36,666 bases of DNA from an uncultured Ruminococcus sp. (GTDB taxonomy: Bacteria; Bacillota; Clostridia; Oscillospirales; Acutalibacteraceae). The notes beneath the pieces are model-generated. The model saw nothing but the letters and a program-made list of their open reading frames with translations, was not told the origin of the DNA and ran no database searches. Shown here piece by piece: positions 1 through 36,666 of the stretch; the stretch's first letter is position 1; every line of letters starts with the position of its first letter. The stretch lies in contig CADCCP010000016.1 of the NCBI GenBank assembly GCA_902800005.1, positions 1 through 36,666 on the forward strand, read 5' to 3'. The position numbers and the translations under genes were made by a program.

Positions 1-132
1 CGTTAGTGGGGAATTTACGCCTTTGGAGTGTCATACCAAACATGAGTAGATTTATATCAAAAATGGACACGTTGAATAAGGAATGAAACATAAAAGTTGC
101 TTTTATAACTTTTTATAAGTTTTTAGTAACGG

Positions 133-669
133 ATGGCTATGCTGAAAGGGCAGTCAACTTTAGATGCATTTTTAATAAACTTTATTTTTGGAGTTATATG
201 GCATTATGCCATATTGTTTATATGTATCTCACTTGACGACAGTGTATTTTACCCTGACAGGAGGATGTATCGCTGTCATAAATGGGAACATGGCGGTAAG
301 TTTTACAGTGACGTTCTGAAAATAAACAGGTGGAAAGACACTCTACCCCAGCATATCGGAAAAGACGGTTTTTCAAAAGAGCATATTGAAGATGTTTCGA
401 TAGAGTATATTGACAGGTTTATTTTGGAAACGTGCAGGGGTGAATGGAATCATAAAATGAATTGTGTATTTGCGGTGGTGTTGTTCGGCATAAACGGAGT
501 GACAGTTGTATCGGTAGTTTTATCTGTAATGACCGTTGCAGGCAATATGCCTTTTGCGGTGATACAGAGATATAACCGTTTCAGGCTGCAAAAACTCAGA
601 AAAACTGTTCTTAGAAAAATGGAAAGAGAAAATAAAATGCTTGTCTGCAATGAAAGCGTGACGGAGTGA
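133..669 (+). CDS. CrtO-like acyltransferase family membrane protein
   Basis: The 178-residue protein has an N-terminal hydrophobic segment (about 12-33) and a second one (about 108-137). Its motif order resembles staphylococcal CrtO, the glycosyl-diaponeurosporenoate acyltransferase: KWEHGGKFY, then RWKDTLP, then FILETCRGEWNH, then an NMPFAVIQRYNRFRL block near the C-terminus. CrtO esterifies a carotenoid glycoside in staphyloxanthin synthesis, but no carotenoid genes are seen here, so the substrate is unknown and may be another membrane lipid or glycolipid. Two in-frame ATGs (133 and 139) are possible, and neither has a strong ribosome binding site. The stop codon lies 8 bases before rsmE and the overlap of GGAG with the stop probably supplies the rsmE ribosome binding site, so the two may be co-transcribed. 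The 132 bases upstream hold no recognisable gene. Confidence 0.62.
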   Translation: MAMLKGQSTLDAFLINFIFGVIWHYAILFICISLDDSVFYPDRRMYRCHKWEHGGKFYSDVLKINRWKDTLPQHIGKDGFSKEHIEDVSIEYIDRFILETCRGEWNHKMNCVFAVVLFGINGVTVVSVVLSVMTVAGNMPFAVIQRYNRFRLQKLRKTVLRKMERENKMLVCNESVTE

Positions 670-677
670 GGTAAAAT

Positions 678-1400
678 ATGGATTGGTTTTTTGCACAGAG
701 TGTCGGGCAGACTCATCTTATCACAGGTGAGGATGCTGTACATATCACGAAGTCTCTCAGAATGTCCGTAGGTGAGGTCATCACCTTATGCGACAGCAAT
801 AAAACGGAACATCTTTGCAAAATAGAGAGAATATCGTCCGAAGGTGTCGAAGTTCGGGTTGTAAGCGAACAGGAGTGCATGAACGAACCGACAGTTGAAG
901 TAACGCTGTTTGCGGCACTGACAAAGGGCGACAAAATGGAAACAGTGATCCAAAAGGCGGTCGAATTGGGAGTTCATGCAGTCGTACCTGTGCTTACAGA
1001 CAGGTGCATATCCCGTCCCGACAGCAAGGCTGCCGCCAAAAAACAACAGCGTTATCAGAAAATAGCTGCACAGGCGGCTATGCAGTCAAGAAGGGCGATA
1101 ATACCTGAAGTGCATGAAATAACAGAATTGAAGCAGGCTGCCGATATGCTCACGGATTTCGACAGATCTGTTTTATTCTATGAGGGCGGGGGAGAGCCTC
1201 TAAGAAACATAATTACCCCGTCTGACAAAAAAATTGCTGTATTCACGGGATGTGAGGGCGGTTTTGAAGAAAGCGAAGTCGAACTTCTTACAGATCACGG
1301 TGCAGTTACTGCAACTCTCGGAAAACGCATTTTGAGAGCCGAAACAGCACCTTTAGCTGTACTTGCAGTGATAATGTTCCATACGGGAAACCTTGAATAG
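678..1400 (+). CDS. rsmE: 16S rRNA (uracil-1498-N3)-methyltransferase RsmE
   Basis: This cytoplasmic enzyme is expected to methylate N3 of U1498 in 16S rRNA using S-adenosylmethionine. The 240 residues match the usual family length. The N-terminal RNA-binding (PUA-like) part contains the HITKSLRMSVGE stretch, followed by the SPOUT methyltransferase domain with KMETVIQKAVELGV, the AMQSRRAIIPE segment, and the knot region FTGCEGGFEESE and LGKRILRAETAPLAVLA. The start ATG is preceded by GAGG about 7 bases upstream. In many Firmicutes rsmE follows prmA or dnaJ, but here it follows a CrtO-like gene. The family assignment is secure. Confidence 0.95.
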   Translation: MDWFFAQSVGQTHLITGEDAVHITKSLRMSVGEVITLCDSNKTEHLCKIERISSEGVEVRVVSEQECMNEPTVEVTLFAALTKGDKMETVIQKAVELGVHAVVPVLTDRCISRPDSKAAAKKQQRYQKIAAQAAMQSRRAIIPEVHEITELKQAADMLTDFDRSVLFYEGGGEPLRNIITPSDKKIAVFTGCEGGFEESEVELLTDHGAVTATLGKRILRAETAPLAVLAVIMFHTGNLE

Positions 1401-1412
1401 GAGTGTATTTTT

Positions 1413-1454
1413 ATGAAAAGAAAAATGAAAACGATAGATCGGGAGAGTGATTGA
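1413..1454 (+). CDS. Possible 13-residue leader peptide (MKRKMKTIDRESD)
   Basis: A short ORF starts at ATG 1413 with a good ribosome binding site (AGGAG, 9 bases upstream) and stops at TGA 1452-1454, one base before the start of the V-ATPase D gene. Its own last codons contain the GGGAG that serves the downstream start. It may couple translation of the D subunit to rsmE, or be the remnant of a longer gene that once preceded D. No homologue is recognised. It could also be chance. Confidence 0.3.
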   Translation: MKRKMKTIDRESD

Positions 1455-1455
1455 A

Positions 1456-2037
1456 ATGGCAGTACAGGCAGTACCTACAAAGGGTAATCTGATGACTTTT
1501 AAAAAATCTCTTGCCCTTGCCAAAAACGGTTATGAACTTCTGGATAAAAAGAGAAATATCCTTGTCAGAGAGATGATGACGCTTATCGACAGAGCGGCTG
1601 AAATACAAGATAAAATAGATGTTACATACAGCAAGGCATATCTTGCATTGCAGAAAGCTAATATAACTTTGGGATATATAGACGATCTTGCCAAGACCAT
1701 TCCTGCCGACAATTCCCTGAAGCTGTCATACAGGAGTGTCATGGGCGTGGAGATACCCATCGTGACGGTAGACGAGAGTGAAGAAGAACAGGGTATTTTT
1801 TACGGACTCGGTTCGACTAATGAGGACTTTGATGATACGGGTACTTCCTGGAAATACCGTCTTGCAGATGCGATAAAGAAAACTCAGAAACGTGCCAATG
1901 CCCTTAAAAATATCATGATCCCCAGATTTGAGGAAACTGTGAAATTTATCACGGATGCTCTCGATGAAAAGGACAGAGAAGAATTCTCTCGTCTGAAAGT
2001 CATCAAGGCTCAGAAAAACAAGACAGAAAACGAATGA
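1456..2037 (+). CDS. ntpD: V-type ATP synthase subunit D (orphan)
   Basis: This is the central-stalk subunit D of a V/A-type ATPase, which rotates inside the A3B3 head in complete enzymes. The N-terminus carries the family signature PTKGNLMTFKKSLALAKNGYELLDKKRN, read here in two parts either side of residue 12, followed by long helices. The C-terminal helix (about 133-190) ends in KVIKAQKNK, giving a two-helix coiled-coil layout. The 193 residues are slightly short for the family. ATG 1456 is preferred over GTG 1447 because GGGAG (1441-1445) is 10 bases before it. No A, B, C, E, F, I or K subunit gene is in the window; the neighbours are rsmE and a convergent glycogen phosphorylase. The rest of the complex must lie elsewhere or be absent. 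Confidence 0.85.
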   Translation: MAVQAVPTKGNLMTFKKSLALAKNGYELLDKKRNILVREMMTLIDRAAEIQDKIDVTYSKAYLALQKANITLGYIDDLAKTIPADNSLKLSYRSVMGVEIPIVTVDESEEEQGIFYGLGSTNEDFDDTGTSWKYRLADAIKKTQKRANALKNIMIPRFEETVKFITDALDEKDREEFSRLKVIKAQKNKTENE

Positions 2038-2045
2038 TGATAAAA

Positions 2046-2094
2046 AAATATCCGCTTCCAAAGCTGTTTTTTATGGCAGAGGAAGCGGATATTT
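2046..2094. terminator. Terminator between convergent ntpD and glgP
   Basis: A perfect 14-bp inverted repeat (AAATATCCGCTTCC at 2046-2059 with its complement at 2081-2094) encloses a 21-base loop. On the minus strand it is followed by a run of seven T, so it is a strong terminator for glgP. On the plus strand the trailing T run is weak. Confidence 0.8.
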
Positions 2095-2097
2095 CAA

Positions 2098-4506
2098 TTA
2101 TTGATTGATCTCAACGGGTGTAAGTCCCCAGATGGTGTCGGCATAGTCACGGATAGAGCGGTCAGCGGCAAATCTGCCTGCCTTTGCGATGTTCACAAGG
2201 GACATTCTGTTCCATGTATTCGTGTCAAGATAGAGTCTTGAAGCCTTCTGCTGAGTGAGGGAGTAGTCGGCGAAGTCTGCAAGCACCATATAGGTATCTT
2301 TGGTAGCAAGATAGTCAGCTATATCGTTGAAGCCGAACTCGGAACGGATACCGTCAACAGCCTGTCTGATAATATGGTTATTGTTATAGGGAACGGACGG
2401 CTGATAGCCCTGTTTTCCGAGCTGTCTGACTTCGGGGGTGGTCATGCCGAAGATGATGGCATTGTCACTTCCGACAGCTTCAAGTATCTCGACGTTTGCA
2501 CCGTCAAGTGTACCGAGTGTTATAGCACCGTTTATCATGAATTTCATGTTGCTTGTACCTGAAGCCTCTGTACCTGCAAGGGAGATCTGTTCGCTGATCT
2601 CGGCAGCAGGGATGAGTTTCTCTGCAACAGATACTCTGTAATCCTCAAGATAGATAACTTTGAGCTTGTCGTTGACACGAGGATCATTATTGATCTTGTC
2701 TGCAAGGGCAACAATGAACTGTATGATCTGTTTTGCAAAGTAGTAGCCGGGAGCAGCCTTTGCACCGAAGATATATGTTTTGGGCTTATACTCTGAATTG
2801 GGATTGGCACGCAGCCACTGATAAGTGCTGTAGATGTGCAGGGCATTCATGAGCTGACGTTTATACTCATGCAGACGCTTTACCTGAACGTCAAAGATGG
2901 AATCCGTATCAACAACGATACCGTTATGGGCTTTGATATATTTGGCCATGTACTCTTTGTTTTCTTTCTTTATCTCTGCAAGTCTGTCAAGTACGCTAAG
3001 ATCATTCTTATAGTTCATGAGCTTTTCAAGCTCGTTTGCATCTTTGATAAAGCCGTTTCCGATGAGGTTCGTTATAAATTCGGCAAGTTTGGGATTGGAC
3101 TGATTGAGCCATCTTCTGTGAGCGATTCCGTTTGTGACATTCTTGAACTTTTCGGGAGTGATGGTATAGAAGCTGTGGAACAGCGTATCTTTAAGTATCT
3201 CACTGTGGAGCTTTGAAACGCCGTTGACAGAGTGGCTTGCAATAACGGCGAGATTTGCCATTCTTACTGCACCGCCCGTTATGATAGCCATATCTTCTAT
3301 TTTTTTGCTGTCAACACCGAGTTTTGCCATTTGCTCACGGAAACGTCTGTCTATTTCCTCAACTATCTGATATATACGGGGGAGCTTTCTTGAAAACAAC
3401 TCTACAAGCCAACATTCAAGTGCTTCACTCATAACCGTATGGTTGGTATAGGCGATGGTCCTTGTCACTATGTCCCAAGCCTTGTCCCAAGTGTAACCGC
3501 AGTCATCAAGCATGATCCTCATAAGTTCGGGTATCGCAAGTACGGGATGTGTGTCATTGAGGTGTATAGCAACATAGTCGGGAAGTGTATCAAGAGAATT
3601 GTATGTTCTGAGATGTCTCTGTATAATATCCTGAATGGTCGCAGATACAAGGAAATACTGCTGAGAAAGACGCAGACTCTTTCCTTCGGAGTGGTTATCT
3701 TCGGGATAAAGCACTCTTGTAAGGCTCTCTGCAATAGCCTTCTGTTCAACGGCACGGACAAATTCACCCTTGCCGAATGCTTTCATATCGAAAATATCTG
3801 AGGTAGCTGCCCAAAGACGAAGTCTGCTGATGCCCTTTCCGCCGTCGCCGGGTACGAGCATATCATAAGGAGTAGCAATGACCTTGGTTGCACCGTCAAG
3901 TTTGACACTGTGGTGATTGCCGTCCCATGTTTCAACGGTCTTGCCGTCAAAGTACACGGAAACAGACTTTTCCGGATGAGGCTGCAGCCATACCGATCCG
4001 CCCGGAAGCCAGAAATCAGGCAGTTCTGTCTGCCAGCCGTCAACGAGTTTCTGCTTGAAGATGCCGTACTCATAACGCAGTGAGTATCCCATTGCAGAAT
4101 AATTCTGTGTTGCAAGACCGTCAAGGAAGCAGGCAGCAAGTCTGCCGAGACCGCCGTTGCCCAGACCTGCATCAGGCTCCTGCTCATATATGTTATCGAT
4201 CTTGATCTGAAGTCCCTGCAAAGCGAGCTTCATAGTTTCTTCCAGTCCCAGATTGTACAGATCATTCTTGAGAGAACGTCCCATCAAAAACTCCATGCAC
4301 AAATAATACACGGTCTTCTTACCCTGCGAGACTGTTGCAGAGGTGAAGTTCTTGTGCTGTTCACGCATGAGATCCTTGACAACAAGGGCAACAGCCTTGT
4401 AATAGTGTTCATCCGTTGCATCTGTCGGAGAAACACCGAAGTTGTGTGAGAGCTTCGCAATGATAAGCTCTCTGGCTTCATTGGGTGTGAGTTTTGCATT
4501 TGACAT
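2098..4506 (-). CDS. glgP: Glycogen/starch alpha-glucan phosphorylase
   Basis: This is a GT35 phosphorylase that releases glucose-1-phosphate from glycogen or maltodextrin ends using inorganic phosphate and pyridoxal phosphate. The N-terminal part has KKTVYYLCMEFLMGRSL and EPDAGLGNGGLGRLAACFLD. The C-terminal PLP region has EASGTSNMKFMINGAITLGT, with the cofactor lysine in NMK, followed by GANVEI. The 802 residues match the bacterial family length. ATG 4506 is chosen over an in-frame TTG at 4518 because the AAAGGG box lies about 13 bases before the ATG but almost touches the TTG. The gene stands alone with its own promoter and terminator, and no other glycogen gene is nearby. Confidence 0.96.
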   Translation of the reverse strand: MSNAKLTPNEARELIIAKLSHNFGVSPTDATDEHYYKAVALVVKDLMREQHKNFTSATVSQGKKTVYYLCMEFLMGRSLKNDLYNLGLEETMKLALQGLQIKIDNIYEQEPDAGLGNGGLGRLAACFLDGLATQNYSAMGYSLRYEYGIFKQKLVDGWQTELPDFWLPGGSVWLQPHPEKSVSVYFDGKTVETWDGNHHSVKLDGATKVIATPYDMLVPGDGGKGISRLRLWAATSDIFDMKAFGKGEFVRAVEQKAIAESLTRVLYPEDNHSEGKSLRLSQQYFLVSATIQDIIQRHLRTYNSLDTLPDYVAIHLNDTHPVLAIPELMRIMLDDCGYTWDKAWDIVTRTIAYTNHTVMSEALECWLVELFSRKLPRIYQIVEEIDRRFREQMAKLGVDSKKIEDMAIITGGAVRMANLAVIASHSVNGVSKLHSEILKDTLFHSFYTITPEKFKNVTNGIAHRRWLNQSNPKLAEFITNLIGNGFIKDANELEKLMNYKNDLSVLDRLAEIKKENKEYMAKYIKAHNGIVVDTDSIFDVQVKRLHEYKRQLMNALHIYSTYQWLRANPNSEYKPKTYIFGAKAAPGYYFAKQIIQFIVALADKINNDPRVNDKLKVIYLEDYRVSVAEKLIPAAEISEQISLAGTEASGTSNMKFMINGAITLGTLDGANVEILEAVGSDNAIIFGMTTPEVRQLGKQGYQPSVPYNNNHIIRQAVDGIRSEFGFNDIADYLATKDTYMVLADFADYSLTQQKASRLYLDTNTWNRMSLVNIAKAGRFAADRSIRDYADTIWGLTPVEINQ

Positions 4507-4548
4507 ACTTTTTTTCAATCCCTTTCCAAATAAAAAAATACAGTATCC

Positions 4549-4577
4549 ATTATAACCTAAAATTTATAGATTTTCAA
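4549..4577 (-). promoter_or_regulatory. glgP promoter, TTGAAA-N17-TATAAT
   Basis: On the minus strand a -35 box TTGAAA (4572-4577) is separated by 17 bases from a perfect -10 box TATAAT (4549-4554). The -10 box lies about 40 bases before the glgP start, in a very AT-rich region shared with divergent zapA. Confidence 0.7.
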
Positions 4578-4669
4578 CTAAATTTCAAAAAAAATATGTT
4601 TCCAAATGTAAATTTTTTATAAATTGCTTGAAAAGCCAATTTTTTTGTGCAAATATGCCTGATACCCCC

Positions 4670-4698
4670 TTTATTATTGTACAAAAATGTAATATAAT
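4670..4698 (+). promoter_or_regulatory. Possible zapA promoter
   Basis: A perfect TATAAT (4693-4698) lies about 35 bases before the zapA start. The sequence 17 bases upstream (TTTATT, 4670-4675) is a poor -35 match, so the assignment rests mostly on the -10 box. Confidence 0.35.
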
Positions 4699-4733
4699 AT
4701 AGTCAGATCGTGATTTGAAAGGGAGTGGAGAAC

Positions 4734-5201
4734 GTGAAAAATAAAGTGAAGATCACTGTATGCGGTACGGAATACACTGTTGTTACACATGAGAATGCAG
4801 AGTATACCCAAAAACTGGCAGAGGAAGTCGATGAATGTATACAGGATATGTGTACCAGCAGCAGAATATCAATTACAGCCGCTGCGATACTGACAGCCGT
4901 GAATTTCTGTGACCGCCTCAAAAAATACGAACAGGAAGCAGATTCTCTCGGAGAGCAGATCGAGGGATACCTTCACGCTGCTTCCCAACAGCTTGCAAGA
5001 TATGACGAACTCAAAAAAGAAAATGAAAAGCTGAAAAAGGATATTGCCATATACAGAAAACGTCTGAAAGAGGAATGTACGGTCGTCCATGAACCCGCTC
5101 CCATATCGTCATCTGTAAAAGCTGCAAATATGATAGTTGACGTTCCGTGTGACGATGAAGCAGCCGATGATGAAGCCGCTTTTTTCAATGCCTTTAAGTG
5201 A
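4734..5201 (+). CDS. zapA: Cell division protein ZapA
   Basis: ZapA binds FtsZ and promotes protofilament bundling at the division ring. The 155-residue protein has the N-terminal ZapA domain (KVKITVCGTEYTVVTHENAEYTQKLAEEVD, first 40 residues, read in parts), a middle helix (ITAAAILTAVNFCDRL), a long coiled coil (about 70-115) and an acidic tail. Two GTG starts are possible. GTG 4734 is preferred because GGGAG (4721-4725) is 8 bases before it, whereas GTG 4725 overlaps that box. It precedes a U32 gene, an order common in Clostridia. Its TGA stop overlaps the first heptamer of a repeat tract. Confidence 0.85.
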   Translation: MKNKVKITVCGTEYTVVTHENAEYTQKLAEEVDECIQDMCTSSRISITAAAILTAVNFCDRLKKYEQEADSLGEQIEGYLHAASQQLARYDELKKENEKLKKDIAIYRKRLKEECTVVHEPAPISSSVKAANMIVDVPCDDEAADDEAAFFNAFK

Positions 5202-5230
5202 GAGTGGAGAGTTGAGAGTGGGGAGTGGAG
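5200..5230 (+). repeat. Tandem 7-bp repeat, RAGAGTG family
   Basis: Four units (GAGAGTG, GAGAGTT, GAGAGTG, GGGAGTG) plus GAG follow without spacers, overlapping the zapA stop codon. An inverted copy lies at 5346-5368, so the intervening 115 bases are bounded by inverted heptamer tracts. Confidence 0.85.
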
Positions 5231-5345
5231 CAAATGACAAATTCAAATCTTTATGGTAAATATTGTTGATGTTTGCTGAAACAAACATGAAAATTTCAAG
5301 TCAAAAAAATAGTGGACTTTGGGAATGAAGCGGAAATTTCAATAA

Positions 5346-5368
5346 CTCCACTCTCCAAACTCCACTCT
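5346..5368 (-). repeat. Inverted copy of the RAGAGTG heptamer tract
   Basis: The reverse complement reads AGAGTGG, AGTTTGG, AGAGTGG, AG. It ends about 20 bases before the U32 start codon and is opposite in orientation to the tract at 5200-5230. Confidence 0.8.
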
Positions 5369-5390
5369 GAATGAAAGGGTAAGGGTGTTT

Positions 5391-7424
5391 ATGGATAAAT
5401 TGGAGATACTTGCACCGGCAGGAAGTATGGAAAGTATATATCCTGCTGTAAGAATGGGGGCAAATGCCGTTTACATAGGTGCATGGAAAATGAGTGCAAG
5501 GAGTTCTGCACAGAATTTTGACAGGGAACAACTTAAAACAGCCGTTGAATATTGTCATGCAAGGGGCGTGAAAGTGTACCTTGCCTGCAACACGCTCGTA
5601 CATGATGATGAACTGCCGACAGCGTGGGAAATTATAAAATATGCGTGTGAAGTGCCTGTTGATGCTCTCATCATGCAGGATATAGGACTTATCTCACTTG
5701 TGAGAAAGTATGCCCCCGATATGAGAATACACGGTTCAACTCAAATGTCCGTTCATACTGCTATGGGTGTGCAGTATCTTGAAAAAATGGGACTGAAAAG
5801 AGTGGTGCTTTCAAGGGAGCTTTCCAAAACCGAGATAAAGGAAATAAAAGACAAAACAAATGCAGAATTGGAAGTATTCGTGCATGGAGCATTGTGTATG
5901 AGTGTTTCGGGACAGTGCTATTTCAGTGCCATGTTGGGTTCAAGGAGCGGTAACAGGGGTGCTTGTGCCCAGCCGTGCAGACTGCCTTTCAGTGACGGCT
6001 TTCAAAATAATTATGCCCTCAGTCTTAAAGATAATTCTATCATAAAACATTTGCGTGAATTGTCGGAAATGGGCGTTGCTTCCGCAAAGATAGAAGGCAG
6101 AATGAAACGTCCCGAATATGTGGGTATAGCTGTGAAAGCCTGTCGTGAAAGTTTTGACAGCGGCACTCTTGACAGCGACGTTTACAGCAAATTGCAGGCG
6201 GTTTTTTCAAGGTCGGGCTTTACCGACGGCTACTTCACGGGAAAACTCGGTCAGGATATGTTCGGCATACGTTCTAAAGAAAATGTCACATCTGCAACGG
6301 AAAAAATACTTTCCGATATTCGTACCATGTATAAAGATGAAAAGCCGTTAGTACCTGTGTCAATGGATTTTTCCATGAAAGATGGGGAAAATATATATCT
6401 TGATGTGCGTGACGGTGACGGGAATGAAGTGACAGTCAGCGGTGTCATGCCCGAAAAGGCTTTCAAAGTAGCATTGACAGAGGAAAAGTGCCGTGTAAAT
6501 CTCACCAAGACGGGCGGTACACCATTTTTTGAAAACGGATTTCATGCAGACATACAGGACGGTCTGACCGTACCGATGTCAGAAATAAATGCACTTCGCC
6601 GAAATGCCCTTGAACAGCTTATCGAAAAACGTACAAAAAGAGAACCTGTCAAGTGCTTTGAACCTACATTTCCGCTGACCTGCTCACGCAAAAATAAACT
6701 GCCACGATATTTCAGAGGCAGATTTGTCAACAGTGATGTTCCCGACAGCTTCCTTGACAGTGAACTTATATATGTACCCGTGAATTTGAGTGATGATGAA
6801 TATAACTCTCTCATGGACAGGGGATTTGCACTTGCCGTTGAGATACCGAGAGGTATGTTCGGCATTGAAAACAAAATTTTTGACAGACTGAAACATATTC
6901 AAACTTTGGGTATAAATGAAGTTTTGGCGTCAAATATCGGTGCTGTTGAGATGGCAAAAGAACTTGACATGGATATACATGGTGGATTTGGCTTGAATAT
7001 CACAAATACAGCTTCTGTTGAGTGGGCGGAAAAAGAGGGCTTGCTTGACATTGAAGTATCCATTGAACTCACGCTTGAACAAATATCAAAACTCGGCGGA
7101 AAGATACCTCTCGGTATAGTAAGCTACGGTCTTATGCCGTTGATGCTCACAAGAAATGATCCTGCACCTGAAACGGGTTTTATCCGTGACAGAAAAGGCA
7201 TTGATTTCCCTGTGCAGACATACGGTGCTTGTACTGAAATTTTAAATTCCGTACCTGTTATTTTGTCCGACAGGAAGAAAGAACTTAAAAGCATTGACTT
7301 TGAAGTATATCGTTTCAGTGTTGAAAACTCTGTTGAAATTGGTGAAAACTCTGCATTATATGCGAACTTTTCTCTTGAAAAGGGAAAGTTTACCAGAGGT
7401 TTGTATTATCGTGGAGTTATGTGA
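5391..7424 (+). CDS. U32 family protein, RlhA-like (rRNA hydroxylation type)
   Basis: Historically called peptidase or collagenase U32. Characterised E. coli members (RlhA, TrhP) are instead needed for hydroxylation of 23S rRNA or tRNA and depend on prephenate-linked and iron-sulfur chemistry. The N-terminal TIM-barrel-like domain starts KLEILAPAGSMESIYPAVRMG and includes the signature FVHGALCMSVSGQCYFSAML, then GNRGACAQPCRLPF with a cysteine cluster. The long C-terminal extension (about 290-677) matches the layout of RlhA (U32 plus DUF3656). ATG 5391 is preferred over GTG 5385 because AAGGG precedes it at a short but workable distance and the protein then begins MDKLEILAPAG. It follows zapA across a repeat-containing gap. 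The exact RNA target is not decided by the sequence. Confidence 0.85.
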   Translation: MDKLEILAPAGSMESIYPAVRMGANAVYIGAWKMSARSSAQNFDREQLKTAVEYCHARGVKVYLACNTLVHDDELPTAWEIIKYACEVPVDALIMQDIGLISLVRKYAPDMRIHGSTQMSVHTAMGVQYLEKMGLKRVVLSRELSKTEIKEIKDKTNAELEVFVHGALCMSVSGQCYFSAMLGSRSGNRGACAQPCRLPFSDGFQNNYALSLKDNSIIKHLRELSEMGVASAKIEGRMKRPEYVGIAVKACRESFDSGTLDSDVYSKLQAVFSRSGFTDGYFTGKLGQDMFGIRSKENVTSATEKILSDIRTMYKDEKPLVPVSMDFSMKDGENIYLDVRDGDGNEVTVSGVMPEKAFKVALTEEKCRVNLTKTGGTPFFENGFHADIQDGLTVPMSEINALRRNALEQLIEKRTKREPVKCFEPTFPLTCSRKNKLPRYFRGRFVNSDVPDSFLDSELIYVPVNLSDDEYNSLMDRGFALAVEIPRGMFGIENKIFDRLKHIQTLGINEVLASNIGAVEMAKELDMDIHGGFGLNITNTASVEWAEKEGLLDIEVSIELTLEQISKLGGKIPLGIVSYGLMPLMLTRNDPAPETGFIRDRKGIDFPVQTYGACTEILNSVPVILSDRKKELKSIDFEVYRFSVENSVEIGENSALYANFSLEKGKFTRGLYYRGVM

Positions 7425-7429
7425 ATGAG

Positions 7430-7463
7430 AAAAAAGCACCCGAACATTTTCGGGTGCTTTTTT
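7430..7463 (+). terminator. Terminator after the U32 gene
   Basis: A perfect 15-bp stem (AAAAAAGCACCCGAA at 7430-7444 with its complement at 7449-7463) has a 4-base loop and ends in six T. It starts 5 bases after the stop codon. Confidence 0.92.
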
Positions 7464-7546
7464 AGTGCAGTCATATTGTACAGCTTGCACATATTTATTT
7501 CGTAAAAAATCACTAACAGAAATTTAAGGATATTTTTAAATTCGTA

Positions 7547-7555
7547 TGATATAAT
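7547..7555 (+). promoter_or_regulatory. Extended -10 promoter (TGATATAAT) of the receiver/kinase operon
   Basis: TG at 7547-7548 precedes a perfect TATAAT (7550-7555) by one base, an extended -10 element. There is no good -35 box. Transcription would begin near 7562, giving a leader of about 120 bases that contains the TTTC/GAAA inverted repeat. Confidence 0.5.
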
Positions 7556-7570
7556 TGAACTTGCAAACAG

Positions 7571-7615
7571 TTTCTTGAAAGTTTTACAGCAAACATTTAC
7601 TTTTATTTCAAGAAA
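7571..7615 (+). promoter_or_regulatory. Paired TTTC-N2-GAAA palindromes, possible operator or leader hairpin
   Basis: TTTCTTGAAA (7571-7580) and TTTCAAGAAA (7606-7615) are perfect reverse complements with centres 35 bp apart. Each is also a short palindrome. They lie just after the predicted start of transcription, so they could be a repressor operator pair or the stem of an RNA hairpin with a 25-base loop. Confidence 0.4.
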
Positions 7616-7682
7616 TTTCCAAATATATTCCAAAGTATTGTTTTATAATGATGACAGAAAATCAATGAAAGCGGTGATATAT

Positions 7683-8033
7683 ATGAACGTGCTTATAGCC
7701 GATCCTGACAGGGATTTCCTGAGCTCATACAAGACTTTGCTTGAACTCTCGGAAAATACAGTGCAGACGGTATTTGACGGCACACAGGTTATGTCAAGGC
7801 TTGCCGAAGAGAAATTCGATGCAGTGATACTTAATGAGAACATACCGAGAATAAAATGTAAGGATATTGTAAAAAGCCTGAATGATGACGGTATACCCGT
7901 TATCGTCATTACGCAGAGAAAAGAAAGGTTCGTAACAGCAGATGACTGTATAAGATTGCCGTTTCTGCCGAATGAGCTGAGGGAAAAACTTGATCATGTA
8001 TGTAAAAAAAGGGCGGTGAATGAGATTGGATAA
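7683..8033 (+). CDS. Stand-alone receiver-like protein lacking the phosphoacceptor Asp
   Basis: The 116-residue protein is a single CheY-like receiver domain with no DNA-binding or enzymatic output domain. The acidic pocket residues Asp7 and Asp9 (VLIADPDRDF) and the switch Thr77 (VIVITQR) are present. In the beta-3 strand FDAVILNENIP the phosphoacceptor aspartate is replaced by Asn51 (codon AAT at 7833-7835), and the conserved lysine of the KP motif is Leu92 (IRLPF). It therefore should not undergo normal phosphorylation. ATG 7683 is chosen because the receiver fold starts there; ATG 7665 would add six residues. It overlaps the sensor-kinase-like gene by 14 bases, which indicates coupled translation. 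Confidence 0.85.
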   Translation: MNVLIADPDRDFLSSYKTLLELSENTVQTVFDGTQVMSRLAEEKFDAVILNENIPRIKCKDIVKSLNDDGIPVIVITQRKERFVTADDCIRLPFLPNELREKLDHVCKKRAVNEIG

Positions 8034-9252
8034 AGTAAGAAAGAAATTTGTGCTGTATGCAGAGCTTTCGGTATTCATATTGCTGACAGTGCTGTTGTCC
8101 GTAATAAATGTTATCAATTTCACGATGGTCGCTGAGGATGCGGATCACATGACGGAGATGATCTCTCTTTCTTCGGGAAAGTTCTTTAAAGAGGAAACTC
8201 CTCCCGAAAATTCCGACAGCGTGGAAAGCAAAAAAGAACGTATGAAAAAATTTGGCATGATGGGACCTGATTCACCTGAGATGAGGGCTTCACTGAGATT
8301 CTTCACATACGCCTTTGACAAGAACGGCAGTGCCGAACTTATAGAATACAGAATGTCGGCACTTACTCAAAGTGATGCAATAGACCTTGCAAAAACTCTT
8401 GTAAAAGAGTCAACGGGCTGGACAAATCTCACATACAGGTATCGTGTCTACGAAAAGGACAAGAAGATATATGTCACGGTCATAGATCAATCCCGTGAAC
8501 TTCTGCCCTCTTACAGAACGCTTATCATATCTGCAATAGGTGAGTTGCTTGTATTGCTGATAAGCTACCTTGTGCTTGTGAAGGTGGGCAAGTCACTTTT
8601 CAAGCAGTTTGAAGAAGCCGACAGAAAACAAAAATATTTTATTGCCAATATCGAACAGGATTTCAAAATGCCCCTGACAGTAATAAGTGCCAATACAGAA
8701 GTGCTTGAAAGAAAGAACGGTTCTGATGAACAGACAAAAGCTATTGACAGACAGGTCAGAAAAATGACGGGATTGGTAAAAGATCTCGGTGCATTGGCGA
8801 TATTCGAGGAAAAAGACATGACGATAACCGATACAGACCTTTCGGCTGTCATGCGGGAGTTTACAGAAAATCAAAAGCAGGTTTTTGAAGCAAAAAATAT
8901 AGAGCTTACAGCGGATATAGCACCGGATATAACTCTTGAAGGCGATGAACAGGCTCTTAAAAAGATACTTTCGGAGCTTGCGGAAAATGCCTTGAGATAC
9001 TCCCTTACAAAAACGTCTTTCACTCTCAGAAAACAGGGAGACAGAATTATTATCTCACAAGCAAATGATACAGACCTGCCAAACGGCAGTGTTGACCAGA
9101 TATTTGACAGATTTACCACTCTCGCAAATGCCAAAGATAAAAATACCGCAGGTTTGGGACTGTCGTATGTCAAGGACATTGTGAAAGCCCATAACGGCAG
9201 AGTCTCTGCAAAAGTTGTCAACGGCATATTTACTGTTGAGATAGCACTGTAA
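8020..9252 (+). CDS. Sensor histidine kinase-like protein lacking the H-box His
   Basis: The 410-residue protein has transmembrane helices at about 12-34 and 167-188 around an external domain of about 130 residues, then a dimerisation helix and an HATPase domain. In a normal H-box (SHELKTPL) the histidine is autophosphorylated; here the segment reads IEQDFKMPLTVI, with Gln213 (CAG at 8656-8658) in its place and Ser and Glu also changed. The N-box (ELAENALRYS) and G2 box (TAGLGLSYV) look intact. The G1 region (ANDTDLPNGSVDQIFDRF) is degenerate, as in several Firmicutes kinases. ATP binding may persist, but autophosphorylation should not. The ATG overlaps the receiver gene, and the stop lies next to an AAGGAGG box for the following gene. 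Confidence 0.88.
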   Translation: MRLDKVRKKFVLYAELSVFILLTVLLSVINVINFTMVAEDADHMTEMISLSSGKFFKEETPPENSDSVESKKERMKKFGMMGPDSPEMRASLRFFTYAFDKNGSAELIEYRMSALTQSDAIDLAKTLVKESTGWTNLTYRYRVYEKDKKIYVTVIDQSRELLPSYRTLIISAIGELLVLLISYLVLVKVGKSLFKQFEEADRKQKYFIANIEQDFKMPLTVISANTEVLERKNGSDEQTKAIDRQVRKMTGLVKDLGALAIFEEKDMTITDTDLSAVMREFTENQKQVFEAKNIELTADIAPDITLEGDEQALKKILSELAENALRYSLTKTSFTLRKQGDRIIISQANDTDLPNGSVDQIFDRFTTLANAKDKNTAGLGLSYVKDIVKAHNGRVSAKVVNGIFTVEIAL

Positions 9253-9267
9253 AAGGAGGTGCAGAAA

Positions 9268-9981
9268 ATGGCAGTTGTTTCAAATCCAATAGTCGTTATG
9301 AAACGCTATGAAATGAAATACATCATGTCAGCCGAACAGACAGAGTATTTTAAAGAAAGCGTCAGGGACTACATGAAAATAGACAAGTTCGGACTTACTT
9401 CAATAGCATCTCTTTACTATGATACACCGAATTACAGACTTATCCGTACATCAGTAGAAAAACCGCCCTTCAAGGAAAAAATAAGGCTTCGTTCCTACGG
9501 CATCGCAACGGATACTTCACCTGTATTCCTCGAACTTAAACGCAAGGCTTACGGAATAGTTTATAAAAGGCGTGTGCAGTCAACTATCCCTCTTGTAAAG
9601 AAGTTTTTTGACGGCGAAGGCGATATATGTGCAGGCGGTCAGATAAACAAGGAAATAACAACTTTCCGTGACTACTATCAAACGCTTGTACCGGCGTGTA
9701 TGATAATTTATGACAGAGTGGCATATTTTCAGCCTGACGGAGATTTAAGACTGACCATTGACCACAACCCCCGTTACAGATATGAAGACCTCGATCTGAG
9801 AGTTTCAATGGACGGCAATTCCCTTTTAAAAGACGGTTACACGATACTTGAAGTAAAGGTACAGCAGGCTGTACCGCTGTGGCTGTCGGATATTCTGACA
9901 AAAGGCAAAATTTATAAAGGCAGTTTCTCTAAATACGGTGAGGCTTACAGACAGCAGCTTCTCCGTACAAGAAATCTATAA
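9268..9981 (+). CDS. VTC-domain polyphosphate polymerase-like protein
   Basis: This protein belongs to the VTC domain family of the triphosphate tunnel metalloenzyme fold; yeast Vtc4 uses it to make polyphosphate from ATP. Expected tunnel residues are visible: RYEMKYI (Arg13, Glu15, Lys17), KIRLRSYG (Arg73, Arg75), FLELKRK (Glu89, Lys91), KRR (100-102), YDRVAYF, LRLTIDH, ILEVKV and a C-terminal GSFSKYGEAYRQ. It has 237 residues and no membrane segment. ATG 9268 is chosen because AAGGAGG (9253-9259) is 8 bases upstream. The next gene, a DUF4956 membrane protein, is a frequent partner of bacterial VTC proteins. Catalysis in this bacterium is inferred, not shown. Confidence 0.86.
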   Translation: MAVVSNPIVVMKRYEMKYIMSAEQTEYFKESVRDYMKIDKFGLTSIASLYYDTPNYRLIRTSVEKPPFKEKIRLRSYGIATDTSPVFLELKRKAYGIVYKRRVQSTIPLVKKFFDGEGDICAGGQINKEITTFRDYYQTLVPACMIIYDRVAYFQPDGDLRLTIDHNPRYRYEDLDLRVSMDGNSLLKDGYTILEVKVQQAVPLWLSDILTKGKIYKGSFSKYGEAYRQQLLRTRNL

Positions 9982-9999
9982 AAGAAAGGAAAATCAATT

Positions 10000-10671
10000 A
10001 TGTTTGACTCTATCTTCACAACCTCACCCACAGCGGCTCAGTTTTTTATCATGGCACTTTCTGCCATCGTTTCGGGATTTATCTATTCATGGATAATGTC
10101 ATTTAAAATTCGTGCTAAAAAACGCTTTTTCATGGTAGCAGCGATAGTGCCGTTCATGGTGGCGGCAGTTATCGCATTCGTTAAGGGAAATATCGGTGCA
10201 GGCGTTGCGATAGGCGGTGCATTCAGTTTGATACGCTTCAGAAGTGCTCAGGGAAGTGCGGATGAAATTGCAGCTATACTCATTGCTATGGGTTCAGGCA
10301 TCGCTTTCGGTATGGGATATATAGGTTACGGCATAGTTATCCTTTTGGGAATGGCAGTCATATTCCTTATTCTCTCATTTCTGCCGATATTTGAACACAA
10401 GAGTATGTCTGAGGACAGACTTCTCAGAATAACCATACCTGAGTCTCTTGAATATTCAGGTGCATTCGATGACACTTTTGCACACTACCTTAAATCATAC
10501 GAAAATGCAGGCGTGAAAACTACCGGAATGGGTTCTATGTTCCGTCTGTCCTTCAAGATACAAATGAAAGATCCCTCTGAGGAAAAGGCTTTCATAGACG
10601 AGCTTCGCACAAAAAACGGCAATCTTGAAATAGCCGTTCTCCCCTACACAGAACCCCAGAATCAACTTTAA
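10000..10671 (+). CDS. DUF4956 integral membrane protein
   Basis: The 223-residue protein has about four hydrophobic segments (roughly 15-33, 43-61, 63-80, 95-128) and a C-terminal cytoplasmic domain of about 90 residues. The glycine-rich GNIGAGVAIGGAFSLIRFRS stretch is typical of DUF4956. No biochemical function is established for the family. Its recurrent pairing with VTC-domain proteins suggests it forms the membrane part of a polyphosphate synthesis, export or anchoring unit, by analogy with the membrane subunits of the yeast VTC complex; that analogy is inference. The start has an AAAGGA ribosome binding site, and the gene lies 18 bases after the VTC gene. Confidence 0.85.
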   Translation: MFDSIFTTSPTAAQFFIMALSAIVSGFIYSWIMSFKIRAKKRFFMVAAIVPFMVAAVIAFVKGNIGAGVAIGGAFSLIRFRSAQGSADEIAAILIAMGSGIAFGMGYIGYGIVILLGMAVIFLILSFLPIFEHKSMSEDRLLRITIPESLEYSGAFDDTFAHYLKSYENAGVKTTGMGSMFRLSFKIQMKDPSEEKAFIDELRTKNGNLEIAVLPYTEPQNQL

Positions 10672-10721
10672 ATCAATGTACGGTTATAAATGTTGACCTT
10701 AAAAGGAGATGAAATTTTATT

Positions 10722-12425
10722 ATGAAAAAGTTAACAGTGATATTTATGGCATTGGTGCTGTCGGTAACGGCTCTGACGGCTTGTTCGGATACATCGGGAC
10801 AAAGTTCTGTTTCATCTGATACGGCTGTTTCACAGACATCTGAAAATGAGAATTCCATGTTTGCGGACGGAGATTATAAAAATGTTGCAGATGAAGGCGA
10901 AAATGCCACTATAACTCTTTCGGGCGGAGAGGGTACTATATCCGATACGACAAGGGGCAGTTCGGGCAGTGAAGTCACCATCACTTCAAAAGGTACTTAC
11001 AGAGTGACGGGCAGTTCCGAAAATGTCACTATAAATATAGATGACGATACACAGTCGGGAAATATTTATCTTATACTTGATAATGTCACCATGAAGAATA
11101 CGGAAAATGCGTGTATCAATGTCAAGGCTTGCGATAAACTCATTATACAATGTGTCGGGGAAAATACTCTGACTTACAGCAGTACAGATACAAGTGCAAA
11201 AATTGACGGTGCTGTATATTCAAAAGATGATGTCACGATAAACGGTGACGGCACTTTGAACGTCACTTCAAATATGCATGGTATCGTGTGTAATGAAGAT
11301 ATGAAAGTGACGGGTGCAAAGCTGAATGTAACGGCTGAAAGTATAGGCATTAAAGCTGAAAACTCTTTCAAGATGGACGGCGGTACGGTTTCGGTGCAGT
11401 CGGGACATGACGGCATACAGCTTTCTAATAACGACAACAACAGTTATTTCTATATGTCGGACGGCACTCTCACCATAAATGCAGATTATGACGGTATTTC
11501 CGTCAAGGCAGGTGACGGCAGTACAACATTTACGGGATATGTCGAACTGGCAGGCGGTACGGCTGATATAATATCGGGCGGCGGCTCTGTAAATTCAAAG
11601 AGTGACACTTCCCAAAAGGGTATCAAATGTGACGGTGACATAAAATTAAGTGAAACAAAACTGACGGTATCAAGTGCAGATGACGCTGTTCACGGAAATG
11701 CAAATATAACTGTCGATTCCGGTGATATATCTCTTTCGTCAAGTGATGACGGCATGACCGCAAGCGGCACTATTACTGTCAATAACGGTACTCTGGATAT
11801 ATCAAAATCGTATGAGGGCATTGAAGCCGAAACTGTTATTATCAATGATGGAAAAGTATCTGTAATTTCAAGTGATGACGGTATAAATTCGGCAGGCGGC
11901 TCGGATACAAATGCAAATGATGAAAATATGTGGAGTGAGAGCAGCAGCGGAAATATCACGATAAACGGCGGATATATCTATGTAAATGCATCCGGTGACG
12001 GTCTGGACAGCAACGGTTCTATATATGTCACAGGCGGTACAACTATCGTGGAAGGCTCAACGACAGGCGGAAACGGTGCATTGGATAATGGTGACGGCAG
12101 AGATTGCGTGGCAAGTATCACAGGCGGTACGGTGCTTGCATTGGGTACAACGGATATGGCAGTAAATTTTGACACCGGTACACAATGTTCTGCACTCGTG
12201 GATATATCGGGTACGGGTGATACAGAAATAACTGTTGATGACGGCTCGGACTTCAAATTCACGGCAACAAAGAATTTTGCTTGTGCGGTGTACTCCTCTC
12301 CGAACATGACACAGGGCAATTCCTACACCCTCACCGCAGGCACGAATACAGCAACTCTTGATTTCTCATCAGACTTGTATTACAGTAACGTGCATAGCAT
12401 GGGCATAGGCGGTTTCGGAAGATAA
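10722..12425 (+). CDS. Beta-helix surface lipoprotein (DUF4353, carbohydrate-binding type)
   Basis: The 567-residue protein starts with a lipoprotein signal peptide ending in LTAC, with Cys21 as the lipidated residue, followed by a Ser/Thr-rich linker (about 22-55). The rest is built of short repeats in which motifs such as SSDDGMTASGTITVNNGTLDIS and NGGYIYVNASGDGLDSNG recur in degenerate form, as in right-handed parallel beta-helices of the DUF4353 family, often annotated as carbohydrate-binding. Asp-Gly motifs suggest calcium or turn positions. It should be tethered outside the membrane. It is the last gene of the receiver/kinase/VTC/DUF4956 operon, about 50 bases after DUF4956, and is followed by a strong terminator. 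Similar clusters elsewhere often carry a CotH kinase-like gene, which is absent here. Ligand unknown. Confidence 0.82.
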   Translation: MKKLTVIFMALVLSVTALTACSDTSGQSSVSSDTAVSQTSENENSMFADGDYKNVADEGENATITLSGGEGTISDTTRGSSGSEVTITSKGTYRVTGSSENVTINIDDDTQSGNIYLILDNVTMKNTENACINVKACDKLIIQCVGENTLTYSSTDTSAKIDGAVYSKDDVTINGDGTLNVTSNMHGIVCNEDMKVTGAKLNVTAESIGIKAENSFKMDGGTVSVQSGHDGIQLSNNDNNSYFYMSDGTLTINADYDGISVKAGDGSTTFTGYVELAGGTADIISGGGSVNSKSDTSQKGIKCDGDIKLSETKLTVSSADDAVHGNANITVDSGDISLSSSDDGMTASGTITVNNGTLDISKSYEGIEAETVIINDGKVSVISSDDGINSAGGSDTNANDENMWSESSSGNITINGGYIYVNASGDGLDSNGSIYVTGGTTIVEGSTTGGNGALDNGDGRDCVASITGGTVLALGTTDMAVNFDTGTQCSALVDISGTGDTEITVDDGSDFKFTATKNFACAVYSSPNMTQGNSYTLTAGTNTATLDFSSDLYYSNVHSMGIGGFGR

Positions 12426-12432
12426 AATAAAT

Positions 12433-12470
12433 GCAGTCGGTAAGTTTTTACCGACTGCTGATTTTTTTGG
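12433..12470 (+). terminator. Terminator ending the VTC/DUF4956 operon
   Basis: A perfect 11-bp stem (GCAGTCGGTAA at 12433-12443 with its complement at 12448-12458) has a GTTT loop and is followed by seven T. Confidence 0.92.
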
Positions 12471-12499
12471 TTGAAATAAAGCGGGTATTGTGTTAGAAT
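12471..12499 (+). promoter_or_regulatory. Promoter of the cohesin-like gene, TTGAAA-N17-TAGAAT
   Basis: TTGAAA (12471-12476) and TAGAAT (12494-12499) are 17 bases apart, with TGT immediately before the -10 box (extended -10). The transcript would begin near 12506, leaving only about 20 bases before the first ATG. Confidence 0.6.
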
Positions 12500-12525
12500 A
12501 GCAGAGTAGTGAAGTCACACTTTCT

Positions 12526-13164
12526 ATGCACATCGCTGATGATGTCAAACAAAATAAGGCTTTCAATATGTATCTTTCACTTAACAGTGATGTTGATATA
12601 GGTGCTTGCCGTATCAATATCTCTTATGATAAAGATAAGCTGGAACTCAAAAACATCTCACTCGAAGAAAAAAGCGAAGATGATGTTTTATATTACAACG
12701 ACAACGCAGGCAAGGCAGATATTATTTATATGCCTGAAGTCATGCAGGACATTGTGATACGCTTCAAACCGAAAGGCTCATTTGAGAAATATGACTTTGA
12801 GACATTCCTGTATGAAGTCTGTGACAAAGAGGGAAATTATTTGTATGCAGATACAGTATTCACATTTTCGCTGAATGTCATGAATGAAGTGTCTGAGACA
12901 TCGATGCCTGAAAAAAGCAGAGTAAAAACAGAAGTGTCTAAAAGTCACTCTCGGTCAGTCGAGATAGCCGCTGAAAGTTCAGAGGAAAGCGAATATTCGA
13001 GAGAATACCGTGTCATACACGTTGAGCAGTCCGCCGACCAGACAACTTTTCTCGTGTTTGCGGGGATAGTGATAATTTTTGTGGGGTGTCTGGCATTTGT
13101 CTACAAGAGGGGCTTTAAAGACGGCAAGGCTACCGAAAGAAAAATTGACAAAGGCGAAAAGTAA
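12526..13164 (+). CDS. Cohesin-like domain protein with C-terminal anchor, probably missing its 5' end
   Basis: The 212-residue protein has a cohesin-like beta-sandwich: FNMYLSLNSDVDIGACRINI, then SYDKDKLELKNISLE, YYNDNAGKADIIYM and DIVIRFKPKGSFEK (about 13-95). A Ser/Glu-rich linker follows (about 120-160), then one transmembrane helix (about 170-190) with a basic KRGFKDGK tail. Positive charge after the helix implies the N-terminal domain is outside, yet there is no signal peptide. The in-frame codons between a TAG (12499-12501) and the ATG read QSSEVTLS, which looks like protein sequence continuing upstream, and there is no clear ribosome binding site. It is probably a 5'-truncated gene, possibly a pseudogene. 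Cohesin identity is from pattern only. Confidence 0.6.
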   Translation: MHIADDVKQNKAFNMYLSLNSDVDIGACRINISYDKDKLELKNISLEEKSEDDVLYYNDNAGKADIIYMPEVMQDIVIRFKPKGSFEKYDFETFLYEVCDKEGNYLYADTVFTFSLNVMNEVSETSMPEKSRVKTEVSKSHSRSVEIAAESSEESEYSREYRVIHVEQSADQTTFLVFAGIVIIFVGCLAFVYKRGFKDGKATERKIDKGEK

Positions 13165-13167
13165 AAA

Positions 13168-13200
13168 GAGAGTGGAGTGTGAAGAGTTGAGAGTGGAGTT
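13168..13200 (+). repeat. Tandem 7-bp repeat, RAGAGTG family
   Basis: Units GAGAGTG, GAGTGTG, AAGAGTT, GAGAGTG and a partial GAG begin 3 bases after the stop codon of the cohesin-like gene and run toward the uracil-DNA glycosylase gene. Confidence 0.85.
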
Positions 13201-13252
13201 GAAAGCATGACAAAGACACTTCGCACTTTTTAAAAAAGGAGGACTTTTTTAT

Positions 13253-13846
13253 ATGTCAGAGAAAAATGAAGAATTTGCAAAACTGCGTGAAGAATGCCTG
13301 CAATGTAAGAAGTGCGGGCTTTGCAAGACAAGGACAAATGTTGTATTCGGAACGGGCGTGGACGATGCGGAAGTGATGTTTATAGGTGAAGGTCCCGGTG
13401 AAAACGAGGACTTGCAGGGAGAACCGTTTGTCGGACGAGGCGGACAGCTTTTGGATAAAATGCTTGCGGCAGTAGACCTTGACAGAAAAAAGAATATCTA
13501 TATTGCAAACATCGTGAAGTGCAGACCGCCTCAGAATCGTGATCCCCTGCCCGAAGAGCAGGATCAGTGTATCAAATGGCTTCGTGAGCAGTTCAAGGTG
13601 TTAAGACCGAAAATTATAGTATGTTTGGGAAGGATAGCTGCTGCAAAGATCATAAAGCCCGATTTCAAGATAATGAAAGAACATGGCGTTTTCTTTGAAA
13701 AGAACGGAGTTTTGATGATGGCGATACTTCACCCTGCGGCACTCCTCAGAAATCCGAACAACAAGCCCGCCGCTTTTGAGGATTTCCTGAAATTACAGGA
13801 AAAGATCAGGGAGGTCTGTGACCACACCTATACAAATGAGGAATGA
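13253..13846 (+). CDS. Type-4 uracil-DNA glycosylase (iron-sulfur)
   Basis: This enzyme removes uracil from DNA to start base excision repair. The family-4 signature is present: [18 protein letters not shown] with Cys18 and Cys21, [11 protein letters not shown] with Cys90, and Cys106 in DQCIKWL, the four expected 4Fe-4S ligands. The active-site motifs [20 protein letters not shown] and HPAALLRNP are intact. The 197-residue length is normal. The start has an AAAGGAGG box about 9 bases upstream. The last codons (Asn-Glu-Glu-stop) are encoded by two AATGAGR heptamers, so the C-terminus has been shaped by a repeat insertion or expansion. Confidence 0.93.
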
Positions 13847-13848
13847 GA
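13835..13848 (+). repeat. Two AATGAGR heptamers overlapping a stop codon
   Basis: AATGAGG (13835-13841) and AATGAGA (13842-13848) encode the terminal NEE-stop of the glycosylase. The same unit forms a longer tract at the alr/polA junction. Confidence 0.6.
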
Positions 13849-13937
13849 AATATTTTTTTGCAAATACTTCTTTACTTTTTTGTCAAACAGTTGTAAAATT
13901 ATTACAGAAATATTTTTAATGATTGGAGTAGATAAAA

Positions 13938-14498
13938 ATGAAAATCATGGTTGAGACATCTGCACGTCACGTTCACGTTACAAAGAGTACGCTTGCAACG
14001 CTTTTCGGTGAGGGTTATCAGCTTACCAACAAAAAAGACCTTTCACAGCCCGGTCAGTTTGCCTGTTTCGAGAAAGTTACGGTCGTAGGACCTAAGGGTG
14101 AATTGGTATGTTCCATACTCGGTCCGGAACGTCCCGACGATCAGGTAGAACTTTCATTTTCAGATGCACGCAAGATCGGCATAAACCCGCCTGTTAAAGA
14201 ATCGGGCGATGTAAAAGGTACACCCGGCTGTAAACTCGTAGGTCCTAAAGGTGAAGTTGAAATTGAATGCGGTGTCATGGTCGCAAAAAGGCATATACAT
14301 CTTGATCCCAAGACTGCCGAAGAATTCGGTCTCAAAGACAAGCAGGTTGTCAGTGTTAAGACAGGTAAAGACGGCAGAGAACTTATATTCGGTGATGTCG
14401 TAGTCAGAGTAAGTCCGAGATTTGCTCCTGCTATGCACATTGATACAGATGAATCTAATGCTGCCTGTGCCCCCGTTGAAGGAGAAATAATCGTTTAA
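13938..14498 (+). CDS. pduL: Phosphate propanoyltransferase / phosphotransacylase PduL
   Basis: PduL interconverts acyl-CoA and acyl-phosphate. Outside microcompartments it can replace Pta in acetate formation with acetate kinase. Two tandem PduL domains carry the zinc-binding histidines: SARHVHV (His11, His13) and AKRHIHL; the C-terminal APAMHIDTDESNA is the usual family ending. The 186 residues lack an N-terminal encapsulation helix, and no shell-protein genes are present, which favours a cytosolic fermentative role. A GGAG box is about 10 bases before the start. No acetate kinase gene lies in the window. Confidence 0.9.
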   Translation: MKIMVETSARHVHVTKSTLATLFGEGYQLTNKKDLSQPGQFACFEKVTVVGPKGELVCSILGPERPDDQVELSFSDARKIGINPPVKESGDVKGTPGCKLVGPKGEVEIECGVMVAKRHIHLDPKTAEEFGLKDKQVVSVKTGKDGRELIFGDVVVRVSPRFAPAMHIDTDESNAACAPVEGEIIV

Positions 14499-14627
14499 GC
14501 CTGAGAATAAAAGATCGTATCATCTTAAAACAAGATGTAAAAGTCGTGACTCCATTTAATTGCCGTGCATGGATCGAAGCAATTAGCGATGGGGCATTAC
14601 CGCAGGTAATTGAAAATCAACAAATAA
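14499..14627 (+). other. Start-less ORF remnant or structured 3' region after pduL
   Basis: Two readings are possible. One frame (from 14480 to the TGA near 14695) is open and from 14501 gives a protein-like stretch (LRIKDRIILKQDVKVVTPFN, then CRAWIEAISDGALPQVIENQ) but has no ATG, GTG or TTG before an upstream TGA, except an internal GTG. The same DNA holds three simple hairpins: CATCTT/AAGATG (14521-14537), TAATTGC/GCAATTA (14557-14585) and ATTACC/GGTAAT (14596-14610), followed by the terminator. It could be a decayed gene fragment or a structured 3' UTR or small RNA. No family is recognised. Confidence 0.35.
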
Positions 14628-14666
14628 AAAAACCGAACTGTTTTTTTAAAATGCAGTTCGGTTTTT
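14628..14666. terminator. Bidirectional terminator between pduL and the dehydratase gene
   Basis: A 13-bp stem (AAAAACCGAACTG at 14628-14640 with its complement at 14654-14666) has a 13-base loop. It is flanked by A and T runs so that either strand ends in a T tract, as suits two convergent genes. Confidence 0.85.
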
Positions 14667-14728
14667 GTTTTTCATGAGATCACTTGTTTTAGAAAAATGT
14701 ACTTGCAGTTATCAATAATTGCACATTG

Positions 14729-16594
14729 CTAATTGTTTTTGGCGTGGTGGAAGGTGGGGACGGTATCGGCAATGAGCTGTTCAACTCTGTCAGCCTGATT
14801 TCTGTGTGCGGCAACATAGAGTTTGGAGAGGTTTTTCAGGAACATATCATTGTCAAATTCGATAGGTTTGCCGATATATATTTTTTTGTTGTCGGTTTTT
14901 GTGATGCCTTCTTCATTTAGAAGGAGTTCTTCATAGAGTTTTTCACCGGGACGCAAGCCTGTGTATTCTATTTTGATGTCTTCATCAGGCTTGAAGCCTG
15001 AAAGACGGATAAGATTTTCTGCAAGCACCTTGATCTTGACAGGTTCTCCCATGTCAAGAATGAATATCTCGCCGCCTTTTGCAAGACTGCCTGCGGTGAG
15101 GACAAGCGATACTGCTTCGGGAATTGTCATGAAATAGCGTATTATATCCGGATGAGTGACGGTAACGGGACCGCCTGAACGTATTTGTTCTTTAAAGAGA
15201 GGGATAACAGAACCGTTTGAACCGAGAACATTTCCGAATCTCACGGCAACAAAATTTGTATATTGGCTTCTCCTGCCCATCATCTGTATTATCATTTCGC
15301 ATATACGCTTTGATGCACCCATGATATTGGTCGGATTGACCGCTTTATCGGTGGAGATCTGTACAAAGTTTTTTACTCGGTATTTATCGGCAACTTCTGC
15401 AAGTTTCAGAGTGCCGAAAACATTGTTTTTTACGGCTTCTTCGGGATTGTTCTCCATCAGTGGAACGTGCTTGTGAGCGGCAGCATGGAACACAACATCA
15501 ATATTTTTATTTTTGAATATATGCTCAAGTTTTTTCTTGTCACGAACAGATGCTATCTGTACTTCAAAAGAAAGGTCTTTGCCATGTTTACGGATAAGTT
15601 CCTGCTGAATGTCATACGCATTATTCTCATATATATCCAAAATGATGAGATGTTTCGGGTGAAGGCGGGCTATCTGACGGCAGAGTTCAGAGCCTATCGA
15701 ACCGCCGCCGCCCGTTACAAGAACGGTCTGACCTATGATATATTTGCCGTATTTTTCCGTGTCGAATACAACGGGTTCTCTGCCGAGCAGGTCTTCAACT
15801 TCCACCTGCCTGATAGATGAAGTGATAGATGCCCCCGATGTCATAAGATCGTACATTCCGGGAATTATCTTAACTTCACAATGCGTATCTGCACATATAT
15901 CCAATATTCTCTTTTTGTCGGCAACGCTTATCTGAGAGATCGTGAAAAGTATGGCTTCAATGTCGTTTTCATAGCAGAGCTGAGGTATATCGTTGGTAGT
16001 ACCTGCGACTTTTATGCCTGCTATGCGTCGATGCAGCTTTTCCTTGTCATCGTCAACAAGACATACGGGAATGTATTCGTTCCATGCAGCCTTTGAAAGT
16101 TCTGTCAGTACGGAAAAAGCGGTTTCTCCCGCTCCCACTATCAAAAGGCGTTTTCGTGCTTTTCCTGCAAGGTTACGGCGTTCAAGTATCTTGTTGAGCC
16201 TGTATATTATCCTGAACATCATAACGAGCAGTGTTGACATCATGGCATAGGTAATGTATATCCGTGAGCCTAAGTCAAGTCCGTCATACCATATCCCTGC
16301 CGCCATCGTGCAGGACATGAAAACAAGGTTAGCCGTCAGCGAGGCGATCAGGGCATAAAAGAAGTCCTCTATGTCTGCGTACCGCCACAGCTTGTCATAC
16401 AGCCTGAACAGCACGAACACGACCGAAAAGCATATATTTGCGGCTATCAATCCGATAAGAAACGGACTTTCATACCCTCTCAGAGAGAATGTATTGTTAT
16501 TGACCGCAAACGATATGTAAAAAGAAATATTCCACAATATAAAATCTGATATGAACAAGACACTTCGTCTGTTTTTTCTGAAAATATTATGCAT
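14729..16594 (-). CDS. Membrane nucleoside-diphosphate-sugar 4,6-dehydratase (CapD/PglF type)
   Basis: This family converts UDP-GlcNAc to a 4-keto-6-deoxy sugar for surface polysaccharide or glycoprotein glycans. About four N-terminal transmembrane segments (first 110 residues) precede a CoA-binding-like Rossmann domain (LLIVGAGETAFSVL) and the catalytic SDR domain with VLVTGGGGSIGSELCRQIA, FHAAAHKHVPLME and the active-site region ISTDKAVNPTNIMGASKR. The 621 residues match the long membrane-bound class. ATG 16594 is preferred over TTG 16615 because AAAGGAC lies about 10 bases before it. It stands alone, with no glycosyltransferases or other sugar genes beside it. The stop codon is next to a degenerate CAATGTG-type repeat. 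Confidence 0.9.
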   Translation of the reverse strand: MHNIFRKNRRSVLFISDFILWNISFYISFAVNNNTFSLRGYESPFLIGLIAANICFSVVFVLFRLYDKLWRYADIEDFFYALIASLTANLVFMSCTMAAGIWYDGLDLGSRIYITYAMMSTLLVMMFRIIYRLNKILERRNLAGKARKRLLIVGAGETAFSVLTELSKAAWNEYIPVCLVDDDKEKLHRRIAGIKVAGTTNDIPQLCYENDIEAILFTISQISVADKKRILDICADTHCEVKIIPGMYDLMTSGASITSSIRQVEVEDLLGREPVVFDTEKYGKYIIGQTVLVTGGGGSIGSELCRQIARLHPKHLIILDIYENNAYDIQQELIRKHGKDLSFEVQIASVRDKKKLEHIFKNKNIDVVFHAAAHKHVPLMENNPEEAVKNNVFGTLKLAEVADKYRVKNFVQISTDKAVNPTNIMGASKRICEMIIQMMGRRSQYTNFVAVRFGNVLGSNGSVIPLFKEQIRSGGPVTVTHPDIIRYFMTIPEAVSLVLTAGSLAKGGEIFILDMGEPVKIKVLAENLIRLSGFKPDEDIKIEYTGLRPGEKLYEELLLNEEGITKTDNKKIYIGKPIEFDNDMFLKNLSKLYVAAHRNQADRVEQLIADTVPTFHHAKNN

Positions 16595-16629
16595 GGCAAT
16601 TCTGTCCTTTTCCAAGTATACATAGTATT

Positions 16630-16658
16630 ATTATATTACACTCTGCACTAAAAAACAA
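16630..16658 (-). promoter_or_regulatory. Dehydratase promoter, TTGTTT-N17-TATAAT
   Basis: On the minus strand TTGTTT (16653-16658) and a perfect TATAAT (16630-16635) are 17 bases apart, about 35 bases before the ATG. Confidence 0.6.
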
Positions 16659-16713
16659 TAGTAATCTTTTTATTTCATGTAAATCAAATTTCCCTGTTTT
16701 TGCTGTTTCTCGA

Positions 16714-16742
16714 TTGACATTGAAGCCATGTTAGAGTAAAAT
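16714..16742 (+). promoter_or_regulatory. alr promoter, TTGACA-N17-TAAAAT
   Basis: A perfect -35 box TTGACA (16714-16719) and TAAAAT (16737-16742) are 17 bases apart, about 32 bases before the alr start. Confidence 0.78.
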
Positions 16743-16774
16743 AAAATCAAACATTTTCTAAGAGGGGTTTTTTT

Positions 16775-17974
16775 ATGACATATCTCAGAAGAACTTGGGC
16801 AGAAGTCGATATAGATGCAATACAGCATAATTTTGAAGTGATAAGAAAAGCGGCTGACAAAAACGCCAAGATCATGTGCGTGATAAAGGCAGATGCCTAC
16901 GGACACGGTGCAGTGTTCCTTGCAAAGCTCTATGAAAAGCTCGGAGCAGACAGATTTGCAGTGTCGAATATAGAGGAAGCTGTACAGCTTCGTGAAAACG
17001 GCATTACCCTGCCGATACTCATACTTGGATTTACTCCCGCTTTCATGGCAAAAACACTTGCCGACAACAATATAAGTCAGGCTGTTTTTTCATATGATTA
17101 TGCAAAGGAACTTTCGGACTTCGCCTACAAAGATGATGTGACTGTTAAAATACACATCAAACTCGATACGGGTATGAGCCGCATTGGTTTCATGTATCAG
17201 GATATTCACAGAGATAAATACTCTTTAACTCAGATCGAAGAGGTCTGCAAAATGCCGAACCTCGAAAGTGAGGGCATTTTTACGCATTTCGCCCTTTCGG
17301 ATGAGGGTGACGAGGGCAGAGAGCCGACTATGCACCAATTCAACTGCTTCTCGGATGCCGTGAACAAGCTCATTACAAACGGATGTCATTTCAATGTGAT
17401 ACACTGCTCAAACAGCGGTGCTATCATCGACTACACGCAGGCACATTTTGATTGTGTCCGTGCAGGCATAATTTTATACGGTCTTGCCCCGTCGGGCAAA
17501 CTTGACGGCAGACTTGACTTACAGCCTGCCATGCAGATAAAAAGCGTTATCGCCCAGATAAAGACTGTTGCACCCGATACACCCGTCAGCTACGGCGGTA
17601 CGTTTGTGACGGACAAGTTTACAAAGATCGCCACCGTTCCCATCGGCTATGCGGACGGCTATACAAGAAGTTTGGGCAATCGTGCATACATGACCGTCAA
17701 CGGTCAGAAAGCCCCGGTTATCGGCAGAGTATGCATGGATCAGCTCATGCTTGACATCAGCGGTATAGATAATGTCAAAGTCGGTGATGAAGTGACCGTC
17801 ATAGGTGACGGCAAAAATAATACATTTTCCTTTGACGAAATGGCAAGGCTTACGGGTACAATAAATTATGAACTTGTCTGTCTTGTCGGAAAGAGAGTTC
17901 CCAGAGTATATATCCATCACGGAAAAAATGTCGGCATCATGGACAGCATAAGACCGCAAGTCAATGAGGAATGA
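16775..17974 (+). CDS. alr: Alanine racemase
   Basis: A PLP enzyme that makes D-alanine for peptidoglycan. Lys38 in MCVIKADAYGHGA binds the cofactor, HIKLDTGMSRIGF forms part of the barrel, and the C-terminal domain contains the catalytic-tyrosine region PIGYADGY and the conserved VCMDQLMLDISG. The 399 residues are slightly longer than average because of the C-terminal tail. AGAGGGG precedes the ATG. The final Asn-Glu-Glu-stop is encoded by AATGAGG heptamers. polA begins 25 bases downstream with no promoter or terminator between, so the two are probably one transcript. Confidence 0.96.
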   Translation: MTYLRRTWAEVDIDAIQHNFEVIRKAADKNAKIMCVIKADAYGHGAVFLAKLYEKLGADRFAVSNIEEAVQLRENGITLPILILGFTPAFMAKTLADNNISQAVFSYDYAKELSDFAYKDDVTVKIHIKLDTGMSRIGFMYQDIHRDKYSLTQIEEVCKMPNLESEGIFTHFALSDEGDEGREPTMHQFNCFSDAVNKLITNGCHFNVIHCSNSGAIIDYTQAHFDCVRAGIILYGLAPSGKLDGRLDLQPAMQIKSVIAQIKTVAPDTPVSYGGTFVTDKFTKIATVPIGYADGYTRSLGNRAYMTVNGQKAPVIGRVCMDQLMLDISGIDNVKVGDEVTVIGDGKNNTFSFDEMARLTGTINYELVCLVGKRVPRVYIHHGKNVGIMDSIRPQVNEE

Positions 17975-17993
17975 GGAGTTAGGAATGAGGAAT
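17963..17993 (+). repeat. Tandem 7-bp repeat, AATGAGG family, spanning the alr stop and polA RBS
   Basis: Units AATGAGG, AATGAGG, AGTTAGG, AATGAGG plus AAT. The tract contains the alr TGA (17972-17974), and its last TGAGG lies about 8 bases before the polA ATG, where it is the only candidate ribosome binding site. Confidence 0.85.
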
Positions 17994-17998
17994 ATATT

Positions 17999-20548
17999 AT
18001 GAAACTGCTTGTACTTGACGGAAACAGTATTTTAAACAGGGCTTTTTACGGAATAAAACTGCTTTCCACAAAGGACGGTCAGTATACCAATGCTATATAC
18101 GGCTTTATGACGACATTTTTAAAACTGCTTGATGAAAGTCAGCCGAATGCGGTTGCAATAGCGTTTGACATGAAAGCTCCGACTTTCAGACATGAAGCCT
18201 ATGAGGGTTATAAATCAAATCGTAAAGGAATGCCCGAAGAATTGGCAAGCCAGCTTGAACCGCTGAAAGAATTATTGACGGCATTAGGCTATAAGATAGT
18301 GATGTGTGAGGGTTATGAAGCAGATGATATTTTAGGTACTCTTGCAGCGGAATGTACTGCAAAAGGATATGAATGTATGATAGCAACGGGTGACAGGGAC
18401 AGTTTACAGCTTGTTTCACCGACAGTTACAGTCAGAATTGCTGCTACAAAAATGGGTAAACCGGATGTCACTTTATATGACGAGGGTAAAATAAAAGAAG
18501 TTTACGGCGTTTCACCGCCTCAACTCATAGATATAAAAGCCATTCAGGGAGATACTTCTGACTGCATACCGGGAGTTGCCGGCATAGGCGAAAAGGGTGC
18601 AAAAGACTTGATCTCAAGATTTGGGAATCTTGATTATATATATGAAAATATAGATACGATAGATATAAAAAAGGGTGTCCGTCAGAAACTCATTGACGGC
18701 AAGAAAATGGCATATACAAGCCGTATGCTTGGAACTATCGTGACGAATGCCCCCATTGACAAAGATATTGCAAGTTATGTGAAAACATCGGGTGATACCG
18801 AAAAAGCTAAACGCATAATGGCAAAATTGGAGTTATTTTCTCTTATGAAGAAAATGGATTTCAATGAAGATGTGAAAACATCGCAAGCAGATATAAAAAC
18901 CGTTGAATATGCGGAGTTTGACAGCCTTGAAAAGCTGTATGAACATCTCAAAGGAAAGAATGTTGATTTCGTTTACTTCAATGACATTTCCATATATGAC
19001 GGCGAAAAAGTTTATATAGTACCGTCTTTAATGCCCGATTTCACTGATTTTATACAGAACTTTTTCAAAGATGACTCTATAAAAAAACGTACCCATAATG
19101 CAAAACCCGTTTTTGCGGAATTAGATGAAATGGGTATCGACTGTAATTCAATTATATTTGATACAAGTCTTGCGGCGTATCTCTTAAATCCCAATGCAAG
19201 CGATTATTCATTAGACAGGCTTTTGCAGGAATACAATATTTCCGCATATCAATGCGAAAGGGAATGTCCCGTTTTGAAATTAACGCCTGTTGCGGATATT
19301 CTCGAAAAGGAAATTCAAGCTAAAAAGCAGTCTGCACTTTTAAATGATATTGAGATACCGTTGTCAAAAGTGCTTGCATCAATGGAAAATATCGGATTTG
19401 CCGTTGATAAGGATTCCATTCGTGAATACGGTGTGAAACTGCAAAAGGATATTGATGAACTTCAGCAAAGCATATATGAATATGTGGGATATGAATTTAA
19501 TATCAATTCTCCAAAACAGTTGGCAGAAGCACTTTTTGAAAAACTCGGCTTGCCTGCAAAGAAAAAAACAAAAAGCGGTTATTCGACAAATGCAGATGTA
19601 TTGGAAGAATTGAAACCTTATCATCCTGTCATAAGTGAGATACTTGAATACAGAACTGTTGCAAAACTCAAGTCAACGTATTGTGACGGATTGGTGAAAG
19701 TCATAGGCAGTGACGGTCGTATACATTCGAGTTTCAATCAGACCGAAACACGCACAGGCAGGATAAGTTCAACCGAACCGAATTTACAGAATATTCCCGT
19801 GAGGACTGAACGTGGCAGGGAGTTCAGAAAATTCTTTACCGCAAAAGACGGTCATGTATTAGTCGATGCAGACTATTCACAGATAGAATTGAGGGTACTT
19901 GCACACGTTGCCAATGATGAAAACATGATAGCGGCTTTCAAAAATAACCTTGATATACACAGGTCAACGGCGGCAAAAGTTTTCGGAATGCCTGACGAGT
20001 ATGTAACGCCCGAAATGCGTAGCAAGGCGAAGGCTGTAAATTTCGGTATCGTTTACGGTATCGGTGCATTTTCACTTTCAAAGGATATAAATGTGTCCGT
20101 CAAAGAGGCTGACAAGTACATCAAGGATTACCTGTCGCATTATTCGGGCATTGACAGATATTTGAAGAATGTCGTTGAACAGGCGAAAAATGACGGCTAT
20201 GTGACTACAATGTTCGGCAGAAGGAGATATTTGCCCGAACTGACATCTTCAAATCACAATATACGTTCATTCGGTGAGAGAGTGGCAAAAAATATGCCTA
20301 TTCAGGGAACATCTGCCGATATTATAAAAATTGCCATGATAAAAGTGTATGAACGTCTGAAAAAAGAGGGCTTGAGATCAAGGCTTATCTTGCAGGTGCA
20401 TGATGAACTTATCGTTGAAGCTCCCGAAGATGAAGCCGTAAAAGCTGCACAGATATTAAGTGAAGAAATGCAGAATGCCGTTAAATTAAATGTGCCGCTG
20501 CCGGCTGATTCGGGTATCGGCAAAACTTGGTATGATGCTAAGACATAA
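17999..20548 (+). CDS. polA: DNA polymerase I
   Basis: This polymerase fills gaps during repair and Okazaki-fragment maturation. The N-terminal 5'-3' exonuclease domain (about 1-290) has LLVLDGNSILNRAFYG, CEGYEADDILGTLA and TGDRDSLQLV. The polymerase domain (about 450-849) has DYSQIELRVLAH, KAVNFGIVYGIGAF and QVHDELIVEAP. The central proofreading region lacks the Asp-x-Glu of Exo I (reads VYFNDISIYD), so 3'-5' proofreading is probably absent, as in Bacillus Pol I. The 849 residues are normal. It follows alr and its ribosome binding site lies inside the heptamer repeat. Confidence 0.96.
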   Translation: MKLLVLDGNSILNRAFYGIKLLSTKDGQYTNAIYGFMTTFLKLLDESQPNAVAIAFDMKAPTFRHEAYEGYKSNRKGMPEELASQLEPLKELLTALGYKIVMCEGYEADDILGTLAAECTAKGYECMIATGDRDSLQLVSPTVTVRIAATKMGKPDVTLYDEGKIKEVYGVSPPQLIDIKAIQGDTSDCIPGVAGIGEKGAKDLISRFGNLDYIYENIDTIDIKKGVRQKLIDGKKMAYTSRMLGTIVTNAPIDKDIASYVKTSGDTEKAKRIMAKLELFSLMKKMDFNEDVKTSQADIKTVEYAEFDSLEKLYEHLKGKNVDFVYFNDISIYDGEKVYIVPSLMPDFTDFIQNFFKDDSIKKRTHNAKPVFAELDEMGIDCNSIIFDTSLAAYLLNPNASDYSLDRLLQEYNISAYQCERECPVLKLTPVADILEKEIQAKKQSALLNDIEIPLSKVLASMENIGFAVDKDSIREYGVKLQKDIDELQQSIYEYVGYEFNINSPKQLAEALFEKLGLPAKKKTKSGYSTNADVLEELKPYHPVISEILEYRTVAKLKSTYCDGLVKVIGSDGRIHSSFNQTETRTGRISSTEPNLQNIPVRTERGREFRKFFTAKDGHVLVDADYSQIELRVLAHVANDENMIAAFKNNLDIHRSTAAKVFGMPDEYVTPEMRSKAKAVNFGIVYGIGAFSLSKDINVSVKEADKYIKDYLSHYSGIDRYLKNVVEQAKNDGYVTTMFGRRRYLPELTSSNHNIRSFGERVAKNMPIQGTSADIIKIAMIKVYERLKKEGLRSRLILQVHDELIVEAPEDEAVKAAQILSEEMQNAVKLNVPLPADSGIGKTWYDAKT

Positions 20549-20549
20549 A

Positions 20550-20572
20550 AGAGTGGAGAGTGGAGAGTGAAG
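20550..20572 (+). repeat. Tandem 7-bp repeat, RAGAGTG family, after polA
   Basis: About three units of AGAGTGG/GAGAGTG type begin 2 bases after the polA stop codon. Confidence 0.8.
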
Positions 20573-20632
20573 TAAAAAAACTTGTTCTCCATACTAATTA
20601 TTAACTGTTGATTGTAATGTGGGGGAATCATA

Positions 20633-21133
20633 ATGCTGCACGTTTTGTTTGTGTGTACAGGGAACACCTGTCGAAGTCCGATGGCAAAGGCTATATATGC
20701 CGAGAAGTCTGTTGAGTACGGTATCAGCAGTATTTGCAGCAGTGCCGCACTTGGATTCGGTGAAGGAGTGGTATCGCCTAATTCTGTTGAGGTATGCAGA
20801 GAGATAGGCTTGGATATAAGCGACCACAGACCGAGAGTCATGCGTGAAAGAGATATTGCGATAACGGATATATTCGTGGTAATGACGGAAATGCACGCTC
20901 AAACACTTATGGGAATGTTGGGTGTTCCGATGAGTAAAATATATATACTTGGGGGCGGTATCCCCGATCCCTACGGCTCGGACATCGAAACATACAGGGA
21001 ATGCAGAAAGAAAATAGAAAAGGGTGTAGATGATTTTTGCAGGATACTCAAGGGAATGATGACAAACAGGAGTCTGAAGGTGGGAAATGATGATCAACCT
21101 TATTTTAACGCAAATGCAGTCTGGACACCTTGA
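20633..21133 (+). CDS. ywlE: Low-molecular-weight phosphatase, YwlE-like (protein-arginine type)
   Basis: The N-terminal P-loop FVCTGNTCRSPMA gives the CX5R catalytic motif with nucleophile Cys8 and Arg14; Asp in PDPYGSD is the general acid. Thr12 within CTGNTCR is the residue that distinguishes the arginine phosphatase YwlE from tyrosine phosphatases, which usually have Ile there. That predicts removal of phosphate from phospho-arginine, the mark placed by McsB, which is not in this window. The 166 residues include a C-terminal tail of about 15 residues beyond the fold. A GGGGG-containing box precedes the ATG. Its last 47 bases overlap rimI, so translation is likely coupled. Confidence 0.85.
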   Translation: MLHVLFVCTGNTCRSPMAKAIYAEKSVEYGISSICSSAALGFGEGVVSPNSVEVCREIGLDISDHRPRVMRERDIAITDIFVVMTEMHAQTLMGMLGVPMSKIYILGGGIPDPYGSDIETYRECRKKIEKGVDDFCRILKGMMTNRSLKVGNDDQPYFNANAVWTP

Positions 21134-21548
21134 AAAGCTGGCAGAACTGGAAAAAATATGCTTCGGTTCTCAGGCATGGTCATATAAAAGTCTTGAGGAA
21201 GAACTGACTAACCCGACAGCACATTTTTTTGTGGCTGAGGCTGATGGAGAGGTCACAGGATATATAGGAATGTATGTGGTATGTGAAAACTGCTATGTCA
21301 CGAATGTAGCGGTTTTTCCTGAGTACAGGAGAAAGGGCGTTGCAAGGGCTTTGATAAAGATGGCAATGCTCACGGCTGATGCAATGGATACGGATTTTAT
21401 CTCTTTGGAAGTCAGACCGTCCAATGAGGCAGCAATAGCATTGTACAGGTCTTTCGGATTTGAGCAGAACGGTCTGAGAAAGAATTATTATAAAAATCCT
21501 GCGGAAGATGCATGGATCATGACAAAGTTTTTTAGGAAAAGGGAATGA
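21087..21548 (+). CDS. rimI: Ribosomal protein S18-alanine N-acetyltransferase
   Basis: A GNAT acetyltransferase that modifies the N-terminal alanine of S18 in E. coli. The acetyl-CoA loop is present as VFPEYRRKGVARALIK, with EVRPSNEAAIALYRSFGF near the C-terminus. The 153 residues match the family. Two adjacent ATGs (21087, 21090) share one ribosome binding site. It lies 4 bases before tsaD, a common arrangement, and overlaps the phosphatase gene. Confidence 0.9.
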   Translation: MMINLILTQMQSGHLEKLAELEKICFGSQAWSYKSLEEELTNPTAHFFVAEADGEVTGYIGMYVVCENCYVTNVAVFPEYRRKGVARALIKMAMLTADAMDTDFISLEVRPSNEAAIALYRSFGFEQNGLRKNYYKNPAEDAWIMTKFFRKRE

Positions 21549-21552
21549 TGGT

Positions 21553-22560
21553 ATGAAAATACTTTCAATAGAAAGTTCATGTGACGAAACGGCGGCTGCC
21601 GTCATAGAGGACGGCAGAAAAATAATATCATCCGTTGTTGCGACACAAGTTGAAGAACATAAATTATATGGTGGAGTAGTGCCGGAGATAGCGTCAAGAC
21701 GGCACTGTGAATCTATAAACGGTGTTGTCAGAGAAACGCTTTCAAGGGCAAATATCGGCTTTGACGGAATAGATGCCATAGCAGTTACATATGCACCGGG
21801 ATTGATAGGTGCATTGCTTGTGGGGGTTAATTTTGCAAAGGGCTTGTCAATGTCAACAGGCTTACCGCTCATACCTGTACATCATTTGCGTTCACACATA
21901 GCTGCAAATTACCTTGCACATCAGGACTTGAAACCGCCGTTTTTGTGTTTAGTGGTGTCGGGCGGTCACAGCCATATCGTTGAAGTGTCGGACTACACAA
22001 AGATGAAGGTTATCGGCAAAACGAGAGATGATGCTGCAGGTGAGGCTTTTGACAAGGCTGCAAGGACTATGGGAATGTCATATCCGGGCGGTATATATCT
22101 TGATAAGGCTGCACAGAACGGTGATGACAGTGCATTCAAGCTGCCCAGACCAAAGGTCGATAACTGTCCGTATGATTTCAGCTTTTCGGGCTTGAAAACG
22201 GCTGTCATTAATCAGATACATAATGCTTCACAAAAGGGAGTAACACTTCCTGTGAATGACCTGTCGGCATCTTTCAGAAAGGCTGTCGTGGACAGTCTTA
22301 TGGACAATTTTGTCAGGGCAGCGGAAGATTTCGGATATACAAAACTGGTGCTTGCAGGGGGCGTATCAGCAAATTCACTTTTGCGTGAGAGAGTAGCAGA
22401 CGAATGTAAAAAGCGTGGCTGGGAATATTTCTATCCGCCTTTGGAACTGTGCGGCGATAACGGTGCAATGGTCGGCTCTCAGGCATACTATGAATATCTG
22501 TCGGGAAACATTGCGGGAACTGATCTCAATGCCCGTGCAACAATGTCTATCGAATTATAA
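21553..22560 (+). CDS. tsaD: tRNA N6-threonylcarbamoyladenosine transferase TsaD
   Basis: TsaD transfers the threonylcarbamoyl group to A37 of ANN-decoding tRNAs together with TsaB and TsaE. The signature SIESSCDETAAAV opens the protein, the metal-binding HxxxH is HHLRSH (His111, His115), and GGHSHIVEV, PGGIYLDKAA and LCGDNGAMV are conserved ASKHA-fold motifs. The 335 residues are typical. tsaB and tsaE are not in the window. The gene closes the ywlE-rimI-tsaD unit; the next gene has its own promoter. Confidence 0.97.
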   Translation: MKILSIESSCDETAAAVIEDGRKIISSVVATQVEEHKLYGGVVPEIASRRHCESINGVVRETLSRANIGFDGIDAIAVTYAPGLIGALLVGVNFAKGLSMSTGLPLIPVHHLRSHIAANYLAHQDLKPPFLCLVVSGGHSHIVEVSDYTKMKVIGKTRDDAAGEAFDKAARTMGMSYPGGIYLDKAAQNGDDSAFKLPRPKVDNCPYDFSFSGLKTAVINQIHNASQKGVTLPVNDLSASFRKAVVDSLMDNFVRAAEDFGYTKLVLAGGVSANSLLRERVADECKKRGWEYFYPPLELCGDNGAMVGSQAYYEYLSGNIAGTDLNARATMSIEL

Positions 22561-22598
22561 AAGCGAGTCATTACGACTGCAAAGATGTGCTTTTTTCA

Positions 22599-22627
22599 TT
22601 GACAGCAATAATTTATTATTGTATAAT
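22599..22627 (+). promoter_or_regulatory. Consensus sigma-A promoter (TTGACA-N17-TATAAT)
   Basis: Perfect TTGACA (22599-22604) and perfect TATAAT (22622-22627) are exactly 17 bases apart, about 33 bases before the AAA ATPase start. It is the strongest promoter match seen in the window. Confidence 0.9.
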
Positions 22628-22660
22628 CAACATAATGATATAGGATGGCAGGTGGATAGA

Positions 22661-23632
22661 ATGGAATTAGATAATATGAATGATCTGGGTGAGTATGTGA
22701 ATAAACTGCTTTTCAGTTTGCAGAGCCAGATGCCCGTACAGGAAAACGAGCAGACGCCCGATACATCTGAAACTGCCCGGGACGATGCCGAAAAGGACAG
22801 TGCCGATAAAGAAGCCAATGTGCAGAAATATTTAGACGAGTTGAATTCACTTGTAGGATTGTCTGCCGTCAAGGAAGATGTCAACCTGCTCATTCACACT
22901 ATCACCATAAATGAAGAAAGAAAAAAGATGAATCTCTCCGTACCCGAATTCAGCAAGCATCTTGTTTTCTACGGCAATCCGGGTACGGGAAAAACAACGG
23001 TTGCAAGGATCATTGCCAAGCTGTATAAAGAACTTGGAGTTATCTCTAAGGGACAATTGGTTGAAACAGACCGTTCGGGACTTGTGGCAGGATATGTCGG
23101 TCAGACCGCTATCAAGACCAAAGAAATGATCGATTCCGCTATGGGCGGTGTACTGTTCATTGACGAGGCGTATACACTTGCTCCTGAAGGCGGATCCGGA
23201 CAAGATTTCGGTCAGGAAGCAATAGATACCCTGCTCAAAGCGATGGAGGATAACAGAGGCGATTTTGTGGTGATAGTGGCAGGCTATCCCGATCTCATGA
23301 GCAGGTTCATCAACTCCAATCCCGGACTCAGCTCCCGTTTCAACAAGTATCTTTATTTTGACGATTACAATGCGGAAGAACTTGAAAAAATATTTATTTT
23401 GATGTGCGAAAAATATCAGTATGTTTTGGATGACGAGTTGAAGGAACAGTTGCCGGACTTCTTTAAGGCACTTGTACTGACAAAGCCTGATAACTTTGCC
23501 AATGCAAGAGAGGTCAGGAATATCTTTGAAAAAGCCGTTCAGAGACAGTCAAGCCGCCTGTATAACGATAAGGAACATACCAATGAAGACCTTACACTGC
23601 TCAAGGCAGAAGATGTTTTCCCGAAAAGCTGA
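22661..23632 (+). CDS. CbxX/SpoVK-like AAA ATPase
   Basis: A 323-residue AAA+ protein of the CbxX/CfqX group, hexameric remodelling ATPases that include sporulation protein SpoVK and Rubisco activases. Residues 1-55 form an acidic, probably flexible N-terminus. The AAA core has Walker A GNPGTGKTT (105-113), VAGYVGQTAIKTKE, Walker B GVLFIDEAYTL (Asp168-Glu169), an arginine-finger region LSSRFNKYLYF and a C-terminal lid with NAREVRNIFEKAV. ATG 22661 is chosen because AGGTGG lies just before it and the promoter lies before that; the same frame stays open further upstream only inside tsaD. It is monocistronic, with its own terminator. No partner is evident. Confidence 0.87.
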   Translation: MELDNMNDLGEYVNKLLFSLQSQMPVQENEQTPDTSETARDDAEKDSADKEANVQKYLDELNSLVGLSAVKEDVNLLIHTITINEERKKMNLSVPEFSKHLVFYGNPGTGKTTVARIIAKLYKELGVISKGQLVETDRSGLVAGYVGQTAIKTKEMIDSAMGGVLFIDEAYTLAPEGGSGQDFGQEAIDTLLKAMEDNRGDFVVIVAGYPDLMSRFINSNPGLSSRFNKYLYFDDYNAEELEKIFILMCEKYQYVLDDELKEQLPDFFKALVLTKPDNFANAREVRNIFEKAVQRQSSRLYNDKEHTNEDLTLLKAEDVFPKS

Positions 23633-23681
23633 AATAATAAAACTCCCCTTGAATTAAAGATTCAACGGGAGTTTTATTATT
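23633..23681 (+). terminator. Terminator of the AAA ATPase gene
   Basis: A 15-bp perfect stem (AATAATAAAACTCCC at 23633-23647 with its complement at 23667-23681) encloses a loop containing a further TTGAAT/ATTCAA pairing. It starts at the stop codon. Confidence 0.85.
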
Positions 23682-23690
23682 ACTTGAATG

Positions 23691-23727
23691 AAAAAACAAA
23701 CGACAGTGATGCGAAACTGTCGTTTGT
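23691..23727 (-). terminator. Terminator of the aquaporin gene
   Basis: ACAAACGACAGT (23696-23707) pairs with its complement (23716-23727) around an 8-base loop. On the minus strand the stem is followed by TTTTTT. Confidence 0.88.
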
Positions 23728-23760
23728 CCGTGAGGCTGAAAGAAATTTGCATTAAGACGA

Positions 23761-24513
23761 TCATCTTTTTTTCTTTTTGTTGCTTCTTCTGGGAGCGGAG
23801 CTTCTTGCAGGAGCTGCAGCAGGTGCTGCTTCGACGGGAGTTTCCTCTTTCTGACCTTCAGCCAGGAAATTGTATAAAAGAGCCGCCAGCACTGCACCGA
23901 CAAGCGGAGCGATAATGAAGATCCATACATTTGCAAAAGCCGCACCGCCTGCAAATATGGCAGGTCCGAAGCTTCTTGCGGGATTTACTGATGTACCTGT
24001 GAAGTAGATGCCGAAGATATGAACCAGTGTCAGTGTAAGACCGATCACGATACCTGCAACAGCACCATTGGAAATTTTTGAAGTAACACCGAGTATGGCA
24101 AGTACGAATACAAATGTGAGAATGATCTCGATAAAGAGAGTTGCCCAGATGTTGTCGGCGTAGACGGCGTTAGTGCCGAGACCTGTTTTGGTGTCAAAGA
24201 AGAATGTAAGGAAAGCACCGCCGATAATGCCGCCGATGAACTGTGAGCATACATAAGCTGCAAACTCTTTTCCCGTCATCTTTTTACTGACCAACATGGC
24301 GAGAGATACAGCAGGATTGATGTGACAGCCCGAAATATTGCCGATGGAATATGCCATTGCAACGATCACCAGACCGAATGCAAGTGCCGTCATGAGATAT
24401 GCGGCATCAGGACTCATGCCGTTACAGTGAACGACAACAGCCGTTCCGCAGCCGAAAAATACCAGTACAAATGTGCCTATGCACTCAGCGATACATTTTT
24501 GTGTTAAAGTCAT
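23761..24513 (-). CDS. aqpZ: Aquaporin (MIP family, AqpZ-like)
   Basis: A six-helix channel with two half-helix NPA loops: GCHINPAVSLAM and TSVNPARSFGPAIF. HINPA with NPARS resembles AqpZ-type water channels more than GlpF glycerol facilitators, though selectivity cannot be settled by eye. ATG 24513 begins MTLTQKCIAECIGTF, with GGAGG about 10 bases before it; the upstream in-frame extension is non-coding. The C-terminal cytoplasmic tail (about 218-250) is unusual: Glu/Pro/Ala-rich followed by RRSNKKKKR. The gene stands alone, with its own promoter and terminator. Confidence 0.93.
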   Translation of the reverse strand: MTLTQKCIAECIGTFVLVFFGCGTAVVVHCNGMSPDAAYLMTALAFGLVIVAMAYSIGNISGCHINPAVSLAMLVSKKMTGKEFAAYVCSQFIGGIIGGAFLTFFFDTKTGLGTNAVYADNIWATLFIEIILTFVFVLAILGVTSKISNGAVAGIVIGLTLTLVHIFGIYFTGTSVNPARSFGPAIFAGGAAFANVWIFIIAPLVGAVLAALLYNFLAEGQKEETPVEAAPAAAPARSSAPRRSNKKKKR

Positions 24514-24584
24514 AAAAAACCGACCTCCGTTTACAGTAAAATTTCCTCCTCTGCAAAAAATACTTTCAGCCAATGCATAACTTA

Positions 24585-24613
24585 ATTATATATTACAGGA
24601 TTATTTTTTTCAA
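24585..24613 (-). promoter_or_regulatory. Aquaporin promoter, TTGAAA-N17-TATAAT
   Basis: On the minus strand TTGAAA (24608-24613) and a perfect TATAAT (24585-24590) are 17 bases apart, giving a 5' leader of about 65 bases with a second GGAGG-like stretch. Confidence 0.7.
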
Positions 24614-24656
24614 CCATAAATTTTAAATATTATTATAAAATTTATACAAAAAAACG

Positions 24657-24683
24657 AGGAATGGGAAAACATATCCCATTCCT
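24657..24683 (-). terminator. Terminator of the transglutaminase-like gene
   Basis: A perfect 10-bp stem (AGGAATGGGA at 24657-24666 with its complement at 24674-24683) has a 7-base loop and on the minus strand is followed by CG and seven T. Confidence 0.85.
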
Positions 24684-24691
24684 TTGTGCTT

Positions 24692-26377
24692 TTAGTATGT
24701 TCTGAAATTTGATGTACTCCATGTTTCATTATAGATGTACATGGAAGTGCTGTTGGGCTCGAGGCAGTAGAAATAGTGGTTGACATTGCCGCCCCAGCCG
24801 AGATTATCGTTTTCGACCTGAGCATCAAAGATATAATGTCTGCCGTTGATGTTGGCATCCACCCAGTAGTGATTGCCGTAGCCGCCCGCACTCATTCCGA
24901 CAAGACCGTGTACAACGTGTGCATCATAGCCGATCCTCTGCATGACAGCCGCCAGTGTGCAGGCATAGTCATAGCAGTTTCCGAGTCTCTTGACAAGCGT
25001 TGAATAAGCGGATACTACGATAGCTTCATCGTTGTCGGATGCGTAATTCACTCCGTAAACCGGTGAATAGTCATAGCTGATATAAGAATAGTTTACATTT
25101 GTGGCGATCCAGTCAAAGCAGGCTTTCACTTTATGAGCGTTGCTCATTCTCGAATAGAGAATATCACCGAAGATACTGTCGATCTTGTTGTCAAGCAGTG
25201 TGGAATTTGTCTTGACAGGGTTTACTGAGGCAGAGTTGAGAATGTCGTCAGAGGAACTCCATGCATATATCTGCACAGGCTCTTTTACAACGATATTTAC
25301 CGAAGCTGCCTTGTTGTTCGCAGTTCTGAGAGTGATAGTTGCCGAGCCGGGATTTTTTGCTGTAACAAGACCGCTTCCATCGACCTCAGCAATATTTTTG
25401 TTACTGCTTGAATAAGTTATCCTGCTTGTATAGGAGTTGGCAGGTATAGTGTAAACTATCCTGAAAGTGTCATCGATTTCAAGCTCTGCATAAGCCTGTT
25501 TCACGGATATGTATTCGGGAGCTTTTTTGACCGTCACCCTGCAGGTATCCGTCTTTCCATTGAAAGACGTGACCTTCACAGTTACAGTACCGACTTTTTT
25601 GGCGGTTATGTTTCCACGTTTATCACATTCCACAATGCTGCTGTCACTTGATGAATATGTCCTCATGCATGAAGCGGTATTTTCGGATGTATAGGCATGG
25701 AACTGATATTTTTCATTGGGGGTGAGTGTCAGAGACTTCTTTGTCAGCGTGATGTCAGAAGGAGCTTTTTTGACTGTCACCTTGCAGGTATCTGTTTTGC
25801 CGTTGAATATCCTGACGGTAACGGTCGCAGTACCCTCTTTTTTAGCGATCATGTTGCCGTTTCTGTCGAAAGAAACAACGCTGTCATCACTGGAGGAGTA
25901 GCTTCTCACACAGGCTGTCGTATTTGCAGGAACTATCGCATAAAACCTGTAGCTTTCGCCGACACCGACCTCTATGTTATGGCAGTTGAGAGTGACTTTT
26001 GAAGGGGCTTCATTTACCGTTACATAGCACAAGGCTTTTTTGCCGTTGTGGGTGATGGCAGAGATGGTAGCATTTCCGACACCTTTGGCAGTAACTTTGC
26101 CTTTGCCGTCAACATAGGCGACTTTAGCATTGCTTGTCAGCCACAGCACAGACTTATTGGAGGCTGTTTTGGGGAATATCTCCGAAGTCAGATCATAAGT
26201 TTCACCGTTTCCGATGGTTATATCTGTTTTGTTTATAGAAACGCCGTCAGTCGCAATGAATGTAACAGCGGGCTGGGGTGCATAAGCCGTTACCGAATCG
26301 TCAGGCATTACTGAAACCGATGTCATGATAATTGCCGACATAGTGCAGGCTAAAATTCTGTTGCAATTCTTGTTCAT
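24692..26377 (-). CDS. Secreted Ig-like (Big_2) repeat protein with transglutaminase-like domain
   Basis: The 561-residue protein has a signal peptide (about 1-33), then four bacterial Ig-like Big_2 repeats (about 40-355), each with a variant of SSSD..V...GNITAKKVGTATVTV. A C-terminal transglutaminase/protease-like domain follows, with a visible triad: Cys468 in RLGNCYDYACTL, His503 in GNHYWVDA and Asp518 in IFDAQ. It is probably exported and acts on, or binds, cell-surface or matrix proteins. There is no sortase motif, dockerin or membrane anchor, so it may be released. ATG 26377 is chosen because AAGGAATG precedes it and the signal peptide starts there. Substrate unknown. Confidence 0.88.
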   Translation of the reverse strand: MNKNCNRILACTMSAIIMTSVSVMPDDSVTAYAPQPAVTFIATDGVSINKTDITIGNGETYDLTSEIFPKTASNKSVLWLTSNAKVAYVDGKGKVTAKGVGNATISAITHNGKKALCYVTVNEAPSKVTLNCHNIEVGVGESYRFYAIVPANTTACVRSYSSSDDSVVSFDRNGNMIAKKEGTATVTVRIFNGKTDTCKVTVKKAPSDITLTKKSLTLTPNEKYQFHAYTSENTASCMRTYSSSDSSIVECDKRGNITAKKVGTVTVKVTSFNGKTDTCRVTVKKAPEYISVKQAYAELEIDDTFRIVYTIPANSYTSRITYSSSNKNIAEVDGSGLVTAKNPGSATITLRTANNKAASVNIVVKEPVQIYAWSSSDDILNSASVNPVKTNSTLLDNKIDSIFGDILYSRMSNAHKVKACFDWIATNVNYSYISYDYSPVYGVNYASDNDEAIVVSAYSTLVKRLGNCYDYACTLAAVMQRIGYDAHVVHGLVGMSAGGYGNHYWVDANINGRHYIFDAQVENDNLGWGGNVNHYFYCLEPNSTSMYIYNETWSTSNFRTY

Positions 26378-26410
26378 AATTTCATTCCTTTCCGTATCAG
26401 AACAATGACA

Positions 26411-26439
26411 ATTATATAACAAACTTGTAATAATTGCAA
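26411..26439 (-). promoter_or_regulatory. Promoter of the transglutaminase-like gene, TTGCAA-N17-TATAAT
   Basis: On the minus strand TTGCAA (26434-26439) and a perfect TATAAT (26411-26416) are 17 bases apart, about 35 bases before the ATG. Confidence 0.68.
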
Positions 26440-26553
26440 CACCTTTTTAATTTTTTGTGAAACATAGGATATAATGCACAATATAACAAAAATATTTTGT
26501 ATAGTTTGCTTATCAAAACGTAGATCTGATGTAACTTTCGTATATTGTAAGTT

Positions 26554-27465
26554 TCATTGGATAGACCTCAAGAAGTCTGTGAAATATTCGGGCAGGGGGG
26601 CTGAAAATGTCATTATCTCATTGGTATGTGGGTGAGTAAAAGAGATATAGTAAGCGTGGAGACATTGTCCGTTGAGTTTTGTAAGATATTTTTTTCCGCT
26701 GTAAACGGGATCACCTGCAACGGGGTGTCCGATATAAGCCATGTGCACTCTTATCTGATGGGTACGACCTGTTTCAAGAGTGAGTTCCAGATGTGTATAG
26801 CCTTTGTATCTTCCAAGCACTCTGTAATGCGTAACGGCATTCCTTGAATTTTTGAGAGTAACAGCCATTTTTTTACGGTCAGTCGGATGTCTGCCTATGG
26901 GGGCATTGACAGTTCCGCAGTCATCTTTGATATTACCGCATACGACAGCCTGATATTTTCGTGTAAAGGAGTGTTCTTTTATCTGCTGTGCAAGGAGATT
27001 ATGTGCAAAGTCGTTTTTAGCGACTATCAGAAGTCCGCTTGTATCCTTGTCTATTCTGTGGACGATACCGGGACGGATAACGCCGTTAATGCCTGAGAGC
27101 CTGTCACCGCAGTGATACATAAGGGCATTGACAAGAGTACCCGTATAATTGCCAGATGCAGGGTGTACGACCATTCCACGAGGTTTATTCACAATGAGCA
27201 GGTCATCATCTTCATAGACTATATCCAACGGGATATTTTCGGGAAGAGCTTCGCATATTTCGGGTTCGGGCAAATTTACGGTTATCTTGTCACCGACTTT
27301 AATTTTAAGATTTTTATCGGCAGACCTGCCGTTTACGGTCACGCAGTTTTCCGTGATGAGCTTCTGAACGGCTGAACGTGTAAGGGAATCTGTATTTTCT
27401 GCAATATACTTATCTATCCTTTGCTCAGCGGAATTTTCGTCAACTGTCAGATATATTTCATTCAT
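26554..27465 (-). CDS. rluD: RluD-family 23S rRNA pseudouridine synthase
   Basis: The enzyme isomerises uridines in the large-subunit rRNA. An N-terminal S4 RNA-binding domain (IDKYIAENTDSLTRSAVQKL) precedes the catalytic domain with the signature PGIVHRIDKDTSGLLIVAK, where the Asp of HRID is catalytic, and GRTHQIRVHMAYIGHPV. The 303 residues are normal. Its ATG overlaps the end of lspA by 8 bases, a conserved lspA-rluD pairing in Firmicutes. It is the last gene of the minus-strand division-cluster operon. No strong terminator is obvious after it; only a weak ACAAAA/TTTTGT hairpin lies near 26490. Confidence 0.93.
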   Translation of the reverse strand: MNEIYLTVDENSAEQRIDKYIAENTDSLTRSAVQKLITENCVTVNGRSADKNLKIKVGDKITVNLPEPEICEALPENIPLDIVYEDDDLLIVNKPRGMVVHPASGNYTGTLVNALMYHCGDRLSGINGVIRPGIVHRIDKDTSGLLIVAKNDFAHNLLAQQIKEHSFTRKYQAVVCGNIKDDCGTVNAPIGRHPTDRKKMAVTLKNSRNAVTHYRVLGRYKGYTHLELTLETGRTHQIRVHMAYIGHPVAGDPVYSGKKYLTKLNGQCLHAYYISFTHPHTNEIMTFSAPLPEYFTDFLRSIQ

Positions 27466-27925
27466 GCTGATTTCCTTTCATGCCGGCGATGACGGACACT
27501 GCAAGCAAAAATGCACCTATCGTCACGCAGTAATCTGCAAAGTTGCATACAGGCGGAAAAAATGAAAGTGACAGATAGTCGATCACAAACCCCCTGAAAA
27601 CACGGTCTATAAGATTTCCTATACCTCCGCCGATAATGAGAGCGGAAGCAATATAAAAAAGTTTGCCCGTGAAAGTTTTTTTGACTATCATGTAAATAAA
27701 AACGCCTATCAAAGCAACGGTCAGTAAAGAGAATATCCAAAACATTCCCTGAAACATACCGAAAGCAATACCTCTGTTTTCGACATAGACGAGTGAAAAC
27801 AGTCCGTCAATTACAGATACCTGTCCGACAGGTGCGAGGTCATGCAGGATAAAATATTTTATCACCTGATCGATGACCGCAAGAACTGCCGAACATACAA
27901 GAATAATGGTAAGAGTAAACGCCAA
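27458..27925 (-). CDS. lspA: Lipoprotein signal peptidase (signal peptidase II)
   Basis: LspA cleaves signal peptides of diacylated prolipoproteins such as the lipoprotein encoded at 10.7 kb. Four transmembrane helices are visible, with the conserved VENRGIAFG and the catalytic aspartates in GGIGNLIDRVFRGFVIDYL and NFADYCVTIG. Start choice matters: the frame is open from 28012, but residues before the first helix would be translated from a heptamer repeat. TTG 27925 is preferred because GGAGAGG lies 8 bases upstream; GTG 27934 is too close to it. This gives 155 residues, normal for the family. It overlaps rluD by 8 bases. Confidence 0.92.
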   Translation of the reverse strand: MAFTLTIILVCSAVLAVIDQVIKYFILHDLAPVGQVSVIDGLFSLVYVENRGIAFGMFQGMFWIFSLLTVALIGVFIYMIVKKTFTGKLFYIASALIIGGGIGNLIDRVFRGFVIDYLSLSFFPPVCNFADYCVTIGAFLLAVSVIAGMKGNQHE

Positions 27926-27948
27926 AATAAACACCTCTCCAAAAAAGT

Positions 27949-28015
27949 GTGAAGAGTGGAGAGTGAAGAGTGGAGTCTTTTTCTTCTCCACTCTCCACTC
28001 TCCAAACTCCACTCT
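27949..28015. repeat. Inverted pair of RAGAGTG heptamer tracts
   Basis: Three AAGAGTG/GAGAGTG units (27951-27975) face a reverse-complement tract (27984-28015) across about 10 bases, so RNA from either strand would form a long hairpin. It fills the divIVA-lspA gap. Confidence 0.85.
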
Positions 28016-28023
28016 GTTAAAAT

Positions 28024-28824
28024 TCAGCCTTTTTCATTGATATAGTTGATCTTCAGCCCGTCAAATTTCTGTGACACGCCTGTTGAGTTGAATACCACTT
28101 CATCTTCGGAAATTTCTTCTTTTTTGCCGTCGCCGGTCTCAACAGTTATATGGCGTTTGCCGTTCTTTTTTTGTATCTTTACATTGTCGGCATCTTTTTT
28201 GATCTTCTCAACGACTGTATCAGCCGTGAGGGGCTTTTCTGTGGGATAGTTCTCATTCATGCTTTCCTGATACTTCCTGCATTCCTCGCCGCAGGGGAGA
28301 CCTTCGGTGAATTCGATCTGCTTTTTGTACATTTCAAGCAGTTTTTCACGGAATTTGACGGATTCGTCCTGAAGTACAGATATATATACTTTCTGATCTT
28401 CAATGATCCTGTTGTTTTCCTCAACGCACTGTGCAGAGCTTGAAAGGGCGTTGTCAAGTATGATCCTTGCCTTTTCGCCTGCCTCATAGAGATTTTTATC
28501 GGCGGTTTTCTGCGATTCCTCAACGATCTTGTTTGACTTCTCGACAGCCTCGCTCATAATCTTTTCGGCTTTGGAAGAAGCGTCTTTCATGAGATTTTTC
28601 GCAGCGATCTCGGCAGTTATTATGGCATTCTGCACGCTGTCGGCTTTTTCCTCATGCACTCTGAGCTGTTCTTCCAACTCGGCTATCTTCTTTTCAAGAC
28701 CTTTTACCGTTTCTGTCACTTCGTCTGCAAAGTTGTCAACATCGCTGCATATATATCCTCTTGCAGTAGAAAAGCGTGGCACTTCCCTGAAACTGATATT
28801 TTCTATCTCATGTAATGTAAGCAT
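28024..28824 (-). CDS. divIVA: DivIVA domain cell-division/polarity protein
   Basis: The 266-residue protein begins with the DivIVA membrane-binding domain (MLTLHEIENISFREVPRFSTARGY) and has a long coiled coil (about 30-160), typical of proteins that mark negatively curved membrane at septa and poles. The C-terminal third is charged and includes a short PCGEECRKY segment and a GKRHITVETGDGKKEE stretch not recognised as a domain. It lies 35 bases after sepF in the usual ylm division cluster order. The intervening ylmG and ylmH genes, common in relatives, are absent. Confidence 0.88.
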   Translation of the reverse strand: MLTLHEIENISFREVPRFSTARGYICSDVDNFADEVTETVKGLEKKIAELEEQLRVHEEKADSVQNAIITAEIAAKNLMKDASSKAEKIMSEAVEKSNKIVEESQKTADKNLYEAGEKARIILDNALSSSAQCVEENNRIIEDQKVYISVLQDESVKFREKLLEMYKKQIEFTEGLPCGEECRKYQESMNENYPTEKPLTADTVVEKIKKDADNVKIQKKNGKRHITVETGDGKKEEISEDEVVFNSTGVSQKFDGLKINYINEKG

Positions 28825-28859
28825 CAGAACCGTCCTTTCCGCTCATTATTGATGTACTG

Positions 28860-29339
28860 TCAGAAGTAGACATTGTCGCTTTCGACTTCGTCCATAAGGT
28901 CGTCACCTGTAATGTCAACATGACTGGGCATTACGATATATGTATCTTCAGCGACTCTGCTGATCTTGCCCTGATGAGCGTATGCAACACCGCCCAAAAA
29001 GTCGATAATCCTCTTTGCAACATCTTTATTTGTCTGTTCCATGTTGAGAATAAGGGTATCCTTCTGGATAAATCTGTCAGCCATCGTTGTAACGTCCTTA
29101 TCAAAAGTTTCGGGCTTGAAAAGAACAAAGTGAACTTTATTATCATCGCCCTGAACTGTCACTGAAGCTGCATCTGTATTATCAGCAGGTTCTGCACTGC
29201 CGCCATCGTTGTTTTGATCGTTGTTTTCGGGAGCAGCCTCCTGTGTTTCTTCCTCGTTCTCATAGAAATCTTCATAATCCATATTTTCTTCCTCCTCAGG
29301 CTGTTTCATCATATTTCCGAATTTTTCTCTCCAACCCAT
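28860..29339 (-). CDS. sepF: Cell division protein SepF
   Basis: SepF links FtsZ to the membrane and helps shape the septum. The N-terminal amphipathic membrane anchor is MGWREKFGNMM. A long acidic linker follows (about 15-70). The folded C-terminal domain (about 75-155) has VHFVLFKPETFDKDVTTMAD, ILNMEQTNKDVAKRIIDFLGG and the conserved AHQGKISRVAEDTYIVMP. ATG 29339 is preferred because GGAGGA lies about 9 bases before it and the anchor begins there. The 159 residues are typical. Confidence 0.95.
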   Translation of the reverse strand: MGWREKFGNMMKQPEEEENMDYEDFYENEEETQEAAPENNDQNNDGGSAEPADNTDAASVTVQGDDNKVHFVLFKPETFDKDVTTMADRFIQKDTLILNMEQTNKDVAKRIIDFLGGVAYAHQGKISRVAEDTYIVMPSHVDITGDDLMDEVESDNVYF

Positions 29340-29376
29340 AACATTTATCCTCCAAAATACTTTTTTAAAAAACAAG

Positions 29377-30102
29377 TTACCTGTAAATCCTCGAACCGAA
29401 CAGGCGTGAACCTATCCTCACCATGTTCGCCCCGCAAAGCACAGCTTCCTCGTAATCATCGGACATTCCCATTGAAAGATAGTCCATATATACATTATCC
29501 GATTTTTTCGACGAAATGTCAATAAATAATTTGTACATCTTATCAAAAAATTTACAAACTTCGATTTTTTTCTCACATACAGGCGGTATCGTCATTAAAC
29601 CTCTTATTTGTATGTTTGGCATGGCAGAGACTTTTTCGATAAGTTCATCAAGTTCTTCTTCAAGTACGCCTGATTTGTTTTCCTCTCTGCCGATGTTGAC
29701 TTCAAGGAGAATGTTTGATACAAGAGAATTTTTGATGCTCTGCTTTGATATTTCATTGGCAAGCTTTACACTGTCAACAGACTGTATCATGGAAACTTTA
29801 TCTATTATCTGTCTGACCTTGTTTGTCTGAAGATGACCGATAAACTGAAGGTCACAGTTTTTGAGGTCATATTCGTCATACTTGGACAGAAGTTCCTGTA
29901 CCTTGTTTTCGCCTATGTATCTCAGACCGAGAGAGACGGCATGGTTTATAACAGCAGGTTCTACTGTTTTGGTTGCTGCAAGGAATGTTATATCTTCATA
30001 TTTTCTGCCCGATTTTTCGGCAGCCCTTGCGATATTTTCCGTTATTTCAAAATAGTTCTTTTTTACATCATCAAGAACTTCGCTGAATGATCTTTCCATC
30101 AT
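29377..30102 (-). CDS. yggS: YggS-family PLP homeostasis protein
   Basis: A fold-type III PLP-binding protein (COG0325) involved in pyridoxal phosphate and amino-acid homeostasis rather than a known reaction. Lys45 in FLAATKTVEP binds PLP. YIGENKVQELLSKYD, FIGHLQTNKVR, GLMTIPP and SMGMSDDYEEAVLCGANMVRIGS are family motifs. ATG 30102 (or 30099) is chosen because AAGGAG precedes it by about 9 bases; the gene then overlaps the end of the HlyD-like gene by 32 bases. It sits directly before sepF, the conserved Gram-positive position. Confidence 0.94.
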   Translation of the reverse strand: MMERSFSEVLDDVKKNYFEITENIARAAEKSGRKYEDITFLAATKTVEPAVINHAVSLGLRYIGENKVQELLSKYDEYDLKNCDLQFIGHLQTNKVRQIIDKVSMIQSVDSVKLANEISKQSIKNSLVSNILLEVNIGREENKSGVLEEELDELIEKVSAMPNIQIRGLMTIPPVCEKKIEVCKFFDKMYKLFIDISSKKSDNVYMDYLSMGMSDDYEEAVLCGANMVRIGSRLFGSRIYR

Positions 30103-31390
30103 AAAGATTTGCTCCTTCCGTGACCATTCGGTCATATATCTGTAATATATCGGTATTGTCGGCAATATCCTTGTCTTCGACATAGATATCGCTGATAACA
30201 TAGTCTTCTCCTGCATATATGGGTTTTATCTGTCTGAAAGAGATCTCGCTGCCGATCCTCACATAAACGCCGGAGGTAGTTTTTTCTTCGGTTTTCTTAT
30301 TGCCTTCCTTGTCGGTGGAGGTGTATTTCAGCGTTTTTTCATGTACTGCCGTTTTCGGCACATATATCCCCGTATAGTCGTCAAGCAGCAGCGATATATC
30401 CTCATTTCTGATATTAGGCATTTGTTCGTTCATATACGTTCCCTTGACGATGACAAGAGAACTGCCCGATTTGTCAGGCTGGTTTATGCACTCAAGTTCG
30501 ACAGGTATATTATCATTCGATACCACAGGGATATTTACTTTCAGATATGCCGCATTTTTTATTCTTAAAGTATCCTGCTCACTGACCTCAAACAAGATGT
30601 ACCAATAAACCTTGTCGATTATCTTTCCGATGACATTCTTGGAAACATTTTTTTTCTTTATATTGCCCTCTGCCAATGTTCCGGGCATAAGTTCCTTCAG
30701 CTTTGATACATCAAAAGTTTGTTCATAGCCGTCTGTATGGCGGGAAAAGTAGCCTGATACAGGTGCAGAGATACCATTGTTTTTCTGAACGGATTTATCG
30801 GAATTTTTTATCTCTTCCATTCTCTCTTTTATCTCATTGATCTTTTCCTGATAGCTTACTGCTTTTTCCGTAATGAGCTGTCTTTCATTGATGGCATAGA
30901 GTATGTCATCAATATTTTCGTCTGCAAGTTTAAGGTCGCCTTCATTTATGTTGATATTGGATCGGCAGAGCAGATTGTTGACAGTCTTGTCTATTTCATC
31001 AGGTGTCTGTGTAAAAGTACCGATATTTTTTTCAAGCTGTTCCAGTGAGGCGAGTTTCTTTGCAAGTTCATCAAGTTCCTTTTTCTTGCCCGACAGACTT
31101 GCACTTTCAAAAATATCAGCGATATTCTCGTTTTTAGAGACCTTGTCACCGTCAGACACCGTGTATGAGATGACACCGTTTTCCTTGTATTCGACATATT
31201 TTTCGCTTCTTACGATGTAAGCATTGACATCTATCGAATCATATACGGTCGTCTGGACAGCACCGATCGTTTTTACCTGAGTAAAGCCCGCCCTGCACAG
31301 CACATATACCGCATAGGCAATTATCAGTACAGTGATAACTGCTGCTGTCACTCTTTTCACTATCACTATATTCTTTTTTTTTGTTTCCAT
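30071..31390 (-). CDS. HlyD-like membrane-anchored adaptor protein
   Basis: The 439-residue protein has a short cytoplasmic N-terminus, one transmembrane helix (about 12-33), then an external region with a barrel-sandwich (lipoyl-like) half around GVISYTVSDGDKVSKNENIA, a coiled-coil segment (about 100-200) and a second half around NGISAPVSGYFSRHTDGYEQ. This is the layout of HlyD/periplasmic adaptor proteins, but no transporter gene is beside it. It lies between miaA and yggS-sepF-divIVA, where clostridial genomes often have such a gene, suggesting an envelope or division role (inference). ATG 31390 is chosen because GGGAG lies 10 bases upstream. Confidence 0.8.
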   Translation of the reverse strand: METKKKNIVIVKRVTAAVITVLIIAYAVYVLCRAGFTQVKTIGAVQTTVYDSIDVNAYIVRSEKYVEYKENGVISYTVSDGDKVSKNENIADIFESASLSGKKKELDELAKKLASLEQLEKNIGTFTQTPDEIDKTVNNLLCRSNININEGDLKLADENIDDILYAINERQLITEKAVSYQEKINEIKERMEEIKNSDKSVQKNNGISAPVSGYFSRHTDGYEQTFDVSKLKELMPGTLAEGNIKKKNVSKNVIGKIIDKVYWYILFEVSEQDTLRIKNAAYLKVNIPVVSNDNIPVELECINQPDKSGSSLVIVKGTYMNEQMPNIRNEDISLLLDDYTGIYVPKTAVHEKTLKYTSTDKEGNKKTEEKTTSGVYVRIGSEISFRQIKPIYAGEDYVISDIYVEDKDIADNTDILQIYDRMVTEGANLYDGKIIQRSS

Positions 31391-31430
31391 TCCTTCACTC
31401 TCCCTTTTCACTAATTCTATCACGATACCG

Positions 31431-32360
31431 TCACTTTGTAAACCTTGAAGATAAAATTTTTTCGGCTTCCGCAAAAACGTCTTTACATCTGTCTGCATAT
31501 ATCCAATTTATATACTCATCTTTCTTGAACCATGTCAACTGTCTTTTTGCATAGTTCCTTGTGACCTGTTTCAGACGTTCCACAGCTTCATCAAGTGACA
31601 TTTCCCCGTCAAGATACGGTTTCAATTCTTTATAGCCTATTGCACCTGCTGCAGTTTTTCCCTTGTGTTCCCTGTAAAATTCCCTTGCTTCATCGAGCAG
31701 TCCCATTTCAAGCATGACATCAACTCTGAGATCTATCCTGTCATACAGCTTTTGTCTGTCGGCAAATGTCAAGCCTATGACCGTCCAGTCATACGGTGAC
31801 GGGGTATTCTTTGAATCTCTGATATGCTCCGACATGGTTCTTCCTGTCGTTTTATATATCTCGATAGCTCTTATAATACGCTTATTATTGGACGGGTGCA
31901 ATGTCTTTGCAGTTTCCTCGTCAAACTCTGCAAGTTCCTTTAAAAGCACCTCTCCGCCTTCTTTTTCATATCGGGCATTGAGTTCATCTCTCAGTTTTTC
32001 ATTCGGATCATGCGGCGAAAATCTGACATTTTCAACCAGTGAACGTATATATAGCCCGGTGCCTCCGCATACGACAGGCACTTTGCCACGTAAGAGAATA
32101 TCATTTATTTTTTCTTTTGCCATGTCAACGTACTGCGACACGGAAAATGTTTCTTCAGGCGAAAGAAAATCCATCAAATGATGGGGGATACCGCACATTT
32201 CTTCTTTTGACGGCTTGGCAGTTGCTATGTTCATGCCCTTGTATATCTGCATGGAATCAGCTGACACGACCTCACCGTCATATTTCTGTGCGATTTTTAT
32301 TGAAAGGGATGTTTTGCCTGAAGCAGTTGCCCCTGCTATAACTATTACCTTGTTATCCAT
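31431..32360 (-). CDS. miaA: tRNA dimethylallyltransferase MiaA
   Basis: MiaA adds a dimethylallyl group to N6 of A37 in tRNAs that read codons starting with U. The P-loop AGATASGKTSLSIKIA, the DSMQIYKGM motif, GGTGLYIRSLVE and AIGYKELKPYLDGE are all conserved. The 309 residues match the family. The ATG overlaps the end of udp by 8 bases, and the next gene starts about 40 bases on, so it belongs to the long minus-strand operon. Confidence 0.97.
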   Translation of the reverse strand: MDNKVIVIAGATASGKTSLSIKIAQKYDGEVVSADSMQIYKGMNIATAKPSKEEMCGIPHHLMDFLSPEETFSVSQYVDMAKEKINDILLRGKVPVVCGGTGLYIRSLVENVRFSPHDPNEKLRDELNARYEKEGGEVLLKELAEFDEETAKTLHPSNNKRIIRAIEIYKTTGRTMSEHIRDSKNTPSPYDWTVIGLTFADRQKLYDRIDLRVDVMLEMGLLDEAREFYREHKGKTAAGAIGYKELKPYLDGEMSLDEAVERLKQVTRNYAKRQLTWFKKDEYINWIYADRCKDVFAEAEKILSSRFTK

Positions 32361-33117
32361 TCATATCACCGTTTATCAGTATCTTCAATGCATTCACAGC
32401 CGTTTTGACTGCCATATCAGTATCAAAGTCATCTTTATCTTTATAGCCGAGTTTTTTTCTCTCCTGATTCCACAGAGAATGCAACACACAGCCCATTTTA
32501 ACGCCCCTTACAGCCCCGACTGTAAACAATGCTGCTGTTTCCATTTCAGAAGCGAGTACCCCCGCTTTTTTCCATGCATTCCACTTGTTTTCAAGTTCAT
32601 ACGATACGGGCATACTTTCAGGAGAGTGCTGTCCGTAAAAAGAGTCTTTGCTTTGCACGACACCTGTGTGATAACTGTATTTCAGTTCCCTTGCAGACTT
32701 CACCAATGCACTTGTTACATCAAAATCCGATACGGCAGGAAATTCTATCGGCATATATTCTTTTGAAGTTCCTTCCATGCGAACCGCTGCATTTGCTATC
32801 ACCAGATCACCTGACTTGACATCTGTCTGTATACCGCCGCAAGTGCCTACTCTTACAGCCGTTTTCAAGCCTGCCATAGCAAGTTCTTCAAGTGCGATAG
32901 AAGCCGATGAACCGCCTATGCCTGTTGACATCACGATAACACGCTTTCCGCAAAGTTCCCCTATGTAAGACGTAAACTCCCTGTTCTGTGCAAGGAACTG
33001 TGCATTGTCAAGATACTTTGCGATCTTCTCCACTCTTGCGGGATCGCCCGGCAAAATGGCATATTCAGCTCCCTGTGAACGTGTGATGCCTATATGAAAA
33101 AATTTTTCCTCATTCAT
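32353..33117 (-). CDS. udp: Uridine phosphorylase
   Basis: Nucleoside phosphorylase of the NP-I family, converting uridine and phosphate to uracil and ribose-1-phosphate for pyrimidine salvage. Conserved elements are AILPGDPARVEKIAKYLD, VMSTGIGGSSASIALEEL, VRVGTCGGIQ and the ribose-binding SEMETAALF. The 254 residues match the hexameric bacterial enzyme. An 8-base overlap joins it to miaA. A GGAGGG box lies about 7 bases before the ATG. Confidence 0.9.
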   Translation of the reverse strand: MNEEKFFHIGITRSQGAEYAILPGDPARVEKIAKYLDNAQFLAQNREFTSYIGELCGKRVIVMSTGIGGSSASIALEELAMAGLKTAVRVGTCGGIQTDVKSGDLVIANAAVRMEGTSKEYMPIEFPAVSDFDVTSALVKSARELKYSYHTGVVQSKDSFYGQHSPESMPVSYELENKWNAWKKAGVLASEMETAALFTVGAVRGVKMGCVLHSLWNQERKKLGYKDKDDFDTDMAVKTAVNALKILINGDMNG

Positions 33118-33138
33118 TAAGATCCCTCCGTTAAATCA

Positions 33139-33161
33139 AGCCTTTCCTTTGTGGAAAGGCT
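33139..33161. terminator. Hairpin between corA and udp
   Basis: AGCCTTTCC (33139-33147) pairs with GGAAAGGCT (33153-33161) around 5 bases. The T run (GTTTTTATC) is on the plus strand, where no gene needs it. On the minus strand only a weak TTGATTT follows, so it may act as a partial terminator or attenuator between corA and udp. Confidence 0.45.
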
Positions 33162-33168
33162 GTTTTTA

Positions 33169-34098
33169 TCAAAACATATCTTTCTTTTTAAGAATAATAT
33201 ACATAATGAGCATGAGAACTCCCGAAAGTGCGATAGGGAACCACCACAACTTATCAAACGGCAATCCGCCTATGATATTCATTCCGTAGAAGCCTGATAT
33301 GACTGTCGGTACGGATACCAAAAGCGTCAGAGAAGCCTGTATTTTCATGATGATATTGAGATTGTTTGATATGATAGATGCAAAAACGTCCATTGTATTT
33401 GTCAGTATGTTAAGGTGTGTTGCCGCCATATCAACAGCCTGCTTTATCTCAATAAGAACGTCTTCCAACAGATCCTGATCTTCTTCATACATTTTGAGGT
33501 ATTTGCCACGCATGACTTTTTCAAGTGTTATCTCATCGGATTTCAGTGACGATGAAAAATACACCAGTGATTTTTCTATGTCGAGCAGTTGATGAAGTTC
33601 CTTATTTTTGGCGGAACGTCTGAGTTCTTTTTCAATACGTCCGCTTATTTTATCTATCTGTTTGAGGTACTGTAAGTATTTTGTTGCCATTCTGAGCATG
33701 ATATGCAGAACAAAATGTGTTTTGTAGTCCGTTCTGACATTCTTGACAACGCCCTCCGAAAACTCACTCAAGATAGTATTGTCCCTGATCGCAACAGTTA
33801 TTACATTTTTGTCGGTTATCATGACACCGATAGGCATTGTGGAATATGTTATTCTTCTTGATATTCTCTCGACAACAGGTACGTCTATGACAATAAGAGT
33901 TGTGCCGTCCTCACTGTCGATATGAGCAGATTCTTCATCGTCCAGTGCGGAACGCATGAGTTCGGGCGGTATCTTGCAGAAATCCAACAGATATTGCACT
34001 TCATCATCTTCGGGTGCAACGCAGTTCACCCAACAGCCCTCTTCGTATTCCTTTATTTCCTCGATTCTTCCGTTAACGGTCTTGTAGTAGTTTATCAT
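33169..34098 (-). CDS. corA: CorA-family magnesium transporter
   Basis: A pentameric divalent-cation channel. The large N-terminal cytoplasmic domain (about 1-240) precedes two C-terminal transmembrane helices (about 252-271 and 283-303), with the signature YGMN at 271-274 between them and a basic KKK tail. The 309 residues are typical. The start codon is preceded by a GGGG ribosome binding site 10 bases upstream that lies inside a hairpin, and by a leader of about 260 bases with its own promoter, pointing to control by a cis-acting RNA, plausibly by magnesium or another metal (inference). Confidence 0.94.
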   Translation of the reverse strand: MINYYKTVNGRIEEIKEYEEGCWVNCVAPEDDEVQYLLDFCKIPPELMRSALDDEESAHIDSEDGTTLIVIDVPVVERISRRITYSTMPIGVMITDKNVITVAIRDNTILSEFSEGVVKNVRTDYKTHFVLHIMLRMATKYLQYLKQIDKISGRIEKELRRSAKNKELHQLLDIEKSLVYFSSSLKSDEITLEKVMRGKYLKMYEEDQDLLEDVLIEIKQAVDMAATHLNILTNTMDVFASIISNNLNIIMKIQASLTLLVSVPTVISGFYGMNIIGGLPFDKLWWFPIALSGVLMLIMYIILKKKDMF

Positions 34099-34107
34099 AT
34101 AAAATCA

Positions 34108-34147
34108 GCCCCTTTTGTTCAGGGGCAGCCGTTCCTTCCCCTTGAAC
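34108..34147 (-). promoter_or_regulatory. corA translational switch: two mutually exclusive hairpins over the RBS
   Basis: On the minus strand, GTTCAAGGGG (34147-34138) can pair with CCCCTGAAC (34125-34117), nine pairs with one bulged A. Alternatively GCCCC (34126-34122) pairs with GGGGC (34112-34108), which contains the ribosome binding site. The two structures share the same CCCC, so only one can form. This is the arrangement of a riboswitch expression platform acting on translation. Confidence 0.55.
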
Positions 34148-34211
34148 AGTATTTTGAAATTTGATCGTCATAAGGATCGGAACCCATAAACCAAAACCAT
34201 CTCCCTAACAG

Positions 34212-34345
34212 ACGTGAGTTCTATGGAATCCTCCCGAAATAAATTTCCGATATTTTCAAATTGATGAAATGACGGATGGGGCGAGAGGATAGGCATATCG
34301 GAAATACAAAAAAATTTATGCATTGCGATCCTGTTGAGCTCACGT
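34212..34345 (-). ncRNA. Candidate structured aptamer domain in the corA leader
   Basis: In minus-strand RNA a 7-bp closing stem (34345-34339 with 34218-34212) encloses an 11-bp stem (34305-34295 with 34253-34243). The loop of that stem has AUCCUCUC (34290-34283), which can pair with GGGAGGAU (34235-34228) outside it, making a pseudoknot with one G-U pair. By eye it does not match the M-box, Mn (yybP-ykoY) or NiCo riboswitch consensus. It is a hypothesis from base pairing in one sequence only. Confidence 0.45.
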
Positions 34346-34368
34346 TAACAAAAAATTTTACACAAACT

Positions 34369-34397
34369 ATTATAAACTTTTTTTTCCGAATAATCAA
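34369..34397 (-). promoter_or_regulatory. corA leader promoter, TTGATT-N17-TATAAT
   Basis: On the minus strand TTGATT (34392-34397) and a perfect TATAAT (34369-34374) are 17 bases apart. The start of transcription would be near 34362, leaving about 260 bases of leader before corA. The gene-free stretch 34099-34457 is thus explained by leader, promoter and the upstream terminator. Confidence 0.65.
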
Positions 34398-34423
34398 CTT
34401 AATTGAGCAGAAAAAATATAAAA

Positions 34424-34452
34424 AATGCATAATGGTAAAACCATTATGCATT
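34424..34452 (-). terminator. Terminator of the penicillin-binding protein gene
   Basis: A perfect 13-bp stem (AATGCATAATGGT at 34424-34436 with its complement at 34440-34452) has a 3-base loop and on the minus strand is followed by TTTTTTATATTTTTT. Confidence 0.93.
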
Positions 34453-34457
34453 ACGGA

Positions 34458-36449
34458 TCATGAATTGCCGTGAAAGTATTCGTTGAGCATTGTATAAGCT
34501 GTACTCATAGCAGTATATGAAGCTGTGCCGTGTTCTATCATGACAGCCAATGCTATCTCAGGCTTGTCAAAAGGTGCATAACAGATGAAATTGGAATGGT
34601 CTGAACCGTTATTTTCGGCAGTACCCGTTTTTGCAGCGACCTGTATATCAAATGTATTAATTATACCGTAGGCATTTGCCGCCATATTCATGGCTTTCTG
34701 CACTTCTTTCAGGTTTTCCATACTCACTCCCATTTCATCGACTTTTTCGGGTTGGCTTTGATAAAGTATTTTTCTGCCGTCATACGTTGTTATTTTATCG
34801 ACAACGTGTGTTTTGAGTCTGACACCATTATTTGCAATGGTTGCGGCATATGTTGCCAACTGCAAAGGCGTGAATTGGTTGTCACTCTGACCTATCGCCG
34901 CAGGTGAAACGGAGGCTTCATTCCACTGTGTACCCATTTTTTCGCTGTACTCAGGACCTGCAAGCGTACCCGAACTTTCACCCGTTTCAACGCCTGTTTT
35001 GACACCCAATCCGCACCGCTGTGCATACTTTCTCAGATTTTCGATACCTAAAAGTCTGCCCGTTTCGGCAAAGAACACATTGCAGGAGTCCTCTATTGCA
35101 TGGTACATATTTACCCAGCCGTGATAACCCATACACCAGAGTTTCAAGCCGTTTTGCGTGTAGACTCCCTCACAGTCGATATATGTATCGGTTGTGATCT
35201 TTTTTTCCTGCAAGGCGGCAGAGGCTACAACAGGCTTGAAAGTCGAGCCGGGTGCGAGAGCCCCTTGAAAAGCCCTGTCGAACATGGGTGAAGCGGTATC
35301 ATTTGCTAATTTTTCGTAATCGGAGTAGTATTCTTCAAGGTCATAAGTCGGATAACTTGCCGCACATATCACGGAAAAATCACTGACATCCAGCATGACA
35401 AGGGCAGCACCCTTGCAGTCGCCGCCCATGTATTCATTTCCCATCCACCTTGAATAGTCGTTTGCATACTTTACGGCATCTGCCAAAGCCTGCTGTGCGA
35501 CTTTTTGCAGGCGTGTATCTATGGTCAGATGGATACTGTTTCCTTGAACAGCCGCCGTTGACTTCAAAAGAGATACATTTCCTTTGGAGTCCATTTCAAA
35601 CGTCTGTGAACCGCCCTTTCCACGCAGTTCTTTTTCAAAAGCCTGTTCAATGCCGTTTTTGCCGACAATATCAGTATAGCCGTAGCCCTTGTCTTTAAGT
35701 TCGTCATATTCCTCAGCAGAAATAAGCCCTGTCACGCCGACTACATGAGGTGCAGCCGTACCGTTTTTGTATTTTCTGACGGCATAGCTTTCAACAGAGA
35801 TCCCTTTTATATCATTCAGTTTTTCCGATAAAGTGAGCATCTGATTTTCGTTTATGCCGTCTGCAAATACATATGGACTTGTATAGCTGTAACCCATATT
35901 TTCCATATTGTAGCGAACACTTGCAATATCTCTTGTTTGCTTTTTATTGTAGCCCTTGCAGTTATATTTTTCTGCAAGTATCGCCATACATTCATCTGCC
36001 GTTGAATACGGATTCATATTCAATCTGTCCTTGCTTTTGAGCTGGGCAACACTGTCCGATCTCTTGCTGTCAAAAGCATAATCCCCATTTTTATCCATGA
36101 CGATGGGGAAGCTGTCTTTCCACTTTGCACCAGCATTTTCGACGGCTTCAACAGCCCTTACAACTGCATCATTCAGCCGTCTGTCAGGCATGAACAGCTT
36201 GTTTATAACTATTTTGTATCCTGTTTCGTTCACCGCAAGCGGTACGCCGTTTTTATCAAAAATTTCCCCTCTTATGCCGTCAGTTTCAACGGTGTAGCTT
36301 GCGGAGGCTGCTGCCACTTCTTCATAATATTCGGACTTGAATATCTGCCATTCAACGAGTCTGCCGAACAGCACCGCTACTGCAAAAGCTGTGAATACAC
36401 CTATGAAAATATATCTTGCTTTCAGAGAAGAACGCTTTTTTCTTTTCAT
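34458..36449 (-). CDS. Class B penicillin-binding protein (PBP2-like transpeptidase)
   Basis: A cell-wall transpeptidase with no glycosyltransferase domain. One N-terminal transmembrane helix (about 12-32) is followed by a dimerisation/pedestal domain (about 45-290) and the penicillin-binding domain. The three active-site motifs are present: Ser402-Thr-Phe-Lys405 in APGSTFKP, Ser455-Cys-Asn457, and Lys607-Thr-Gly609 in AAKTGTAEN. The 663 residues fit PBP2/MrdA-like proteins of elongation; no rodA or mreBCD genes are visible, so assignment to elongation or division is uncertain. AAAGGGAG lies just before the ATG. The upstream region is filled by a heptamer array to the window edge. Confidence 0.92.
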   Translation of the reverse strand: MKRKKRSSLKARYIFIGVFTAFAVAVLFGRLVEWQIFKSEYYEEVAAASASYTVETDGIRGEIFDKNGVPLAVNETGYKIVINKLFMPDRRLNDAVVRAVEAVENAGAKWKDSFPIVMDKNGDYAFDSKRSDSVAQLKSKDRLNMNPYSTADECMAILAEKYNCKGYNKKQTRDIASVRYNMENMGYSYTSPYVFADGINENQMLTLSEKLNDIKGISVESYAVRKYKNGTAAPHVVGVTGLISAEEYDELKDKGYGYTDIVGKNGIEQAFEKELRGKGGSQTFEMDSKGNVSLLKSTAAVQGNSIHLTIDTRLQKVAQQALADAVKYANDYSRWMGNEYMGGDCKGAALVMLDVSDFSVICAASYPTYDLEEYYSDYEKLANDTASPMFDRAFQGALAPGSTFKPVVASAALQEKKITTDTYIDCEGVYTQNGLKLWCMGYHGWVNMYHAIEDSCNVFFAETGRLLGIENLRKYAQRCGLGVKTGVETGESSGTLAGPEYSEKMGTQWNEASVSPAAIGQSDNQFTPLQLATYAATIANNGVRLKTHVVDKITTYDGRKILYQSQPEKVDEMGVSMENLKEVQKAMNMAANAYGIINTFDIQVAAKTGTAENNGSDHSNFICYAPFDKPEIALAVMIEHGTASYTAMSTAYTMLNEYFHGNS

Positions 36450-36467
36450 AAAAATCTCCCTTTAAAT

Positions 36468-36666
36468 CAATGTACAATTTACAATGTACAATGTACACTA
36501 CACATTGCACATTGAACATTGCACATTGAACATTGCACATTGTACATTGTACATTGCACATTGTATATTGCACATTGCACATTGCACATTGTACATTGCA
36601 CATTGCACATTGCACATTGCACATTGCACATTGTACATTGTACATTGCACATTGTACATTGTACAT
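36468..36666. repeat. Long tandem 7-bp repeat array, ACATTGY family, cut by window end
   Basis: From about 36492 to the window end, ACATTGC, ACATTGT and ACATTGA units follow one another (about 25 copies, one ATATTGC variant). At 36468-36491 a few units occur in the opposite orientation (CAATGTA), so the left end can form a hairpin. The array begins about 20 bases before the penicillin-binding protein start. An apparent reading frame through it (repeating NVQCAM) is only a product of the repeat. Confidence 0.92.

Follow-up and report, generated by a model that had tools for sequence, protein, structure and literature searches.

The first two genes of a five-gene block in an uncultured Ruminococcus sp. 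encode a receiver-like and a kinase-like protein. As read from alignments, the residues for His-to-Asp phosphotransfer and the phosphatase Thr of the DHp bundle are gone throughout the clade to which these proteins belong, and the kinase-like proteins carry a Glu at the general-base position of GHKL ATPases. The same alignments show that the receiver-like proteins have lost the active-site Lys and the second acidic residue and that their winged helix is eroded, while the pair stays directly upstream of genes for a VTC-domain protein and a DUF4956 protein. We tentatively propose, at a little under an even chance, that an OmpR-type two-component system has been rebuilt as a switch that works without phosphorylation, is probably driven by ATP and acts on the VTC/DUF4956 enzyme.

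The gene block and its conservation

The window (the whole stretch of 36,666 nucleotides that was analysed) contains the block as one unit on the forward strand, and the open reading frames and terminator claimed in an earlier note on this DNA were confirmed. An extended -10 promoter element, TGA-TATAAT, is visible at 7547–7555, this element is not among the listings of a promoter scan demanding a -35. The pseudo-receiver (P0001, 116 amino acids, 7683–8033) has no output domain and matches Response_reg (42.9 bits, 6.3e-11). The pseudo-kinase (P0002, 410 amino acids, 8020–9252) matches HisKA (5.1e-08) and HATPase_c (47.3 bits, 3.3e-12). They are followed by a VTC-domain, polyphosphate-polymerase-like protein (P0003, 237 amino acids, 9268–9981; PF09359, 142.6 bits, 2e-41), a DUF4956 membrane protein with four hydrophobic segments (P0004, 223 amino acids, 10000–10671; PF16316, 37.3 bits against a cut-off of 30.6, 3e-09) and an optional member, a Cthe_2159-family lipoprotein (P0005, 567 amino acids, 10722–12425; PF14262, 216.8 bits, 4.1e-64). 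A scan placed an intrinsic terminator with an 11-pair stem and a T-rich tail at 12433–12458. All six Pfam matches of the block pass their gathering scores, and those of the first two genes bear out the suggestion that both signalling folds are kept.

The VTC gene starts at the ATG at 9268, preceded by AAAGGAGGT, and is the only VTC match in the genome. Many K, R and E positions of the VTC protein are near-invariant in an alignment of 114 rows, twin copies included; a PDB sequence search with this protein gave no match at E values up to 0.1. Of 41 genomes of the genus, 40 have PPK1. VTC as the sole polyphosphate synthase was therefore rejected, and the VTC product is uncertain.

Synteny was counted in the best 80 of 148 confirmed loci, leaving out loci with too little flanking sequence. 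In this set the kinase-like gene is immediately 5' of the VTC gene in 71 of the 72 loci long enough to show it, 64 of 65 have both signalling genes, and DUF4956 is found downstream in all 76, so the proposed linkage to VTC and DUF4956 holds. The lipoprotein gene is the loosest member; of the 60 loci that extend 2.5 kb or more downstream, 33 have it 3' of the block, and seven of the 80 have it 5' of the VTC gene. The search for the block and the scoring of phosphoacceptors in relatives, as the earlier note had proposed, show that the pattern seen in the window is general. No gene fusions were found among 111 loci and loci L112–L159. The kinase-like gene is split into two pieces in L095, and the genome G021 has two matches for it. 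A literature search found no pseudo-receiver and pseudo-kinase pair coupled to VTC and DUF4956, in line with the claim that this association was undescribed.

Losses and gains in the kinase-like protein

P0002 has two hydrophobic segments (residues 8–26 and 166–184) flanking an outer domain, followed by a HisKA bundle and an ATP domain. Gln213 (CAG, 8656–8658) occupies the phosphoacceptor column in place of His, as had been claimed, and Met217 replaces the Thr four residues further on; Thr or Asn at this position of the HisKA bundle we take to be the phosphatase residue. The phosphoacceptor His is present in four of 85 relatives of the kinase-like protein compared with 53 of 53 other kinases, and the +4 Thr in none of 85 compared with 53 of 53. 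These column counts, and those of the receiver given below, pool two sets of loci, one being the best 80 of 148, from which twin genomes were dropped by identical sequence; the alignment behind the receiver counts also leaves out the kinase L076 and the receivers L001, L002, L004, L008 and L030, all of them short. The N-box Asn (Asn323) and both glycines (positions 378 and 380) of the GLGL motif at 378–381 are found in all 85 relatives. P0002 thus lacks the His and +4 Thr of a two-component histidine kinase and keeps its N-box Asn and G2 glycines. The fold is that of a pseudo-histidine kinase, with HisKA and HATPase_c matching 48 of 48 A1 members (E values up to 0.01). A carbohydrate-binding sensor was rejected; CBM_11 matched eight of 48 members at E values up to 0.01, and two among 10 scanned, at 21 and 16.9 bits, fell short of the cut-off of 27.

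The four relatives bearing His (L009, L024, L025 and L094) fall on three branches within the pseudo clade. We rejected them as reverted working kinases, as their +4 residue is M, L or V. In the receivers of these relatives or their twins (L009/L038, L068, L069 and L094; L068 and L069 were assumed from matching positions to be twins of L024 and L025), the Asp site is occupied by N or S and the Lys site by L or F.

Glu319 lies four residues before Asn323, as in the GHKL ATPases gyrase, Hsp90 and MutL, and the part of a CpxA paper used here assigns the general-base role in GHKL ATPases to a Glu in this place (PMC3904827). P0002 differs from these ATPases in that its Glu, a putative catalytic residue, sits in a membrane sensor that also has a HisKA bundle. 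The column is Glu in 84 of 85 kinase-like relatives compared with none of 52 readable other kinases, a gain that is one event on the tree and not 84 independent observations. Counting against the ATPase reading, a Glu at the equivalent position is also known in certain true kinases, such as those of the HisKA_3 type. P0002 could be a kinase with another acceptor, in which Glu319 activates a hydroxyl group of the receiver-like, VTC or DUF4956 protein; the GHKL Ser kinases SpoIIAB and mitochondrial PDK, among others, have a Glu here. The kept ATP pocket fits this reading, as does T220, which is fixed in 85 of 85 pseudo-kinases compared with 32 of 53 other kinases. However, the relatives' alignment contains no invariant hydroxyl residue in the receiver-like protein, and we consider another acceptor improbable.

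A known counterpart is DivL, a Caulobacter pseudo-histidine kinase with a HisKA-type fold in which Tyr replaces His. DivL is described as having no kinase or phosphatase activity and as acting by conformation and response-regulator binding, in the portion of the source drawn on here (PMC4211667). According to the same portion, its Tyr is fixed and what it senses is DivK~P, a normal receiver in phosphorylated form, whereas the His site of the kinase-like protein drifts (at least 28 changes on the tree) and the partner receiver has itself lost catalytic residues. That portion also makes no mention of a Glu gain, unlike the kinase-like clade, which has the Glu.

The receiver-like protein and its output domain

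In P0001, Pro8 takes the place of the second acidic residue, Asn51 that of the Asp and Leu92 that of the Lys. Asn51 (AAT, 7833–7835) does sit in the phosphoacceptor column, so the reported substitution is real, but it is not the key loss, since Asp is present in 29 of 69 readable relatives. The active-site Lys is absent from all 70 relatives and present in 27 of 27 receivers at sister loci; the second acidic residue is E in two of 67 readable relatives and D in none. Of the acid pair, Asp and Lys of an OmpR response regulator, intact in 27 of 27 receivers at sister loci, P0001 lacks the second acid, the Asp and the Lys; it matches PF00072 (42.9 bits) without these phosphotransfer residues. Together with the His and +4 Thr counts, the absence of Lys backs the earlier suggestion that a classical phosphorelay is unlikely.

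P0001 resembles bacterial pseudo-receivers, and receiver domains without Asp make up 2.0% of all receiver domains according to the sections consulted of a 2025 review (PMC12632262). Those sections contain no case paired with a pseudo-kinase, whereas here the two are co-encoded clade-wide.

The description of P0001 as a receiver-only protein is true in the window, but this form is secondary. A C-terminal remnant of the OmpR winged helix is present in 54 of 72 scorable relatives and absent in 18 (seven of 79 rows were unscorable). P0001 might therefore belong to a group that still regulates transcription without phosphorylation, with or without the remnant, in the manner of ChxR, acting on its own operon or on others. 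The remnant aligns with OmpR winged helices, and non-phosphorylated OmpR-family regulators are known, ChxR and GlnR being examples in the literature as partly surveyed. The relic is, however, about 18 residues shorter around the helix-turn-helix region, a deficit measured against three canonical winged helices, and PF00486 was not reached at E values up to 1 in six relatives scanned singly. A complete winged-helix domain as in the OmpR family is thus absent in the window and reduced to a remnant in relatives. The domain has been lost repeatedly (at least nine changes on the tree, five of them forced) and is gone altogether in several lineages, including that of the window, while the pair persists. 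A retained role in transcription is on this evidence distinctly unlikely.

Mirror-tree analysis gave a partial r of 0.33 between the receiver and the bundle given VTC and DUF4956. This was rejected as evidence of a contact between receiver and kinase bundle, as the outer domain (0.335) and ATP domain (0.36) score alike and the signal is unspecific.

Origin, constraint and the proposed switch

The kinase-like proteins form a single clade in the trees, on a long branch beside unrelated kinases. The clade spans several genera; its members come from four families of this order, and a fifth family elsewhere in the class also has it. In this survey 45 genomes matched, and 30 of the loci were examined. 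The signalling genes have dN/dS of about 0.08–0.135, which indicates purifying selection, with the caveats that dS is near saturation and that L008 and L036 are one genome. Sequencing error or local decay, the latter offered in the earlier note as a refuting outcome, was rejected because the substitutions recur clade-wide under purifying selection. Alternatively, the pair could be a two-component system in decay that travels with the VTC operon. The drifting His site, the repeated loss of the winged helix, the kinase-like gene in two pieces in L095, the lack of a match in 17 of 64 genomes of the genus (some incomplete) and the rate of the signalling genes, which evolve about three times faster than VTC and DUF4956, all fit with decay. 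Against it are the dN/dS of about 0.1, 22 positions newly fixed within the pseudo clade, the synteny (71 of 72 among the best 80 of 148 loci) and the spread across several families. Given this constraint we regard decay as very improbable. The outer domain, the bundle proline and key ATP-pocket residues are all kept across the clade; receiver groups in the new-fixation analysis were defined by whether they carry Lys and do not enter the counts.

Regulator, kinase and VTC genes in the same order on one strand, with intact His and Asp, do exist at six sister loci (L149, L158, L176, L177, L181 and L183), but their kinases lie outside the pseudo clade. These OmpR-type systems differ from the pair in having His, +4 Thr, the acid pair, Asp and Lys all present. 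The full-length kinases found by search in sister genomes are 28–35% identical to P0002, and a winged-helix end, read by eye, is present in 26 of 27 sister receivers, L175 being the exception. Similarity and synteny make it likely that the pseudo pair descends from exactly this VTC-linked canonical locus, although the trees, with the pseudo clade on its long branch, do not show such a descent. G001, G020 and G023 have VTC and DUF4956 but lack the pair, therefore the pair is not required by every VTC-DUF4956 enzyme. Polymerase and DUF4956 genes are likewise adjacent, in a surface context, in the pel-adjacent cotH, poly-phosphate polymerase and DUF4956 genes; the passages of that report used here mention no pseudo two-component pair (PMC7112168).

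The pair may instead modulate a normal two-component system whose genes lie elsewhere, either through heterodimers or through competition for a canonical kinase or regulator. A second kinase is found at 12 of the best 80 of 148 loci, an ordinary pair lies directly upstream in L054, L057, L067, L075 and L093, and other kinases with intact boxes occur in the same genome (L113/L121, L114/L123 and L115/L124). Such a class of model is set out for CmrT with CmrRS in the pseudo-receiver review, in the sections consulted (PMC12632262). No second kinase is nearby in the other 68 of the 80 loci, within the bounds of locus length, the second kinases are scattered over different tree branches, and the constant neighbours are VTC and DUF4956 rather than another kinase. 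We judge this explanation unlikely.

In the switch that we propose, the ancestor of the first two genes would be an ordinary OmpR-type two-component system. The sensor would bind, and probably hydrolyse, ATP under the control of an envelope signal, and the docked receiver-like protein would read the movement of the bundle, a conformation and not a phosphate. The pair would then control the VTC/DUF4956 membrane enzyme by contact and not by transcription, and would thereby control what the enzyme makes, a phosphate polymer or some other product at the surface; gating of polyphosphate synthesis may be one form of this. It is rather doubtful that the complete pair became an ATPase-driven membrane switch in which, with the GHKL Glu gained, water replaces the His acceptor and the receiver, now a conformational adaptor, gates or powers a VTC/DUF4956 polymer synthase or exporter directly.

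A kinase and a receiver that are both disabled, adjacent and equipped with new fixed residues provide matched material for phosphate-free sensor signalling, and their normal relatives, often at loci of the same kind, provide material for comparison. The activation and inactivation mechanisms of pseudo-receivers are called a mystery in the consulted part of the 2025 review (PMC12632262). The pair is also a candidate regulator for VTC-DUF4956 membrane enzymes, on which our literature search found little. Many related gut bacteria keep this pair, stripped of its phosphate-passing chemistry, next to a polyphosphate-type polymerase, which suggests that old signalling partners have been remade into a switch of another kind. 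If the ATPase switch is true, two-component signalling would have a descendant that works post-translationally and without phosphate.

The five-gene unit and its distribution

The window carries a unit of five genes on the forward strand, and ORF and Pfam checks bear out the gene content claimed in the earlier note. The first two genes encode a receiver-like protein of 116 residues (7683-8033, +), here called the pseudo-receiver, and a kinase-like protein of 410 residues (8020-9252, +), the pseudo-kinase, which has two hydrophobic segments (residues 8-26 and 166-184); their ORFs overlap by 14 bases. The third, fourth and fifth encode a VTC-domain protein (9268-9981, +), a DUF4956 membrane protein (10000-10671, +) and a Cthe_2159-family lipoprotein (10722-12425, +). 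An extended -10 element was read in the sequence at 7547-7555, and the terminator scan places the 3' end of the unit at 12433-12458. A hairpin ending the preceding gene (about 7436-7463) was seen by eye and is not listed by the scan. Directly past the terminator, the gene at 12526-13164 (+) matches the cohesin domain weakly (PF00963; 24.5 bits, cut-off 24.1), and a promoter-like site of the extended -10 type lies before it at 12471-12499. The genome itself comprises 165 contigs and 2,395,020 bases; for its VTC gene, the closest relatives with a name come from uncultured rumen Ruminococcus-type MAGs.

Synteny was scored in the best 80 among 148 loci whose VTC is related to that of the window (72-99% identity). 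Among these, the kinase-like gene is directly 5' of VTC in 71 of the 72 loci with at least 1.3 kb upstream; where the upstream sequence reaches 2.0 kb or more, both members of the pair precede VTC in 64 of 65 loci. DUF4956 follows VTC in 76/76. The sole exception among the 72, L087, has an ordinary-type kinase (3425-5041) directly upstream of the group's VTC and no pseudo-kinase there. The lipoprotein is optional in the same 80 loci (downstream in 33/60, upstream in 7/80). A single-strand row of ordinary kinase, Cthe_2159 gene, pair and VTC-DUF4956 occurs at L103, L106, L108 and L140. Three congeneric genomes (G001, G023 and G020; loci L125, L126 and L141) have a VTC gene that is 68-71% identical to that of the window and is accompanied by DUF4956 but not by the pair.

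The kinase-like protein is present in 47 of 64 genomes of the genus (E up to 1e-60) and in 11 of 295 of the order (E up to 1e-140; families f1, f10, f17 and f20), where matches break off after 1e-140 and the next level is 1e-71. The class adds one further genome among 391 (G560, family f40).

Residues lost, kept and gained

Columns were counted in proteins found by position, 78 kinase-like and 70 receiver-like. The phosphoacceptor His column of the kinase-like proteins reads N28 K13 S12 Q10 R7 H4 T3 G1 and the column four residues on M32 V20 L14 I10 H1 A1. In a larger set, His is present in 4/85 and the +4 Thr in 0/85 pseudo-kinases, and both residues are found in 53/53 other kinase-like ORFs; on the tree, the His position must have changed its residue at least 28 times. 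In the receiver-like proteins the Lys column is L33 F20 Y13 H3 V1 with none retained, the second acidic column P37 S11 A9 Q7 E2 T1 with three gaps, and the Asp column D29 N22 S11 E5 G2 X1. All three residues are intact in 27/27 receivers of the ordinary sister loci.

The C-terminal domain of most relatives aligns to OmpR winged helices at 94-96% probability, minus 18 residues, in an alignment whose template contained three canonical sequences. Of 72 scorable rows, 54 keep this remnant and 18, the window's among them, lack it; the tree requires at least nine changes, five of them forced. The shortened helix, with some 18 residues missing, is retained for example in L081:3163-3765; usual DNA binding would hardly be expected of it. 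With these losses phosphate transfer has been abandoned and, very probably, ordinary DNA binding too.

Other positions are invariant in 78/78 kinase-like proteins: F207, P218, T220, N323, FDRF 362-365, N370, G378, G380 and L381, and many residues of the outer domain are likewise invariant in the alignment. Glu319 has been gained in 84/85 pseudo-kinases; 31 sister kinases have I25 L2 V2 T2 there. By profile alignment its column is that of the first N-box Asn of the best PDB matches, 4jas and 5uht. According to the CpxA paper (PMC3904827), the general base of GHKL ATPases is a conserved glutamate at the place that corresponds to CpxA Asn356, and Asn360 is strictly conserved. Glu319 and Asn323 have the same spacing of four. 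At 22 positions, scattered through the ATP domain, bundle, second membrane segment and outer domain, a residue fixed in at least 95% of the pseudo clade occurs in no more than 20% of sister kinases.

Comparison with three close relatives (L004, L008/L036 and L037) gives a dN/dS of 0.086-0.135 for the receiver-like gene and 0.075-0.096 for the kinase-like one; for VTC the range is 0.026-0.032, and for DUF4956 it is 0.018-0.041. Single broken copies exist, the kinase-like gene of L095 being in two pieces. As judged from sequence, the pair seems to have taken on a new function that selection maintains and not to be decaying.

Origin and precedents

A single branch with an SH-aLRT of 100 and a long stem sets the pseudo clade apart from the rest of the tree. 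The nearest ordinary kinases have bundles such as FITDAGHEIKTPL; of 31 examined, 18 have a VTC, DUF4956 or Cthe_2159 gene as a neighbour in the flanking sequence covered, six of them in the order regulator-kinase-VTC on the same strand. L140 has an ordinary regulator and kinase, then Cthe_2159, pseudo-receiver, pseudo-kinase, VTC and DUF4956. From similarity and synteny, the pair is likely to descend from a VTC-linked ordinary two-component locus.

Pseudo-kinases such as DivL (PMC4211667) and pseudo-receivers (PMC12632262) are known separately, and polyphosphate-polymerase, DUF4956 and CotH genes occur together beside pel loci (PMC7112168). The accessible text of the open-licence literature yielded no description of two disabled signalling partners encoded side by side, and none of a regulator of VTC-DUF4956.

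A proposed role

To judge by its retained pocket and its new Glu, the pseudo-kinase would still bind ATP and may now spend it on water. The receiver-like protein may still dock on the bundle, since the bundle proline is kept and receiver P93-F94 is present in 70/70. The tight VTC-DUF4956 linkage and the lost DNA-binding part suggest that the pair acts directly on the VTC-DUF4956 enzyme, and the fact that G001, G020 and G023 have VTC-DUF4956 but no pair accords with a role of the pair in regulation and not in catalysis. In L049:1548-2834 and L055:2328-3617 the outer domain matches the carbohydrate-binding family CBM_11 weakly, with scores under the cut-off; CBM_11 matched 8/48 members at E up to 0.01, a hint at most to the ligand of the sensor.

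PPK1 (PF02503) is present in 40/41 genus genomes, a sample that includes the window's own, and the usual exopolyphosphatase family, Ppx-GppA (PF02541), has a match in only 1/41. This profile suggests that polyphosphate is made in the genus, the usual exopolyphosphatase family not being found. Because of these two counts, VTC may supply a special pool, one that is perhaps exported or bound to the surface.
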